DNA of 64,000 nt from Haloferula sp. BvORR071 (GTDB taxonomy: Bacteria > Verrucomicrobiota > Verrucomicrobiia > Verrucomicrobiales > Akkermansiaceae), in the NCBI RefSeq assembly GCF_000739615.1, contig NZ_BATP01000028.1, forward strand, positions 1 to 64,000, written 5' to 3'. A model generated the notes under the pieces. It made no database searches and was not told the DNA's origin. It worked only from the letters and a program-made list of their open reading frames with translations. The translations under genes were made by a program, and so were the position numbers. Shown one piece after another: positions 1 to 64,000 of this stretch; position 1 is the first letter of the stretch; the number at the start of each line of letters is the position of its first letter.

Positions 1-2
1 GC

Positions 3-3000
3 TCTTTCAGCGTAGAGGTTTGGCTGAAACCAACCGCTATTCCCGCGGCGGGTGCGCTGATCTGCCCGATCGCCTCCTGGCGTGAGAATACCGACACCTT
101 CGGGCGCGAGGGCTGGCTCATTTATCAGGGCGACGCGGCTACCGGGTTCAATTTCCGCACTTACAACAAGAACGCGGCGACCATCGCAGCAAGCATCACC
201 TCGGGAGCCGGGGTGACCGCCGGTGCCTGGCACCACGTGGTGGCGACTTGGGACAACAGCGCCTCGGTCGCCAAGATCTACGTGAATGGTGTGCTGAAGA
301 CGACCAGCGCGGTGATCGCACCTGGCGGCACGAACAACCGGGCCTTTGATCCGAACACCAGCATGCCCCTCACCTTGGGCTCGCGTTCCGACAATGCCTT
401 TGCCTGGCAGGGCGGTATAGATGAGCCGGCCTATTACACCTCCGTGCTGAGCGATGCGCAGGTTCTGGCGCACTACAACAACGGCATCAATCCCGCCCCC
501 CCGACCTCCTACGACACGGTGGTAGCGGCAAACTCGCCGGTGGGCTACTGGCGCCTGAACGAGGCGGTTTTCGTGCCGCGGACCCCGCCGCCGGCGGACA
601 ACCTTGGCACCTTGGGCAGCGCGGCCGATGGCGGCTACGTGGCCGGAGCGAAGAATTCGACCACTGGTCCGGCGACGGGCTCCGGGTTCTCCGGCTTCGG
701 TGCGAGCAATTCCGCCCTCTCGCTGCAGAATGCCAACGGCTACGTGAGCAGCTTCCAGCCGCTGCTGAACAACCGCACCGCCTTTACGGTGATGGGCTGG
801 GTGAAGCGGGGAGTAACGCATTCCGCGCGCGGCGGTTACTTCGGCCAGAATGACCTGTTGGAATTCGGCGATGCCAACAATGGAACCCAGATCGAGGCAT
901 GGAGCTCGGCATCCGGACAGATCCTGACCGATGCCCCCTACCCCTTCGGCGATGACCAGTGGGGCCACATCGCCTACGTGGCGGATGGGACCAAGGTGCA
1001 GCTTTACCTCAACGGTGTGCTGTCCAAGACGGTGACCTCGACGGTTGGCAGCTACGGAACTTCCACCTACAACTTCAACATTGGCGGCGGCGGCGTGTTT
1101 GCGGCGACGGGCGACTACTTCCGCGGTGATATCGACGAGGTCGCGATCTTCGACCACGCGGTGACTTCCGGGCGGATCAAGCAATTCTACGACACCGCCT
1201 TGGGCAATGTTGGCCCGGGCTTCGTGGATACCTTCCCTGCGGTCTCGCCCGCCGGCGAGATTCCGGAAGGGCAGCCCTACACGCTATCGATCGATCCGAC
1301 GGGAACGCCGCCTTTCACCTACAAGTGGAAGCTCGGTAATACGGAGATCCCGGGTGCGACCTCGCGGACTTACACCGTGAACTCAGCGGCGGCGAACAAC
1401 CCGATCAGCGCGCCCTACACCTACTCGGTGGAAGTCACCAATGGCAGTGGCACGAGCACCAGCGATGCGACCGACGTGTTCGTGACGGCAGTGCTGAAGT
1501 GGACCGGCAACGCGCCCTCAAATGCCGGGCAGTGGGATCTGGGAGTCTCGCAGAACTGGAAGACCTTAACCGGCAACGTCGCCTCGGTTTATTCGGATGA
1601 CTACGCGGTCCAGTTCGACGACACGGCACCGGCGTCCGGCAACGTGACCATGGCCGCCGATGTGTTCCCGAAAGCGCTGATCTTCAACAACAGCACAGCC
1701 AAGAACTACAGCTTCACAGGGCCCTTCTCAATCAGCGGCCCGACCGGAGCAACCCTCTCGAAAAGTGGCACCGGCACAGTGGAACTCGCCAACGACGTGG
1801 TGAGCATGGACAGCGTGGTGGTCAATGCCGGGACTGTCCGCGTCGGCAATGGCACCACCGGCAGCCTGACGCCGGTCACCACCGTGAAGGTCCAAGGCGG
1901 CACCCTGGAAGTGAAGCAAGCAAGCGGAACCACCTACGACAGCCCGACGGTGGTCAGCGCCGGCGGTACGCTGACGACTACCGGCACCGGTGACCTGAAC
2001 TTCGTCGGCCCGATCTCGGGTGCGGGGAATGAAGTCTTCGACCGGAATGGCGTGGTGGTGAATGGTGCCAATTCGGTCGGTGGCACGGTCACGATCAACT
2101 CGGGCCTAACCGCCTTCGACGGGAGCCAGCAAGCGAACCGATTGGCCGTCAACAAGCTGATTACGGTGAATTCCGGCGCGACGATGGAAATCCGCGGGGT
2201 GAACGCCTTGCCCACCGCCGCCAACTCGGTGGATGTGGCGCTGAATGGCAGCACGCTCAACGTGGTCTCCGGCGGCAGCACGGCGACCGGTGCAGGCGGC
2301 CAGAGCCACCACCACTTGCGGAACCTGAACTTGAATGGAGCCACGATCAACCTCCCCTACTCTGGTGGCGGCAGCGCCTACGACGGGGAGAGCTTCCAGC
2401 TCAATGGTGACATCACGGTGAGCGGCTCGACGGCATCCACCATCACCTTCGGCAGTGGTGCAACTACCGGAAATGCCGGGATGTCGATTTCAGCTCCGAC
2501 AACATCCACCACCCACACCATCACGGTGCCGGACACCTTGTTGGGACCGGCGGCGGATCTGATCATCAATGCTGAGATCGAGAACTGCGATGCCGCTGCC
2601 GCGAACTCGCAGGCAGCCATCCTGGCGAAGGCCGGGACCGGAACCTTGCGTTTGGCGAATGCCATTACGCACACCTTCAGCGGAACCCTGCGGATCGATG
2701 GTGGCACCTTGGAAGCCACCGGCTCGATTCCCGGGCCGCTGGTGATTGCCGGGGCCTCAAGCATCACGCCTGGTCCCGGAGTGGCGACCTTTACCGCAGG
2801 CAACACGACCATGAACGGGACTTACCGCTGCGACATCGACGGCGCGACCTGCGACAAGATCGTGGCCAACGGCGGGCTGAGCTTCCAACCGGGATCCCAG
2901 ATCGTGTTCACCGTTCTGGCCGGGGGTGCCACCGCGTCTGCCTACGAGATCGCGCATTGCACCGGAACGATCGACGGGGCGCTGCCAAATGTCGTCGGGA

Positions 3001-3791
3001 AACCGGCCGGGTATAACCTCACCTTGGTCTCCGGCAATTCGCTGGTGCTGCTCAAAGCCAACGCGGGCTTGGGAGTCGTGATCACTCCGACGCCACCGCC
3101 AGCAGGAGGAAACGAGACCTTCGCCACGCATGGCGGCGGCTTCGCGAACAGCGCCTCGGTTTCACCCGAAGCGGACTGGGTCTACAGCAACGGCGCATGG
3201 CGGAGCAACGGCCAGGCATCTGCGGGTGGCAATGACAACACCACCTACCTGATGAGCCCGATCTACACCCTGACCCAGTCCGGGCCGATCACGCTGAGCT
3301 TCAACCACCGCTATAGCTTCGAGCCGGACTTCTATGACGGTGGTGCGGTGGATGTGAGCATCAACGGCGCCGCCTTCACCCGGGTCCCGCTCGCGTCGTT
3401 CAGCCTCAACGGCTACAATGGCTCCGTCCGCGGTGACTCCGGCACGACCCTGCAAGGTCAGCCGGCCTTCGTGGAGAACTCCACGGGACATCCCAGCTAC
3501 ATCACCAGCACCTGCACCCTGGGCACAGGTGTGAGCGGGAACACGGTACAGGTCCGCTTCATCTCCTCCTCAGACCCGAATACCTCGGGTAACCTGACGC
3601 CGCAGGGCTGGGAGATCGATTCGTTCCAACTGTCCAATGCCGAGGCGAAGCTGCTGACGCTGACCTGGCCAGCCGGGACGCTGCAGTATTCCAATACCTT
3701 GATGCCGCCGTGGACGAACTTGAACGTGACCAGCCCGTACGTGATCGACACGAAGCAAGGCTACAAGCGCTTCTTCCGCGTTGGCCCGTAA
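3..3791 (+). CDS. Large secreted LamG / beta-strand-repeat surface protein (5' end outside window)
   Basis: The reading frame is open from base 3, so the gene begins upstream of the window; the first internal GTG at 213 is not its start. The visible part holds a partial LamG/concanavalin-like jellyroll, a second LamG domain (about 520-1190), an Ig-like domain (about 1230-1480, ending VEVTNGSG), and a long beta-helical stretch with autotransporter-associated strand repeats such as LSKSGTGTVEL and LAKAGTGTLRL. A MAM/choice-of-anchor-like domain follows (about 3110-3620), then the C-terminal block WPAGTLQYSN...PPWTN...FFRVGP that is common in verrucomicrobial exported proteins. It is probably an extracellular adhesin or polysaccharide-binding protein. 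The substrate cannot be told from sequence. No PEP-CTERM anchor is visible. Confidence 0.85.
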   Translation, partial: SFSVEVWLKPTAIPAAGALICPIASWRENTDTFGREGWLIYQGDAATGFNFRTYNKNAATIAASITSGAGVTAGAWHHVVATWDNSASVAKIYVNGVLKTTSAVIAPGGTNNRAFDPNTSMPLTLGSRSDNAFAWQGGIDEPAYYTSVLSDAQVLAHYNNGINPAPPTSYDTVVAANSPVGYWRLNEAVFVPRTPPPADNLGTLGSAADGGYVAGAKNSTTGPATGSGFSGFGASNSALSLQNANGYVSSFQPLLNNRTAFTVMGWVKRGVTHSARGGYFGQNDLLEFGDANNGTQIEAWSSASGQILTDAPYPFGDDQWGHIAYVADGTKVQLYLNGVLSKTVTSTVGSYGTSTYNFNIGGGGVFAATGDYFRGDIDEVAIFDHAVTSGRIKQFYDTALGNVGPGFVDTFPAVSPAGEIPEGQPYTLSIDPTGTPPFTYKWKLGNTEIPGATSRTYTVNSAAANNPISAPYTYSVEVTNGSGTSTSDATDVFVTAVLKWTGNAPSNAGQWDLGVSQNWKTLTGNVASVYSDDYAVQFDDTAPASGNVTMAADVFPKALIFNNSTAKNYSFTGPFSISGPTGATLSKSGTGTVELANDVVSMDSVVVNAGTVRVGNGTTGSLTPVTTVKVQGGTLEVKQASGTTYDSPTVVSAGGTLTTTGTGDLNFVGPISGAGNEVFDRNGVVVNGANSVGGTVTINSGLTAFDGSQQANRLAVNKLITVNSGATMEIRGVNALPTAANSVDVALNGSTLNVVSGGSTATGAGGQSHHHLRNLNLNGATINLPYSGGGSAYDGESFQLNGDITVSGSTASTITFGSGATTGNAGMSISAPTTSTTHTITVPDTLLGPAADLIINAEIENCDAAAANSQAAILAKAGTGTLRLANAITHTFSGTLRIDGGTLEATGSIPGPLVIAGASSITPGPGVATFTAGNTTMNGTYRCDIDGATCDKIVANGGLSFQPGSQIVFTVLAGGATASAYEIAHCTGTIDGALPNVVGKPAGYNLTLVSGNSLVLLKANAGLGVVITPTPPPAGGNETFATHGGGFANSASVSPEADWVYSNGAWRSNGQASAGGNDNTTYLMSPIYTLTQSGPITLSFNHRYSFEPDFYDGGAVDVSINGAAFTRVPLASFSLNGYNGSVRGDSGTTLQGQPAFVENSTGHPSYITSTCTLGTGVSGNTVQVRFISSSDPNTSGNLTPQGWEIDSFQLSNAEAKLLTLTWPAGTLQYSNTLMPPWTNLNVTSPYVIDTKQGYKRFFRVGP

Positions 3792-3830
3792 GCGGAGTCC
3801 GCGGTTGAACGACTGACTGACAATTCGAAG

Positions 3831-3861
3831 ACGGGCGGGTGGCAACACCCGCCCGTTTTTT
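3831..3861 (+). terminator. Rho-independent terminator after the LamG protein
   Basis: A perfect 10-bp stem (3831-3840 with 3847-3856) with loop GGCAAC is followed by a run of Ts. It lies 40 bases after the stop of the surface-protein gene. Confidence 0.9.
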
Positions 3862-3880
3862 GTCGGCGGACAGACCGGGA

Positions 3881-3920
3881 ATTCCAGATCTCAAATTTGA
3901 AACTTCAGATCTGAAACCTT
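3881..3920. repeat. AT-rich palindromic intergenic element, copy 1
   Basis: Contains the 13-nt core ATCTCAAATTTGA (3888-3900) shared with copies at 11773-11785 and 38682-38694. The small palindromes CAAATTTG and CAGATCTG (3906-3913) are nested in it. Like the other copies it is preceded by CCGGGA and sits in a gene gap. It is clearly more AT-rich than its surroundings. Confidence 0.6.
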
Positions 3921-3985
3921 GGGCGTGAATGACGGACGCAGTCCCTTGGCCCAAGAAATGACGCCCGGAGAGCGACACTCCGGAG

Positions 3986-4648
3986 CTACTTCTTGAGGGG
4001 CTGGCCTTGGCCGACGCCCTTCACTTCGAGGGGGGCAGCACCGGGGCCAGGTTTAGGCGGCCCCATGGGCTCCGGCGTCGCGGGCTTGTCCGCTTGGGCA
4101 GGAGCTGCCGCGGCGTCTTGCTGGGTGCGGATCGCTTGGAAAAGGAGATTGTAGTTGTGACGGATCGCGGCGGGGAAGTTCACGCGACCGGGCTCGACGA
4201 TCTTTTCCCGCATGATCTTCGAGGTCAGGTCCGCGGTGAGATCGGCGCCGACCTTCATGGCGCCGCCGACCACCGGGGCACCACCTGCCACCGTGCCACC
4301 GGTGCGGATCACATCGCTGGCGATGGTCTGGCCCTGCAGGGCGAGATTCGATTGCGCGGAAACGACCGAGCCATCCTTGCCTACCGTGATCTCGAGGACC
4401 GCGTGGTCATTGCTGGAGAGCCAGCCGCGCAGGTGGTCGATGCGGAGCGAGGCGAAGACCCCGCCATCGGGCGTCGGCGTGATCTCCGGCTTGTAGGTGC
4501 GGTAGGAGGAGCCGGAGAGGTCGTAGTCGCAGGCGGATTTGCCCTTGGCTTCCCAGCCGCCGAGGCTCTTGCCAAAGGCGTCGATATCGATTCCCACACC
4601 AGCGTGGAGGCTGGTGACGAGGGAAAGGGCGAGAATGGTGCGGATCAT
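3986..4648 (-). CDS. Secreted protein of unknown function
   Basis: About 220 residues. I chose the ATG at 4648 because it gives a compact signal peptide, MIRTILALSLVTSLHAG. The ATG at 4711 is possible and has an AAGG upstream, but it would add a charged extension before the signal. The mature part has beta-rich segments (HAVLEITVGKDGSV) and a hydrophobic glycine-rich stretch (GGTVAGGAPVVGGAMKVG). The tail is rich in proline and alanine. I recognise no family. It stands alone between converging and diverging neighbours. Confidence 0.6.
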   Translation of the reverse strand: MIRTILALSLVTSLHAGVGIDIDAFGKSLGGWEAKGKSACDYDLSGSSYRTYKPEITPTPDGGVFASLRIDHLRGWLSSNDHAVLEITVGKDGSVVSAQSNLALQGQTIASDVIRTGGTVAGGAPVVGGAMKVGADLTADLTSKIMREKIVEPGRVNFPAAIRHNYNLLFQAIRTQQDAAAAPAQADKPATPEPMGPPKPGPGAAPLEVKGVGQGQPLKK

Positions 4649-4857
4649 GACGGAAGCGGCGCGCGGCCAGAATACCACCCGCTGGACGCAAAGCTTCAGT
4701 GAAAAATTCATAGCCTTGCAGATCTGCCCACTTGCAGAGAAGTCCACAAAATCCGAAAGAAACGCAGATCCGCATGCCGTAGCTGCGGGCCTCACGAACG
4801 CTCCGACCTGGCATCCGTGGCATTTTATCCCATAGAACCTGTTTGAACTGTTTTCTC

Positions 4858-7800
4858 ATGATTTCCAATCGAATGAACTACTGGGGCCGCGCTGGGGCGG
4901 TGATGGTCTGCACCGCGAGTGCGGTCATCGCGGCAGAACCCTTGGTGCAGCTCCAGAAGGGCGATCACATCGCGATCGTCGGCAGCGGCTTGGCGGATCG
5001 CCAGCAGCACCACGCGTGGCTGGAGGCCTTCATCCACCGCACTTATCCGGATCTGGACCTGACGGTCCGCAACTTGGGCTTCTCGGCGGACGAGGTGAGC
5101 GTGAAGCCGCGCTCGGCGGACGTGCCGCCGACGGAGTGGTTCCTTTCGATGAAGAAGGGCGACAGCACCAAGCCGGGCGAAGCGAACGTGATCTACAAGG
5201 CTGGGACCGATTTCGGAGCCGATGTGATCTTCGCCTACTGGGGCTTCAATGAGTCCTTCCGCGGGCCGGATGGCCTGGAGAAGTTCAAGGCGGATCTGGG
5301 ACAGTACCTGGATACCCAGAAGGGTGCGAACTACGATGGCAAGGGCGCTCCCAGACTGGTGCTGTTCTCGCCGATCGCGCAGGAGGATCTGAAGGATCCG
5401 AATTTCTCCGATGGTGCCACGAACAACGCGAACCTGGAGATTTATACCAAGGCAATGGCGGAAGTGGCGAAGGCGAAGGGCGTGCCCTTCGTGGATCTCT
5501 TCACGCCGTCCAAGGAGATGTTCGCGAAGGCGGGGTCGCCGCTCACCATCAACGGCATTCACTTGACGGAAGATGGCGATCGCCAGCTTGCGCCGATCCA
5601 ATTCCGCGCGCTCTTCGGAAAGGAGCCGCCGGCCCTTGAGGATCCCTTGCTCGGCAAGATCCGCTCGGCCGTGTTGGACAAGAACATCGAGTGGCACCAC
5701 CGCTACCGCACCGTCGACCAATACAACATTTACGGCGACCGCTCGCGGATCGCCTACGAGGGCGTGACCAATGCGAAGACACTGGGCGAGGAAATGGCGC
5801 AGCGTGACGTGAAGACCGCCAACCGCGACAAGCGTGTGTGGGCAGTGGCCAAGGGCGGCGACCTGAAGGTGGCCGACGACAACCTGCCCGCGGTGAATCT
5901 GGTCCCGCCGAACCGCAAGGACGAGGTCCCCTACATGGACCCGGAGGAAGCGATCAAGTACCTGAAGCTGCCGCCGAAGTGCAAAGTCGAATTGATCGCC
6001 TCCGAGAAGACGATCCCCGAGCTGATCAACCCGGTGCAGATGAATTTCGACACCAAGGGCAGACTGTGGATCTCGGCATGGCCGACCTACCCGGAGACGT
6101 CGCCGACGACGACGAACTTCGACAAGCTGCTGGTCATGGATCTGGATCCGAAGACCGGCAAGGTCGCGAAGACGACGGTCTTCGCCGATGGCTTGAACTG
6201 CCCCACCGGCTTCCAGTTCTACAAGGATGGCGTGCTGGTGATGCAATCGCCGGACCTGATCTACCTGCGTGACTCCGATGGCGACGGCAAGGCGGACGTG
6301 AAGGAGCGCGTGCTGCATGGCCTGGATGCCGCGGACTCGCACCACGAGACGAACTCGATGTGCCTTGAGCCGGGCGGTGCGGTCTATCTCAGCGATGGTG
6401 TCTTCCACCGCAGCAACGTGGAGACCTTCAACGGACCGGTGCGCAACCAGGACGGCGGGATCTACCGCTACGAGCCGAATACCGGCAAGTTCATGCGCCA
6501 CGCGCCTTACGGCTTCGCGAACCCGCACGGCCGGGTCTTCGACTACTGGGGCAATGACCTGATCACCGACGCGACGGGCAACGACAACTACTTCGGCCCC
6601 GCAATGAGCGGTCACCTCGATACCGGGGCGCACCCAGGCATGCAGCGTTTCTGGGATCGTCCCTCGCGGCCTTGCCCCGGCACGGCGATCCTGAGCAGCC
6701 GGCATTTCCCGGATGACTGGCAGGGCTCGTTCCTGAACACCAACGTGATCAGCATCCAGGGGATCTTCCGCGCCAAGCTCACGGAAGAGGGCTCGGGCAT
6801 CAAGGGCGAGACGCTGGAGAACCTGATCTCCACGGACATCGCGAAGAACCCGAACTTCCGCCCCTCTGGCATCTCGGTGGCGCCGGATGGCTCGCTCTAC
6901 TTCATGGACTGGTCGCAGATGCTGATCGGTCACTTGCAGCACCACCTGCGCGACCCGAATCGCGACCACCAGCACGGCCGCCTCTACCGCATCACCTACG
7001 AAGGCCGTCCGCTGCTGGAGCCGAAGAAGATCGACGGCGAGCCGGTGGCGAAGCTGTTAGAACTGTTGAAGGAGCCCGAGGACAACGTGCGGATGCGCGC
7101 GAAGATCGAGCTCGGCAAGCACGACTCGAAGGATGTGATCCGCGGGGTGAACGAGTGGATCAAGACACTCGACACCAAGGATCCTGGCTTCGAGCACCAG
7201 ATGCTGGAAGCCCTGTGGGTGCACCAGTGGCACAACGTGGTGGACCTCGACCTGCTCAAGCGTGAGCTCAAGTCACCCGAACCGCGGGCACGGGCCCAAG
7301 CGGTACGCGTGATGGGCTATTGGCGTGACCGGGTGCCGAATGCAATCGAACTGCTGAAGGTGGCGGCCGATGACGAGGCGCCGCGCGTGCGCTTGGAAGC
7401 CGTCCGTGTGGCGAGCTACTTCCGCCAGTGGGAAGCCGCCGACGTAGCGCTCACCGCGCTCAAGCACCCGGCCGACTACTACATCAACTACTGCCTCAAG
7501 GAGACCATGCGGCAACTGACGCCGTGGTGGAAGGATGCGATCGCACAGGGCAAGGCACTGGCCGCGGACAATCCAGCGGGGATCGATTACATCATGGGCT
7601 CGGTGAACGGCGCGGAACTCGCGAAGCTGCCGAAGTCGCCCGTGACCCTGACCGCACTGCTGACCCGTGGCGATGTGCCGGCGGCACAGCGGACGGAAGC
7701 ACTCACCGAGCTGGCAAAGCTGAAGAACAGCAGCGCGCTGGAGACCCTTCTGGGTGTGCTCGCGCCGGTGGCGAAGAGTGGCAGCGGGGCGGCGACGGAC

Positions 7801-9279
7801 CTCTGCCGACTGATGCTCTTGCAACCCGCGGCGGACCTGAAGGCCGCACGGGCGAAGATCGAGCCACTGGCAGGCAAGGCCAATGCCGACATCGTGCGCC
7901 AGAGCGCCTTGGCCGCCTTGATCGCGATCGATGGTAGCATCGACTCCGCTTGGGGCAGCGCCGGACAATCACCGGAAGCGATGACCGACTTCCTCGAAGC
8001 GCTGCCGCTGGTGACGGATCCCGCCCTGCGTGGCACCGCCTTCGACAAGGTTCTGCCGCTGCTGAGCAAGATGCCGCAGCCGATCGAGAGCGCGCTGGAA
8101 AGCGGCAAGGGCGGCAAGGCCCGCTACGTGCGGATCGAGCTGCCGCGCAATGGCACGCTGACCCTGGCGGAAGTGCAGGTCTTCGCGAACGGCGTGAACG
8201 TCGCGACCAGCGGCGCCGCCAAACAATCGAGCACCGCCCACGGTGGCGTCGCCCAACACGCGATCGATGGCAAGACCGACGCCGGCTACGAATCCGGAAC
8301 CCAGACCCACACCAACGAGGGCGAGAAGAATCCTTGGTGGGAAGTGGACCTCAAGACCGACCAGCCGGTGACGGCAGTGACCGTATGGAACCGCAGCGGC
8401 TATGAGGAGAGGCTCGACCGTTTCACTCTCACGGTGCTGGATTCGCAGCGTCGCGAGATCTTCAAGAAGACGGCCAACCCGGCACCGAAGCTGAGCAGCC
8501 GGATCGAAGTCACCAGTGATCCTTCCGCGGATCTCTATCGTGCCGCGATCCGAGCACTGACGAGCATCGGCAAGGAACCGCAGAAGGTCTTCGCCGGCTT
8601 GGTGGGCCTGATCCAGAAGGACCAGCAGGTGGCCACCGCGGCCAAGGGCATCGCCCAACTGCCGCGCAACACTTGGAACGCCGAGCTGGCCGACCCGGCT
8701 GCGGGCGGACTGGTGAATTGGGCGAAGAAGATCCCAACGGAGGACCGCACCTCGCAGGACTATATCGAGGTGGTGCAGGTGGCGAACGACCTCGCTGGCC
8801 TGATGCCGCCGGCGCGAGCCTCAGTGGCGCGCAAGGTCCTCAAGGACCTGCGGGTGAATTCCTTCGTGATCAAGGCGGTGCGCGAGCAACTGCGCTTCGA
8901 CACCGCAAGGCTGGTGGTGGAAGCGGGCAAGCCCTTCCAGGTGATCTTCGAGAACCCGGATGCGATGCCGCACAACCTGGTCTTCGTGCAACCCGGGACC
9001 CTGCAAGCGGTGGCTGAATCGGTGCAGACGAATCCGCCCGACAAGCTGGACGGCAAGGGCCGCGCCTATGTCTCGGACAAGGACTCGCGGGTCCTCGATG
9101 CGACCAAGCTGGTGGAACCCGGGCAGAAGGAGACGCTCTCTCTAACCGCTCCTGAGAAGGAAGGCGTGTATGAGTTCGTCTGCACCTTCCCGGGACACTG
9201 GGCCATCATGCAAGGCAAGCTGGTGGTGACCAAGGATGTGGATGCTTATCTGCAGGCGCACCCGGAGGCGGGGAAGTGA
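4858..9279 (+). CDS. SGNH - PVC-type dehydrogenase - HEAT - discoidin - azurin fusion protein
   Basis: A secreted protein of about 1473 residues; the signal peptide ends near VIAAEP. Order of domains: SGNH hydrolase-like domain (about 36-255), sorbosone/glucose-dehydrogenase-like propeller of the PVC membrane-bound dehydrogenase type (about 365-740), HEAT repeats (about 745-1070), F5/8 type C discoidin-like domain (about 1085-1205), and a C-terminal cupredoxin. The cupredoxin shows a type 1 copper set: H1372, C1442, H1447 and M1451 (motif CTFPGHWAIM). No CxxCH haem motif occurs anywhere. In the SGNH block V the usual Asp is Asn (N232-G-I-H235), so esterase activity is doubtful. It is probably a periplasmic sugar or polyol oxidase that hands electrons to copper. 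The start could also be the ATG at 4873. Confidence 0.85.
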   Translation: MISNRMNYWGRAGAVMVCTASAVIAAEPLVQLQKGDHIAIVGSGLADRQQHHAWLEAFIHRTYPDLDLTVRNLGFSADEVSVKPRSADVPPTEWFLSMKKGDSTKPGEANVIYKAGTDFGADVIFAYWGFNESFRGPDGLEKFKADLGQYLDTQKGANYDGKGAPRLVLFSPIAQEDLKDPNFSDGATNNANLEIYTKAMAEVAKAKGVPFVDLFTPSKEMFAKAGSPLTINGIHLTEDGDRQLAPIQFRALFGKEPPALEDPLLGKIRSAVLDKNIEWHHRYRTVDQYNIYGDRSRIAYEGVTNAKTLGEEMAQRDVKTANRDKRVWAVAKGGDLKVADDNLPAVNLVPPNRKDEVPYMDPEEAIKYLKLPPKCKVELIASEKTIPELINPVQMNFDTKGRLWISAWPTYPETSPTTTNFDKLLVMDLDPKTGKVAKTTVFADGLNCPTGFQFYKDGVLVMQSPDLIYLRDSDGDGKADVKERVLHGLDAADSHHETNSMCLEPGGAVYLSDGVFHRSNVETFNGPVRNQDGGIYRYEPNTGKFMRHAPYGFANPHGRVFDYWGNDLITDATGNDNYFGPAMSGHLDTGAHPGMQRFWDRPSRPCPGTAILSSRHFPDDWQGSFLNTNVISIQGIFRAKLTEEGSGIKGETLENLISTDIAKNPNFRPSGISVAPDGSLYFMDWSQMLIGHLQHHLRDPNRDHQHGRLYRITYEGRPLLEPKKIDGEPVAKLLELLKEPEDNVRMRAKIELGKHDSKDVIRGVNEWIKTLDTKDPGFEHQMLEALWVHQWHNVVDLDLLKRELKSPEPRARAQAVRVMGYWRDRVPNAIELLKVAADDEAPRVRLEAVRVASYFRQWEAADVALTALKHPADYYINYCLKETMRQLTPWWKDAIAQGKALAADNPAGIDYIMGSVNGAELAKLPKSPVTLTALLTRGDVPAAQRTEALTELAKLKNSSALETLLGVLAPVAKSGSGAATDLCRLMLLQPAADLKAARAKIEPLAGKANADIVRQSALAALIAIDGSIDSAWGSAGQSPEAMTDFLEALPLVTDPALRGTAFDKVLPLLSKMPQPIESALESGKGGKARYVRIELPRNGTLTLAEVQVFANGVNVATSGAAKQSSTAHGGVAQHAIDGKTDAGYESGTQTHTNEGEKNPWWEVDLKTDQPVTAVTVWNRSGYEERLDRFTLTVLDSQRREIFKKTANPAPKLSSRIEVTSDPSADLYRAAIRALTSIGKEPQKVFAGLVGLIQKDQQVATAAKGIAQLPRNTWNAELADPAAGGLVNWAKKIPTEDRTSQDYIEVVQVANDLAGLMPPARASVARKVLKDLRVNSFVIKAVREQLRFDTARLVVEAGKPFQVIFENPDAMPHNLVFVQPGTLQAVAESVQTNPPDKLDGKGRAYVSDKDSRVLDATKLVEPGQKETLSLTAPEKEGVYEFVCTFPGHWAIMQGKLVVTKDVDAYLQAHPEAGK

Positions 9280-9301
9280 GCCAAGAGTAAGATCAAACGA
9301 G

Positions 9302-9330
9302 AAAGGGGGACCGGTAGGTCCCCCTTTTTT
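9302..9330 (+). terminator. Rho-independent terminator after the azurin-fusion gene
   Basis: An 11-bp perfect stem (9302-9312 with 9317-9327) with loop GGTA is followed by a T run. Confidence 0.9.
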
Positions 9331-9522
9331 GTGTCTGCCAGGAAGAGCGAAGGCATCACTCAGGTCGAGGCAGGCGCGCGAATGTTGGGCGGTGGCGGAG
9401 TGCCGGGACTGATTCGTTCCGATAGAGCTGCCGGCTGTTAGATGCACTCGAAAGCTGCGAATCATCGCAGCAGTCCGAGGGCGGCTGCGCCGCGGCTATC
9501 TGGAGCACGTAAGAAGAAGATC

Positions 9523-9891
9523 TTAGTGACCCTTCAGGCCAAAGATCTTTTCGGTCTGCGCGGCGGCCTTCACCTTGTGGATGTCCTTCACGTAGGTGGC
9601 GACGGTCGCGAGGGCGGCGACGAGGGCGGCCCAGTCATCGCTGTAGCCAGCGCCGGGGATGATGTCCGGCACGAGGTCCACGGGCAGGATCAGGTAGCCC
9701 AAGGCGCCGATGATCACGCCCTTGGCCCAGGCGGGCGTCTCGGCGTCGCGCAGGCAATGGTAGAGGGTGAGCGCGGTGAGGACAGTCTTCCTCCCGGCGA
9801 CGAGGGCACAGCGGGAGATCTTCCGCCAGAGGTTTGGCGCGGAATACCACTGGCCGGCATCCTGATAGCGGCTTGGAAGTTCGGGGTTCAT
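9523..9891 (-). CDS. YkvA-family DUF1232 membrane protein
   Basis: 122 residues. The central hydrophobic segment with the family signature AKGVIIGALGYLILPVDLVPD matches DUF1232/YkvA (the P-x-D-x-x-P-D core). The family has one or two membrane segments and no known biochemical activity. It lies 78 bases downstream of pspA on the same strand, so the two may be co-transcribed. That points to a role in membrane homeostasis, but this is inferred from context only. Confidence 0.85.
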   Translation of the reverse strand: MNPELPSRYQDAGQWYSAPNLWRKISRCALVAGRKTVLTALTLYHCLRDAETPAWAKGVIIGALGYLILPVDLVPDIIPGAGYSDDWAALVAALATVATYVKDIHKVKAAAQTEKIFGLKGH

Positions 9892-9969
9892 TCAGCGGAA
9901 GCTAAGGCAGGAAACGGCAAGCGCCAACGGTTAGACCAAGTCCAGCCGCCAGCACCGTTTCTCATCCCC

Positions 9970-10719
9970 TTATTGGCTCACTGGACCCATGGTGCCTTGG
10001 GCGGGCGGAGTCTCCGGAGCGGCGGTGCCTTCGGTTGGCTTCAGCTCGATGCCTTCGGCCGCGGCAAAGTCGGCAAGCGCCATGTCCGCGAGGGCCTTCT
10101 GCTCAGCTTCCTTCACGAAGGTGCTGCTCATGTCCACGCTGTCGCGGGCCACGCGGGCGCGGCCGGCGGCCTTGCTGCGCTCGTCCTCGACCATTTCCTC
10201 GAGGCGGTTGAGAGTGTCACCGGAACCACCGATCGAGCCGACCATGCCGGCGGCCATTTCGTTGAGTTCGGCCATGGCCTTCTGGACCTTCATGTCGTCG
10301 ATGCCGCGGCGGAGGCTCTCGATCTTGTCGCGGGCGGCCTTCACGGCCACGTCGCGGGCGCGAACCAGTTCCTTGTAGCGGCTCTCGGCGGCTTCGAGCT
10401 GGGCGGCGAGTTCGTCATGGGCCTGGTCGGTGTTCTTGTACTGCAGGGCCACCTCACCGGCGGCTTCGCGCTGGCCGGCCTGGAGCAGGGCCTTGGTGCG
10501 GGCCTTGAGTTCGGTTTCCTCGTGGTTGAGCTTGCGGACCTGGCCCATCAGGCGCTCGACCAGCCCGGCGTGGGCGGCGAGGCCGGCATTGAACTCGCTG
10601 ATCTGCTTGCGCAGGTTTTCCTTCTCCACTTCGAGCAGGGCCTCGGGGTTCTTCTTTTCGAGCCCCCCGATGAAGAGTCCGAGGAAGCCTTTGATCAGAT
10701 TGGAGATGCGGCTGAACAT
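9970..10719 (-). CDS. pspA: PspA/IM30 family envelope-stress protein
   Basis: About 249 residues from the ATG at 10719 (MFSRISNLIKGFLGLF); the upstream in-frame ATG at 10776 would only add a non-homologous leader. The N-terminal amphipathic helix is followed by a long alpha-helical coiled coil, as in PspA/Vipp1 (ESCRT-III fold). Such proteins polymerise on stressed inner membranes and preserve the proton motive force. The tail after about residue 220 is a Pro/Thr/Ala-rich extension. No PspF-type regulator is nearby. Confidence 0.85.
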   Translation of the reverse strand: MFSRISNLIKGFLGLFIGGLEKKNPEALLEVEKENLRKQISEFNAGLAAHAGLVERLMGQVRKLNHEETELKARTKALLQAGQREAAGEVALQYKNTDQAHDELAAQLEAAESRYKELVRARDVAVKAARDKIESLRRGIDDMKVQKAMAELNEMAAGMVGSIGGSGDTLNRLEEMVEDERSKAAGRARVARDSVDMSSTFVKEAEQKALADMALADFAAAEGIELKPTEGTAAPETPPAQGTMGPVSQ

Positions 10720-10849
10720 GGATGAAAACGCGTTGAACGCGATGGCACCATGGGGGAAAAGGGTCGGCGGGGTCAATTATAAGCGGGGGCAGCTTTCCGA
10801 ATCGGAAAGGCAGGATTGCGCGGGGCGGCCGGCCGGCTAGCATCGCGCT

Positions 10850-11728
10850 GTGAGCGGAGCCGAAACCTTGATCGAATTCCTGCGCGGGGAAGAAGCCCGC
10901 GGGGTGAGGACCGTCCACCTCGATGAACAGGCGAAGGAACTGCTTAGGGAATTGCACCGCCGGGCGAAAAATCCGGCCCGCGCCCAAGCTCCGACACCCG
11001 CGCCCGCTGCCACAGCGGCAGCTGCCCGGGCGGTCGTCTTGGAGGAAGCCCCGAAGCCGCAGGCAGCCCCGGTGGTAGAAGTGGCCGCTCCCGCCGCGGG
11101 CAGCGCCGCCCAACGGATCGCGTCGCTGGCAAAACAGGCCGAGAACTGGGAACCGGCGCGGCGCTTGGGATCCCTGCGGAGCACGATGGTTTTCTCCACG
11201 GGCAGTCCCGAGGCGGAACTGATGCTGGTGGGTGAGGCCCCGGGCTATCAGGAGGAGCAGCAGCGCGAGCCCTTCGTGGGCGCCGCAGGGCAGAAGCTGA
11301 ACGAGATTTTGAAGGCGATGGGCCTCGCCCGCGAGGCGGTCTATATTTCGAACATCGTCAAATTCCGCCCGGCGATGGACGGGCAGACGACCAACAACCG
11401 CAAGCCGACGCTGGAGGAGATGGCATCCTGCATCTCCTTCGTGCGGGCGGAGGTGGAGATCGTGAAGCCGCGCTGCATCGTGGCGCTCGGTGGCACCGCC
11501 GCGGAAGGCTTGCTGGGCCTGAGCGGCTCGGTGGCCGCGATGCGCGGGAAATGGCACGAGTTTTCCGGCATCCCGGTGCGGGTCACCTACCACCCGGCCT
11601 ACTTGCTCCACAACAACTCCGGCGCGCAGGACAAGCGGCGGGTGTGGGAGGATATGCTGGAAGTGATGGAGAAGCTGGGGCTGCCGATTTCGGAGAAGCA
11701 GCGCGGGTATTTCGTCACGCGGCCTTGA
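10850..11728 (+). CDS. Uracil-DNA glycosylase superfamily protein (family 4-like, iron-sulfur ligands missing)
   Basis: 292 residues with a GTG start. The first ~100 residues are an Ala/Pro-rich linker after a short helical start. The catalytic domain carries GEAPGYQEEQQREPFVG, NIVKFRP...NRKPT and VTYHPAYLL, the usual UDG motifs 1-3. Family 4 enzymes hold a 4Fe-4S cluster with four cysteines. Here there is no N-terminal CxxC, and the KCRP cysteine is Phe (KFRP). Only one candidate ligand (ASCISF) remains, so a cluster is unlikely. Expected role: removal of uracil from DNA in base-excision repair. Confidence 0.85.
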   Translation: MSGAETLIEFLRGEEARGVRTVHLDEQAKELLRELHRRAKNPARAQAPTPAPAATAAAARAVVLEEAPKPQAAPVVEVAAPAAGSAAQRIASLAKQAENWEPARRLGSLRSTMVFSTGSPEAELMLVGEAPGYQEEQQREPFVGAAGQKLNEILKAMGLAREAVYISNIVKFRPAMDGQTTNNRKPTLEEMASCISFVRAEVEIVKPRCIVALGGTAAEGLLGLSGSVAAMRGKWHEFSGIPVRVTYHPAYLLHNNSGAQDKRRVWEDMLEVMEKLGLPISEKQRGYFVTRP

Positions 11729-11752
11729 GCGGAAACACCGGAAGCGCCGTGG

Positions 11753-11795
11753 TTTCAGATCTGAAATCCGGGATCTCAAATTTGAAATTTGAGAT
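11753..11795. repeat. AT-rich palindromic intergenic element, copy 2
   Basis: Two consecutive palindromes: TTTCAGATCTGAAA (11753-11766) and an inverted repeat with 11-bp arms around one base (11773-11783 and 11785-11795). It carries the 13-nt core at 11773-11785, with CCGGGA just before it as in copies 1 and 3. It lies between the UDG stop and the asparaginase start. Confidence 0.65.
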
Positions 11796-11823
11796 TTAAG
11801 GCCGGTGATTTCAAATCCCCGCC

Positions 11824-12303
11824 ATGCTTCTCGTGCTCACCACCGGCGGTACGATCGACAAGGTGTACTTCGACGCCTCGTCGGAGTATGAGGTGGGCGA
11901 GCCAACGGTGCCGCATGTGTTCCGCGAGTCGGGGGTGGCTCTGGAGTGGCGGCTCTTGCCGCTGATGCGGAAGGACAGCCTGGAGATGGGGCCCGAGGAC
12001 CGGCAGGCAATTCGCAGGGCCTGCGAGGAGGCGGCGGAGCAGCGGATCCTGATCACGCACGGCACGGACACCATGAGCGTGACGGCCGAGGCGCTGCGCG
12101 GAATCGCGGGGAAAACCATTGTCCTAACAGGGGCGCTGGCTCCGGCGCGCTTCCGGGTGACGGATGCGGTCTTCAATCTCGGTCTGGCCCTCGGCGCGGT
12201 GCAATCGCTGCCGGAGGGTGTGTATCTGGCGATGAACGGGACGATTTTCCCGGCGGGCAAGGTGCGGAAGAACCGTGATGCGGGGAAGTTCGAGGAAGTG
12301 TGA
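11824..12303 (+). CDS. Single-domain asparaginase-like protein
   Basis: 159 residues, about half the length of a classical type I/II asparaginase. It covers only the N-terminal domain: TGGTIDK near the start (first active-site Thr), RKDS in the middle, HGTDT (second Thr-Asp pair) and the GKTIVLTGALAP strand that carries the catalytic Lys in the family. The C-terminal domain is absent. The ORF ends cleanly and is followed by a gene gap, so this looks like a natural short form rather than a truncation. Hydrolysis of asparagine or another amide is plausible but unproven. Confidence 0.75.
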   Translation: MLLVLTTGGTIDKVYFDASSEYEVGEPTVPHVFRESGVALEWRLLPLMRKDSLEMGPEDRQAIRRACEEAAEQRILITHGTDTMSVTAEALRGIAGKTIVLTGALAPARFRVTDAVFNLGLALGAVQSLPEGVYLAMNGTIFPAGKVRKNRDAGKFEEV

Positions 12304-12452
12304 CAATCTCGTGAGGCCCAGGGGCCTAGGGCGAGGCCGGATGGGGCGATCTTTCCTTGCGGAAGCAGGATTGGCGGTGGAGCGTGCAGAAATTTTGCAG
12401 TGAGTGTCCAATAAAGGGCCTCCCCGTTCGTCGTTCTTGGAAGACCTGAGCC

Positions 12453-13217
12453 ATGAGCACGCAAACGATCGAAAAATCCGAATCAAAGGCGGCAGCCCCT
12501 GCCGTGGTATCCCGCGAGGAATGGCTGGCCGCGCGCAAGGCGCTGCTGGTGGAGGAAAAGCGGCTGACCCGCGAGCGCGACGCGCTGAGTGCCAAGCGCC
12601 GGGAGCTGCCGTGGGTGGAGGTGGACGAGGATTATGTTTTCGAAGGGCCAAGCGGGAAAGTGCGCTTGGAGGACCTGTTCCAAGGGCGGAGCCAATTGAT
12701 CGTGCACCACCTGATGTTCAAGCCGGGCGACACGGAGGCCTGTCCGGGATGCTCCTACCAGGCCGACCACATCGAGGGGCCGCTGCAGCACCTGAGGCAC
12801 CATGACCTGATGATCGTGGCAGTGTCCCACGCTCCGTGGAAGGAGATCGCGCCCTTCAAGCAGCGGATGGGCTGGGGCTTCGACTGGTATTCTTCTTACG
12901 GCAGCAGCTTCAACTACGACTACGGCGTGACCTTCACCCCGGAGGAAATCAAGGACGGGAAGAGTGGCTACAATTATGGCACGAGCCCCTATCCGCATGA
13001 GGAGCTGCCGGGCCTGAGCGTCTTCATCAAGGACGAGGCGGGGAAGGTATATCACACTTACTCCACCTACTCCCGCGGCCTGGAGGGACCGCTCGGTGCC
13101 ATCCACTACCTCGACCTCACGCCGCTGGGCCGCCGGGATCAGCAGGACTGGCTGCGCTATCACGACCGCTACGAGGAGAAGGCCGGCGAGTCCTGCTGTG
13201 AGTGCAAGAAGTCCTGA
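12453..13217 (+). CDS. DUF899 thioredoxin-fold protein
   Basis: 254 residues. The N-terminal SREEWLAARKALL...EKRLTRERDALSAKRRELPWV and the central FKPGDTEACPGCSYQAD with a CxxC-like ACPGC site are typical of DUF899, a thioredoxin-like family of unknown activity. The C terminus is Cys-rich (SCCECKKS). It heads a run of five small same-strand genes (DUF899, DUF1428, VOC, SRPBCC, YCII), a set often found together in other bacteria. Confidence 0.85.
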   Translation: MSTQTIEKSESKAAAPAVVSREEWLAARKALLVEEKRLTRERDALSAKRRELPWVEVDEDYVFEGPSGKVRLEDLFQGRSQLIVHHLMFKPGDTEACPGCSYQADHIEGPLQHLRHHDLMIVAVSHAPWKEIAPFKQRMGWGFDWYSSYGSSFNYDYGVTFTPEEIKDGKSGYNYGTSPYPHEELPGLSVFIKDEAGKVYHTYSTYSRGLEGPLGAIHYLDLTPLGRRDQQDWLRYHDRYEEKAGESCCECKKS

Positions 13218-13255
13218 GTTTTTCTAACAAGCACCAACCCGAACCCCAACAAGCC

Positions 13256-13618
13256 ATGTCAGTTTACGTCGACGGATTCGTTTTGCCACTCCCCAAGGAC
13301 AAGCTCGAGGAATACAAGACCATCGCCGCAAAGGCCGCCAAGGTGTGGAAGGAATATGGCGCGCTGGAGTACCGGGAGTGCGTCGGCGAGGATCTGGATG
13401 TGAAGGAGGTCCTGCCCTTCCCCACGCTCGCCAAGGCCGGTCCGGATGAGACGGTGGTCTTCGCCTACATCACTTACAAATCGCGTGAGCACCGCGATGA
13501 GGTGAACGCCAAGGTGATGGCGGATCCGCGGATGACGGAGATGTGCACGCCAGAGAGCGCGCCCTTCGACTGCAAGAAGATGGCCTACGGCGGCTTCACC
13601 ACCATCGTGGAGGCCTGA
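13256..13618 (+). CDS. DUF1428 family protein
   Basis: 120 residues from ATG 13256. The start YVDGFVLPLPKDKLEEYK and the end KMAYGGFTTIVEA match DUF1428, a dimeric alpha-beta barrel (ABM-like) family of unknown function. It starts 38 bases after the DUF899 gene and is probably co-transcribed with it. Confidence 0.85.
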   Translation: MSVYVDGFVLPLPKDKLEEYKTIAAKAAKVWKEYGALEYRECVGEDLDVKEVLPFPTLAKAGPDETVVFAYITYKSREHRDEVNAKVMADPRMTEMCTPESAPFDCKKMAYGGFTTIVEA

Positions 13619-13725
13619 GCAAAATTTCCCGCAATTCCGCGCAGCCCCCTGTCCTTTTCCTCAGGGCTGCTTCGTCGGATCTGCGGAACCTGAGATTCCA
13701 CCCCCAAACCGACCACCACCACCAC

Positions 13726-14145
13726 ATGAAAATCGAACCATACCTCTGGGGCTTCAACGGCCGATGCGAAGAAGCGATCGAATTCTACAAGAAGGCCCTG
13801 GGCGCCGAGGTCCAGATGCTGATGCGCTTCGGCGAGTCACCGGAGAAGTGTGAGGGCGGATCGACGCCTCCCGACAACAACATCATGCACTCGAGCATCA
13901 AGATCGGCGACAGCGTGCTGATGCTCTCCGACGGACAATGCAATGAAGACGTGGGCACATCGAAATTCACCGGCATGTCGCTCTCGCTCAATCCCGCCAG
14001 CGAGGCGGATGCGCAGAAGATCTTCGGCTCGCTTTCAGACGGCGGGCAGGTCATGATGCCTCTGGGTAAGACCTTCTGGTCGCCTTGCTTCGGCATGGTC
14101 ACCGATCGCTTCGGTGTTGCCTGGATGATCAACGTCCTGCCTTAA
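13726..14145 (+). CDS. PhnB-like VOC family protein
   Basis: 139 residues. The start MKIEPYLWGFNGRCEEAIEFYKKALG is the glyoxalase/PhnB-type opening, and WSPCFGMVTDRFGVAWMINV is the typical C-terminal strand. PhnB-like members usually lack a proven enzyme activity. It belongs to the small stress-type cluster at 12.4-15.2 kb. Confidence 0.85.
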   Translation: MKIEPYLWGFNGRCEEAIEFYKKALGAEVQMLMRFGESPEKCEGGSTPPDNNIMHSSIKIGDSVLMLSDGQCNEDVGTSKFTGMSLSLNPASEADAQKIFGSLSDGGQVMMPLGKTFWSPCFGMVTDRFGVAWMINVLP

Positions 14146-14179
14146 ACCTCAGCCTCATCAATTCCCTCCCCACCTTGTC

Positions 14180-14719
14180 ATGTTCCGCAAAATCCTCATC
14201 GGTCTCGCCGTCGTCGTCGCCATCCTGATCGTCGTGATCTCGATGCAGCCGGCGGACTTCAAGATCGAACGCTCGACGACGATCAACGCGCCGGCAGCCA
14301 CTGTCTTCGCGCAAGTGAACGACTTCCACAAATGGGAAGTCTGGTCGCCATGGGCGAAGCTGGACCCGAACATGAAGACGACTTACGAGGGCCCGGCAGC
14401 CGGCCCCGGCGCGAAGTATTCGTGGGTCGGTGACAGCAAGGTGGGAGAGGGGCGCATGACCATCGTAGACAGCCGCGCGCCCGAGCTGGTGAAGATCAAG
14501 CTGGAGTTCCTCAAGCCGATGGCGGCGACCAACGACACCGAGTTCAGCTTCAGGCCGGAAGGCAACCGCACCAAGGTGACTTGGACCATGAGCGGCAAGA
14601 ACGGCTTCATGTCGAAGGCCTTCGGCCTGTTCATGAACATGGACAAGATGGTCGGCGGCGACTTCGAGAAGGGCCTTGCCCAGATGAAGTTTGCCGCCGA
14701 AGCGGCCCCGACACCCTAA
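14180..14719 (+). CDS. SRPBCC family (polyketide cyclase/START-like) membrane-anchored protein
   Basis: 179 residues. One N-terminal membrane segment (ILIGLAVVVAILIVVISM) is followed by an SRPBCC fold: IERSTTINAPAATVFAQVND, KWEVWSPWAKLD, then the C-terminal helix. The family binds hydrophobic ligands in a deep cavity; the ligand is unknown. It lies 34 bases after the VOC gene. Confidence 0.85.
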   Translation: MFRKILIGLAVVVAILIVVISMQPADFKIERSTTINAPAATVFAQVNDFHKWEVWSPWAKLDPNMKTTYEGPAAGPGAKYSWVGDSKVGEGRMTIVDSRAPELVKIKLEFLKPMAATNDTEFSFRPEGNRTKVTWTMSGKNGFMSKAFGLFMNMDKMVGGDFEKGLAQMKFAAEAAPTP

Positions 14720-14745
14720 CAGAACAATTCAACCATTTTACCTCG

Positions 14746-15195
14746 ATGCCTATCAGTGGACACCACCCTATCGGCTCGCCGGAGAATCCGCAGCGGGGCG
14801 CAAAGCAGTACATGTTCCTGTTCCGCCACGGGACTTGGGACGAAGGACTCCCGGTCGACGAGGTCAACAAGATCATGGACGAGGTCACCGGCTGGTTCGA
14901 TTCCCTGGTGATGCAGGGGAAAGTCATCGGCGGCAGCCCGCTGGTGGAAGGCGGCAAGTCGATCATGATGCGCAACGGCCAAGTCGCGGTCATGGACGGC
15001 CCTTTCGTTGAATCGAAGGAAGCGGTCGCCGGCTACCTGATGGTGAGCTTCGACAGCGAGAATGAAGCGGTCGAGGCTGCCAGGACCTCGCCGCTCTTCA
15101 AGCACGGACTGGTCACCGAGGTCCGCGAAGTGGCCTCGGAGTGCCCGCTCTATGCACGGCTGCGCGAACGGACCGCCGCGATGGCTGCGGTCTAG
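14746..15195 (+). CDS. YCII-related (DGPF) domain protein
   Basis: 149 residues from ATG 14746. It has MFLFRHGTWDEG, then VMDGPFVESKEAVAGYLMV, the DGPF signature of the YCII family. Such proteins are commonly encoded beside ECF42-type sigma factors, but no sigma factor is present here. The gene ends one base from the convergent AraC gene. Confidence 0.85.
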   Translation: MPISGHHPIGSPENPQRGAKQYMFLFRHGTWDEGLPVDEVNKIMDEVTGWFDSLVMQGKVIGGSPLVEGGKSIMMRNGQVAVMDGPFVESKEAVAGYLMVSFDSENEAVEAARTSPLFKHGLVTEVREVASECPLYARLRERTAAMAAV

Positions 15196-15196
15196 T

Positions 15197-16066
15197 TCAC
15201 TCGCCCCTGCGGTGGGAATTCCGGAAGTCGCGCGGGCTGATCCCGCGCAAGCGCCGGAACCAGGCATTGAAGCTCGAGAGGGTTTCGAAGCCGCTGCCGA
15301 ACGCGATTTCTGACACGGGCTTGTCGGTGAGGATCAACTGCCGGCAAGCCTGCCCGACCCGCACCTCCGCGACGAATGAGCTCAAGGTGCAGCCGACGGT
15401 GCGCTTGAAGTAGTGCGAGAGGCCCGAGGGGCTGGTGCCTACCAAGTCCGCGAGCTCGGCATGGCTGAAGTCCTTCGCCGAGTGGCGCGAGATGTAATCG
15501 TAGATCTTGTCCACGCGTTCGACGCTGCCGCCGTCCAGCTTCGGCATGAAGTCGGGGCTGGAAAGCAGTTCGAACTCCTCCGCCTCGGCGAGCTGGCCGA
15601 GGATTGCGAGCAGATCGAGGAGCTGGGTCAGGCCACTGGCATTCCGCAGCGCCATCATCTTCTCCGCCGCCCGGTCGCGGTCCTTGCCGAGGAAGCGGAT
15701 ACCGCGCAGCGAGCGCTGCAGCAAGGCCGCCACCGGCTTCATCTCGGTCAGGCTGAGGAATTCAGGGCCGAAACGTTCGGTGCGGAATTGGACGACGATC
15801 GAATGCGCCATGCCGCCGGGGACGACGTCATTGGTCCAGTAGTGGGGCACGTTGGTGCCGATCAGCACCAGGTCGCCGGGTTCGTAGTTCGTCACGTGGT
15901 CCCCCACCCAGCGGCGGCCGCTGCTTTCCACGATCAGGGTCAGCTCGATCTCCGGGTGGAAGTGCCAGCCGATCGGGAATTTTTCCAAGTAGAACTCCCG
16001 CAGCACGAAGGTATCGCGTGCGGTTTGAGGGACGACCTCGAAGCGGGCCTTGGAAGGAGCCTTCAC
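15197..16066 (-). CDS. AraC family transcription regulator with N-terminal cupin
   Basis: About 289 residues from the GTG at 16066; the longer frame to 16135 would need a TTG start and overlap the upstream gene. The N-terminal cupin-like sensor domain (GWHFHPEIELTLI, EPGDLVLIGTNVPHYW) is followed by the C-terminal double HTH (FSHAELADLVGTSPSGLSHYFKR and VSEIAFGSGFETLSSFNAWFRR). It probably responds to a sugar-like ligand. Its convergent position suggests, but does not show, control of the 12.4-15.2 kb cluster. Confidence 0.85.
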   Translation of the reverse strand: MKAPSKARFEVVPQTARDTFVLREFYLEKFPIGWHFHPEIELTLIVESSGRRWVGDHVTNYEPGDLVLIGTNVPHYWTNDVVPGGMAHSIVVQFRTERFGPEFLSLTEMKPVAALLQRSLRGIRFLGKDRDRAAEKMMALRNASGLTQLLDLLAILGQLAEAEEFELLSSPDFMPKLDGGSVERVDKIYDYISRHSAKDFSHAELADLVGTSPSGLSHYFKRTVGCTLSSFVAEVRVGQACRQLILTDKPVSEIAFGSGFETLSSFNAWFRRLRGISPRDFRNSHRRGE

Positions 16067-16113
16067 CGGGGCGAAAGCTAGCGGGTTCCCGCCCGGCCCG
16101 CAATGGGGATTGG

Positions 16114-16542
16114 TTAGCCAGGAATCAGGAGCCAAAGACCCACATTGGCGACGATGAAGGCCGCCAGAATCACCTTGTCGGTCCAGTGAGGCCTCTCCGA
16201 GGGCTTGAAGTAGCGGCCCGCGAAGAAGGGCCGCTCGTGGGTACCGCAGCCCGGACAGGAAGCGGGAATTCTCTGGAAAGGGGTCATCAGCACCGAAGCC
16301 GATTGGCCGGCAATCCAGAGCGTGAGGAGTTCCCCGGCGTAAATACTAAAGAGATAGTACCACGGCAAGGGCTCGGACCAGAAACACAAGCGGAAATAGA
16401 TCGCGAACGACGCCACTGCGGCGGCGGCCGCAAAAAAGCCCGCGACCGCGGGAGCCACCAACTGGTGGACGTGCCGGCACTTCGGGCAGGTATGAACTTC
16501 GAAGATGTGGCAGAAGCGATCCATGGTCGCCGGGGTTTCCAA
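16114..16542 (-). CDS. Membrane protein with two zinc-ribbon CxxC pairs
   Basis: 142 residues. CPKC near the N terminus and CPGC at about residue 96 bracket two hydrophobic segments; a third membrane segment ends the protein (ILAAFIVANVGLWLLIPG). The cysteine spacing suggests one metal site assembled from both pairs on the same side of the membrane. I recognise no named family. It is upstream of the AraC gene on the same strand. Confidence 0.6.
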   Translation of the reverse strand: METPATMDRFCHIFEVHTCPKCRHVHQLVAPAVAGFFAAAAAVASFAIYFRLCFWSEPLPWYYLFSIYAGELLTLWIAGQSASVLMTPFQRIPASCPGCGTHERPFFAGRYFKPSERPHWTDKVILAAFIVANVGLWLLIPG

Positions 16543-16578
16543 GAAGGAAAACCGCCGGCGGCATGGATTGCCTGTGAT

Positions 16579-17934
16579 TTACGCGAAGATCTCGGTGGCC
16601 ACCTTCCCTGCGACGTCGGTGAGCCGGAAATCTCGGCCGCCGTAGGAGTAGGTGAGGGCTTCGTGGTCCAGACCCATTAGGGCGAGGAGCGTAGCGTGGA
16701 GGTCATTGGTGTGCATCTTGCCTTCCACCGCCTTAATGCCGACTTCGTCGGTCCCGCCGTGGGTGTAGCCGGCCTTGACCCCACCGCCGGCGAGGAACAT
16801 CGAGTAGCCGGTGATGTTGTGATCGCGGCCATCGGCGCCCTGCGAAGTCGGCTGGCGGCCGAACTCGGAGCCGAAGAGCACGAGAGTGTCTTCCAGCAGG
16901 CCGCGCTGCTCCAGATCGGTTAGAAGGGCGGATGTTGCTTGGTCGACGTTGCCAGTGCGTTCGATGAGACCCTTGTGGAGATTGTTGTGGTGATCCCAGC
17001 CGGGCTGGCAGATTTCCACGAAGCGGACTCCCGCCTCACTCAGGCGACGGGCCATCAGGGCCTGCCGGGCGAAGGCACCCCCGGGGCCATCCTTCACGCC
17101 GTAGGCATCCCGGACGTGTTGCGGTTCCTTCGAGATATCCAGTAGTTCCGGCACCTTGTCCTGCATGCGGAAGCCAAGCTCGTAAGAGGCGATGATGCCA
17201 TCGACCGGGTCCGGCGCACCGGACTGCGCCGCGTAGTCGCGGTTCATCGATTGCACGAGGTCGAGCTGGGCACGCTGCAAGCCCGCGGCGGAGGTCGCCT
17301 TGAGATTGGCAAGGAAGCCGGCATCGGTGATGCGGGTGCCTTGGAAGTGGGCGGGCAGGAAAGCGCTGCCGTAATTCACCGTGCCGCCGAAGTTTGGCGA
17401 GGGGTTGATGGTGATGTAGCCCGGCAGGTCCTGGTTCTCCGTGCCGAGGCCATAGAGCAGCCATGCGCCCATGCTCGGGCGGGTCAGTGCGGCATTCGCG
17501 CTGCCGGTGTGGAGCTGCACCACTGCCTGCGGGTGAGCCGGGGTATCCGTGTGCAGCCCGCGCAGCCAGCACATCTTGTCCGCATGGGTGGCGATGTTCG
17601 GCAGGAGTTCGGAGAACCACGAGCCGGTCTGGCCATACTGCTTGAAGGCAAACTTCGAGGCCGTGATGCGACCGCCGCCCGGTCCGCTCTTGCCATCGTT
17701 GTTCTGGACCTCCGGCTTGTAGTCGAAGGTATCGATGCCCGACATCGCACCTTCCATGAAGATGAAGATGATGCGCTTCGCCCGCGGCTTGAAGTGCGGG
17801 AGCTTCGGCAAGAGGGGTCCGGCGGAGGCCTGCTGCTGCCCGAGGAGGCCAGCCAACGCAAGATTCGCAAAACCGATGCCGGCGGACTTGAGGATCGAAC
17901 GGCGGGACTGCAATGGAGACTTGAAATGAGACAT
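16579..17934 (-). CDS. DUF1501 domain protein with Tat signal
   Basis: 451 residues. The twin-arginine leader SRRSILKSAGIGFANLAL is followed by a sulfatase-like DUF1501 domain (IIFIFMEGAMSGIDTFDYKP, VRFVEICQPGWDHHNN, LVLFGSEFGRQPTSQG...GRDHN). In PVC bacteria DUF1501 genes are almost always paired with DUF1549/DUF1553 cytochrome genes, as here (5-base gap). Their reaction is unknown; a role in breakdown of complex or sulfated polysaccharides has been proposed for the group. Confidence 0.9.
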   Translation of the reverse strand: MSHFKSPLQSRRSILKSAGIGFANLALAGLLGQQQASAGPLLPKLPHFKPRAKRIIFIFMEGAMSGIDTFDYKPEVQNNDGKSGPGGGRITASKFAFKQYGQTGSWFSELLPNIATHADKMCWLRGLHTDTPAHPQAVVQLHTGSANAALTRPSMGAWLLYGLGTENQDLPGYITINPSPNFGGTVNYGSAFLPAHFQGTRITDAGFLANLKATSAAGLQRAQLDLVQSMNRDYAAQSGAPDPVDGIIASYELGFRMQDKVPELLDISKEPQHVRDAYGVKDGPGGAFARQALMARRLSEAGVRFVEICQPGWDHHNNLHKGLIERTGNVDQATSALLTDLEQRGLLEDTLVLFGSEFGRQPTSQGADGRDHNITGYSMFLAGGGVKAGYTHGGTDEVGIKAVEGKMHTNDLHATLLALMGLDHEALTYSYGGRDFRLTDVAGKVATEIFA

Positions 17935-17939
17935 GACGA

Positions 17940-20561
17940 TTAGCGGATGAAGCGGAATTCGGCGGAGGCGTAGAGCGCTTGGATGAGCGCCATCCAGGCG
18001 GCGGAGTTGGCGTCCTTGGCTTCCACCAAGGTGTCCACCGCGGTGAGGTCGTTGCGCGGCATGTCGTCGGGATTGACGGCGGCGTTGTTATCCGTCGTGC
18101 CGTCACCGGTTTGCCCTGCGTTGTCGGCAAGCTGAACGACTGACTCTGGGGGCGAGGCTTGCTGGCCTTGCCAGTTCGCTGCGAAGTTCCCGATGAAGTC
18201 CTGGGCACGGGCCAGATCCGATTCGGATGCCTGGCGTCCCAGAATCCGGGCGTAGAGATCGTGCAGCTTGTCCTTCTCCGCGCGGGATTCCTTGGCCAAA
18301 GACTCGGCATAGGTAAGTGCCTGGCCTCGCACGAAGGACGAGTTCAGGAAGAACAGCGCCTGTCCCGGCACCGTGGTGGCATCGCGCCGGCCGGTGACCA
18401 AGGTCTGCGACACTGGGTCGAAGGCCTCCAATGACTTGGGAGTCATGCCGCGCAAGAGTGGCAGGTAGATGCTGCGGGCCAACTCGCGGTCCGAGCGGTC
18501 CTGCACGGCCTTTGCTTCCTGGCCGTTGTCGCGGATCTCGACCATGCGGAGCTTCTTCACCGCCGGTTCCTCATGCGGCTGATCTAGCAGGCGACCGTTG
18601 GCGCTCAGGATCGAGTCACGGATTTCCTCGGCGGCCATGCGGCGCGGCGTATGACGCCATACCAAACGGTTCGCGGGATCCTTGAGGTGATGGTCTTCCG
18701 GTTCGTCGCTGCCCAGGCGATAGGCGCGGCTCAATACCAGCTCGCGCACGAGCTTCTTCACCGACCAGTCTTCCTCGATGAAGCGTGATGCGAGGTAGTC
18801 CAAGAGTTCCGGATGCGATGGCTTGTCGCCGGTGACGCCGAAGTTGTCCGTGGTGACGACCAGGCCGCGGCCGAAGAGATGCTGCCAGGTGCGGTTTGCG
18901 ATCACCCGCGGGGTGAGCGGATTGGCGGGGCTGGTCAGCCACTGTGCGAGTTCGAGGCGACCGCTATGCGCGGGATTCACCGTCGGCGCACCGGGCACCT
19001 CGAAGGCCGTCAGGAATCCACGCGGAACCACCGGACCGAGACGTTCGGCCTCGCCGCGGATACGGACCTGAGTATCGGCAATCTTGGCGGCCTCGCGGAC
19101 GCCGTGGACGGCGTAGCCTTGGGCCGCGGGATCGGTGAGAGCCATCAGATCGGCCTGAGCGCGCTCGTAGCGGACGCGGAAGGGACGCTGGGTTGGCTGG
19201 CCGTTCTTGCCCGGTTTCAGGCCCTCCGGTGTGCCGCGGATCTCGTCCCATGCCTTCTTCGCCTCCGCGACCTTCGCCTCCAGCTCGGCTACCTGCTCGG
19301 CGGGTGGCGGCGGTAAATCCGTCGAGAGCCGGATCAAGTTACGGGAATCGTAGTAGTCGAGACCACCGCCGCCCATCTTGTTGCGGACCCCTGCCCCGTC
19401 CTCGGTGGAGGTGAAGATGCCCGCCAACGAGTAGTAATCGGTGGTCGGCACCGGATCGGTCTTGTGATCGTGGCAACGCGCGCAGCTCACGGTGAGCCCG
19501 AGCACAGAGCGGCTCACGGTATCGATCTTCTCGTCCACGTTATCCATCTGGAAGCGGACCTTGAAGCGCTGATTCACGTCCTTCACGCCGAGCGCGAGGA
19601 AGCCGGTGGCCGTGAGCAGGCGGTCCCGCTCCGGTGCATCGGCGGCGGGCAAGAGGTCGCCGGCGATCTGCTCCTGGATAAAGCGATCAAAGGGCAGATC
19701 GCGGTTCACCGCATCCAGCACGTAGTCCTTGTACTTCCAGGCGTGCGGATAGGGGATATTGCGCGAGGGTCCGGTGGATTCACCGTAACGGGCGACATCC
19801 AGCCAGTGGCGTCCCCACTGTTCGCCGAAGGCCCGCGAGGCCAGCAGGCGGTCGACTTCCTTCTCGTAAGCTTGCGGCGAAGGATCGCGCTCAAAGGCAG
19901 CCAAGGCCTCCGGAGCGGGTGGCAGTCCAGTGAGGTCAAAAGTCAGGCGGCGCAGCAGCACATCCGGCGTGGCATCCGCCACCGGTGGCAACTTCTCCTG
20001 CTCCAGGCGCGCGAGGACAAAGCGGTCGATCTCGCTCTGCGGCCACGAGGCGTCGGCCACCTCGGGCGGCGCCGGCTTCTTCAGCGGCTGATAGGCCCAG
20101 TGCGACTTACGATTTTTCTCGTAGTTCGCCTTAACCCTGCCGAGGTCCTCCGGCAGCTTCTCCAAGGGCCAAGCCGCACCGTCCGCGATCCAAGTCCGCA
20201 AATCCGCGATCTGCTCCCCGGAGAGCGGATCACTTTCCTTCGGCATCAGCAGGCGCTGCTGGGTGTGCACCACCCGCTGGATCAAGACACTCTTGTCAGG
20301 ATCCCCCGGCACCACCGCGGGACCATTGTTGCCGCCGTTGAGCAGGCCATTCAGATCGTCCACGCGCAGATCGCCGGCAGCCTTCGTATCGGCGGAGTGG
20401 CAGCCGTAGCACTTCTCACTGAGGATCGGACGGACCCGTTTCTCGAAGAACTCGAGCTTCGCGGGATCCTGCTGCTGCGCCACGGCGCTCGGCACGGCGA
20501 TGCCCAATAAAGGCAGCCAGCGGAGGAACGCGAATGGTTTTTGGAGTTTGGAAGGTAACAT
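17940..20561 (-). CDS. Planctomycete cytochrome C / DUF1549 / DUF1553 protein
   Basis: 873 residues with a signal peptide (LLGIAVPSAVAQQ). The N-terminal cytochrome-like PSCyt1 domain carries one haem motif, CYGCH, in RPILSEKCYGCHSADTKAAGD. DUF1549 follows (ASWPQSEIDRFVLARLEQE, RRLTFDLTGLPP, WGRHWLDVARYGES), then C-terminal DUF1553 (NPLTPRVIANRTWQHLFGRG). It is the first gene of a two-gene operon with the DUF1501 gene. Exported and probably haem-bearing; the substrate is unknown. Confidence 0.9.
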   Translation of the reverse strand: MLPSKLQKPFAFLRWLPLLGIAVPSAVAQQQDPAKLEFFEKRVRPILSEKCYGCHSADTKAAGDLRVDDLNGLLNGGNNGPAVVPGDPDKSVLIQRVVHTQQRLLMPKESDPLSGEQIADLRTWIADGAAWPLEKLPEDLGRVKANYEKNRKSHWAYQPLKKPAPPEVADASWPQSEIDRFVLARLEQEKLPPVADATPDVLLRRLTFDLTGLPPAPEALAAFERDPSPQAYEKEVDRLLASRAFGEQWGRHWLDVARYGESTGPSRNIPYPHAWKYKDYVLDAVNRDLPFDRFIQEQIAGDLLPAADAPERDRLLTATGFLALGVKDVNQRFKVRFQMDNVDEKIDTVSRSVLGLTVSCARCHDHKTDPVPTTDYYSLAGIFTSTEDGAGVRNKMGGGGLDYYDSRNLIRLSTDLPPPPAEQVAELEAKVAEAKKAWDEIRGTPEGLKPGKNGQPTQRPFRVRYERAQADLMALTDPAAQGYAVHGVREAAKIADTQVRIRGEAERLGPVVPRGFLTAFEVPGAPTVNPAHSGRLELAQWLTSPANPLTPRVIANRTWQHLFGRGLVVTTDNFGVTGDKPSHPELLDYLASRFIEEDWSVKKLVRELVLSRAYRLGSDEPEDHHLKDPANRLVWRHTPRRMAAEEIRDSILSANGRLLDQPHEEPAVKKLRMVEIRDNGQEAKAVQDRSDRELARSIYLPLLRGMTPKSLEAFDPVSQTLVTGRRDATTVPGQALFFLNSSFVRGQALTYAESLAKESRAEKDKLHDLYARILGRQASESDLARAQDFIGNFAANWQGQQASPPESVVQLADNAGQTGDGTTDNNAAVNPDDMPRNDLTAVDTLVEAKDANSAAWMALIQALYASAEFRFIR

Positions 20562-21099
20562 ACTAAGGTATAAATCAGAACAAAATGCCTCCCCTCAGAG
20601 AGTTCGGGACGCAGAGACCCCGCAAAGGCGCGGATCAGCCCGCACTAAGGCTCACGCCGGACAAATCACAGCCGGTCGGAACCACCGGGGCACAAGGCTC
20701 CGGTGGCTTCCCGGCTGATCCGCTCAGCCACGCGGGGAGCGACAACAAAGACCGACCGGCGTCGGGGCTCGGTCGATCAGGCCACAAGAGCTGCGACGAC
20801 CCGTCCAAGCGACGAGTGGATGCCGGAGCTGCTTACGCATCATGGGAAGAAACATGTGTGAAGTGCAGGAGAGAGTTTCGATTCACCGCGACGGTCGGGC
20901 CTTCGCCCGTCCCGCGAACCGCGGTACCCACGTCAACTTGCTCCCCTGCGCGGGGTCGCCGAACACCCTTTGGCCTCGTTGGGGGAGGTCAAAGGCGGCT
21001 GACGGAGCAACTAATGCATATTGATCGGTGGGAATTCAACCGGTTTTTTCGGACGCATGGCTTTTTGTGGCTAACAGATTCACACCAAGGACCTAGCAA
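20562..21099. other. Gene-free leader region with strong fold potential
   Basis: 538 bases upstream of the DUF1549 operon. I see no convincing gene; open frames across it look like GC-rich noise. It contains an 11-bp perfect inverted repeat (20630-20640 with 20713-20723) enclosing a 7-bp one (20682-20688 with 20700-20706). Further short hairpins lie at 20752-20765, 20896-20909 and 20912-20924. On the minus strand the largest structure would lie in the 5' leader of the operon. I could not match RNase P, tmRNA, SRP RNA or a known riboswitch. Confidence 0.4.
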
Positions 21100-22110
21100 C
21101 TACAGGAAATCGGTGAGCGCCTTCAGGTAATTGTCGAAGGCTTCCACCTGCGGGGCATGCCCCACGCCCGGCAGGGCCACCAGCTTGGCCCCCGGAATGG
21201 CGGCGGCGGCGGCTTTTCCCAAGTCCTGATACTGCCCCATCGTAGCGGCCACCTCCTTCGCCACGAGGTTCTTGCCGATCGCGGTGCGGTCGCGCTCGCC
21301 GATGATCAGCAGCGTCGGCACCTTCAAGTCCGGGAACTCGTAGAGCACCGGCTGGGTCACCACCATGTCCGAGGTGATCGCCGTGATCCGGGCCATCTTC
21401 TCCTTGTCCGGGCCCTTCATCCAGCCGGCTTGGATGGTGACCAGGGAATCGTATTCCTCCTTCCACTTCCCATCGAAGTAGACCGTCCGCATGTACTCCT
21501 TCACCGACTCCGGCCCTTTCTTGAGCTCCGCGGCCGTGGCGGCATCAATGCTCTGGTAGGGCACCTTGCGTTTCCAATCCTCGAGGCCGATGGGATTGAC
21601 CAGCACCAGCTTCTCCGTGGCGGCCGGGAACATCAGCGCGAAACGGGTCCCGACCATCCCCCCCATCGAGTGCCCGACCACCTCGACCTTGGCGAGCTGC
21701 AGGTGGTCCAACAGAGCCTTCGTCTGCGCGGCCATCATCTGGAAGCTGTATTGGATATTAGTCGGCTTGCTCGATTTCCCGAAGCCGATCTGGTCGGGCA
21801 TCAGCACCCGGTAGCCACGGGAGGAGAGCTCCTTCGCGGTGCGCTCCCAGTAGGCGCCGGAGAAATTCTTGCCGTGTAGCAGCAGCACGGTCTTGCCGTT
21901 CGGGTCACCCGCGGGCTTGAGGTCCATGTAGGCCATCTCCAAGGCCTGCCCCTGCTCCTGTAGCGGCAGAACCTGTACCGGGAAAGGGTAGGCGTAGCCG
22001 CTCAGGCTGGCATCCAAGGCAGGGATACCATCAGACGAAGGGCTCTGAGCGGATCCAGAAAAGGGCAAGACCACCAGGAGGGCAGCAGTGGCGGAAAGGA
22101 GTCTCCTCAT
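21100..22110 (-). CDS. Secreted alpha/beta hydrolase
   Basis: 336 residues from ATG 22110, which gives a signal peptide ([22 protein letters not shown]). The fold-defining motifs are [10 protein letters not shown] (oxyanion hole), [11 protein letters not shown] (nucleophile Ser), GERDRT (Asp) and PGVGHAPQ (His). It resembles epoxide-hydrolase or proline-iminopeptidase-type alpha/beta hydrolases; the substrate cannot be assigned. It is divergent from the ThuA fusion gene with a 244-base shared upstream region. Confidence 0.85.
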
Positions 22111-22354
22111 CCGCGGAACTTGGCCCGGGGCGGCGGAGGTGCAAGGTCGGCAAAATTCCCGCAGGACTCCATTCCTACCGCAAAAGGTAGATTGCGACGC
22201 CCCGCCCGGCCGTGGTGAGATACTCCAATCCCAACAGCAGCGATGCCGGTCTTCAGGCCTTTTCCGTGAGAGAGAAGGCGACGGACCGCAGTTTATGGGA
22301 AAGTTCAACCCGCCCGGTGCCAACCAAAGCCACTCCTTCTTTGACCCAACTGAA

Positions 22355-25300
22355 ATGAAATCCCGAAAATCCATGCGGCGCCTTGTTCGCCTGCTAGCCA
22401 CGAGCTCCCTGCTGCTCGCCTACGCCCAAGCGGCGGATAAGATCGTATTCCTCGCCGGTGGTCGCAGCCACGGCCCGGGTGAGCACGAATTCAAAGCCGG
22501 CAGCATGCTACTGGCCAAGGCACTGAATGAAAGCGGCTTGGACATTAAAGCCGAGGTCTACGACGGCTGGCCCGCGAACGAATCGGTGCTTGATGGCGCG
22601 AAGGCTCTCGTGATCTACGCCGACGGCACCAGCGTGGTCGGCAAGGGCTGGGACAAGGTCGACAAGATGGCCAAGGCCGGGACCGGGCTGATGTTCATGC
22701 ACTACGCGGTGCATCCCACCAAGGAAGAGGGAGACAAGTACTACCGCCCTTGGATCGGCGGGGCATTCGAGACGGATTTCTCGGTGAACCCTCACTGGGT
22801 GGCGGATCTCCACACCCTGCCGAATCACCCGGTCTCCCGCGGCGTGGGCTCGCTGGTCGAGGCCTACGACGAGTTCTACTACAACATCCGCTTCCGGGAG
22901 GACCGGTCCAAGGTGTTCGATCTGGTGACAGCAACTCCCGATCGGGAGCGCATGAAGCGCTACATCAATCTCTGGAACCAGTACGGCGTCGAGGGCCTGG
23001 GCAAGCAGCAGACCCTGATGTGGGGAGTCGAGCGGCCGGACGGCGGCCGCGGCGTGGGCTTCTCCGGCGGCCACTACCACCGGAACTGGTCGGTCGACGG
23101 CTTCCGCAAGATGGTGCTCAACGCGATCGTCTGGACCGCCAAGATCGAAGTCCCGGCTGACGGCGTGAAGTCCAAGCCGCTGACGGAGGATGAGCTGAAT
23201 GCGAACCTCGACGACAAGGGCCAGAAGGTCCGCCTGAAGCTGGTTGAGGCCGGCGAATTCAAGCAGCTCCCTACCGCACCGGTGCAAACCGAGCGCGAGG
23301 CGGCCTTCCCCCAGAGCGGGCCGAAGAAGTTCGAGAACGCTGGTCTCAGGAAGACCGCGGCCAAGGGCGCCGCTCCGGTCAAGCCGGTGGCGGAAAGCCC
23401 GGCGATGAACTCAAAGTCCGCGCGTCTCCATGAGTTCAAGGCCAAGATCGAGGACGCCAAGGAACTTTACCTGGTGGCCTCCGACAACGGAGACATCGCC
23501 TGCGATTGGGCGGACTGGATCGAGCCGAAGATCTATTTCAAGGACGGCAGCTCGAAGGATCTCACGGACTTGCCCTGGGCTTCCGCCGAGGCCGGCTGGG
23601 GAACCAGCCAAGTCGGCAAGAATGTCGACGGCAAGCCGCTGACGATCGACAAGAAGACTTACGAGAAGGGCATCGGCACGCACGCGGCCTCGGTGATCGT
23701 TTACAAGCTGCCGGAGAATGTTCGCGGCTTCACCGCGAAGGTGGGCGTCGACGACGGCGGGATGATCCGGGACGGCCAGATGTCCGCCGCGGACGTGAAG
23801 TTCGCCGTCTACACTGAGAAGCCACCGCAAGAGGGCGAAGAAGGTGACACGCTGGTGCCGGAGGAGATGTTCTCCACGCCCGACTCCAATCTGGAGGTGA
23901 AGGTGTGGGCGACCACGCCGATGCTGCAGAACCCGACCAACATCGACTTCGACGCAGAGGGCCGGCTCTATGTAGCGGAAGGCGTGAACTACCGCAGCGC
24001 CAAGGGCACCCGGCCCGAGGGTGACCGCATCGTGGTCCTCTCGGACACGGACGGGAATGGCCAGGCGGATACCTCCGAGGTCTTCGTCCAAGACAAGAAC
24101 CTGGAGTCACCTCTCGGTGTCTCGGTCCTCGGCAATCAGGTGGTGGTCTCGCAGCCGCCGGATCTGATCGTTTACACCGACGTGAACGGCGACCGGAAGT
24201 ATGACCCCGCGGTGGACAAGCGCGAAGTGCTGCTGACCGGCTTCAACGCCCGCCAGCACGACCACTCGCTGCACAGTGTGACCGCGGGCCCGGACGGCAG
24301 CTGGAACTTCAACAACGGCAACTGCGGCGGGATCTTCACCGACAAGTCGGGCAAGACCTTCCGGATGGGCAGCAGCTACTACCAAAGCGGTGGCGGCACC
24401 TGGTACTCGGATACGCAATCGATCGCGGGCAAGCCCAGCGACGATGGCAAGGTCTGGGTGGGCGGCTTCTCCGTGCGCATGAATCCGGATGGCACCAATG
24501 CCCGGATCGTGGGCCACAACTACCGCAACTCCTATGAGCAGGCGCTGACTTCCTTCGGCGACATGTTCCAGAGCGACAACGACGATCCGCCGGCTTGCCG
24601 TGTGGCCGAGGTGATGGAAGGCGGGAATGCCGGCTTCTCCTCCGCCGATGGCCAGCGTTCCTGGAATGCCGACCGTCGTCCCGGCCAGGATGTGCCGACC
24701 GCCGAGTGGCGCCAGGAAGATCCGGGCACGATGCCTTCCGGTGATGTGTATGGCGGCGGCTCGCCGACCGGCGTGGCCTTCTACGAGAATGGCGCGTTGG
24801 GCGACAAGTGGCAGGGCCTGCTCCTCGCCTGCGAGGCCGGCAAGAACGTGATCTACGGCTACCTGCCGGAGCGGGACGGCGCGGGCTTCAAGCTGCAGCG
24901 CATCGACTTCCTCACTTCCAACAAGGAGAAGGAGTTCGCGGGTTCTGACTTCCAAGGCGGCAAGCCGAACAACGACTTGAAGACCCGCTTCCGCCCGTCG
25001 GATGTCACCGTGGGTCCGGATGGCGCGCTCTACGTCGCCGACTGGTTTGACCCACGCGTGGGCGGTCACGGCACGATGGACAAGGCCGGCACCGGCACGA
25101 TCTACCGGATCGCGCCGAAGGGCTTCAAGCCGGTGGTGCCGAAGATCGACCTCAGCACGACCGAAGGCCAGATCACCGCGCTCAAGAGCCCGGCGGTCAA
25201 CGTCCGCAACAGCGGTTTCGTGAAATTGAAGGCGCAGGGTGAGAAGGCGGTTCCGGCCGTCGCAGCGCTGCTCAAGGATGCGAACCCCTACATCGCCGCG

Positions 25301-26443
25301 CGTGCCGTGTGGCTGCTGGCCCAAATGGGTCCCGCCGGTGAGAAGGCCGCTGCGGAGCTGCTGGACTCCAGCGATGCCCGCGTTCGTCTCGTTGCCTGCC
25401 GTGCCGCCCGTGCCGCAGGTGCGGATGTGGTGAAGCTCGCCGACAAGATGGCGGGAGATGCCTCACCGATGGTGCGGCGCGAGATCGCTCTCTCGCTGCG
25501 CGATGTGCCGGCGGACAAGGCCTTGCCTTCCCTGGTGACCATCGCCGGGAAGTTCGATGGCAAGGACCGCGCCTATCTCGAAGCCTTCGGCCTCGGCTGC
25601 TCGGGCAAGGAAGCCGTGGTCTACGAGGCACTGCGTAGCAAGGTGACCGCCGCACCGGATGCGTGGACGGATGCCTTCGCCTGGCTGGCTTGGCGCTTGC
25701 ACCCGGCACAAGCCGCAGCAGACCTGAAGGCCCGCGCGCTTTCGCCAAAGGTCAGCCCGGATCAGTCGAAGTTGGCGCTCACCGCGCTGGGCTTCACCGG
25801 CAGCGCCGCCGCTGCCACCGGGATGATCGAGCTCGCGAACACCAACGGCTATGTCCACAAGGACTTGGCAAACTGGTGGGTGAACAACCGCAAGGGCAAC
25901 CTCTGGAAGCCCTACAATGTGGATGGCATCCTCAAGACGATGGGCCAGGATCCGGCCAATGCGAAGCTAGTGGCCGTCGAGATGCCCGCCGAGCCGGCGA
26001 ATGCACCGAAACTGCCGCCAGCTGAGGAGATCGCGAAGCTCCAGGGCGATGCCGCACGCGGCAAGACCGCCGTGGCTGCTTGCTTCATGTGCCACCACAT
26101 TGGCGATGCTGGTACCGACTACGGTCCGGACCTCACCGCCTTTGGCAAGCAGCAGCCTGCAGAGGTGATCATCGGAGCGATCGTGAATCCCTCCGCGGAT
26201 ATCTCGCATGGCTACGACGGCACGGAGATCAAGACCAAGGATGGCATCACCATCATGGGCATGGTCCTCAGCGAGGGCGACCCGGTCATCGTGAAGTGCA
26301 TGGGTGGCCAGATGCAGACGATCTCGAAGTCCCGCATCGCCAGCATGAAGAAGATGGAGAAGTCCCTGATGTATCCGCCTTCCCTTCTGGGCCTGACGCC
26401 CCAGAGCGTGGCGGACATCGCGGCCTATCTGAAGAGCCTCTGA
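22355..26443 (+). CDS. ThuA - NPCBM - PVC-type dehydrogenase - HEAT - cytochrome c fusion protein
   Basis: About 1362 residues with a signal peptide ending near AYAQAAD. Domains: ThuA-like (about 28-265, [17 protein letters not shown]), NPCBM-type carbohydrate-binding module (about 355-490, with [15 protein letters not shown]), sorbosone-dehydrogenase-like propeller (about 505-960), HEAT repeats (about 965-1170), and a C-terminal cytochrome c with CFMCH at 1243-1247 and a likely axial Met at 1339. This is a known PVC architecture, probably a periplasmic sugar oxidase with its own electron outlet. It parallels the azurin-ended protein at 4858-9279. The ATG at 22373 is an alternative start. Confidence 0.9.
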
Positions 26444-26454
26444 TCTGAAACGAC

Positions 26455-26490
26455 AAAGGCCCCGGTCCTGAAAAGGACCGGGGCCTTTTT
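26455..26490. terminator. Terminator between convergent ThuA-fusion and GH35 genes
   Basis: A 15-bp perfect stem (26455-26469 with 26474-26488) closed by a GAAA tetraloop ends in a T run on the plus strand. Its position between two converging stops suggests it serves the plus strand; the minus-strand tail has only three Ts. Confidence 0.92.
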
Positions 26491-26504
26491 GTTGGCATTT
26501 GAAA

Positions 26505-28853
26505 TCAAGGCGCGGACTTCACGAAGCCGCTGCCGACATACACCTTGTAGTCCTTGATCCGTCCCGGGTTGTTTCCCGTGCGGGGGGTGTAGCGGAAGCC
26601 GCCGACGGCGGTCTTCGCGCCGAGATCAATTGCCAAGCGGTGTGGATACGCCGGTGACTGCGTCTTCCACTCGGTGTGCCAGAAGTCAGCGGTCTGGCCG
26701 TTGATCGCGTTCGAAGCGGATCCGTCTTCGCCGACCAGTTCCTCACTGTCGACGTAGGCGATAGTCCAGCTCGAGTGGGAGATCGAGTTGCCCGAAGGGT
26801 CGAGCAGGTCCAGCTCGGAGATCGCGGCATAGGGCTTGCCGTCGTGGGCATTCAGCGCTTCGAGCACGAACTGGGATCCTTCCAGCGGCTTGGCGAACTT
26901 CACATCCTGCACCTCACTGCCGGGCTTGAAGCTGGAACTGAGATCGGCGGGGTGATTGCCGAGCTCCAAGCTGCTCTTCTTGGTGCCTTTGACTGCGAAA
27001 TCGAGTTCGGGGTGAAGCTCGTCGAGAATCGGCTTCGCCAGTCCGGCCATCACCGGCTCGCGCGGTCCGGTTAGATCAAGCACCACCACTTCATTGTCGC
27101 CTGCCTTGAGCCAAGCCCCGGGGAGATAGGCGGTCTGCGTCGGGCCGATGCTCCAGTGCCGGGCGAGGCAGTGGCCATTCACCCAGATCACACCCTTTCC
27201 CCAAGCCCGGAGGTCAAGGAAGGTATCTGCGGCAGTCGCGAGCTTGAAGTTGCCGCGCCAGAACTTCGGGCCGCTTTCATCCTTCGCCGCAGGCTTCCAT
27301 TTCAGTGCGGCCAGCATCGGTGTATCGAGCTTCAGCGCGAAGACTTCCCAGTCGCCCTTCAGCTCGTTGGTCTGCGTGCCCGCCACCAGCTGAACCTTGC
27401 CCTGGATGCCCTTGCGGTCGTGGATCTCGGTGCCGAAGTTCACGTGGCCCATCGCTTCGACGAGAATGTCGAGGCGCGCCGGCGTCTTGCGCTCGGGCAG
27501 ATTGACGGAGAAGCGCCGTGAGCGACGATCCATGACCCCGACTTCCTTGCCATCGACGAAGACCCAGGCAAAGTCGTGGACTTGATCAAGTTGAAGTTTT
27601 GCCGCCGGACCTACGGGAAGCATCGTACGATAAACGGTGCAACCGTGACCCTGGTCATAGGCTTCCATGTTTTTCGGCGCGCTGTCCTTGATCGCCTGCG
27701 GGAGGTTCGCAAAGACATCAGCCGTTTCCGTGAGCTTGAACTGCGGCACGGCGGCCACCGCCATCGGTGCCGGCGGCTCAGGCAGCTTCTCGCCCGGCAG
27801 CAGGTAGCGTGACATCAGCTTGCGGGTAAGATCGAACTTGTCGCCGACCCAACCGGCTTCGCTGATCGGCGCATCGTAGTCGTAGCTGCTGGTATCCGGC
27901 TTGAAAGGCCGGTCCGCACCGGCCCACATGCCGAAGGAGGTCCCGCCGTGCGCCATGTAGATGCTGAAGGATGCTCCCTCCTTGAGCATGTATTCGAGAT
28001 CCTTGAGGTAAGCATCCGTCTTGCCGAGGTGGTGCGGAGCGCCCCAGGTATCGAACCATCCGGGATAAAACTCGCCGCACATCAGCGGGCCCTTCGGTTG
28101 CACCTCGCGCAGCTTCTTGAAGCCGGTCGCCGGATCGCTGCCGAAGTTCACCACGTTGAAGAGATCGTCACGCTTGCCATTGGCGAGGTTACCGGTGGGG
28201 TTGCAGGCGAAGAGCGGAATATCGAAGCCCGCATCGATCGTCGCTTGGCGCATGCGCCCCATGTACTCGGTGTCCTTGCCGTAGAAGCCGTACTCATTCT
28301 CGACCTGCGCCATCAGGATCGGCCCGCCCTTCGTGACCTGCAAGGGGCCCAGCACCCGGCCGACTTCCGCCAGCCATGCCTTGCTCGCCGCCATGAAGTC
28401 GGCGTCCTGCGAGCGCAGCGCGATGTTCGGCTTCTTGAGCAACCACCATGGCAGGCCGCCGCCATCCCACTCGGCACAGGCATAGGGGCCCGGCCGCAGG
28501 ATTACCCACAGGCCTTCCTCCTGTGCGAGGCGGCAGAACTCCGCCGCATCCGCCTGCCCTTCCCAGTTGTATTTCCCCTGCTCGAATTCATGCAGGTTCC
28601 AGAAGAGATAAGCGCAGACAGCATTCAGGCCCATCGCCTTGCAGAGCTGCAGGCGCTGGCGCCAGTACTCCTTCGGGACCCGCGCGAAGTGAAGTTCGCC
28701 ACAGCGGATCTGCAGACGCTGGCCATCGAGCAGGAGATCCTTCTCGCCGATCTCGAAGCGGTGCTTCGGGGTGGTTGGTGCTTGAGCTAGGGAATCCGTG
28801 GGATGAATGGCCGCAAGACCGAGGGCCAGCGCGAGGATTGACGAGGGTTTCAT
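26505..28853 (-). CDS. GH35 family beta-galactosidase with discoidin-like C terminus
   Basis: 782 residues with a signal peptide ending near SLAQA. The GH35 barrel shows GELHFARVPKEYW, GLNAVCAYLFWNLHE, the acid/base glutamate E187 in VENEYG and the nucleophile E261 in CGEFYPGWFDTWG. A beta-galactosidase jelly-roll region follows, and an F5/8 type C-like module occupies the last ~130 residues. It should release terminal beta-galactose from oligosaccharides or glycans in the periplasm or outside. It is downstream of the GH43 gene on the same strand (192-base gap), so the two may act on one glycan. Confidence 0.92.
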   Translation of the reverse strand: MKPSSILALALGLAAIHPTDSLAQAPTTPKHRFEIGEKDLLLDGQRLQIRCGELHFARVPKEYWRQRLQLCKAMGLNAVCAYLFWNLHEFEQGKYNWEGQADAAEFCRLAQEEGLWVILRPGPYACAEWDGGGLPWWLLKKPNIALRSQDADFMAASKAWLAEVGRVLGPLQVTKGGPILMAQVENEYGFYGKDTEYMGRMRQATIDAGFDIPLFACNPTGNLANGKRDDLFNVVNFGSDPATGFKKLREVQPKGPLMCGEFYPGWFDTWGAPHHLGKTDAYLKDLEYMLKEGASFSIYMAHGGTSFGMWAGADRPFKPDTSSYDYDAPISEAGWVGDKFDLTRKLMSRYLLPGEKLPEPPAPMAVAAVPQFKLTETADVFANLPQAIKDSAPKNMEAYDQGHGCTVYRTMLPVGPAAKLQLDQVHDFAWVFVDGKEVGVMDRRSRRFSVNLPERKTPARLDILVEAMGHVNFGTEIHDRKGIQGKVQLVAGTQTNELKGDWEVFALKLDTPMLAALKWKPAAKDESGPKFWRGNFKLATAADTFLDLRAWGKGVIWVNGHCLARHWSIGPTQTAYLPGAWLKAGDNEVVVLDLTGPREPVMAGLAKPILDELHPELDFAVKGTKKSSLELGNHPADLSSSFKPGSEVQDVKFAKPLEGSQFVLEALNAHDGKPYAAISELDLLDPSGNSISHSSWTIAYVDSEELVGEDGSASNAINGQTADFWHTEWKTQSPAYPHRLAIDLGAKTAVGGFRYTPRTGNNPGRIKDYKVYVGSGFVKSAP

Positions 28854-28993
28854 GGCAAAAGGCGTTCTTGGGGACTGAAATCATACCAGTCCAAGCAACA
28901 CCTTGCAAAGCCTCCCCAAGCAATCAGGTCCAGCCCCGATCCCGCCATTGGCGGAAGGAGAAGCCCTTCCTTGGCAAACGCCGTCCCGATCCA

Positions 28994-29017
28994 CGGCCAG
29001 AATGTATGTTCTGGCCG
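28994..29017. other. Inverted repeat between GH43 and GH35 genes
   Basis: Perfect 9-bp arms (28994-29002 with 29009-29017) with a 6-base loop, without a T run on either side. It could be an operator, a weak terminator or an mRNA-stabilising hairpin after the GH43 gene. Confidence 0.4.
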
Positions 29018-29045
29018 CGGAATGGCGGAATCTTACCAGCCCAGC

Positions 29046-30623
29046 TTACTCCGCTGCCTTCACCTCCAAGCCGTCGAAGCGAACGTGGGTGTCGACCACC
29101 CGCAGGCCGACACTGCCCTTTGCGTAGGTCTCATCCTTTGCGCTCAGCACCTCCTTGCCATCCACTCCGACTGAAATCTGTGAACCCTTGACCGTGACGC
29201 CCAAGGCCACCGGCTTGCTCAAGTCCGCCGTGATCGGCTCACGCGCAATCTCCTTCCACGACGAGCCATCTGTCTTGCCAAGTACGACAATCTTCGTAGC
29301 CGGGACAATGCCCGCGAAGTAGCCGCGCTGGGCATCAAAGCCGACGGAGGGCTCCGTGACGCGGAACAAAAGACCGGCATCACGATCACCCTTCACGATG
29401 CTGATGCGTATGCTCGCGGTGAAGTCGGTGAACTCACCGCCATCCAGCACCAGCTTTTCACCAGTGCGATAGGCATTCACCGGATCCTTTGGCGGTGCAC
29501 CGAGTTCCACGCCCTCCTTCGTCACGGCGAGAAACTGCTGGTGACCATAGTAGGAGAAGCCGTCGAGATCCCTCGCGTCTTTGAAGCTCGCCGAGACCGG
29601 CAGCTTCGGAGCCGCTACCTTTTCACCCGAGGGCCGCTCGATGGAGGAGCCCGGAGCCACCGGCGCGCCAAAGTCCGGGAAGCCCGCCTTGAAGGTGAAG
29701 GGCTGTGCATAGATCGAGCGCAACCAGTTGCCCTTGCGCTCACGCTTCGCGTGGAAGACCTGCCACCACTCCTTGCCATCCGGGCTTTTCACAAAGCCAC
29801 CATGGCCGACGCCGAAGGTCTGCTCGGTCGCGCGGAAGACCGGCTCTGAATGCTTCTGCCAGGAGGCAGGATCCAGCGGATCCTTTCCGGTGAGCTCCAG
29901 CAAGCCGAGCTTGTAGGTCGGCAGCCAGGAAGCGGCGGTCGAATAGATCAGGAAGGTGCGACCATCGTTCTGCAGGATCTGCGGACCCTCCGCGAGGCCA
30001 CGAGTGCCTTCCTTCTCCTCGGTGCGTTCCCACACATAGGTGTCATTCGCGGCGATGCGGACCCGCGGGCCGGCCAGCTCCACCGGCGACTTCATCGGTG
30101 CAATGTAGAGATACTGGTTGTCGCTGCCCGGCTTGTCCCAGCCGGACCAGACCGCGTAGAGCTTGCCGTCCTGCTTGAAGGTCATCATGTCGATGGCCCA
30201 GATGTTCGGCGACTTGCCGTCCGCGCCATCGCCTGTCGCGAGGGGCCCGTGAACCTTGTAGGGACCGAGCGGATTGGCACCCTCGGACTCCAGAGCATAC
30301 GCCAGATGGTTCGCGTTTTTCCCATCCGAAGCCGCGACGTAGATGTAGAACTTCCCGTCGATGAACTGCAGCTCCGGTGCCCACACTTCCTTCGAGTAAG
30401 GCCCGCTCTCCGGCGCGGTCCAAACCACATGCGGCGTACCCAAGGAAGTCAGCCGGTCCGAGACCCACAGCGCTACGCCTTGGTTCCCCGCCGACTGGCA
30501 CCAGATGTACTGGTCGCCATGGCGGATCACACAGGGATCCGCGCCCTCCGCGATCGGATTGACGAACGTGTCTGCCATAGCGGCAGGCAGGAGAGCGGCA
30601 GAGAAGAGAAGTGCGCGAATCAC
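29046..30623 (-). CDS. GH43-type glycoside hydrolase with C-terminal beta-sandwich
   Basis: About 525 residues from the GTG at 30623, which gives a signal peptide (IRALLFSAALLPAAMA); the ATG at 30686 would place 21 charged residues first. The five-bladed propeller shows NPIAEGADPCVIRHGDQYIWC (Asp base), VWAPELQFIDGKFYIYVAAS, SPNIWAIDMMTF (Asp) and GLAEGPQILQNDG (Glu acid). A C-terminal lectin-like or DUF1080-like sandwich follows (from about residue 340). Family 43 enzymes are arabinofuranosidases, xylosidases or galactanases. A galactan or arabinan target would suit the GH35 neighbour. Confidence 0.88.
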   Translation of the reverse strand: MIRALLFSAALLPAAMADTFVNPIAEGADPCVIRHGDQYIWCQSAGNQGVALWVSDRLTSLGTPHVVWTAPESGPYSKEVWAPELQFIDGKFYIYVAASDGKNANHLAYALESEGANPLGPYKVHGPLATGDGADGKSPNIWAIDMMTFKQDGKLYAVWSGWDKPGSDNQYLYIAPMKSPVELAGPRVRIAANDTYVWERTEEKEGTRGLAEGPQILQNDGRTFLIYSTAASWLPTYKLGLLELTGKDPLDPASWQKHSEPVFRATEQTFGVGHGGFVKSPDGKEWWQVFHAKRERKGNWLRSIYAQPFTFKAGFPDFGAPVAPGSSIERPSGEKVAAPKLPVSASFKDARDLDGFSYYGHQQFLAVTKEGVELGAPPKDPVNAYRTGEKLVLDGGEFTDFTASIRISIVKGDRDAGLLFRVTEPSVGFDAQRGYFAGIVPATKIVVLGKTDGSSWKEIAREPITADLSKPVALGVTVKGSQISVGVDGKEVLSAKDETYAKGSVGLRVVDTHVRFDGLEVKAAE

Positions 30624-30729
30624 AAGACCATGGGGATAAATGCCCCGGAAACCCCGGACAACTGGAAACTCCCGCTGCGATTCCATGTTTCCCCTTTGAT
30701 CTGTCGTCCGCAGGGTGTTCTATCCCAAT

Positions 30730-31338
30730 GTGAAAAAGCCATCCCTCATGCTCATCATCTCGGCCGCAATACCGCTACTCTCGGGCAGCTTCGCGCGTGG
30801 CGCGGAGAGCGACAAGCCTCCCGCAGCGGAAAAGGAGACCGAAGCCACGGACAAGGGCGCGGATGACTTCAAGCTTCTGGCCGCTGAGTCCATCGGTAAA
30901 ATCCGCCACGACCAGAAAGCCGCCGACCTGATCAAACTCTACGGCGAACCCAAGTCGAAGGGTAAGCCCGAGATGTGGGAAGCAATCGGCGAATGGGTGG
31001 AGGAATGGAAATATCCCGCCCTCGGCGTGACGGTGAGGATGAGCTCCGAAAAGAAAGACGGCCCCAAGAAGGTGCTCGTCGCAATCGCCGGCAAGGGCTG
31101 CGAACTCGCCACCGCCCGTGGTATCAAAGTGGGCAGCACGCGCGCCGAAGTGGTGAAGGCCTATGGTGACGTCCAAGAGAAGTCTTCCGAAGATCCTCCC
31201 GCGGAAGCGGACAAGGACCAGGACAAGAAAGACAAAGAAGAAGAGAGCTTCGTCGCCGGCTCCATCTATGGCGGGCTGATCTTCAGCTTCAAGGACGGGA
31301 AGGTCAGCGAGATTCTCTTGGGAGCAGCCGCAGAGTGA
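30730..31338 (+). CDS. Secreted protein of unknown function
   Basis: About 202 residues from a GTG at 30730 (an in-frame start at 30715 is possible). There is a signal peptide (LMLIISAAIPLLSGSFARGAES), then a charged linker and a domain with LIKLYGEPKSKGKPEMWEAIGEWVEEWKYPALGVTVRMSS. Similar 'IGxVxxxYGxP' phrases occur in small verrucomicrobial exported proteins; I know no function. It is divergent from the GH43 gene with 106 bases between the starts. Confidence 0.65.
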   Translation: MKKPSLMLIISAAIPLLSGSFARGAESDKPPAAEKETEATDKGADDFKLLAAESIGKIRHDQKAADLIKLYGEPKSKGKPEMWEAIGEWVEEWKYPALGVTVRMSSEKKDGPKKVLVAIAGKGCELATARGIKVGSTRAEVVKAYGDVQEKSSEDPPAEADKDQDKKDKEEESFVAGSIYGGLIFSFKDGKVSEILLGAAAE

Positions 31339-31363
31339 GGGGCCGGGCGGTCATTTCCGCCGT

Positions 31364-32422
31364 TCAGCTCATCAAGCGCCCCACGACGAGATCACCCAGA
31401 AAGTGGTCCAGCTCCCTGCGCGATTCCGGTATCTTGATCCCCATCGCACGCAGGCCCACGCTCGCCATCGGTCCGAGAGCCTTCTTCAGCATCCGCAGGT
31501 CGGTCTCGAAAGGATCAAAGCGCTCGTGATTGGCATCCGCTGGGGTGCGATCGATGCGGACGACGAGGTCGGCGATGAAGCGGGTGGTGTGGGCCAACTT
31601 GTCGAAGTTGATCCAGCCCATCGTGTCCTGTGGCGTGTGATAGTACCTTCCCATCCCGCAGCTCAGGAATAGGAAGGGCTGTCCGGCATCCACGAAAGCC
31701 GCGTGGTCGGACACCGGACCCACGTAGCGATGCAGGACCGAGAGAACCCTCAGCTCGTCCGCATCCTTGGCCGCCGCCTCTACAATTGCCGGGAAGCTTC
31801 CATCACTCTCCGCCCCCATCACGCCAATGAGGTTCTTGAGATGGGGCAGCAGCGTCTTCACCGGCCCCGGGATCGGCAGCCCGCCATCCGTGGCATCATG
31901 ACCGACGAGATCCGTCACAATGACTGCGGCGAAGTCGATATCGCCACAGTAGTCCTCACAGAAACGCCGCGAACCCATGCATTCCCCGAGGAAGAAGGGC
32001 GGTTCCTCCGCATCGAAGAAAGCAATGATCAGATCCCGCTCCAAGGGCTCCTGCACGAAATGGTCCGCAAGCAGGAGATTGTGAGCCACAGAGGTCGCAT
32101 TGTCATCGACACAGGGAGCATCGATCACGCTGTCGTAGTGCGCCCCTAACAGGATGGGCGGCAGGCTGCGGTCGCGACCGGGAATCACGCCGACCAGATT
32201 GATGAAGCCCTGAAGCTCACGCGTGTTCGGATGAAGCCGCTCGTAGGGAAGCTCAAATGAGCCGCCTTCGAAGGGCTTCAGCCCGATCCGCTCCATCTGC
32301 CCGAGCAAGTACTCGCGGGCCACATCATGTCCGGGCTGGCCGACGCGGCGGCCAGCCGGCAGGGCCAGCGCCTGACTGTGTTCCGTCAGGCGCTGGACGA
32401 GGATCTTGTGAGGAAGCTGCAT
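31364..32422 (-). CDS. M28 family zinc aminopeptidase-like protein
   Basis: 352 residues, no signal peptide. All five metal-ligand motifs of the M28 family are visible in order: GAHYDS, VDDNAT, FFDAEEPP (catalytic Glu then ligand Glu), VTDLVGHD and YYHTPQD. The fold and length also fit glutaminyl-peptide cyclase-like members. It most likely removes N-terminal residues from peptides, or cyclises them, in a two-zinc active site. It ends 25 bases from the convergent upstream gene. Confidence 0.88.
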   Translation of the reverse strand: MQLPHKILVQRLTEHSQALALPAGRRVGQPGHDVAREYLLGQMERIGLKPFEGGSFELPYERLHPNTRELQGFINLVGVIPGRDRSLPPILLGAHYDSVIDAPCVDDNATSVAHNLLLADHFVQEPLERDLIIAFFDAEEPPFFLGECMGSRRFCEDYCGDIDFAAVIVTDLVGHDATDGGLPIPGPVKTLLPHLKNLIGVMGAESDGSFPAIVEAAAKDADELRVLSVLHRYVGPVSDHAAFVDAGQPFLFLSCGMGRYYHTPQDTMGWINFDKLAHTTRFIADLVVRIDRTPADANHERFDPFETDLRMLKKALGPMASVGLRAMGIKIPESRRELDHFLGDLVVGRLMS

Positions 32423-32449
32423 GTGCCTACTGCAGGATAAACAAGCCGT

Positions 32450-35407
32450 TTACCCTCCCACAGACACAGTGAGGCTCCGCTCTGTTGAGGTGACGATATT
32501 GCCCATGGCGCCAGCGAAGCGCAAGAGACCCACGGTGGCCTGCTTCTTGATCGAGTCCATCAGCACGAGGAAGAGGATGTAAGCCTCGTTCTTGTATTCG
32601 ACCAGCGGGTCCTTCTGTCCCTGCGCGCGCAGGTAGACGCCTTCGCGCAGCTCGTCCATTTCCCTGAGGTGCTCTTGCCAGAGCCCGTCGATGGCGGAGA
32701 TCACCAGCAGGCGTTCCTCCCGATCCACGAGCTCCGCCGGCAGTGCGGCCACGCGGCGTTCATAGGCATCCCGGACCTTGGCCACGATGCCCGCGGTGAG
32801 CTTGTCGATCCGGTTCATGTCGAGTTCTTCCTCGCTGAGCTCGACATGCAGGTTGCGGCGCACCCAATCGACCAGCGGCCGGTGATCCGGATCCTCCGGG
32901 TCACATTCGGAGACATGTTCCTCCACCTTGGCACCGATCCCGCCAGCCAAGACTTCGTGGACAAGCTGCCGCATGTCGCCCGTGGAGAGCACGTCATTGC
33001 GGTAGCTGTAGACGATCTCGCGCTGGAGGTTCATCACATCGTCGAAGTCGAGGACGCGCTTGCGGCCCTTGTAGTCACTTTGCTCGACCTGGATCTGGGC
33101 GGTTTCCACCAGGCTGCCCAGCGACGACCCGCCGCGCTTGCCTGCCTGTTCGAGCAAGGCCGCCATCCGGGCCGGCTCGGCGTGATTCCGCATCAGGTCG
33201 TCTTCCAGAGAGATGAAGAACTGCGCTCCTCCGGGATCACCCTGGCGGGAACAACGGCCGCGCAGCTGCCGGTCCACCCGCCGCGACGAATGGCGCTCAG
33301 TGCCGATGACCAGCAAGCCGCCAAGCTCCGCGACGCCAGCGCCCAGCTTGATGTCGGTACCACGGCCGGCCATGTTGGTGGACACGGTCACCGCACCGCG
33401 CTGTCCGGCCAGAGCCACGATCTCGGCTTCCTGCTGATGGAACTTCGCGTTCAGCACTGTGTGGGGAACCTTCGACCGCTTCAGCATCCGCGAAACGGTT
33501 TCCGATGCTTCCACGGACGCGGTTCCGACCAATACCGGCTGGCCCTTCGCATGTGCGCTTTCGATTCGCTCGACGAGCGCGTTGTACTTGTCGCGACGCG
33601 TCTTGAAGATCAGGTCATTGTCGTCGATCCGCTTGCTCGGGGCATTGGTCGGGATCGGCAAGACATCGAGCTTGTAGATGTCGTGGAACTCCGCGGCCTC
33701 GGTCGAGGCGGTGCCGGTCATGCCAGCGAGCTTCTCGTAAAGCCGGAAGTAGTTCTGGATGGTGATGGTCGCGTAGGTCCGGTTCTCCTTCTCCACTGCA
33801 ACCCGCTCCTTGGCCTCCACGGCCTGGTGCAGACCGTCGGACCAGCGGCGACCTTCCATTTCACGGCCGGTGCTCTCGTCCACGATGCTGACCTTGCCCT
33901 CGCGCACGACGTAGTGGACGTCCCGCTCGAAGAGGCAGTGGGCCTTGAGCAACTGCGAGATGGCATGAACCTTCAGCGCCTGCTCTTCCCGCCGCTGCAC
34001 AAGGGCAGCGATGGCGGACTCCTTCTGTTCCGGATTGAGATCGCGGTTCGCCCGGATCGCGTCGAGCTCCGCACCCGCATCAGGAAGCGTGAACGAATCC
34101 GGATCATCGGGATCGAGGAAAAGCCGACCCTTCTCCATCAGGTCGGCGGCGCGCGACTTCTCGTCGACGGCGAAGAACAGCTCCTCCTTCAGCTTGTGCA
34201 GGTCCTTCTGGAACATCTGCCGGTGGAAGGTCAGCTCCGTGCTTTCCAGCAGGCGCCGCCGCTCGGGATTCTCCATCAAGCGCAGGAACTGGCGGTTGCG
34301 CGGCTGGCCGAGTTTCAGCTTCAGCAGCAGCAGACCCGCCTCCTTGCTATTCCCCGCGTCCAGCAACTGCTTCGCCTCGGCGGCGATCCGGTTGCAGAGC
34401 TCCGTCTGGCGTTTCACCAGCTTCTCGACGGCCGGGTTGTAGAATTCGAAGGGCTTCGCGGAGTCCGGCGAGGGGCCGGTGATGATCAGTGGCGTACGGG
34501 CATCGTCGATCAGCACCGAGTCCACTTCGTCAATGACCGCGAAGTAGTGGCTGCGCTGGACCTGCTCCTCCTTGGTCGAGGCCATCCCGTTGTCCCGCAA
34601 GTAGTCGAAGCCGAACTCGGAGTTGGTGCCGTAGGTGATGTCACAGCCGTAGGCTTGGTGCCGCAAGTGGGGCGGCAATTGGTTGAAGATGCAGCCCACG
34701 CTGAGGCCGAGGTAGCGGAAGAGCGTGCCCATCCACTCCGCATCGCGTTGCGCCAGGTAATCGTTCACCGTGACCACGTGCACGCCTAGCCCGGTCAGGG
34801 CATTCAGGAAGATCGGCAAAGTGCCCACCAGGGTCTTGCCCTCGCCGGTCATCATTTCGGCGATCATCCCGCGGTGGATGGCGACCCCGCCCAGCAGCTG
34901 GACGTCGAAATGCACCATCTCCCAGCGCTGCGCTTGGCCGCCGAGGAGAATCTCAGTACCGCACAGGCGGCGCGCCGCGTTTTTCACCACCGCGTAGGCC
35001 TCGGGCAGTATCCGCTCCAGATAGCCCGCGCGGGGCTTCTGGAACTTTTCCTCCGCCGCGAGGAATGCTGCCTTCGCGTCCTCGATCGAGGAGACCGACG
35101 GCAAGACAATGGAGGGCAGGGTCGAGAACTCGCGCGCCAGGACCTTGCAGCGGCCTTGGATCGAATCCGCCACCGACTTGAGCTCGGCCTCGGTCATCTG
35201 CTCGAGCTGGACCTTGGTGGGGACCTTGAGCGGATGGTAGCGGGCAAGGTGCTCGCGCCAGGTCTGGGTGAGTTCGAGTAGCTTCTCGGCTGGCTCGCGC
35301 TGGAGCTGCTCCTCGATCTCATTGATGCGGGCGACCGTGGGCCGAAGGCGGCGGAGTTCACGCTCGTCCTTGCCACCCATCAGTTTCGGGAAAAGCCACT
35401 GGATCAT
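32450..35407 (-). CDS. secA: Preprotein translocase ATPase SecA
   Basis: 985 residues. Walker A is MMTGEGKT (about 185-192), the DEAD-like box VIDEVDSVLIDDARTP follows, and the preprotein cross-linking and NBD2 regions are clear (GTASVEASETVSRML, NMAGRGTDIKLG, LRGRCSRQGDPG). A long helical insertion sits in NBD1 after the DEVD box, as in SecA of several non-proteobacterial phyla. The C-terminal CxCx8CH zinc finger that binds SecB is missing; the protein ends TVSVGG. It drives post-translational export through SecYEG. Confidence 0.95.
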   Translation of the reverse strand: MIQWLFPKLMGGKDERELRRLRPTVARINEIEEQLQREPAEKLLELTQTWREHLARYHPLKVPTKVQLEQMTEAELKSVADSIQGRCKVLAREFSTLPSIVLPSVSSIEDAKAAFLAAEEKFQKPRAGYLERILPEAYAVVKNAARRLCGTEILLGGQAQRWEMVHFDVQLLGGVAIHRGMIAEMMTGEGKTLVGTLPIFLNALTGLGVHVVTVNDYLAQRDAEWMGTLFRYLGLSVGCIFNQLPPHLRHQAYGCDITYGTNSEFGFDYLRDNGMASTKEEQVQRSHYFAVIDEVDSVLIDDARTPLIITGPSPDSAKPFEFYNPAVEKLVKRQTELCNRIAAEAKQLLDAGNSKEAGLLLLKLKLGQPRNRQFLRLMENPERRRLLESTELTFHRQMFQKDLHKLKEELFFAVDEKSRAADLMEKGRLFLDPDDPDSFTLPDAGAELDAIRANRDLNPEQKESAIAALVQRREEQALKVHAISQLLKAHCLFERDVHYVVREGKVSIVDESTGREMEGRRWSDGLHQAVEAKERVAVEKENRTYATITIQNYFRLYEKLAGMTGTASTEAAEFHDIYKLDVLPIPTNAPSKRIDDNDLIFKTRRDKYNALVERIESAHAKGQPVLVGTASVEASETVSRMLKRSKVPHTVLNAKFHQQEAEIVALAGQRGAVTVSTNMAGRGTDIKLGAGVAELGGLLVIGTERHSSRRVDRQLRGRCSRQGDPGGAQFFISLEDDLMRNHAEPARMAALLEQAGKRGGSSLGSLVETAQIQVEQSDYKGRKRVLDFDDVMNLQREIVYSYRNDVLSTGDMRQLVHEVLAGGIGAKVEEHVSECDPEDPDHRPLVDWVRRNLHVELSEEELDMNRIDKLTAGIVAKVRDAYERRVAALPAELVDREERLLVISAIDGLWQEHLREMDELREGVYLRAQGQKDPLVEYKNEAYILFLVLMDSIKKQATVGLLRFAGAMGNIVTSTERSLTVSVGG

Positions 35408-35550
35408 CGTGCGAGGAGGGTTGAGGTGAATGAGGACCGGCGTGCGGAAGCCGGGGCAAAAATCAGCAATAGAAGCGTTGAAAAAGTGATCATCGGATTA
35501 CTTAGGGTTGAGAAGTTTCCGCCATCGTTCTCAACGAGGCGCGGAAACCT

Positions 35551-35577
35551 GGCACCTCATCGTCAACGAGAGGTGCC
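35551..35577. other. Hairpin in the region upstream of secA
   Basis: 8-bp perfect arms (35551-35558 with 35570-35577) around an 11-base loop, about 145 bases upstream of the secA start in a gene-free stretch (35408-35702). No T run is present. It could be a leader hairpin of the secA message or nothing. The rest of that stretch shows no clear gene. Confidence 0.3.
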
Positions 35578-35702
35578 GTCACAGGGGCGAATGAAACCTC
35601 CGCGATCCAAGAAGGGATCAGCGGTCGGATGGAAAGCATGGTGCCGGCAAGCACCCACCCTTCCGGGCAAGTGTCGCGACGAGCTCGCAGCGCGAACTCT
35701 TC

Positions 35703-36041
35703 TCAAGCTTCCACTGGGGGCGCCCTTCCCTGGATACCTCCCCAACGCGGATCCTCCGCGGGCAGCTCCCGAAGCACCTCGATCCCGAGACGCTGCGACG
35801 GAAGCCTCAAAAACAAACCACTGCCGCTGACGACAGGCACCAGTTCCGCGAGCGGGCGCGGATGGACCACCGGTGCCGGCAAATCGTCCGACTGGTGAAC
35901 CAAGCCGATCTCCTCCCCGCTTATCTTCTTGGCCCCGGCCAAGTGATCAGGAGCCAAGCCATTCCAACCCAGCCAGAACGACAGCGCCACTATCCAGGGA
36001 ATCCATGTCCCGGGGGTGAACTTGTCCTCGCTGGCGGTCAT
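35703..36041 (-). CDS. Small hypothetical protein with one membrane segment
   Basis: 112 residues from ATG 36041. A plausible membrane segment (TWIPWIVALSFWLGWNGL) follows a short polar N terminus, then a Pro-rich soluble part. I recognise no family, and coding support is only the hydrophobic segment and an open frame, which is weak evidence in GC-rich DNA. It lies between tRNA-Pro and secA on the minus strand. Confidence 0.35.
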   Translation of the reverse strand: MTASEDKFTPGTWIPWIVALSFWLGWNGLAPDHLAGAKKISGEEIGLVHQSDDLPAPVVHPRPLAELVPVVSGSGLFLRLPSQRLGIEVLRELPAEDPRWGGIQGRAPPVEA

Positions 36042-36117
36042 TGGGAGAGATGCTGTGCTCCTCTTGGGAAGCGGCAGCCGCTGAGAGGCTCGGTGAGAAC
36101 CGCGATTTGTCAAATGA

Positions 36118-36194
36118 TGGTCGGGCTGGCGGGATTCGAACCCACGACCCCCTGCCCCCCAGGCAGGTGCGCTACCAGACTGCGCTACAGCCCG
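36118..36194 (-). tRNA. tRNA-Pro (anticodon GGG)
   Basis: On the minus strand the sequence folds as a 77-nt tRNA. The 7-bp acceptor stem is CGGGCTG with CAGCCCG. The anticodon stem CCTGC/GCAGG holds loop CTGGGGG, giving anticodon GGG. The T-arm is GGGTTCGAATCCC-like. The 3' ACCA is encoded (discriminator A, then CCA). It reads CCC and, by wobble, CCU proline codons. Confidence 0.96.
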
Positions 36195-36303
36195 TTTACC
36201 ATCTCGGCGACGGGGCGGCGAGACAATCAGGCCAAATCCCGGTTGGCAAGCCCGTAAAATCGTGCATTTTCCGCCCGCCGAGCAACAGCAGGCATCCTTA
36301 GTC

Positions 36304-37347
36304 ATGGAGCGGATCAAGACAGCCATCGTGGGAGCGAGCGGATACACCGGGCAGGAATTGCTCCGGCTCCTGCTCGTGCATCCGAATGTCGAACTCGTCG
36401 CCGCGACTTCCCGCCAAGAGGCCGGGAAGCCGCTTTCCGCCGTGTTCCCGCGCTTCCGCAAGCTGCTGGGCGCGGAGCTGCCCTTCATGGAGCCGGATCC
36501 GGATGCGATCGCCGCCACCGGGGCCAAGGCCGCTTTCCTCGCCCTACCTCACGGCGTGGCCGCGGAAATCGCCACCGCCCTGTTGGAGCGCGGCTTGAAG
36601 GTCATCGACTTGAGCGCGGACTTCCGGCTCAGGGATGCCGCGGTCTATCAGGAATTCTACGCCCACGAGCACCCCGCCCCGGCGCTGCTGGAGAAGGCGG
36701 TTTACGGCCTGCCGGAGATCCGCGGCGAGGAAATCGCCAAGGCCGACCTGATCGCCTCGCCCGGTTGCTATCCCACCAGCATCATCCTGCCCCTCGTCCC
36801 GCTGCTCCGGGCCGGTCTGATCGATCCTGAGACGATCGTGGCCAACTCGATGAGCGGCGTCAGCGGTGCCGGCCGGAAGGCGGATCTCTCGCTGCTCTTC
36901 TGCGAGTGCAACGAAAGCGCCCGCGCCTACGGCATCCCCAAGCACCGCCACCTCTCGGAAATCGAGCAGGAGCTCTCGCTGGCCGCCGGTGAGCCCGTGG
37001 TGATCACTTTCATCCCGCACCTGATCCCGGTGAATTCCGGCATCGCCACCAGCATCACCGCCAAGCTCCGCCCCGGCACCACGCTGGCCGCGGTCGGCGA
37101 GGCGATGGAGGCAGCCTACGGGACGAAGTCCTTCGTCCGCCTGCTAGGCCCGGGAGTTTGCGCTGACACCAAACATGTCACCCGCACCAACTTCATCGAC
37201 ATCGGTTGGGCACACGACGCACGTACCGGCCGGATCATCCTCACCAGTGCCGAAGATAACCTTGGCAAGGGTGCCGGATCCCAGGCGGTCCAGTCATTCA
37301 ACCTCATCTTCGGCCTCGGCGAGACAGCCGGGTTGCAATCGGCGTGA
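36304..37347 (+). CDS. argC: N-acetyl-gamma-glutamyl-phosphate reductase
   Basis: 347 residues from ATG 36304. The N-terminal NADP-binding motif is AIVGASGYTGQELLRLL, and the active-site cysteine lies in ASPGCYPTS (about residue 154). The enzyme reduces N-acetyl-glutamyl-5-phosphate to the semialdehyde, the third step of arginine synthesis. argJ follows after 41 bases on the same strand, a usual arrangement. Confidence 0.95.
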   Translation: MERIKTAIVGASGYTGQELLRLLLVHPNVELVAATSRQEAGKPLSAVFPRFRKLLGAELPFMEPDPDAIAATGAKAAFLALPHGVAAEIATALLERGLKVIDLSADFRLRDAAVYQEFYAHEHPAPALLEKAVYGLPEIRGEEIAKADLIASPGCYPTSIILPLVPLLRAGLIDPETIVANSMSGVSGAGRKADLSLLFCECNESARAYGIPKHRHLSEIEQELSLAAGEPVVITFIPHLIPVNSGIATSITAKLRPGTTLAAVGEAMEAAYGTKSFVRLLGPGVCADTKHVTRTNFIDIGWAHDARTGRIILTSAEDNLGKGAGSQAVQSFNLIFGLGETAGLQSA

Positions 37348-37388
37348 GATTTGTTCAGCCTCCGCGTCCCACCCTTGCAAACCCAGTC

Positions 37389-38642
37389 ATGGATTTTCCC
37401 GTCTCCCGGATTAAAGGCGGTGTCGGAGCGCCGCGCGGTTTCCGATGCTCCGCTATTTCCTGCGGGATCAAGAACCCCGCAGCAGAGCGTCTCGACCTCG
37501 CGCTGATTTACTCGGAGCATCCCTGTAGCTCGGCTGGAACCTTCACTACCAACCGCGTGAAAGCCGCGCCGGTGAAGCTTTCCCAAGCACACCTGCGCCA
37601 GGGCGATCTGCGCGCGATCATCGCCAATAGCGGCAACGCGAACGCTTGCACCGGCGTCCAGGGCATCAACGACGCCAAGCTGATGTGCAACGGCGTGGCC
37701 AAGCCACTCGGTCTGAAGCGCGCCGAAATCGGCGTCTGCTCGACCGGCGTGATCGGCCTGCCAATGCCCATGGTCCGCATCGAGCCCCGCTTCGAAGAGC
37801 TCGTCGAGGGTCTCGAAGCCGGCAAGGGCCCGGAAGTCGCCCGCGCCATCATCACCAGCGATACCCGGCCCAAGGAAATCGCCATCTCCTTCGACCTCGG
37901 CGGTCATCGCGTCCGCATCGGCGGCTGCGTGAAGGGTGCCGGCATGATCTCGCCGAACATGGCGACCATGCTCTGCTTCATCACCACTGACGCCAACATT
38001 CCGACCGGCAACCTGCGCAAGGCCGTCTCCGAGTGCGTCGACGAAAGCTTCAACCGCATCACCATCGACGGTGACATGAGCACGAATGATACCGTGCTCG
38101 TCCTCGCCAACGGCCGCTCCGGCATGCCGCCGATCCGCCGCGGCAGCTCGCTGTGCAAGCAGTTCCGCGACGCCCTGCGCTGGGTCATGCTGGAACTCGC
38201 CCAAGCGGTGGTGAGGGACGGCGAGCGCGTGACCAAGTTCGTGACCGTGGAGGTCCAGGGTGCCCGCACCTACACCGATGCCAAGCTGGTGGCCGAAGCC
38301 GTCTGCAAGTCCGCACTGGTCAAGTCCTCATGGAACGGCGGCGACCCGAACTGGGGCCGAGTCCTCCACGCCGTCGGCTACTCCCGTGCCCGCATCCGCG
38401 AGGAGCTGGTGGACATCTTCTACAACGGCAAGCCCGCCTGCCTCGGCGGCCTCCAGGCCCCCACGCCGATGGATGAGCTGCGCCAGATCGCCGCTGAGCC
38501 GGAGTTCCGGATCAACATCCACCTCAATCAGGGCGATGCGGACTATATCATGTACTCGAGCGACCTCTCGCCGGAATACATCGACTTCAACCGCTCCGAA
38601 TACGCCTACTGGAAGCAGGCCCGGAAGGACGGCTTGGTCTGA
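37389..38642 (+). CDS. argJ: Bifunctional ornithine acetyltransferase / N-acetylglutamate synthase
   Basis: 417 residues from ATG 37389. Typical ArgJ features are IIANSGNANACTG, the self-cleavage site in GMISPNMATMLCF (Thr of ATM at about residue 192) and ITIDGDMSTNDTVL. The precursor cuts itself into alpha and beta chains. It recycles the acetyl group from N-acetylornithine to glutamate, giving the cyclic arginine route. It forms an operon with argC. Confidence 0.95.
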   Translation: MDFPVSRIKGGVGAPRGFRCSAISCGIKNPAAERLDLALIYSEHPCSSAGTFTTNRVKAAPVKLSQAHLRQGDLRAIIANSGNANACTGVQGINDAKLMCNGVAKPLGLKRAEIGVCSTGVIGLPMPMVRIEPRFEELVEGLEAGKGPEVARAIITSDTRPKEIAISFDLGGHRVRIGGCVKGAGMISPNMATMLCFITTDANIPTGNLRKAVSECVDESFNRITIDGDMSTNDTVLVLANGRSGMPPIRRGSSLCKQFRDALRWVMLELAQAVVRDGERVTKFVTVEVQGARTYTDAKLVAEAVCKSALVKSSWNGGDPNWGRVLHAVGYSRARIREELVDIFYNGKPACLGGLQAPTPMDELRQIAAEPEFRINIHLNQGDADYIMYSSDLSPEYIDFNRSEYAYWKQARKDGLV

Positions 38643-38670
38643 GCAAGGACGGACGACGTGGTCCGGGATT

Positions 38671-38706
38671 TCAGATTTGAAATCTCAAATTTGAGATTTC
38701 AAATTC
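38671..38706. repeat. AT-rich palindromic intergenic element, copy 3
   Basis: Contains a perfect 22-nt palindrome at 38679-38700 (half site GAAATCTCAAA) and the shared 13-nt core at 38682-38694, with CCGGGA upstream as in the other two copies. It lies 36 bases after the argJ stop. Confidence 0.65.
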
Positions 38707-38811
38707 CCTGACTCCAGATTTCCGGTTTCCGGCCCCCCGCCCTAACTTTCCTCCGCGTCCACGACATTTTTCACTTGGAACAACCAGCTTTGTTCCGCAA
38801 AGCTTACTGGC

Positions 38812-39453
38812 ATGACGACCCATGAGGAGGCCGCCGAGCAGTTGCGGGTGATTCGGACCATGATGGAGCGCGCGACGATCTTTCGCGCGTTGTCCGGGGA
38901 AGCCGCCCTGATAGGCGGGGCCATGTCCCTGGCCGCCGGCTGGCTCTCCGAAGGCAAAATCGGATGGCGCTGGGGTAGCGTCTGGCTGATCGGCCTGGGC
39001 GTCGCGATTACCTTCGCGGTCTGGCAACTTCTACGTCTCTCCCGCTCGAACGAGCGTCCCATCTGGTCGCACGGCTTGAAGGTAGCGCTTCGCGGTTCGC
39101 TTCCCTCGCTTATCTCCGGGGGCTTCCTGGGCCTGATCTGCCTGAAGTACGCGGGCCGCGGCCCGGACTCGGTGAATGCGGAGTTCCTAGCCGCCTCCTT
39201 CTGGGTGCTGCACTATGGACTCTCCCTGCTGGCCATCCGGGAATTCGCGCCTCGCTCGATGGTCTGGCTCGGCTCCGCCTTCGTCATCGCTGGCCTGGCC
39301 GGCTTCGCCTGCAGCATCCCGATCCAGTCCGCCTATCCGATGGTCCACCGCCTCGGTGCCTCCGGTTTGATGGCCGCGACATTCGGAGGCTTCCACTTGC
39401 TCTACGGAGCCGCCATTGTCACCACCACACCGCGTGACCGGCCGGGCGCATGA
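38812..39453 (+). CDS. Polytopic membrane protein of unknown function
   Basis: 213 residues with about five or six hydrophobic segments (ALIGGAMSLAAGWL, VWLIGLGVAITFAVWQLL, LISGGFLGLICL, FLAASFWVLHYGLSLLA, SAFVIAGLAGFACSI, ASGLMAATFGGFHLLYG). The N terminus (HEEAAEQLRVIRTMMERATIFRALSGE) resembles small verrucomicrobial membrane proteins encoded with winged-helix regulators. It overlaps the next gene by 4 bases (ATGA), so the two are translationally coupled. Confidence 0.8.
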   Translation: MTTHEEAAEQLRVIRTMMERATIFRALSGEAALIGGAMSLAAGWLSEGKIGWRWGSVWLIGLGVAITFAVWQLLRLSRSNERPIWSHGLKVALRGSLPSLISGGFLGLICLKYAGRGPDSVNAEFLAASFWVLHYGLSLLAIREFAPRSMVWLGSAFVIAGLAGFACSIPIQSAYPMVHRLGASGLMAATFGGFHLLYGAAIVTTTPRDRPGA

Positions 39454-39749
39454 TTGATTTTTCCAAACTCGACAAAACCATCCACGAGAAAGCCCGGCTC
39501 GGCATCATGACCTTGCTGGCCTCGCGCGGGGATCCGTGGCCATTCCAGGACCTCAAGCTCGAGTTGGAAATGAGCGACGGCAATCTCATCACCCACCTCC
39601 GGACCCTCGAGCAGGCCGGCTACCTCACGGGCGAAAAGCTCACCGGCGATGGCCGCCCGCAGACGCTCTACACGCTCACCGCTCCCGGCCGGAAGGCCTT
39701 CGAGGATTACCTCTCCATCCTCGAACAGATCCTCAATCTCGGGAAATGA
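39450..39749 (+). CDS. Winged-helix transcription regulator (MarR/ArsR-like)
   Basis: 99 residues: KLDKTIHEKARLGIMTLLAS, then the recognition helix region LKLELEMSDGNLITHLRTLEQAGYL and the wing LTGDGRPQTLYTLTAPGRKAFEDYL. This matches the short single-domain winged-helix family (HTH_34-like). It overlaps the membrane-protein gene before it and the phosphatase-like gene after it by 4 bases each. It may regulate its own operon. Confidence 0.88.
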   Translation: MIDFSKLDKTIHEKARLGIMTLLASRGDPWPFQDLKLELEMSDGNLITHLRTLEQAGYLTGEKLTGDGRPQTLYTLTAPGRKAFEDYLSILEQILNLGK

Positions 39750-40654
39750 AGCGCCCACCGCTGGCGAAACTGCTGCGCACCGTGGCGGTCGGCGGTTTGC
39801 TCCTCGCTTGGCTCGGCATCATCTGCCGCGGCCGCGATAGCTGGATTGTCCCCGCCGTCATCTACTACGCCACCCCATGGCTCCTGCGGCTCTTCGCGGG
39901 CCTGCTCGCCGTCTTTGCCGTGAAGCACTGGGGCCTGCGCCTGATGGCGGCCACCTGCATCCTCGTTTCCGTGATCGAAGGATGGCACTCCTTCCGCCTC
40001 GATCCCCCGCCCGCTTCCATCCCTGCCGGCACCCTCCAAGCCGCCATCTACAACACCGGCCGCAGCCTGGAGGGAACGCCCGAGGTTTGGCCCGTGATGG
40101 CGGAGACCGACATCACCGCCGTCGTCGAGTCCGGTGACTTCACCGATGAGAAATGGGCCGAATTCACCGCTGCCACCGCCGGCATGGAGTGGCAGAAATT
40201 CAGCGGCACCATGCTCGGCGTGCGTGGCAAGATCCTCTCCCACGAGTCGCTCGGGCTGTGGAACTTCTACAAGTGCTACCGCTGCCGTGTTTCCCTGCCC
40301 GCCCACGGCGAGCTCACGGTGATCGTGGTGGATATCGACTCGCAGCCCTGGCGTCCCCGGGAAAAGACCATGGCCGGCATTCTCGCCGCCGCCAAGGAGG
40401 ACCCGAAGGCCATCGTACTCGGTGACTTCAATACTCCGCCGGAAAACCAATGGTGCCGCAGCTGGCAGCCGACCCTCACTCTCGCGAACAACAGCCCCCA
40501 TCGCGGCTTCCGCGAAACCTGGTGCTATGGCCTTCCCCTCCTCACCCTCGACCAGATCTGGCTCGGCAAGGGGTGGCAAGCCACTTGGACCGAGCACAGC
40601 CAGCACGGCTCCGACCACTCACGGGTGAAGGCACTGCTCGCCCCCGCAAGCTAG
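39746..40654 (+). CDS. Membrane-anchored endonuclease/exonuclease/phosphatase family protein
   Basis: 302 residues from ATG 39746. Two or three N-terminal membrane segments are followed by a soluble domain with VLGDFNTPPE and LTLDQIWLGKG...SDHSRVKALL. These are the GDFN, DxI and SDH motifs of the EEP superfamily. The substrate could be DNA, RNA or phosphoinositide-like; the membrane anchor favours a lipid or envelope-linked one. It is the last gene of a three-gene coupled operon. Confidence 0.85.
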   Translation: MKRPPLAKLLRTVAVGGLLLAWLGIICRGRDSWIVPAVIYYATPWLLRLFAGLLAVFAVKHWGLRLMAATCILVSVIEGWHSFRLDPPPASIPAGTLQAAIYNTGRSLEGTPEVWPVMAETDITAVVESGDFTDEKWAEFTAATAGMEWQKFSGTMLGVRGKILSHESLGLWNFYKCYRCRVSLPAHGELTVIVVDIDSQPWRPREKTMAGILAAAKEDPKAIVLGDFNTPPENQWCRSWQPTLTLANNSPHRGFRETWCYGLPLLTLDQIWLGKGWQATWTEHSQHGSDHSRVKALLAPAS

Positions 40655-40704
40655 TTCTTCCCGCCTTGCATTGACTAACCCGCATCTGGAGGATCACCGC
40701 GAAC

Positions 40705-41637
40705 GTGGAAACCGAGGTCCTTGCCCAATTCCGGAAAACCCGCGAGGCGGCGAGCGAGGAGGAATGCTATCGCCTGCTCTGCGCCCTCCGGCCGGACCAG
40801 CTTGCCGCGGAAGAGCTCGCGGAAATCGTCCGCTATATCGAGTCCCACAAGCAGATCGACACGGACTTTCCGCGGCACGTGAACATCTTCGGCACCGGTG
40901 GAGACGGGACCATCAATCTCTCCTCCATGGCCGCGATCCTCGCCGCGCGCTTCATCTGGGTGGTGAAGATGGGCACGCGTGCGGTGACGGGGAATATCGG
41001 CAGCTCCGACTTCATGGCCGGACTCAGCCAGCACAGGGAGGGCGCCCCGGCCTTCGCGAAGATCCTCGCCGGGGGCCGCTTCCGGTTTTTCCGCCTGAGC
41101 GAGGCGGGATTTGCCTACCGCGAGGAACTCCGCCAAGCGCGCCGCCGGATCCACCGCGAGGGCATCCCGGATCTCTACAAGATCGTCTTCCCTTTCGCCA
41201 ACTACACCAACCCGCTGGTCCAGATCAACGGTGCCGCGAAGGAGATCTACTTCGCGCGCTTCAGCGAACTCTGCGCCGCGCTCGGCAGAACCGCCTGCCT
41301 GGTCCGCTCTGCGGTGGGGGTCGATGAACTGCTGCCGGGTAAGAACCGCATCGCCTTCTTCAACAGCGGAGTGCGGCACTTCGATGCCGAGTTCCTGCTC
41401 CTACCGGAGCATGAGACGGGAGGGCTGGATCGCTTCCGTGAAGCTGGCTCACCCCGCGCTGCAGTGGATCTGTTCCTGGACCTGTTGGAGGGTCGCGCCG
41501 CGCCCTTCCTCCGCGACACCATCCTGCAAAACGCCGCTCTTATCTTGGCCTCTGACTCACTCGCGGGTGGTGCCGAAGCCGGGATCGATGAACTGATGAG
41601 CGGGCATTTTTCCCGGCTCCGCGCCCTTCTCCCATGA
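40705..41637 (+). CDS. TrpD-like (anthranilate phosphoribosyltransferase family) protein
   Basis: 310 residues with a GTG start. The glycosyl-transferase family 3 layout is clear: helical N-terminal domain, NIFGTGGDGTINLSS (PRPP site), KMGTRAVTGNIGSSD where true TrpD has KHGNR...SGSAD, and the TNPLVQINGA...GVDELLPG region. The changes in the anthranilate-site loop make it unclear whether this is real TrpD. No other trp genes are nearby. It overlaps the next gene by 4 bases. Confidence 0.7.
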   Translation: METEVLAQFRKTREAASEEECYRLLCALRPDQLAAEELAEIVRYIESHKQIDTDFPRHVNIFGTGGDGTINLSSMAAILAARFIWVVKMGTRAVTGNIGSSDFMAGLSQHREGAPAFAKILAGGRFRFFRLSEAGFAYREELRQARRRIHREGIPDLYKIVFPFANYTNPLVQINGAAKEIYFARFSELCAALGRTACLVRSAVGVDELLPGKNRIAFFNSGVRHFDAEFLLLPEHETGGLDRFREAGSPRAAVDLFLDLLEGRAAPFLRDTILQNAALILASDSLAGGAEAGIDELMSGHFSRLRALLP

Positions 41638-42659
41638 GTTCCTCCACTCCTTCCTCCAAGCTCGGCAGGCGAGGACTCCGCAATGCCACGATCGTGGCTG
41701 CGGCCATGGCGGCGTTGCTGTTCTTCCTCTACTTCCGCATGGAGAAGTCGCAGCGGGACAACATGGCGGATGAAATCTTCGGCGGTCTGGCCGGGGCGGC
41801 AATCCTCTATGTCGTCTCGGTGGGGGTCGCCTATGCGACCTGGCAATACCGTGAGGCGCTGGAGACGGAGAAGGAGGAGCGCCTGGTGGAGAGGCTCGAT
41901 GCGAAGAACAAGAGCGGCGTGCGCTCCTCCAGCCTCGGTCTACGCTTCGATGAGGTGATCACGGGTATCGCCAGCTCCCCGGAGACCGTCATCGTGGAGA
42001 CTTGGCTGGACGACAGCACCCTCAAGCTGCTCGAACCGGCGATGCTGGAGTCGCTCGGGAAGTCCCGCACGATCCGCGTCTACATCCTCAATCCCTTCTC
42101 ACCCTCCGTCACCCGCCGCGGCCGCGACCGTGAGAATAAGAAAGGACCGGAGGAAAACCGCCAGTCGATCTGCGGCACCTTGGAGTATCTCTCGCGCCTG
42201 GCGGCGAAGGCGCGGCCATCCCCAGCCTTGCTGCCGAAGCCGGGATCGCAGCCCGGCAAGCTGGAGGTCTTCTGCTACGATTCCCTGCCCAGCTTCTCGA
42301 TCTACTCCTGGCACGACCGCGCCTTCGTCGGTTTCCACTTGGAAGGCGTGAAGTCCTCCGAGGGCACCCATCTGGAAGTGGACCTACGTGTCGGCCTGGG
42401 ACCGCAGCTGACCGCGCACATCGCCAATCTCGGGCAGATGCCAAGCCTGGTGCAGATTGACCTGACGCGCCCGATCGAATCGCAGATGGAGACTTTGCGG
42501 CTGGCAGTTCCGGATTGCCCGGTGAGCGATTCGGAGATTGCCGCCGCGTCGCCATCGAAGACCTTCAAGCCGCTGCGCTATCTGGTGCCCTCTACGCTGC
42601 TGGGTATCGCCCTTGGCCTGAAGGCCAAGCGATCCGGCAAGGAAGACGGAGAGGAGTAG
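41634..42659 (+). CDS. Hypothetical membrane protein coupled to the TrpD-like gene
   Basis: 341 residues. Two N-terminal membrane helices (NATIVAAAMAALLFFLYF and FGGLAGAAILYVVSVGVAYA) lead into a coiled, charged linker (REALETEKEERLVERLDAKN). A soluble domain follows with VIVETWLDDSTLKLL, TIRVYILNPFSPS and IYSWHDRAFVGFHLEG. The last part loosely recalls phospholipase D-like effector domains, but no HKD motif is present. Function unknown. The ATGA overlap implies coupled translation with the upstream gene. Confidence 0.75.
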   Translation: MSSSTPSSKLGRRGLRNATIVAAAMAALLFFLYFRMEKSQRDNMADEIFGGLAGAAILYVVSVGVAYATWQYREALETEKEERLVERLDAKNKSGVRSSSLGLRFDEVITGIASSPETVIVETWLDDSTLKLLEPAMLESLGKSRTIRVYILNPFSPSVTRRGRDRENKKGPEENRQSICGTLEYLSRLAAKARPSPALLPKPGSQPGKLEVFCYDSLPSFSIYSWHDRAFVGFHLEGVKSSEGTHLEVDLRVGLGPQLTAHIANLGQMPSLVQIDLTRPIESQMETLRLAVPDCPVSDSEIAAASPSKTFKPLRYLVPSTLLGIALGLKAKRSGKEDGEE

Positions 42660-42718
42660 AGACGCAGAGGCCTGAATCGTTGGTGGTTGTGAGCGCCCGC
42701 TACCGCCGTCCGGGAACC

Positions 42719-43315
42719 TCACGGGGAGATCGGTCGGGGACCTGCCATGGGAAGATCCTTCCTCTTTGCTGCCTCGGCCTCGATGCCGAGAACCTCGCGG
42801 ATCTCGATCGTCCGCCGGCAGCCGCCCATATGTCCGAAGTTTCCAGTCTCGCTGGGGATGCCGGTGAAGCGCAGGACGTAGGATCTCCAGCTCCGCGTGG
42901 TATCCGCCTCCCCGGTAGGCAGCAGCTCACCTAAGTCGATGGCCTGCCACTTCTCGAATCGAGGGAAAATTCCCAAGGTCTTGCGTCCGGTGGCCACCAT
43001 GATCCAGCCGGCTTCAAAGCCGTACAGATATATGCCGCGAGCCTCGACGAGCCGGCCCGGCACGATTTCCCCCGTTGTCGAGCCGATCTGCCGGAGCAGG
43101 CGGCGACCTTCGAGAAGCGAGCCGATGATGAGGGCCAAGATCAAAACCAACATGGTTCCGCACCAAGCGGGCCCCAGAGCCTCCGGCCAGAACCACCCGA
43201 TCACGAAGAAGGGGGACACTCCCGCTAGCACCACGAGAATCGCCATGCCGAGAAATAGAAAGGCGACCCTACGATCCGCGGCTTTTCGTGCTTTCCGGGC
43301 TGAGGCCTTGGTCAT
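42719..43315 (-). CDS. Two-TM membrane protein of unknown function
   Basis: 198 residues from ATG 43315. A basic N terminus (TKASARKARKAADRR) precedes two membrane helices (VAFLFLGMAILVVLAGVSPFFVIG and AWCGTMLVLILALIIGSLL). The soluble C-terminal part has strand-like segments (GRLVEARGIYLYGFEAGWIMVATG). I know no family. It is divergent from dapL with a gap of 125 bases. Confidence 0.7.
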   Translation of the reverse strand: MTKASARKARKAADRRVAFLFLGMAILVVLAGVSPFFVIGWFWPEALGPAWCGTMLVLILALIIGSLLEGRRLLRQIGSTTGEIVPGRLVEARGIYLYGFEAGWIMVATGRKTLGIFPRFEKWQAIDLGELLPTGEADTTRSWRSYVLRFTGIPSETGNFGHMGGCRRTIEIREVLGIEAEAAKRKDLPMAGPRPISP

Positions 43316-43440
43316 GATCTCCGGTTCCGATCCTATCCCAATCTGCCCGCGGGCACAGTCCGATATTTTGGAAAGCACCACCAGCTTCCCGAACGAACGC
43401 CTTGCCCCCACCCCGGCGGCCATCTACACCTCGCCCCGCA

Positions 43441-44673
43441 ATGGCCTCGATCAACTCGAACTTCCTGAAGCTCAAAGCCGGTTACCTGTTCCCTGAAATC
43501 GCCCGCCGGGTGAAAGCCTTCTCGGAAGCGAATCCCGACAAAGCCCCACGCATCATCCGCTGCGGCATCGGTGACGTGACCGAGCCGCTGCCCGCCGCCG
43601 TCCGCGCCGCGATGCACGAGGCGATCGACGAAATGGGCGTCCGCGAGACCTTCAAGGGCTACGGCCCGGAGCAGGGCTACGAGTTCCTGCGCCAGGCCAT
43701 CGTCGACAACGAGTTCGCCGGCCTCGGCATCTCCGCCGATGAGGTCTTCATCTCCGACGGCTCGAAGTGCGACACCGGCAACATCCTCGACATCTTCGGC
43801 AAGGGCAACGTGATCGCCATCACCGATCCGGTCTATCCGGTCTATGTCGACACCAACGTGATGGCCGGCAACACCGGCGACGGGGATGAAAAGGGCGCCT
43901 ACGGCGGCTTGGTCTACCTGCCCTGCAATGCGGACAACGGCTTCGTCGCCGACCTGCCGAAGGAGCGCGTCGATCTCGTCTACCTCTGCTTCCCGAACAA
44001 TCCCACCGGTGCCGTGGCCACCCGCGCGCAACTTGAGGCCTGGGTGAAGTACGCGAAGGAGAACGACACCATCATCTTCTTCGACGCCGCCTATCAGGCC
44101 TTCGTGCAGGACGCTTCCATCCCGAAGTCGATCTTCGAGATCGAAGGCGCGAAGGACGTGGCAATCGAGTTCCGCTCTTTCTCGAAGAATGGCGGCTTCA
44201 CCGGCGTGCGCTGCGCGTATGTGGTGATCCCGAAGAGCGTCACCGGCAAGGACGACCAGGGCAATCGCGTGCCGCTCCACCAACTCTGGAGCCGCCGCCA
44301 CAGCACCAAGTTCAATGGCGCCAGCTATCCCGTGCAGAAGGGTGCCGCCGCAGTCTTCTCCGAGCAGGGCAAGGCCGAGGTCAAGGCGCTGATCGAGCAC
44401 TACATGGGCAATGCCAAGCTGCTGGTGGAAGCCGTGAAGGCAGCCGGCCTGCAGGTCTTCGGCGGCGTGAATGCGCCCTACGTCTGGGTGAGCTGCCCCG
44501 CGGGCCTCAGCTCTTGGGACATGTTCGACAAGATGCTTGGCGAAGCGCAGGTGGTCATCACCCCGGGTGCCGGCTTCGGTGCTGCGGGCGAGGGTTGGTT
44601 CCGCATTTCCGCCTTCAACTCCCGCGCGAACGTCGAGGAAGTCTGCAAGCGGCTTGCCGCGCTGCTGGCGTGA
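43441..44673 (+). CDS. dapL: LL-diaminopimelate aminotransferase
   Basis: 410 residues from ATG 43441. DapL signature stretches are [48 protein letters not shown] and [17 protein letters not shown]. The PLP lysine lies in [15 protein letters not shown] (about residue 247). It converts tetrahydrodipicolinate directly to LL-diaminopimelate in lysine and peptidoglycan synthesis, the route used by Chlamydiae and Verrucomicrobia. Confidence 0.95.
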
Positions 44674-44683
44674 AATGAGGCAG

Positions 44684-44704
44684 GGACCGCTCTCCGGGCG
44701 GTCC
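44684..44704 (+). terminator. Possible weak terminator after dapL
   Basis: 7-bp perfect arms (44684-44690 with 44698-44704) around a 7-base loop just after the dapL stop. No T run follows, so it may only be a 3'-end stabilising hairpin. Confidence 0.35.
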
Positions 44705-44741
44705 GGCTTCTAGCGGCCATATCCAATCAGAAGGTGCCCGC

Positions 44742-45602
44742 GTGACCCGAATGACTCCGGACTCATCCAGCGAAGGAGTTTCCGGCCGGGCCATCCGCGG
44801 GCACCTCGATCTGCGCTGCGAACTGCGAGCGGATGGCACGCCGTATCTCTCGCGCCAATCCTTCCGTGCGCCCATCCATCTCAGCAAACCTCACCTCGAT
44901 GAGTCTGGCGCGCTGCTCGTTCACCTCGTCAATCCCACTGCGGGCTTCTTCGACGGCGACCGCCTCGACCTGCAGGTGGAAGCGGGTCCGGGCGCACGCA
45001 TCGTCTTGAGCACGCCCGGGGCCTCGCGCGTCCACCGTGCCCGCGGCGAGTCTCCCGCGGTCTGCAGCCAGCGCCTCAGCGTGGAGCCGGGTGCTTTCGC
45101 GGAGTGGATCCCGGAGCCCTTCATTCCGCAGGCCGGTGCACGCTACCATCAGCAGACTCGCATCGATCTAGCCGCGGATGCCGGGCTGATCTTCTTCGAA
45201 TGGATCTCCCCCGGCCGCGTGGCCCGCGACGAGATCTTCCAATACGAGAATCTCCGCTGGGAACTGGACCTTCACGTGGCAGGCCAACTCGTCGCTCGCG
45301 AGCGCTACACGCTGGCACCGGATGACCACAGTCTAACGGCCCTGCGCGAGCGCTTTCCCGCAGGCCACTATCTCACCGCCTACGTGGCTGGCATACCCGC
45401 AAATTCTTGGCCCGCCGAATCGCTCGACGCCCTCACCAACGAGCGCGTCTACCTCGGTCATGGTCCTCTTCCAGGTGGCGTTCAGATCATTCGTGCGCTC
45501 TGTGCCGATGCCTTGGCGGCGCGGGAATTGGTCAATACCCTCCGCGGCTTGCTCTATGCTGCGCTAGCGGTTCCGGCCCCGCGACTGGGTCGCTTGATCT
45601 AG
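44742..45602 (+). CDS. ureD: Urease accessory protein UreD
   Basis: 286 residues with a GTG start (an ATG at 44751 is equally possible). UreD motifs seen are GHLDLRCELRADGTPYLSRQSFRAPIHLSK, VHLVNPTAGFFDGDRLDL, VLSTPGASRVHR and EWIPEPFIPQAGARYHQQTRIDL, with FFEWISPGR. UreD binds apo-urease and, with UreF and UreG, guides nickel loading. No urease structural gene or other accessory gene lies in this window. UrtA and a porin follow on the same strand. Confidence 0.93.
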   Translation: MTRMTPDSSSEGVSGRAIRGHLDLRCELRADGTPYLSRQSFRAPIHLSKPHLDESGALLVHLVNPTAGFFDGDRLDLQVEAGPGARIVLSTPGASRVHRARGESPAVCSQRLSVEPGAFAEWIPEPFIPQAGARYHQQTRIDLAADAGLIFFEWISPGRVARDEIFQYENLRWELDLHVAGQLVARERYTLAPDDHSLTALRERFPAGHYLTAYVAGIPANSWPAESLDALTNERVYLGHGPLPGGVQIIRALCADALAARELVNTLRGLLYAALAVPAPRLGRLI

Positions 45603-45765
45603 GCGATCTGGTGACATTTTTGTCAGCCCGCAGAGTCTTTCCTCTGCTTGGGGTCAATAAACTGACCTGCGATGACAAAACATCCGGATATATGAGCTAG
45701 GCTCATCGTCCCGGCTGTTAGGGCGGATTCGGATTCCTGTCATACGCGGTTCATCGGTCAAACCA

Positions 45766-45782
45766 TTGGCCACGTGAATGCT
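45766..45782 (+). promoter_or_regulatory. Possible sigma-54 promoter before the porin gene
   Basis: TTGGC at 45766 and TGCT at 45779 place GG (45768-45769) and GC (45780-45781) ten bases apart, the strict sigma-54 spacing. The middle bases match the consensus poorly. It sits about 50 bases before the porin start, in a setting (urea uptake) often under nitrogen control. Confidence 0.3.
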
Positions 45783-45787
45783 CATGG

Positions 45788-45817
45788 GGTTCTGCGGGCA
45801 AGCCTCCCGCCAGAACC
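45788..45817 (+). other. Hairpin next to the porin start
   Basis: An 11-bp stem with one bulged C (45788-45798 with 45806-45817) and a CAAGCCT loop ends 12 bases before the ATG at 45830, where a ribosome would bind. It may affect translation or message stability. Confidence 0.4.
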
Positions 45818-45829
45818 ATACCGACAACC

Positions 45830-46672
45830 ATGAAGACACCTGTGAATGCCATCCTCAAGAGCGCCCTTCTGGCCAGCGTCCTCGGAGCCTCGGCCTCCCA
45901 TGCGGGGGAAGTAACGACGACCACGACGCCTGCGCCAGCACCGGCTCCCGAGGAAGACTTCTTCTCCGGCACACTCAGCCTCGACCTTAATTCGCACTTC
46001 GTTTCCTACGGCTTGGATGTGTGGGGGGATGGCAATGACCTTGAGGGCCCGACCTTCAACCCCGCCCTTGAGCTCACCTGGCAGTTGCCGGCCAACTTCT
46101 CCTTCATCCTCGGCACCTGGTGGGACGTGAATGGCAAGGTCCCCTCCGCCATCGGCGGCGACCTTCAGGAAATCGATATCTGGGCTGGCCTCGGCTACAA
46201 GTGGGACAAGCTCAGCATCACCGGCCTCTATCAGAACTGGAACTACGGCAGCGGCAACGAACAGATCGTGGACGTCAAGTTCGCCTACGATTGCTTCCTC
46301 AGCCCCTCGCTCCTGATCCACAACCGCGTCGATCCCGGTGCTTCCGGCGGTCACAATGGCACCGTTATCGTCGCCGGTATCTCGCACTCGGTCGACGTCG
46401 GTCCCGTGACCCTCGCCTTCCCGCTGAACGTCGCCTTCTTCACCGATGACGACTTCCACCCGGGCAGCGTCGATTCCGGCCTTGGTTACGGCTCGCTGGG
46501 GATCAATGCCACCCTGCCGCTCACCTTCCTGGGTGACAAGGGCGGCGAGTGGAACATCCACGGCGGCTTCACCTACTACCTCACCGACAACGATGTGGTG
46601 GGCAACCCCCGCTCCGGACGCCCGGATGGTGACTTCTTCACCTCCAACATCGGTATCGGCTGCGCCTTCTAA
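45830..46672 (+). CDS. Outer-membrane beta-barrel (TorF-like putative porin)
   Basis: 280 residues with a signal peptide (KSALLASVLGASASHAGE) and a Pro/Thr/Ala-rich linker. Alternating-strand segments follow: GTLSLDLNSHFVSYGLDVWG, FNPALELTWQLPANFSFILG, WAGLGYKWDKLSITGLYQNW, and a terminal strand ending in aromatic Phe (NIGIGCAF). It resembles the TorF/TIGR02001-like porin group. Its place directly before urtA suggests a channel for urea or a related small solute, by context only. Confidence 0.75.
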   Translation: MKTPVNAILKSALLASVLGASASHAGEVTTTTTPAPAPAPEEDFFSGTLSLDLNSHFVSYGLDVWGDGNDLEGPTFNPALELTWQLPANFSFILGTWWDVNGKVPSAIGGDLQEIDIWAGLGYKWDKLSITGLYQNWNYGSGNEQIVDVKFAYDCFLSPSLLIHNRVDPGASGGHNGTVIVAGISHSVDVGPVTLAFPLNVAFFTDDDFHPGSVDSGLGYGSLGINATLPLTFLGDKGGEWNIHGGFTYYLTDNDVVGNPRSGRPDGDFFTSNIGIGCAF

Positions 46673-46714
46673 GGCGTCCCCCCTTTCCTTGGTATCCATC
46701 GGTTGCTTGCGGGA

Positions 46715-46750
46715 AGGTCCGTTCCAGGTTCCCCCGGGAACGGGCCTTTT
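46715..46750 (+). terminator. Terminator between porin gene and urtA
   Basis: An 11-bp stem with one G-T pair (46715-46725 with 46737-46747) is followed by four Ts. It lies 42 bases after the porin stop, so urtA likely needs its own promoter or read-through. Confidence 0.65.
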
Positions 46751-46816
46751 CGCCGCTGCTTGCACCATTTCTCCCCTCCCCCCTTCTCTAACAACCCAAT
46801 CATCGCCTCAACTCTC

Positions 46817-48088
46817 ATGAACCGTTCCGCTTTCCAAAAACTCCTCGCCATGGCCGCCGTTTCGGCCGTCGTCTCCGCGGCTTCTGTCCGCGCTGAAGAA
46901 ACCGTCAAGGTCGGCGTGCTCCACTCGCTCAGCGGCACCATGGCCATCAGCGAGACCTCGCTGCGTGACGTGCTGCTCTACACCTTCGACGAGATCAACG
47001 CGAAGGGCGGCGTCTTGGGTAAGAAGATCGAACCCGTCGTCGTCGACGGCGCTTCGAACTGGCCGCTCTTCGCCGAGAAGGCCAAGCAACTCCTCGATCA
47101 GGACAAGGTGGCCGTGACATTCGGCTGCTGGACTTCCGTCAGCCGCAAGTCGGTGCTGCCGGTCTTCGAAGAAAAGAAGGGCCTGCTCTTCTACCCGGTG
47201 CAGTATGAAGGCGAGGAACTCTCCAAGAACATCTTCTACACCGCCGAAGCCGTGAACCAGCAGGCAACTCCCGCGGTCGACTACATGCTCGCGGAAGGGA
47301 AGAAGAAGTTCTACCTGCTCGGTTCCGACTACGTCTATCCGCAGACCACCAATCTGGTGCTGCTCGAGTATCTCCGCAGCAAGGGCGTGCCGCTCGAGAA
47401 CATCGGCGGCGGCTTCCGCAAGGAAGGTGACGAGATCGTCTCCGCTGGCAAGTACACTCCCTTCGGTCACACCGACTACCAGCAGATCGTCGCTGAGATC
47501 AAACAGTTCGCCGCCGGTGGCAAAGCCTGCGTGATCAATACGCTGAACGGCGATACCAACGTGCCCTTCTTCAAGGAATACGCGGCCGCCGGCCTGACCG
47601 CGGAAACCTGCCCGGTGGTCAGCTTCTCGATCTCGGAAGACGAGTTCCGCGGCCTCCCTGCCAAGCAGCTCGTCGGCCAGCTCGGCTGCTGGACCTACTT
47701 CCAGTCGATCAAGAGCCCGGCCAACAAGAAGTTCGTCGACGGCTTCCAAGCTTGGCTGAAGACCACCAAGACCCCAGGCATCGTGAAGGAAAACCGCGTC
47801 ACCTGCTCGCCGATGGTGCTGAGCTACGACGGCGTCTACCTCTGGAAGAAGGCGGTCGAACAGGCCAAGTCCTTCGATGTGGAAAAGGTGACGGCCGAGC
47901 TTGAGAAGGGCATCTCCTTCGACGGCCCCGGCGGCACCGTGACCAGCCAGAAGAATCACCACGTCACGAAGAACGTTTACATCGGCGAAACCCGTGCCGA
48001 CGGCCAGTTCAAGATCCTCAAGGAATTCAAGGGCGTCTTCGGCGAGCCCTTCCTGAAGGGCACCTTCAAGGCCGCCGCCGCAAAGTAA
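46817..48088 (+). CDS. urtA: Urea ABC transporter substrate-binding protein UrtA
   Basis: 423 residues from ATG 46817 with a signal peptide ending ASVRAEE. It shows the branched-chain amino-acid/urea-binding fold with the UrtA-specific stretches [59 protein letters not shown] and [11 protein letters not shown]. It captures urea in the periplasm for the UrtBCDE transporter. None of urtB-E is in this window. Confidence 0.95.
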
Positions 48089-48159
48089 ACGTGTAAGCGA
48101 GAGATTTCAGCCGGTCTTCATAGCAGATACGACTTGGCTCCCCCCAGGGTTCGCGCCCA

Positions 48160-48193
48160 CCCCCGTCCGGTTCGCCGGCCGGGGGTTTTCTTT
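48160..48193 (+). terminator. Terminator after urtA
   Basis: A 6-bp stem, one mismatch, a further 4-bp stem and a TTCG tetraloop (48160-48185), then a T-rich run. This is a strong intrinsic terminator 70 bases after the urtA stop. Confidence 0.88.
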
Positions 48194-48248
48194 TGCCGGG
48201 AGCCAGCATTTACACACGATTTACCAAGGATCGGCCCGCCGCGTGTCA

Positions 48249-48830
48249 ATGCAGGTGATGAACGACATCACCTCACCACGCACCGCATCCGCCTGCCCCG
48301 ATCGATCCACGAAGTTCTCTTGGATCCGATTCATCGTCCTCGCCCTCCTGCTGCTGTCGCGCGGTGCCTTCGCTGCGGAAGAGTGGACCGGCCTCCCCTT
48401 TGCCGAAGTGCGCGCCTACGCTTGGCCCGCCGACACGAACGGCCGCCAGGTAATCCTTCCCGGCATCAAACTCCGGGAGGATGTGCTCAATAAGGAAGGC
48501 GCGCTCCTGAACGACGACCAGATCAAGCGCCTGCAGGCGGCGGTGACCGGTAAACACACTCAGCACGCCCTGATGAGATGCTACTCTCCCCACAATGCCT
48601 TCGTGTTCTACGACAGCGCGAAAAAGCCTGTCGCCTTCGTCGAGATCTGCTTCGACTGCCTGGGCACGGCAACCCAACCGAAGTCGTCCGCGGAGTGGAA
48701 GGACTTTCCCGGGCTGGCCAAGATCTTCTTCGAACTGAAACTCCCGGTCGGCCATTGGCCCAGCCTTGAGAAGTTCAACCAGTTCTTTGAGTCGGCGAAG
48801 CGGGAAAAGGTGCCAAGCCCGCAGCACTGA
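48249..48830 (+). CDS. Secreted or anchored protein of unknown function
   Basis: About 193 residues; starts at 48243 (GTG), 48249 and 48258 are all possible. An internal hydrophobic segment (WIRFIVLALLLLSRGAFAAEE) acts as signal peptide or anchor. The soluble part contains YSPHNAFVFYDSAKKPVAFVEICFDCLG, with a CxxC. I recognise no family; similar 'C-YxPxHAxxFxD..G' proteins are small exported proteins of unknown role. Confidence 0.65.
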   Translation: MQVMNDITSPRTASACPDRSTKFSWIRFIVLALLLLSRGAFAAEEWTGLPFAEVRAYAWPADTNGRQVILPGIKLREDVLNKEGALLNDDQIKRLQAAVTGKHTQHALMRCYSPHNAFVFYDSAKKPVAFVEICFDCLGTATQPKSSAEWKDFPGLAKIFFELKLPVGHWPSLEKFNQFFESAKREKVPSPQH

Positions 48831-48925
48831 GGCAGCCAGCCTTCCGCCCCAGGCGGAGATCCGCGCCAGAAACCAAATTCCGATTTCTACTGCATCGGAT
48901 TCGCTGCTTCTGGTAGCCATCGCGC

Positions 48926-49348
48926 ATGTCCGTTCTCGCTGACCTCTACGTCTCCACTCCCGACAAGGCCTTGGAGTACGATGAAACCCAACAAGCCCCG
49001 GAAAATGAACGGGCGGAAATGACCGGCTTCACCGCCATCGAGTTTTCCACCCTGTGGGCCATCATCGAAGGCAAGGACTGGGACGAGGCACACATGGACG
49101 CCTTCGAGACCGTCATGGAAAAAGACGGCGGCGACCGCATGATCAGCCTGCTCCCCACCAAGTTCGTCGAGCTTTCCGCCGCACTGGATGAAGCCGGCAT
49201 CGCCGCCGCTGCGGAGGAATGGGCACAAACCGACGAACTCGAACATTGCGAGCCCGAGGATCTGCGTGAGACCATCGAGGAGCTCCGCCGCGTGGCCCGC
49301 GTGGCGAAGGAGAGCAAGCGCAGCCTCTACCTGTGGAATAGCGTGTGA
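48926..49348 (+). CDS. Hypothetical acidic protein (possibly DUF1877-like)
   Basis: 140 residues, acidic, without membrane segments. It begins MSVLADLYVSTPDKALEYDE and ends KRSLYLWNSV, in a helical pattern that loosely recalls YfbM/DUF1877, but I could not confirm the family. It is followed after 15 bases by the next small gene on the same strand, so the two may be one unit. Confidence 0.6.
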   Translation: MSVLADLYVSTPDKALEYDETQQAPENERAEMTGFTAIEFSTLWAIIEGKDWDEAHMDAFETVMEKDGGDRMISLLPTKFVELSAALDEAGIAAAAEEWAQTDELEHCEPEDLRETIEELRRVARVAKESKRSLYLWNSV

Positions 49349-49363
49349 AGAGAAGACTCCGCC

Positions 49364-49819
49364 GTGAAGCCCAAGGTTCTTCTCTATGAGCATGTCGGTC
49401 TCGCCTTGATCGTCGCCTTCCCCAGCGGCGTGACCTATTCGAACCAAGCGGGTGGGACGTCCTGCCTGCAGCCCGAGCTGGAGGGGATCCTGGTTCCTCT
49501 CCGGAATGATTGCCTGGTCGAGGGCGAACAATTGCTCTCACCGGCAATGTCCTTGGAGGATTACTTTACCGGAGAGAAGTGGGGAGGCACGGGAGCAACC
49601 CATGGGATCGACAACGAGGACGCCGATTTCATCGATACGCTCCTTCAAACCCATCGGCTTTCCCACTGCATTCAGGTGGATCGCCCCCGCCTCCACGAGT
49701 CCTGCGAAGCGTGGATTCATGTAGAGATAGTCGCTGACGAGAATCCGGAGATCCCCCTCTTTTCAGGCTTCGCTCCGTATCCGCGGCTTGGGGTGCTGAC
49801 TTGGAGCAACTCGGATTGA
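49364..49819 (+). CDS. Hypothetical protein, resembles DUF6210
   Basis: 151 residues with a GTG start. The opening VLLYEHVGLALIVAFPSGVTYSNQ and GGTSCLQPELEGILVPL resemble DUF6210, a family of unknown function often seen as isolated accessory genes and suspected of immunity-protein roles. This assignment is by memory of the family pattern and not certain. Confidence 0.55.
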   Translation: MKPKVLLYEHVGLALIVAFPSGVTYSNQAGGTSCLQPELEGILVPLRNDCLVEGEQLLSPAMSLEDYFTGEKWGGTGATHGIDNEDADFIDTLLQTHRLSHCIQVDRPRLHESCEAWIHVEIVADENPEIPLFSGFAPYPRLGVLTWSNSD

Positions 49820-49974
49820 GATAAAGGCATCTCCCGGAGGGAGAACTACCGGCACACCCGCCTGAGCCCTTGCCGGGGCTCGCTTCCCTCACCAAACGAA
49901 CCGGTGGTTTCCGCGCCAACGCGCCCCAACCACGGGCCACTCGCCGTGATCCCTGCCGGGACAGGACCAAGGTC

Positions 49975-50262
49975 TCATCTCGCTCGCTTCACATTCCGCC
50001 CTTCCGCCTCCAAGGCCGCCTTCCCTTCCGCCGTGAACTTCCACCACGGCAAGCGCTCTTCCGTCTTAAGGAAGTGCTTCGCGGCGAGCAGCGTGTAGAA
50101 CACGCAGGGATCGTGCCGCTGCCCCATCGTCGCCTCGAGCTGATGATAGACTTGGATCGGACGCTTGCGCTGCAGCTCGCGCCGCGAGTTGATTCCAATC
50201 GACCGCAAATCCGCAGCGATGCTCTTGCCGATATTCGGCAGCGATTCGAGATCCGAACTCAT
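49975..50262 (-). CDS. Cdd1-like helix-hairpin-helix protein
   Basis: 95 residues from ATG 50262. The N-terminal HhH motif LESLPNIGKSIAADLRSIGI is followed by RHDPCVFYTLLAAKHFL, characteristic of the Cdd1 (pathogenicity-locus) family related to the TfoX C-terminal domain. Probable nonspecific DNA-binding role. The tdh 3'-end copy begins 42 bases upstream, suggesting it once directly followed tdh. Confidence 0.85.
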   Translation of the reverse strand: MSSDLESLPNIGKSIAADLRSIGINSRRELQRKRPIQVYHQLEATMGQRHDPCVFYTLLAAKHFLKTEERLPWWKFTAEGKAALEAEGRNVKRAR

Positions 50263-50304
50263 GATCCACCACCGTGGCTCACGCATTCATCTCCGCAAGC
50301 GGGA

Positions 50305-50348
50305 TCACTCCCAATCCAAGACGACCTTGCCCGACTGACCGGACATCA
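50305..50348 (-). pseudogene. Second copy of the tdh 3' end
   Basis: Bases 50308-50348 match the tdh 3' end at 51070-51110 at 40 of 41 positions; the single difference is synonymous (GTC for GTG). Read on the minus strand it encodes [13 protein letters not shown] followed at once by TGA (50305-50307), an intact C terminus lacking only the last Ala of the present tdh. The stop codon of the toxin gene overlaps its upstream edge. Confidence 0.85.
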
Positions 50349-50759
50349 AGGAAGTGGCAGATGCATCCACTTCAGTTTGGGGATGTCTTGAAAGTCCTTC
50401 GGGTTGGCAGTCAGGAGAGTGAAATCGCGTTGAACCGCTTGTGCGGCGAGCCACAGATCCTGAATACGGAAGTCAGCTCCCCGCCCGCTCCGGCGAAGCT
50501 CAGCGGCGAAGAACCCGAAAATCTCCGCCGTTTCACCGGTGATGCGAAGCAAGGGCTTCCGCCGCATCCGACGAAGAGTCCCCAGCGCCTTTTGCTTTGT
50601 CGCGGGTACAGTCATCAATTCGATGCCAAAGCGAATCTCCGCCAAGTTGACCGGAGAAAGATAGATCGGGCTTTGAGCGGTAATGGCGTGAATATCACCT
50701 GCCCCAATCCTGCCCTTTTCAATTGCAATCCAAAGACCGGTATCGATCAGGAATCCCAT
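50346..50759 (-). CDS. PIN-domain toxin (VapC family)
   Basis: 137 residues. The first conserved Asp is in LIDTGLWIAIEKG, the Glu in PVNLAEIRFGIELM, and further acidic residues are in FRIQDLWLAAQA and ANPKDFQD, making the metal-binding PIN nuclease site. VapC toxins cut tRNA or rRNA to stop translation. Its start overlaps the antitoxin gene by 13 bases. Its TGA stop sits on the edge of the tdh 3'-end copy. Confidence 0.92.
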   Translation of the reverse strand: MGFLIDTGLWIAIEKGRIGAGDIHAITAQSPIYLSPVNLAEIRFGIELMTVPATKQKALGTLRRMRRKPLLRITGETAEIFGFFAAELRRSGRGADFRIQDLWLAAQAVQRDFTLLTANPKDFQDIPKLKWMHLPLP

Positions 50760-51022
50760 GGGTCCCGCAATTCGGTCAAAGTGCCAGCATTACCCTCACG
50801 GTCGAGACGCATGGCTTCCGCCAATGCATCGGCCGTTTCATCATCGAGCGTCCGGTAAAGATCACCTAGAACCTCCAAGGCATTTTGCTCCTCCGGCTCG
50901 GGAATGATGCGCGCGATCATCCGATGATTGCGGACAATCACTACCTCTTCATGACTCTCTTCCAAGTCGTCCAAGACTTGGCTGAAGTTTCGAGCCACCT
51001 CCGTTGCTGTGAGGCTTTTCAC
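50747..51022 (-). CDS. Phd/YefM-type antitoxin (VapB partner)
   Basis: 91 residues with a GTG start. SLTATEVARNFSQVLDDLEESHEEVVIVRNHRMIARIIP is the Phd/YefM DNA-binding fold; the acidic C-terminal half should wrap and neutralise the toxin. It is upstream of and overlapping the toxin gene, the usual order. A palindrome starting 9 bases before its start is a likely autoregulatory operator. Confidence 0.92.
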   Translation of the reverse strand: MKSLTATEVARNFSQVLDDLEESHEEVVIVRNHRMIARIIPEPEEQNALEVLGDLYRTLDDETADALAEAMRLDREGNAGTLTELRDPWDS

Positions 51023-51030
51023 GTGGGTAC

Positions 51031-51053
51031 CAAATCAGATGCCATCTGATTTG
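51031..51053. promoter_or_regulatory. Palindromic operator of the toxin-antitoxin operon
   Basis: Perfect 10-bp arms CAAATCAGAT (51031-51040) and ATCTGATTTG (51044-51053) around GCC, lying 9 bases upstream of the antitoxin start codon. Phd/YefM and VapB antitoxins repress their own operon at such sites. Confidence 0.75.
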
Positions 51054-51063
51054 TCAAACCGGC

Positions 51064-52092
51064 TCAAGCCTCCCAATCCAAGACCACCTTGCCCGACTGA
51101 CCGGACATCATCGTCTCGAAGCCCTTCTTGAACTCACTGACCGGGAAGCGGTGCGTGATTACTTGGGAAATATCCAGTCCCGCACGGATCATGCTGCTCA
51201 TCTTGTACCAGGTCTCGAACATCTCCCGGCCATAAATGCCCTTCAGCACGAGGCCCTTGAAGATCACCTTGTCCCAGTCGATCGCGACCTTGTCGGGGAA
51301 GATCCCGAGCAGTGAGACCTTCGCGCCATTCGAGGTGTGATTGAGAATGTCATTCAGGCCGGAGGGATGGCCGGACATCTCCAACGCCACGTCGAAGCCT
51401 TCCTTCATGCCGAGGCTCTTCATCGCGTCGGCCAGGGATTCCTCCGCCACGTTCACCGTGCGGGTCGCACCGAGCTTCTTCGCCAACTCAAGGCGCCAGG
51501 GATTCACATCCGTGACCACCACGTGGCGGGCACCGGCGAAGCGGCAGACCGCCGCGGCCATGCAACCGATCGGGCCTGCGCCCGTGATCAGCACGTCTTC
51601 TGCGACGAGGTCGAAGGACAGCGCAGTGTGCACCGCATTACCCAGCGGGTCGAAGCAGGAGATCACTTCCTCGGGAATCGAGGGATCGACCTTGTAGACG
51701 TTGCGATAAGGAATCGAGAGATACTCGGCAAAGGCGCCGGGACGATTCACGCCCACGCCCAGGGTATTCGGGCAGAGGTGGCGGCGGCCCGCGAGGCAGT
51801 TGCGGCAGCGGCCACAAACGATGTGGCCCTCGCCGGAGACCAGCTCACCCGGCACGATGTCCGTGACGCCGGAGCCCACCGATTCCACCACGCCGCAGAA
51901 CTCGTGGCCCACGTGCATTGGCACCGGGATCGTGCGTTGGGCCCAAGCATCCCACTTCCAGATGTGCACGTCCGTGCCGCAGATGGAGGTCTTCTTGATC
52001 TTGATCAGCACGTCCATCGGCCCGACCTCGGGCATGGGGACGTCCATCATCTCAAGTCCGGGACCGGCGGTCGCTTTGACGAGTGCTTTCAT
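51064..52092 (-). CDS. tdh: L-threonine 3-dehydrogenase
   Basis: 342 residues from ATG 52092, the normal length. The catalytic zinc site is [10 protein letters not shown] and [11 protein letters not shown]; the structural zinc loop is [15 protein letters not shown]; the NAD fold is [16 protein letters not shown]. It oxidises threonine to 2-amino-3-ketobutyrate in the cytoplasm. No kbl gene is adjacent. Its last 41 bases are duplicated at 50308-50348, beyond the toxin-antitoxin pair. Confidence 0.95.
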
Positions 52093-52168
52093 GGGAACGG
52101 GATGCGCCCCGATGGTCCATGCACTTCCCCGCGGGGCAAGGGAATGGTGCTTCCCCCGGAAAAAGTGA

Positions 52169-53239
52169 CTAAGGCCGCCGGGCGTGATGTCGGAATCGGT
52201 CCAAAGGCTGCTCAAGGTAGCGCAGGCAGAGCCAGGCCGCCGCCCAAGAGCCAAGCGCGAAAACCAGAATCCGCAGCGCCGTCATCAGCGCCGGAGGGCC
52301 ATCCGCCCACCACAGCCAAGGCAGCACCTTGCCCACCGCCAGCGGCACCGTGGTATGAAAGAGGTAGAGCCCGTAGCTGATCCGGCCGAGATGCTGCACC
52401 ACCGGATTATCGAGGATCCGCGCCAAGGGGCCCGTGAAGCCGCGCAAGGTCGCGGAGATCAGCCCGGCAAATACCACCGAGAGAAAGGTCTGCTGAACGT
52501 GCCGCACTCCGGCGATCGGATGCCCGGACTCATCAAAGCAATACAGCACCAGATAGCAGGCAAAGGCCACCCAGGCCGCCTGCGCGAGGCGGCGATCGCC
52601 CTCCGGCATCCCCTTCTCCATCGCCAGCGCCAGCAGCGAGCCCATCCCCAGATAGTCGCCCGCGGAGGTCGAGAAGGCCCCCGGATGATACAATTGCGGG
52701 AAGAAGTTCAGCGCCGCCCAGCGGGTCAGCGGAGCCATCGCAACCACCGCCAGCATCGCTGGTCCCAGCAGCTTGCGCGGCAGATAGAAGATCACAAGCG
52801 GCCAGAGCAGGAAGAACTGGATCTGGATCGCCAAGGTCCAGTAGTGCGCCGTTCCGGACGGCCACGCCGGCGAGAAGGCGATGTGGAAATTCGCCAGCTG
52901 CGCGAGATAGACCCACAAGTGCGCACGCAAGTCCGGTGCCGCGCAGGCCCAGCCGAACAGCATCGCCACGTAGCAGGGCAGGAGCAGGCGGATCGCGCGG
53001 CGCTTCAGGAAGTGGCGCACCGCCATCCTCCGCCACGGCTTGTGCAGCTTCTCCCCTGCATCCCGGTCCCGCAGGAGCACCCGCGTGGTCAAGAAGCCGG
53101 TCAGGGTTAGGAAAAAATACAGGCCGATCTCAAAGGGAAGCGAACCCCGCCACTCGCGCGGCGCCCAGTGCAGCCAGATCACGCCCAGCACGGCAAAGGC
53201 GCGCCAGCCGTCGAGCTGGGTGTTTCGTGGAGCGGACAA
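52169..53239 (-). CDS. Acyltransferase 3 family membrane protein
   Basis: 356 residues and about ten membrane segments. The N terminus [20 protein letters not shown] carries the conserved His of the family; [18 protein letters not shown] and [17 protein letters not shown] are further landmarks. Such proteins O-acylate surface glycans, peptidoglycan or lipids. The acceptor here is unknown. Confidence 0.9.
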
Positions 53240-53310
53240 GGAAGCGGAAGAAAATCACCAATCGCCGATCTTCCAACCCCAATCAAGGGGCCACCGGAAA
53301 GCCGATCGAC

Positions 53311-53829
53311 TCACAAGCCCGAAGGATGGCGCATCACGTGGCCGATCCCGGAACGAGTCTCTGGCTTCCAACGCGGGCCGCTGCGGCCGCCAGGGCCACC
53401 GGTATCTAGACGCAGGCCAGCGACGGTCATGAAGACGTGGCCGCTACGGCAGTAGACCGTGATCCAGTCGCCTTCGCCCTTCTTGCCGTAGTTGAAGTAG
53501 CCGTTGCTGGGCATCGAGCCCTGCATCAGGCCAGCTTCCCGCAGAACGTAGGAGACTGTGCCGGAGCAATCGTAGCCGCTATCGAGCTCCTTGGCATGAC
53601 CGCCGCCCCACTTGTAGGGCTTGTTTTGCAGGCGGTTACCGGCAGCAATTGCTCGCTTCACGGCGGTCGGTGCCTTCTTCGGCGCGTAGGCCACACCGTT
53701 CTTCAGCATGGCGGTCTTCCCGTCTTGGAAGCGGTAGGAAACCGCCTGTCGGGCTTTGACCTGGCCGCCGCAGGAACTCAGTCCGACGGCAACGACGAGC
53801 AAGGAAAGAAGCGCGGCGATTCGTTTCAC
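53311..53829 (-). CDS. NlpC/P60-like (C40) peptidase lipoprotein
   Basis: 172 residues. The lipobox is in LLVVAVGLSSCGG. The catalytic Cys is in GYDCSGTVSYVLREAG and the probable His in CRSGHVFMTVAG. The KPYKWGGGHAKELDSGYDCSG block is the classical NlpC/P60 entry. It probably cleaves peptidoglycan stem peptides from the outer or inner membrane. Confidence 0.88.
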   Translation of the reverse strand: MKRIAALLSLLVVAVGLSSCGGQVKARQAVSYRFQDGKTAMLKNGVAYAPKKAPTAVKRAIAAGNRLQNKPYKWGGGHAKELDSGYDCSGTVSYVLREAGLMQGSMPSNGYFNYGKKGEGDWITVYCRSGHVFMTVAGLRLDTGGPGGRSGPRWKPETRSGIGHVMRHPSGL

Positions 53830-53880
53830 GCCGCGAATCGTAAGGATTTCCTTAATTTTTACAAAAACTTTTTACCTTCT

Positions 53881-54462
53881 TCACAGAGGGAACTCCGCGG
53901 CCTCGTCGTAGAGCTCCAGCCAGAGCTCGCGGAGATTCCCGCGGTGGCGGCGCCAGCGCTCCGGAAGGTTGTCTGACCAAGGCCCTGAACGGGCTGAAAA
54001 GGCGCGGTTGAGGAGGATTTTCGCCAGCTCAAGGCCCGGCTCCAAGCGCAGCAGTTCCGGCCAAGGCCCACGGCGGTGACGGGCGGCCAGCACCCCGGCA
54101 GCGGGCCGCAGCAGCCGGTGGAGTTCCCGCTGCTGCCACCAGGAGAGATGGCAATCGCCATCGAGCAGCACGAGCTTGCCCACGCATTCCCCTAGCAGGT
54201 CCCGATCCGGGTCTTGGAGCTGGCAATGCTGCTCATTGAAGAACAGCCGGATGACTGGATCTCCTTTCGCCTCAGAACGTTGTGCCCATGCCGCGAGAAG
54301 AGAGGTCTTGCCCGCGCCATGCTGACCGGTCACCGCGGCCCGACGACCGAGACGCTCCCACTTTGCTTCCAGCTCTTCCCAAGAGCTGCCATTCAGCGCC
54401 GGATCGAAGCCGAGGACGCGAGCGAGCCGAGCAGGCGCAAAGGGATTGTCGCGCGCGGTCAT
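53881..54462 (-). CDS. Small P-loop ATPase
   Basis: 193 residues from ATG 54462. Walker A is GQHGAGKTSLL (about residues 48-58) and Walker B is GKLVLLDGD. A helical C-terminal part follows with a tryptophan-rich basic tail. It looks like a compact AAA/STAND-type NTPase without extra domains. Its start overlaps the stop of the beta-sandwich gene by 4 bases (ATGA), so it is made together with its two upstream partners. Confidence 0.8.
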   Translation of the reverse strand: MTARDNPFAPARLARVLGFDPALNGSSWEELEAKWERLGRRAAVTGQHGAGKTSLLAAWAQRSEAKGDPVIRLFFNEQHCQLQDPDRDLLGECVGKLVLLDGDCHLSWWQQRELHRLLRPAAGVLAARHRRGPWPELLRLEPGLELAKILLNRAFSARSGPWSDNLPERWRRHRGNLRELWLELYDEAAEFPL

Positions 54463-54869
54463 CGCTGCGAGCGCGGCTTGAACTTCTGCCAGAAGCCGGA
54501 CTCCGACTCTGGCTTGTCGACTTTTCCCAGCACCAGTGGTTTGCCGCCGGGTGCCATCGTGAACTCCGCGAGCGCCAAGCCGCCGGCCTTCTTGTCGACG
54601 AGTTCGAGCGCCCAGCAGATGCTCACGAGTTGACCGTCCACGCTCCATGGACTGGCGGGGAGGGTGAAGGAAAACTCGCTGCTGCCCTGCAAAGCGGTAC
54701 CGAGCCCGCGGCTGCCGACGGTCTCCGCTTCCTCCGTGCCGCGACCGCGGGTGTGCCAGAAGAGCCGGAGCTCAAGGTCCTGCGGTGGCTTGTCGAGCTG
54801 CCAGCTCACCTGCCCCTTGATGGTCTCGCCCGGGCGGAATTCGGTGCCGGCAAGGATGATGTTGTTCAT
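54459..54869 (-). CDS. Arrestin-like beta-sandwich protein of unknown function
   Basis: 136 residues from ATG 54869. Strand pattern: NIILAGTEFRPGETIKGQVSWQL, DLELRLFWHTRGRG, SSEFSFTLPASPWSVDGQLVSICWALEL, ALAEFTMAPGG. The phrase 'F.PGE.I.G.V.W.L' followed by paired strands recalls the arrestin N-terminal fold. It overlaps both neighbours by 4 bases. A role linking the membrane protein and the ATPase is possible but inferred only from the operon. Confidence 0.7.
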   Translation of the reverse strand: MNNIILAGTEFRPGETIKGQVSWQLDKPPQDLELRLFWHTRGRGTEEAETVGSRGLGTALQGSSEFSFTLPASPWSVDGQLVSICWALELVDKKAGGLALAEFTMAPGGKPLVLGKVDKPESESGFWQKFKPRSQR

Positions 54870-56605
54870 AGCGGCGGAGTGGTAATCACGATCTTGCGGT
54901 TGTTGCGGATGTTCGGCATGTGCTCGACGTCCGCCTGCAGGCAGAGGTTCCACTGAAAGCTGTTGTTCCTGCCCTCGAAGCTGGGCACGGCGTCCTGCGG
55001 GATGCGGAGATCCACGCTGCCTTGGTTCGCGGCGAGCGAGACGCTGGTGTCGAAGAGAACTTCCTCGTGGAAGACCGACTTGGCAGTGGAGGTGCTCGAG
55101 CCCTGCGAGTAGGTCGCCTGCTCGCGGCCCACCAGATAGAGGCGGAACTTCTTCACCGTGCCGCGACCGCCACTGCGGCGCCAGCGCACGCGGGTGGAGC
55201 CGCCTGGAACGAGCTCGGCTTGCTCGATCTGGATCTCGTAGGCGGGACCGAAGAGGCCGATGAACTGCTTGATCCCCGCGCCGACGATGACCAACCCGAT
55301 CACCACGAAGGGCGTCAGGAAGAGCGAGAGGAAGACCGCCATGCCCCAGGATCCTTCCCGGTAAAGCTTCACATCCTGATAGATGAAGATGCTGACGATG
55401 CCGTTCCAGAACACGGCGGCGAAGAGAGTCGCGAACAAGGAACAGCCGGGCTTCACGCGGGTGCTTTCCCATGCGCCGGAGGCCAAGGCCGGGCCTTCGT
55501 CGAGATTTACGGATCGCGGCCGGCGGCGGGAAGAAGACCAGGTCAAGGGCCTCTTCTTCCCGGCCGCGGGCCAGGACTTCGGCTGCTTGTTCTTACTCAG
55601 GATGCCCCAGATGCCACCTACACCGATGGCGATGAAGGGTAGCGGGAAGAGTACGAAGAGCGCCCACCAGCCGACACTGCGGTTCACCACCGCGTGCCAA
55701 GGTTTGTCGGGGTCCACGTAGACCTGCAGCTTGCTGCCGGGTGGGTGAGCACGGATCACCTCCTGCTTGCCGTCACGACCGGAGGAACTGCCCCCCATCA
55801 GGCTGTAGCGGTTCGCGCGGTACTCGCGGCCGCCGAATTCGTAGCGGTAGAAGAGATCGACGGAGTAAGTGGTGCCGCCCTTGCTGCCGCTATGGCTGGC
55901 GACGCGGCCGTCGAGGACCTCGGCGGTGGTCTCTTTCCAGCCGCGCATGTCGAACCACTCGACTGCCTTGGGAACGATCAGCCCGAAGAGGATGCCGAAG
56001 CCCCCCAAGCCGAAGAGGCCGCAGAAGCTGATACCCAAGAGGGTGGCAAAGATGCCGCTATCCGCTGAGCCGGGGCTGGAGCGGGCGGAAGGTCCACGGC
56101 TGCTGAGCATGAGGAAGATCCCGATGAGAACGAAGAAGCCGCCGAAGACCGCGAAGATGATGCCGCCGACGATCTCGCCGCCCTTGGTCTTGAAGAGGCA
56201 GGACTCGGCGGGGTTCGCGGGATTGACCCGGCAGGTTGTCGTGGCTCCTTCGGCAGAGGCGCGCTGGCCCTCCGGGCCCATCATGAAGGGCTCACGCAGT
56301 TCCACGAGGTCCTCATAAGAGTCGCGCTTGTTCTCGACGCTCTTCCAAAGGCGGGCGCCGGTATGGCTCTGGCCGGCGTATTCATACTGATAGGCGAGAT
56401 CCGCGCGGAAGCCGTCACCGTCTTCGGCCCTCAGGATCTCGAACTTGGTGATGGTGCAGGGAGCTTCCTCCCAACGCATCGCAGCAATGCCGCCCCAAGC
56501 CATCCACAACCCCATCGCGACGAAGATCGAGCTGAAGGAGGTCCAGATGATCCCGAAGAAGATGTTGCCGCAGCCCTTGGACTTTTCGCCGATGGCGGTT
56601 CCCAT
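54866..56605 (-). CDS. DUF3592 double-domain membrane protein
   Basis: 579 residues. Two DUF3592 units are visible (about 35-170 and 190-345), each a membrane helix, an extracytoplasmic strand domain (APCTITKFEILRAEDG... and GWKETTAEVLDGRVASHSG...) and a second helix. A further membrane pair and a C-terminal strand domain (YEIQIEQAELVPGGSTRVRW) end the protein. The function of DUF3592 is unknown. It is the first of three genes joined by 4-base overlaps. Confidence 0.8.
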   Translation of the reverse strand: MGTAIGEKSKGCGNIFFGIIWTSFSSIFVAMGLWMAWGGIAAMRWEEAPCTITKFEILRAEDGDGFRADLAYQYEYAGQSHTGARLWKSVENKRDSYEDLVELREPFMMGPEGQRASAEGATTTCRVNPANPAESCLFKTKGGEIVGGIIFAVFGGFFVLIGIFLMLSSRGPSARSSPGSADSGIFATLLGISFCGLFGLGGFGILFGLIVPKAVEWFDMRGWKETTAEVLDGRVASHSGSKGGTTYSVDLFYRYEFGGREYRANRYSLMGGSSSGRDGKQEVIRAHPPGSKLQVYVDPDKPWHAVVNRSVGWWALFVLFPLPFIAIGVGGIWGILSKNKQPKSWPAAGKKRPLTWSSSRRRPRSVNLDEGPALASGAWESTRVKPGCSLFATLFAAVFWNGIVSIFIYQDVKLYREGSWGMAVFLSLFLTPFVVIGLVIVGAGIKQFIGLFGPAYEIQIEQAELVPGGSTRVRWRRSGGRGTVKKFRLYLVGREQATYSQGSSTSTAKSVFHEEVLFDTSVSLAANQGSVDLRIPQDAVPSFEGRNNSFQWNLCLQADVEHMPNIRNNRKIVITTPPL

Positions 56606-56650
56606 GCGCGCGGCTTCTAGCAGATTGCGCTTCGGGCGACGCGTGGAAAA

Positions 56651-57154
56651 TCAGGGGCGCTTTCCCTTGGGCCGGAGCCGTCGTTCGCGGGCCTCGGCAA
56701 CTTCCTGCGCGGTCTTGAGGGATCGCTCGCGCTGTTTGCGGCGCTTCTTGAAGATGGCCCAGAGAGGATAGGCGCCGACGGCGATGACTCCCAATGACAG
56801 GACCACGCCGCCCGCGCTCCAGTGAAACACACCGGGGACCATCATTCCCCCGAGCGCGAACAAACCGGCCGTAAAGAAGCCGAGAAAGAAGACAATCGCC
56901 GCGGCACTGGTGGGCAGGCCTCTGTTAGGATGGGCTAGCCACTTTCTCCTGGGTTCGCGTTCGAAGGCGAGGGCCAAGCCGAAGGCGGTGGAGAGGGAGC
57001 CCATCACCGCAAAGACGAGGCCGACGTAGGTTTGCTTGGGATCCGGGAAGCCGGTCCAGATGATCCATGCACCGAGCCCGACAGCGAACAGGCTGCAGGC
57101 GGTCCAGAGGAGTCCCGCTACCCGGGTCAGCGGGGCTACCTCGCGGTAACGCAT
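56651..57154 (-). CDS. Small multi-pass membrane protein
   Basis: 167 residues with four hydrophobic segments (LLWTACSLFAVGLGAWIIW, YVGLVFAVMGSLSTAFGLALAF, SAAAIVFFLGFFTAGLFALGG, GGVVLSLGVIAVGAYPLWAIF) and a highly basic C terminus (KKRRKQRERSLK). I recognise no family. It lies between two DUF3592 genes on the same strand, 45 bases before the next. Confidence 0.7.
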   Translation of the reverse strand: MRYREVAPLTRVAGLLWTACSLFAVGLGAWIIWTGFPDPKQTYVGLVFAVMGSLSTAFGLALAFEREPRRKWLAHPNRGLPTSAAAIVFFLGFFTAGLFALGGMMVPGVFHWSAGGVVLSLGVIAVGAYPLWAIFKKRRKQRERSLKTAQEVAEARERRLRPKGKRP

Positions 57155-57227
57155 GAGATGAAGGTCATAACGAAATTGGGAGGAGTTTATCCGTGGAAAT
57201 CAACCCGCGTTTCTTTTTTCCAGACTC

Positions 57228-58307
57228 TCACCACTTGCCCCGCGATCGCTCGCGGAGCGATCTCGGGCGTCTTTCCCGGCGCGGGGGCAGAGGAGACTTT
57301 GTGAGGCGGCTGCGTTGTCTTCCGCTCCACAGGAAAACTCCGACCGGCAATGCAATGAAAGGAATCAGCGCCAGGACGGTCCACCCGATGGCCGGTCCAT
57401 CGCGCCGGATCACCGATCGCCAGGGTTTCTCCGGATCAAAGAAGACCCATAGCTTGGATCCTTCCGGATGACTCGTTGCGATTCCGGTGGCCTTTTCCCC
57501 GGCAAAATCGGAGGGCTTCAGCGAGTAGCGGTTTGAAAGGTACTCCCGGCCCTCCACTTGGTACCGATAGAAGATATCAGGCACCCTCTTGGAGCGTTTT
57601 CCCACCTCGACCCTATCCGTGCGGCTCCAGACCACCTGGGCCTGCGTCTCGTTCCATTCCTTCATCCGGAAAGTCTCGATGACTTGGGCGAGAAAGAGGC
57701 CAGCGATCGCCAGGCTCGCCAGGGTGAAGAGCAGCACGACTGCTTTGACCAGAATAGCAATCGCCTTTCCGGCATCTCCAGGGTCTCTCCGGAAGCTGGC
57801 GAGCATCACGCAGGTTCCGAAGACACCGAAGAAGCCGAGGACGGTGCCCGCGACCACGACTCCCGCGAGGACGTCGGGCAATGACCTTTTCAAGGAAGCC
57901 CGCGCGGGATCGAAGCGACTCACAAAGCAACGGGCTTCCGTACCGGATAAGTTGGCGATGTTGCCGCGGGTAGCCGGTTGGACCAGAACTTCGCGGATTT
58001 CCGCCAGTGTTCCGTAGTCGCGGTTGCCATCCCGGCCCGGGAGGAGCTTGGTACCGGTGTGGCGGACACCGTCGACCTCATAGTGGAAGATCAGGTCCGC
58101 CCTAAACGCGGGATTCGAGGCTCGATCCGCCACGATCTCGAAGCGCTCGATCGTGCAGGGAGTGCTTTTCCAGAACTGAGCGGCGATGGAGGACCGTGAG
58201 CCATGCAGCCATACGGCCGTGATCCCGGAAAGGATCACGAAATAGAAGACGAGGAAGATGCGCAGTTCCCTGCGCTTCTTGCTGTCATCCTCGGTCGTGT
58301 GGCTCAC
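57228..58307 (-). CDS. DUF3592 domain membrane protein
   Basis: 359 residues, a shorter relative of the 54866-56605 protein: membrane helix, DUF3592 strand domain (STPCTIERFEIVADRAS...FHYEVDGVRHTGTKL), helix pair, second strand domain (WNETQAQVVWSRTDRVEVG...YRYQVEGREYLSNRYSL), final helix and a basic tail. The shared phrase 'EYL/ANRYSL' in both suggests local duplication. The rdgB 3'-end copy lies 43 bases upstream. Confidence 0.8.
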   Translation of the reverse strand: MSHTTEDDSKKRRELRIFLVFYFVILSGITAVWLHGSRSSIAAQFWKSTPCTIERFEIVADRASNPAFRADLIFHYEVDGVRHTGTKLLPGRDGNRDYGTLAEIREVLVQPATRGNIANLSGTEARCFVSRFDPARASLKRSLPDVLAGVVVAGTVLGFFGVFGTCVMLASFRRDPGDAGKAIAILVKAVVLLFTLASLAIAGLFLAQVIETFRMKEWNETQAQVVWSRTDRVEVGKRSKRVPDIFYRYQVEGREYLSNRYSLKPSDFAGEKATGIATSHPEGSKLWVFFDPEKPWRSVIRRDGPAIGWTVLALIPFIALPVGVFLWSGRQRSRLTKSPLPPRRERRPRSLRERSRGKW

Positions 58308-58350
58308 CGGGCGGATCTAGCAGATTCCGTTGGTTCGCGCTGTGGTAATT

Positions 58351-58416
58351 TCAGCGCTCCTTTTCCAACCATTCGATTACCTTGACGAGGGCGCGGCCGC
58401 GGTGGCTGAGGGAGTT
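58351..58416 (-). pseudogene. Diverged second copy of the rdgB 3' end
   Basis: Aligns without gaps to the rdgB 3' end at 60084-60149: 50 of 66 bases overall and 43 of the 48 furthest from the stop codon. In frame it encodes NSLSHRGRALVKVIEWLEK followed by E, R and TGA, against NALSHRGRALAKVIAWLEA followed by R, D and TGA in rdgB. SHRGRAL is the conserved RdgB C-terminal motif. No upstream part of a second rdgB is present. The stop codon of the adjacent membrane gene lies at its edge (58418-58420). Confidence 0.8.
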
Positions 58417-58417
58417 T

Positions 58418-58876
58418 TCAGGACTGCCCCCTCTCAGTGCCCCCTGTCACCAGCAATACGGTTGCGAGCACAGCGAGGCAGATGATCACGCCCGGCAAGC
58501 CGATGAAGATCACCTTGAAGGAGACATCCGTGCCCTCGCCCACGAGGGTGCCCGCAAGCTTGATAGCCCCGAACGCAGCGATCCCGGCCAATACCCAAAT
58601 CGAAATGCGAATGAAGAGCGAGGTGACCCAAGCCCTCGCTATCCCCCAAAATCCTGCGGTGGCCACCATTCCAAACCCATACATCAGAAGCGCCGAGACT
58701 CCCCGCTCGATGCGAAACGATCGATTGGCTTGGTAAGTTTCAGACCCAACAAGGTCTAACTCCGACAACGCATGCTTCAGTGAAAACACGGCGGCTCCGA
58801 CCCATGGGAGAGCGAGCAGCAACAGGGCAAGTGAGACCACCAAAGCCCATCCGGCGATCCATCGATGAAGCTTCAT
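58418..58876 (-). CDS. Small membrane protein of unknown function
   Basis: 152 residues from ATG 58876 with four hydrophobic segments (WALVVSLALLLLALPWVGAA, ALLMYGFGMVATAGFWGIA, IRISIWVLAGIAAFGAIKL, VIFIGLPGVIICLAVLATVLL). Its TGA stop is formed at the junction with the rdgB 3'-end copy, so its natural C terminus may have been lost. It lies 6 bases downstream of the next gene on the same strand, so the two form a pair. Confidence 0.7.
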   Translation of the reverse strand: MKLHRWIAGWALVVSLALLLLALPWVGAAVFSLKHALSELDLVGSETYQANRSFRIERGVSALLMYGFGMVATAGFWGIARAWVTSLFIRISIWVLAGIAAFGAIKLAGTLVGEGTDVSFKVIFIGLPGVIICLAVLATVLLVTGGTERGQS

Positions 58877-58882
58877 TCCCAA

Positions 58883-59575
58883 CTAAGGCTTCTCGGGCGT
58901 AGGCTTCTTGAGCGTTTCGACGAATGACCCTTTGTCCTTCACTTCCACGACAAGCTCCTGACTCGAGGTGGTTCCTACCCATGCTGCCGGAGCCTTGGAA
59001 TGATACTCGGCAATCACTTTGAATTTCCCCAAACGATTCTCGTAGTAGAGCTTGTCCATTGCGGCAACCAGCTCGGCACTTTTTTCGTCAAACTTGTTCA
59101 GGAGTTGCTCGCTCTCCTCACCTGGAATCGCGGCCTGCTGCGCTCGCACTTCAGCGACCCATGCTTGGATCTTGGCGAGCCGGACTTCCGACGGCTGGAG
59201 GATCTCCATCGAGTAGTTCACGATCTTTTTGCCGTCTTTCCCCCCACTCCCGTAATAGTTAACTTTTACTGGAACCGGAGCCCCGGAGGCGACGTCGGTA
59301 ACCTTGATCGTGATGTATTCATTGGGGTTCTGCCCTTGAGCCGGGTTCACCGGCAATACACCCGACTCAGAAACGTCCTCCTCCTCTATTTTCCTGTCCA
59401 AGGTGAACTCCACATCAATCCGCTTGATATTGCTCAATGGAATGACGCCGGCGGGCACGGACTCTTCTGCGAGCGGGTTCAGAATCGCAAGAGTGAGGAC
59501 AGGAGCCTCCTCGGCCTTGGCGCAGGCCATGCACCCCATCGAAGCACTTAGAAGAAAGCGGAGGATCGTTTTCAT
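58883..59575 (-). CDS. Exported protein of unknown function
   Basis: 230 residues from ATG 59575. The signal peptide (MKTILRFLLSASMGCMACAKAEE) contains Cys residues, so a lipoprotein is possible, though the lipobox is poor. The mature part is strand-rich then helical (QAWVAEVRAQQAAIPGEESEQLLNK). I recognise no family. Together with the small membrane protein it makes up the block between the two rdgB 3' ends. Confidence 0.65.
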   Translation of the reverse strand: MKTILRFLLSASMGCMACAKAEEAPVLTLAILNPLAEESVPAGVIPLSNIKRIDVEFTLDRKIEEEDVSESGVLPVNPAQGQNPNEYITIKVTDVASGAPVPVKVNYYGSGGKDGKKIVNYSMEILQPSEVRLAKIQAWVAEVRAQQAAIPGEESEQLLNKFDEKSAELVAAMDKLYYENRLGKFKVIAEYHSKAPAAWVGTTSSQELVVEVKDKGSFVETLKKPTPEKP

Positions 59576-60083
59576 GAGAATCAAGGAACAAGGAAGGGAG
59601 CAGGACCAAGTAGAGGCGGATCGTAAGGAGTCAAACTGATACCAGTCCTTGGGATTCTCCGTTTGAGGCCTCGGCTCGTCATGAGGAGGCTCCCACCATT
59701 CGTGGTCAACTCTCGCATTTCAACATCGTCAGTGGGGGTTGATGTGAAGATGCGAGATCTGACCGCTATTGATGTGGTGGTGGAAGTGGTTTTCGAGGCT
59801 GCAAGGCGAAGGTGATTGCGGGCCGCTGGGGTGGGCTTGGGGGAGATCGGGGATGGGGTGGAGATCGTTAGGTGCTCCACGGCAGCAAGCTGCCTGCCGA
59901 AGGCGGTGGCAAGCCTCCGCAGTCCAAGGTCGAAGGCGGCGGAGCCGCGAGGGAGTGGTGGAATGGCTGCGCTATTCCAGGCTGGGGAGTCCGCCATGGA
60001 GGAGGGGAATGGCGTTTTGGGGGAGGAATGCGCCCAGCCGGAACGGCGCAGCCGTTCCGCTACGCGCTAAGGGCCGTGGGAGA
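59576..60083. other. Gene-free region with hairpin repeats downstream of rdgB
   Basis: 508 bases without a convincing gene. It contains two adjacent hairpins with the same CAAG loop (59881-59894, and 59903-59920 with one mismatch) and a 9-bp perfect inverted repeat with loop GCA (60039-60059) near the rdgB stop. They look like dispersed non-coding repeats, and the last may end rdgB transcription, though no T run follows. Confidence 0.45.
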
Positions 60084-60680
60084 TCAGTCGCGGGCCTCGA
60101 GCCATGCGATGACCTTGGCGAGGGCCCGGCCGCGGTGGCTGAGGGCGTTCTTCACCTCCGGGCCCAATTCGGCGAAGCTCTGGGTGTGGCCTTCGGGGGC
60201 AAAAAGCGGGTCGTAGCCGAAGCCGCCGGCACCGTAGGGGGCTTCGAGGATGCGGCCTTCGACGGTGCCGCTGAAGTAGGCGAGGACCTGGCCGCCCTGG
60301 GCGAGGACCATGGTGCAGCGGAAGCGCGCGGCGCGGTCGGTCTTGCCGGCCATTTCGGCCATCAGGCGGGCGTTGTTTTTCGGGTGGTTGCCCTCCTCGC
60401 CGCCGTAGCTACTGGACCAGACGCCGGGAGCACCGCCGAGGGCATCGACCTCCAAACCGGAGTCATCGGAGAGTATCAATCCTGTCACCTCGCGGCTGAT
60501 GCCGGCGGCTTTCAGGGTGGCATTTTCGAGGAAGGTGGTGCCGGTCTCATCGATCGCGGGGAGGGCTGGAAAATCATTCACGTCCAGCACCTTGTAGCGA
60601 TCGCCGATCATTTCCCGGATTTCCTGGGTCTTATGGGCATTGCGGGTGGCGACGATCAGGACGGGAAGTTCCGGCGGCAT
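60084..60680 (-). CDS. rdgB: RdgB/HAM1 family non-canonical purine NTP pyrophosphatase
   Basis: 198 residues. Family motifs are LIVATRNAHKTQEI (substrate loop), FLENATLKAAGISREVTG, LILSDDSGLEVDALGG (catalytic Asp), GAGGFGYDPLFAPEG and the terminal ALSHRGRALAKVI. It hydrolyses dITP and XTP to keep them out of DNA. Its 3' end is matched by a diverged copy at 58351-58416, beyond two accessory genes. Confidence 0.95.
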   Translation of the reverse strand: MPPELPVLIVATRNAHKTQEIREMIGDRYKVLDVNDFPALPAIDETGTTFLENATLKAAGISREVTGLILSDDSGLEVDALGGAPGVWSSSYGGEEGNHPKNNARLMAEMAGKTDRAARFRCTMVLAQGGQVLAYFSGTVEGRILEAPYGAGGFGYDPLFAPEGHTQSFAELGPEVKNALSHRGRALAKVIAWLEARD

Positions 60681-60760
60681 GCCTGCGGGGTAGCGGAGCG
60701 GCGCTGCCGGGCCAAGAATTTTGAAATATTCCGGTTCTGTGCTACGCCTATAGCCACGTA

Positions 60761-61216
60761 ATGAAAGCCATAACCCATCTTGCCTTTTTCGCCGCCACCT
60801 CCGCTCTGGTGAGCTCAGCCTTCGCCGCGACTCCGGAGGGCTGGACGACCGATCTGGAGAAGGCTCTGGAGCAGGCGAAGAAGGAGAAGAAGGCGGTGCT
60901 GGTGGAATTCACCGGCTCCGACTGGTGCGCACCCTGCATCGCGGTGAAGAAGGCGGTGCTGTCCAAGAAGGAGTTCTCCGACAAGGCGGCCGAGAAGTTC
61001 GTATTGGTGGAACTGGATTTCCCGAAGAAGGACGAGGAGCTGGCGAAGAAGAACGAGCCGCTGCGGGACAAGTACAACGTGGAGGGCTTCCCGACGATCC
61101 TGCTGCTGACCGCAGAGGGGAAGCAGTTCTCCACCTTCAATCCGGCCCAGTTCATGAAGGTGGATGAGATGCTCAAGCACCTGGACGGCGAGCTGGAGAA
61201 GAAGGAGCTCGATTGA
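60761..61216 (+). CDS. Secreted thioredoxin-like protein (CAPC)
   Basis: 151 residues with a signal peptide ending SSAFAATP. The thioredoxin fold has its redox pair in FTGSDWCAPCIAV and the cis-Pro in VEGFPTILLL. Probably a periplasmic disulfide reductase or isomerase. It is paralogous to the gene at 61376-61855 (same GSDWC entry, same LDFPKK/ADFPKK strand). Confidence 0.9.
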   Translation: MKAITHLAFFAATSALVSSAFAATPEGWTTDLEKALEQAKKEKKAVLVEFTGSDWCAPCIAVKKAVLSKKEFSDKAAEKFVLVELDFPKKDEELAKKNEPLRDKYNVEGFPTILLLTAEGKQFSTFNPAQFMKVDEMLKHLDGELEKKELD

Positions 61217-61267
61217 GCCGAGCCATTTGAATTTCTACGCGGGCGCTATTCGTTCATGGCAGCCCGG

Positions 61268-61302
61268 GCCCCGTCCGGATCCTGTGCCGGGCGGGGCTTT
61301 TT
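61268..61302 (+). terminator. Terminator between the two thioredoxin-like genes
   Basis: An 11-bp stem with one G-T pair (61268-61278 with 61287-61297) and an 8-base loop is followed by five Ts. Confidence 0.88.
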
Positions 61303-61375
61303 GTTGGAATGACATTCGCGGTGAAAACCCTCCTTTTCATGGAATGCGGAGGGCTCCCGGCGCGTCCTAGTTGGC

Positions 61376-61855
61376 ATGAAGACGTTTTTCCGTCCGCTTG
61401 CCGTGCTTGTTGCTTCCGCCTCGATGGCCATGGCCGCCAGTGAGGGATGGGTGACCGATTGGGAGGCTGCGAAGGCGAAGGCCAAAGCGGAGAAGAAGCC
61501 GATCCTGATCAACCTGACGGGCTCGGATTGGTGCGGGTGGTGCATCAAGCTGCACCAAGAGGTCTTCGATCAAAAGGCCTTCAAGGATTACGCGGCAGCG
61601 AACCTGATCCTGATGGAGGCGGACTTTCCGAAAAAGACCAAGCTGCCCGAGGCGCTGGCGAAGCAGAACAAAACGCTGGAGAAGGAGTACCTGAACGGAG
61701 GGTATCCGACGGTGCTGCTACTGGATGCGGAGGGCAAGAAGCTGTCCAAGGACCTGGGCTACCAAAAAGGCGGGCCGGAAGCCTACATCGCGACGATCAA
61801 GGAGGAGCTGGCGAAGAAGCCCGCGGCTGAGCCGGCGAAGGTGCCGTCCACCTGA
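61376..61855 (+). CDS. Secreted thioredoxin-like protein (CGWC)
   Basis: 159 residues with a signal peptide (ASASMAMAASEG). The redox pair is in LTGSDWCGWCIKLH and the cis-Pro in NGGYPTVLLLD. The CGWC site with the preceding GSDWC matches the DsbD-gamma/thioredoxin_7-like secreted group. It is a tandem paralogue of the previous gene, separated by a terminator, so the two are probably expressed independently. Confidence 0.9.
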   Translation: MKTFFRPLAVLVASASMAMAASEGWVTDWEAAKAKAKAEKKPILINLTGSDWCGWCIKLHQEVFDQKAFKDYAAANLILMEADFPKKTKLPEALAKQNKTLEKEYLNGGYPTVLLLDAEGKKLSKDLGYQKGGPEAYIATIKEELAKKPAAEPAKVPST

Positions 61856-61863
61856 TCCGCGGC

Positions 61864-62316
61864 TCAGAATTTGTCCGCGAAGGGACTTGGATCGGAGCTG
61901 AGGGAGGTCAGCACCGATAGCATTTTGAGGCAGGCGTTGCCGACTTCCTTGCCCTTCATCACGAGGTGATCGCGGAAAAAGTGGAGGCGTTCGGGGCTTT
62001 CGTTGAAGTGGTGCGGGGTGAGCACGCAGGAGAAGACGGGCACGGAGGTATCGAGCTGCACGCGCATCATGCCGGAGATCACGGCATCGGCGACGAATTC
62101 GTGGCGGTAGATGCCGCCGTCGACAATCAGGCCAAAGGCGATGATGGCATCGTATTTGCCGGTGCGGGCGAGGGCTTGGGCGAAGAGTGGGATTTCTAGA
62201 GCGCCGGGGACGGTGAAGTCCGTGGTGGTGTGGCCGTGGAGCGCCTCCTTGCAGGAGCCGCTGGCTCCGGCGAGCAGGTCGGCATGCCAGGTGGCGGAGA
62301 TCAGGGCGATGTTCAT
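61864..62316 (-). CDS. ribH: 6,7-dimethyl-8-ribityllumazine synthase, RibH2-type
   Basis: 150 residues from ATG 62316. GGIYRHEFVADAVISGMMRV, VPVFSCVLTPHHF and HFFRDHLVMKGKEV match the RibH2 subgroup (known from Brucella and Mesorhizobium) rather than the classical GxTxHxDYV form. It joins the ribitylaminouracil and butanone-phosphate precursors in riboflavin synthesis. No FMN riboswitch is visible upstream. It is divergent from leuS. Confidence 0.9.
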   Translation of the reverse strand: MNIALISATWHADLLAGASGSCKEALHGHTTTDFTVPGALEIPLFAQALARTGKYDAIIAFGLIVDGGIYRHEFVADAVISGMMRVQLDTSVPVFSCVLTPHHFNESPERLHFFRDHLVMKGKEVGNACLKMLSVLTSLSSDPSPFADKF

Positions 62317-62464
62317 GGGGGAAGCGAAGGATCTGAGGGATTGGGTGTCAATGATTGTGCGGCAGGCTGGGGGGTGCCCTACCGGAGGGGTTTTCCTTTT
62401 CAAATCTAGGGAGTTCGGCCAAGTTCCGCCCCCCGCCGGTGGCGGGAGAATCCTGTATTGAGCC

Positions 62465-64000
<1,536 letters not shown>

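Follow-up and report, generated by a model that had tools for sequence, protein, structure and literature searches.

A two-gene block between rdgB and a displaced copy of its 3' end in Haloferula sp. BvORR071

In the window, a 64,000-nucleotide stretch of DNA from Haloferula sp. BvORR071, rdgB is followed by an insert of 1733 bp (about 1.7 kb, made up of a non-coding stretch and two genes, g1 and g2) and then by a displaced copy of the rdgB 3' end (Table 1). We consider it probable that this block was inserted in the last 66 bp of rdgB together with an rdgB end of its own, which derived from a different lineage within the genus. RdgB would have stayed whole because the incoming DNA brought this end, so that the present tail of the gene came with the insert, and the old 3' end would have been pushed downstream, still in front of a DUF3592-family gene.

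Table 1. Features of the two doubled gene ends (positions in the window)
Feature	Position	Strand	Evidence or remark
rdgB, XTP/dITP diphosphatase (Ham1p_like), intact, insertion target	60084-60680	-	PF01725, TIGR00042
Present rdgB 3' end (tail), 66 nt, other direct-repeat arm	60084-60149	-	50/66 identical to tip
Non-coding part of rdgB insert, ~0.5 kb	59585-60083	.	repeat matches
g1, 233 aa	58883-59584	-	no known family
g2, 154 aa	58418-58882	-	no known family; stop TGA abuts tip
Displaced rdgB 3'-end copy (tip)	58351-58416	-	in-frame stop; repeat, blastn, sliding comparison
Spacer, tip stop to DUF3592 start, 43 nt	58308-58350	-	equal length after rdgB in G010, G008, G012
DUF3592-family gene	57228-58307	-	PF12158, E 4.6e-18; synteny in relatives
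Zinc-binding dehydrogenase, tdh-like, target gene	51064-52095	-	PF00107, PF08240
Phd/YefM-type antitoxin, insert at tdh	50747-51022	-	PF02604, E 5.2e-8, 33.0 bits, cut-off 29.8
PIN-domain toxin, insert at tdh	50346-50759	-	PF01850, E 1.3e-9
Displaced tdh 3'-end copy	50305-50348	-	40/41 nt identical over 50308-50348

The doubled end of rdgB and its old neighbour

The target gene matched PF01725 with an E value of 1.2e-60 and TIGR00042 with 156.9 bits (cut-off 145.35). The initial annotation had described the tip as a frame-preserving RdgB C terminus beyond two small genes and a non-coding stretch, and this arrangement was recovered in full. The tip reads N-S-L-S-H-R-G-R-A-L-V-K-V-I-E-W-L-E-K-E-R-stop and the rdgB end N-A-L-S-H-R-G-R-A-L-A-K-V-I-A-W-L-E-A-R-D-stop, with the SHRGRAL motif in both. 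The two were identical at 50 of 66 nt and, in the inner part, at 43 of 48 (blastn E 4e-16, 150 versus 250 nt). When a 63-nt rdgB tail was slid ungapped along both strands of the window, 47 positions matched at the tip, compared with a mean of 17.7 (sd 3.9) and with 40 (within rdgB itself) and 35 at the next-best places. The pair is one of four direct-repeat families of at least 40 nt within 12 kb, its arms being spaced by 1733 bp. The greater divergence noted near the stop was also significant, with 4 differences in 39 inner positions and 12 in 24 toward the stop (Fisher p 0.0008). The identity is bounded on one side by the stop codon and on the other by a point a few nucleotides into the NxLSHRG motif; therefore, only the tip of rdgB is present, as had been proposed.

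Between the tip and the start codon of the DUF3592 gene there are 43 nt, the same distance as behind rdgB itself in three relatives (G010, G008 and G012), and the tip therefore marks the site of the old rdgB end. The sequence CTGCTAGA occurs at offset 27 of this spacer and at the identical position after the rdgB stop in the same three genomes. The expectation that rdgB directly precedes the DUF3592 gene in relatives was borne out: the match starts within about 130 nt of the stop in 10 of the 16 same-genus genomes that had an rdgB match, being only partial in one of them (G005). An eleventh carries an MgtC-like gene and a DUF3592 gene after rdgB, giving a DUF3592-type cluster in 11/16, and in these 11 the site is empty, with a single rdgB end and the old neighbour. 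The other five genomes with rdgB had no DUF3592 match in the stretch examined behind it. The DUF3592 gene thus appears, by its synteny, to be the ancestral downstream neighbour of rdgB. Counting against the insertion reading, its GC3 of 0.74 is intermediate between that of g1/g2 and that of the rest of the region, so that it may have travelled too.

These comparisons bear on the idea that the tip is an ordinary pseudogene, the last 22 codons left over from the decay of a complete second rdgB. Nothing beyond the tip itself speaks for such a history, which we hold to be very unlikely. Wherever rdgB was matched, the own genome included, there was exactly one match (53 of 57 genomes), the tip is bordered on its inner side by coding sequence of g2 without remains of an rdgB body, and none of 19 rdgB loci had more of rdgB left at the site or a duplicated tail downstream. 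The DUF3592 synteny, the single rdgB and the absence of tail copies in the 19 loci all favour insertion of a block at the rdgB end over a decayed duplicate, in agreement with the initial annotation.

The further claim that one of the two ends came from a different strain held up moderately. The divergence between tip and tail is as large as that between rdgB tails from separate species of the genus, and the codon-position pattern of the tip against relatives is that of functional tails (third-position share of differences: 48% for the tip, 49% between relatives and 56% for the rdgB tail). Compared directly, however, tip and tail differ 6, 5 and 5 times by codon position (dN 0.27, dS 0.44), an even spread that would rather suggest a tip that was non-functional during some of its past. 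In tree building, which had been suggested for both C-terminal tips, the rdgB tail grouped with G009 (0.867) and the rdgB body with G010 (0.716), and the last 24 nt of rdgB likewise paired best with G009 and the body with G010, but the supports are weak on 66 nt and too low to name a donor. From the A-run of the junction onward, 29 nt of the tip match the end of rdgB in G012 without a difference. G004, G015 and G002, whose tails have another length, were excluded from the tail comparisons, the codon-position shares and the tree.

The rdgB tail was nearer than the tip to 12 of the 16 relatives, with one tie and three opposite cases, a count that runs against the insertion reading in that it would also fit if the tail were native and the tip imported. 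The order of events could then be reversed, the rdgB tail being native with g1 and g2 already behind it, and another strain's rdgB end plus the DUF3592 gene being added later behind g2. Such an order would also suit the low GC3 of the DUF3592 gene for the region and the arrangement in G007, where an MgtC-like gene follows rdgB with no DUF3592 gene between. However, it requires a loss and a gain rather than one event, and g1 was found in no relative; we regard it as rather unlikely. A stretch of 66 nt is too short to decide which of the two tails is the foreign one. A chimeric assembly of two strains would likewise produce tails that resemble the alleles of two species. This explanation is extremely unlikely, given a contamination estimate of 0.07, the position of the window inside a 120,756-base contig, and the need for a shared stretch at the g2/tip junction, where only about 6 nt appear shared.

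Contents of the rdgB insert

The non-coding stretch is, at about 59810-60079, a mosaic of dispersed intergenic repeats of the genus, which occur in at least 15 of 18 genus genomes, the own one included. It had at least 48 matches in the own genome, a lower bound because 40 of 96 first-look candidates were scored; among those listed, the 47 besides itself all fell within the mosaic. Before the mosaic, nothing else appeared among the matches listed except 25 nt adjoining g1.

The cargo is lineage-specific. No match to g1 was found in the 56 relatives, in 383 other genomes of the class, or in genome, viral, plasmid and phage collections, and g2 had weak matches in 2 of the 383. Neither protein matched a family in Pfam, NCBIfam, PHROGs or PADLOC. 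The g1 product is probably secreted, judging by eye from a signal peptide; its structure model was poor (mean pLDDT 46.7), and against PDB sequences it gave one match only, with an E value of 0.37. A second copy of g1 is present on contig C37 of the same genome, with 84-85% amino acid identity (dN 0.08, dS 0.26). The resulting dN/dS of about 0.31 points to purifying selection on g1. The second copy, too, separates two genes whose spacing in G010 is about 0.1 kb, and no tail duplication was found around it on C37. From hydrophobic stretches, also judged by eye, g2 is predicted to be a membrane protein, and its structure model was all-helical (mean pLDDT 67.5). The two genes probably encode an accessory pair of the cell envelope, in which the secreted g1 product is partnered by g2 in the membrane. 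Their GC content is 0.54-0.58, versus 0.66 for rdgB, and their GC3 is 0.68-0.69, versus 0.82. The block contains no recombinase gene, and the tyrosine recombinase profile PF00589 had no match on the contig (C39).

A second doubled end at tdh and a genome scan

The same layout, which the initial annotation had not mentioned, is found 9 kb away: tdh, a Phd/YefM-PIN pair and a copy of the tdh end. The target gene, which we take to be that of L-threonine 3-dehydrogenase, encodes a protein 94-98% identical in nine same-genus genomes. It ends DWEA-stop; the displaced tip ends differently, with its own in-frame stop, and its first 3 nt are overlapped by the stop TGA of the PIN toxin. With 40 of 41 nt identical, this copy needs no foreign strain, a point against the favoured reading. 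The tdh end is single in 13/13 relatives, but Cdd1, which follows it in this genome, had no match within about 1.5 kb in those relatives, so that they do not display an empty state of the tdh site.

An attachment motif common to the rdgB and tdh ends was considered and rejected, since their tip-to-tip local score was reached by 66% of 1485 pairs of gene tails from the window. Both duplications are short and lie within the last 44-66 nt of their genes, which one-sided homology alone would not predict and which counts against the insertion reading. Among 22 further PIN-family loci, the 11 usable ones showed no repeat of flanking sequence; L282, L288, L293, L298 and L299 had no usable position, and L283, L284, L286, L291, L296 and L301 were placed off the gene by tblastn.

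Copies of gene tails were also sought in the window and in 60 stretches of the own genome (G000), which together amount to 1,263,756 bases, overlaps included. The scan covered open reading frames of at least 100 aa and copies 200-6000 nt away, and paralogy of 45 aa or more was dropped. At E 1e-4, the window had tail copies at rdgB and tdh only and no 5'-end copy, and no third case was found in about 1.15 Mb more of the genome. The first 20 stretches gave, at the same threshold, 19 tail rows and 13 head rows, mostly tandem repeats. With gene calling, there were 6 downstream tail, 9 upstream head, 7 upstream tail and 6 downstream head rows; the six downstream tail rows include tdh and leave rdgB outside. 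Downstream tail rows at L238, L260 and L277 were tandem paralogues on inspection, two L265 rows and L221, L230 and L235 were dropped as tandem-type without a separate look, and L225 was a dispersed repeat inside a spurious open reading frame. GC3 was coding-like in two of the nine bounded in-frame downstream rows (rdgB, E 8e-14; tdh, E 6e-15) and not in the other seven, and in two of seven upstream control rows (one L225 gene, E 8e-8 and 3e-7). Ten bounded copies of gene starts, uninspected and without a frame test, also had coding-like GC3, here an excess of 0.05 or more (best E 1e-12, L235). Across the 1,263,756 bases, copies of 3' ends were not generally in excess of copies of 5' ends, which makes a common class of such insertions somewhat less likely. 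It seems quite improbable that both inserts represent one unrecognised class of recombinase-less two-gene cassettes, which would enter the last 44-66 bp of genes, bring a replacement end and have their last TGA on or at the target, the stop codon possibly being borrowed from it.

Small accessory pairs, such as toxin-antitoxin modules, occur without a visible recombinase, and their landing route is often unclear. Two nearby landings with the end of the host gene doubled and the gene left whole provide a readable footprint for which other genomes can be screened. An enrichment of this footprint at gene ends over gene starts would identify a route of entry; without such an enrichment, the block at rdgB would still illustrate clearly how an insertion at a housekeeping gene is tolerated in Verrucomicrobiota.

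Possible route and comparison with known systems

For the insertion that we favour at rdgB, we infer not only the donor and the function of the cargo but also the route. On one side, the incoming rdgB end with its gene pair would have recombined with rdgB by homology. On the other side, it would have been joined at a few matching bases; a TGAAAA/AAAA run where g2 stops would hold the junction, as judged against the rdgB of G007 and G012. No genome with rdgB-g1-g2 but without the tip was found.

Alternatively, the block might be the remnant of an integrative element whose attachment site was the rdgB 3' end, with the crossover in NxLSHRGRAL and the recombinase lost or acting in trans. The layout resembles attL/attR with the gene end restored in frame, the arms share a 19-nt identical stretch, and the genome has seven Phage_integrase matches elsewhere, six of them over the cut-off. 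According to passages of PMC11148124, e14 in icd doubled a gene end of 165 bp with 12 changes and the frame intact. However, the 19-nt stretch is conserved rdgB sequence, identical also in G010 and G013, and the rdgB and tdh ends are no more alike than random gene ends. The search of C39 with PF00589, which covers tyrosine-type enzymes, gave no match, and the 16 same-genus genomes with rdgB had no match over the cut-off within 100 kb of it on the same contig; one below it (20.7 bits, G005) lies about 1.5 kb from rdgB, on the other side. With no tail copy at rdgB in any of 19 loci and no viral contig matching one degenerate tail pattern, we consider such an element unlikely. A limited literature search found no report of rdgB as an island site.

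The closest known kind of event is insertion with long target duplication, reportedly described for restriction-modification genes by Nobusato, Uchiyama, Ohashi and Kobayashi in 2000. Passages of papers citing that work present restriction-modification cargo as frequent and not defining (PMC1643837, PMC3031569, PMC3874152, PMC4978471); in one, such systems are treated together with toxin-antitoxin systems, and the target duplications of some are long and variable, on the order of 100 bp (PMC3874152). As in those insertions, a small gene set without a recombinase lies here between two long direct copies of the target, of 66 nt at rdgB (50 identical, 1733 bp apart) and 41 nt at tdh (40 identical). 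Unlike in those insertions, the duplicated piece is the 3' end of a gene, and the cargo is an orphan pair at rdgB and a Phd/YefM-PIN pair at tdh, with no restriction-modification genes. The near-identity of a fresh copy fits tdh (40/41) and not rdgB (50/66).

Prophage e14 at icd of Escherichia coli K-12, as passages of PMC11148124 describe it, is also inserted in the 3' part of a gene, with the old end on the far side, and supplies a new end in frame with substitutions, much as rdgB is open to its normal end. However, e14, being a prophage, has a putative gene for an integrase, and the 1.7 kb here have none. In homology-facilitated illegitimate recombination, one side is homologous and the other matches over 3-10 bp, about 1 kb is inserted on average, and a deletion of similar size is general but not absolute (PMC3240628). 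Here, no deletion is evident, the old neighbour and the 43-nt spacer being in place, and a short doubled gene end has been left; by the proposed route, the block at rdgB would resemble the products of that process in having one homologous side and another joined at a few matching base pairs.

The displaced rdgB end and its former position

The window belongs to contig C39 (120,756 bases) of a 7.8-Mb genome in 66 contigs, from a genus that is probably Luteolibacter-like. Behind the present end of rdgB (the tail) lie a non-coding stretch and the genes g1 and g2, followed by a displaced copy of the rdgB 3' end (the tip). The inner parts of the two copies are identical at 43 of 48 nt, and the reading frame and stop codon are retained in both, so that the in-frame C-terminal copy described in the initial annotation was borne out. 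The homology extends from a few nucleotides before the NxLSHRG motif to the stop codon. This pair is one of four direct-repeat families in the window (at least 40 nt, within 12 kb). Two A/T-rich repeats of 40 nt, containing internal CAGATCT/AAATTT units, lie at 3871-3924 and 11742-11795, 7.9 kb apart.

Features of the two doubled gene ends and of the second g1 copy
Feature	Position	Strand	Remark
Tip, displaced copy of the rdgB 3' end	58351-58416	-	50/66 nt identical to tail
Tail, present rdgB end	60084-60149	-	50/66 nt identical to tip
Dehydrogenase gene, antitoxin, PIN toxin, displaced dehydrogenase 3' end	50305-52095		Second case; arranged like rdgB, on the same strand at a distance of 9 kb
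Dehydrogenase gene (tdh)	51064-52095	-	Target gene of second case
Second g1 copy with truncated g2	L009 (own genome, contig C37) 2178-5074		2.9-kb stretch between DUF2383-like gene and GH43 gene

An rdgB match was present in 16 of the 17 other same-genus genomes. The adjacency of rdgB and a DUF3592 gene, which the initial annotation had raised, was found in relatives: a DUF3592 protein match started no more than about 130 nt past the rdgB stop in 10 of these 16 (partial only in G005), and an MgtC-like gene preceded the DUF3592 gene behind rdgB in G007. No DUF3592 match was detected in the fetched stretch behind rdgB in the other five (G013, G006, G004, G017, and G015). In G010, G008, and G012, the spacer between the rdgB stop and the initial GTG of the DUF3592 gene measures 43 nt and carries CTGCTAGA at offset 27; in the window, the same spacing and offset follow the stop of the tip. 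The site was therefore once empty, and the tip is the former rdgB end at its former position, from which 1,733 bp now separate the rest of rdgB. The earlier interpretation of a block inserted at the rdgB end was judged largely right. Decay of a full rdgB duplicate, the ordinary-pseudogene alternative, is very unlikely: of 57 genomes (own genome included), 53 had an rdgB match, each exactly one, and no downstream tail copy was found at 19 fetched rdgB loci (the G005 stretch being 1.9 kb).

The number of DUF3592-family genes behind rdgB varies in the genus, and most are about 30 to 50% identical to those of the window; therefore, the rdgB 3' flank turns over fast. TCTGCTAGA occurs at 56616-56624 and 58316-58324 (minus strand; two matches in the window versus 0.2 expected), each time a short distance 5' of where a DUF3592 gene starts. 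At the second site it is conserved, with equal spacing, in three relatives, and it is possibly a promoter element. Synteny of rdgB with two tandem Thioredoxin_7 proteins (60761-61855), which are divergent from it, extends to most of the genus.

Origin of the two ends and of the inserted DNA

Tip and tail differ at 4 of 39 inner versus 12 of 24 outer positions (P = 0.0008), a profile that is that of rdgB evolution between species. Third positions account for 48% of the differences between the tip and relatives, 49% of those between relatives, and 56% for the rdgB tail; the share for the tip thus matches that among relatives. Between tip and tail alone, the differences fall on the three codon positions without bias (6, 5, and 5; dN 0.27, dS 0.44), evidence against the tip having been constrained throughout its history. 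Over its last 24 nt, rdgB matches G009 at 22 positions (20 with a slightly shifted window, still the top of 105 pairs), whereas the body of rdgB is closest to G010. The tip is identical to G012 over 29 nt starting at the junction. We read these ends as two alleles from separate lineages, with position marking the tip as the native one. The reverse assignment, with a native tail and a foreign tip, is kept as a rival reading, since 12 of 16 relatives (one tie) are nearer to the tail than to the tip, which counts against a foreign tail. The proposal that one end came from a different strain has moderate support.

The product of g1 (233 aa) matched no Pfam, NCBIfam, PHROGs, or PADLOC family and had no PDB relative below an E value of 0.37. 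The gene was not found in 56 relatives or 383 other genomes of the class, nor in the genome, viral, plasmid, or phage collections. GC content drops to 0.54 in g1, against 0.66 in rdgB. Since the second copy on contig C37 shows a dN of 0.08 and a dS of 0.26, g1 is a protein under selection. Behind that copy, homology to g2 stops after about 16 codons, and no doubled gene end was found there. The genes flanking this stretch, one with a DUF2383 resemblance under the Pfam cut-off, lie about 0.1 kb apart in G010. The g2 product (154 aa) is all-helical in its predicted structure. Two of the 383 other genomes of the class gave weak matches to it, and in one of them the matching protein is of comparable length (157 aa). 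Repeats in the 0.5-kb non-coding stretch recur at dozens of places in the own genome and, among the matches listed, in 15 of the 18 genomes of the genus, this one included, which speaks for an insert of chromosomal genus DNA rather than phage or plasmid. At 59810-60079 lie dispersed intergenic repeats of the genus, one of about 145 bp (three consecutive matches on contig C11 at 29993-30584) and a short palindrome of about 33 nt that is repeated many times in several genomes.

A second doubled end at tdh

Behind tdh follow a palindrome with 11-bp arms (judged by eye), a Phd/YefM antitoxin, a PIN toxin, and a copy of the dehydrogenase end (41 nt, 40 identical) whose stop comes one codon earlier. 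Neither the antitoxin-toxin pair nor a doubled end was found within about 1.5 kb of the dehydrogenase gene in 13 relatives. Both cases have two cargo genes codirectional with the target gene, and the last of these has its TGA at or on the opening bases of the displaced end. The sequence shared by the rdgB and tdh ends is no more than chance would give. Scanning of the window at an E value of 1e-4 gave tail copies just at rdgB and tdh and no 5'-end copies, and roughly 1.15 Mb of additional sequence from this genome added no further downstream case in which the gene is coding-like. Controls gave two rows from one gene for tails copied upstream and 10 raw rows for gene-start copies, all with E values weaker than those of rdgB and tdh (best control, 1e-12). 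Because the scan gave two cases and nonempty controls, the doubled-end layout is real and present twice, but no general preference for gene ends emerges.

Comparison with known insertion types

An integrase route for the insert is argued against by a profile search that found no tyrosine recombinase on contig C39. PMC3240628 describes entry by homology on one side and by a short match on the other; the rdgB junction, TGAAAA/AAAA, fits it, but a doubled end confined to 44 to 66 nt, twice, is not predicted there. We therefore favor an insertion that doubled the gene end, with recombination with related-strain DNA as the probable route. The e14 prophage in icd likewise replaces a gene end, according to PMC11148124. 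In the literature, the rdgB layout is that of insertion with long target duplication: a pattern from two Helicobacter pylori strains, frequently with restriction-modification genes (PMC1643837), the duplication being on the order of 100 bp (PMC3874152). The rdgB case would be a fresh instance, with a twist, of an already known insertion type.
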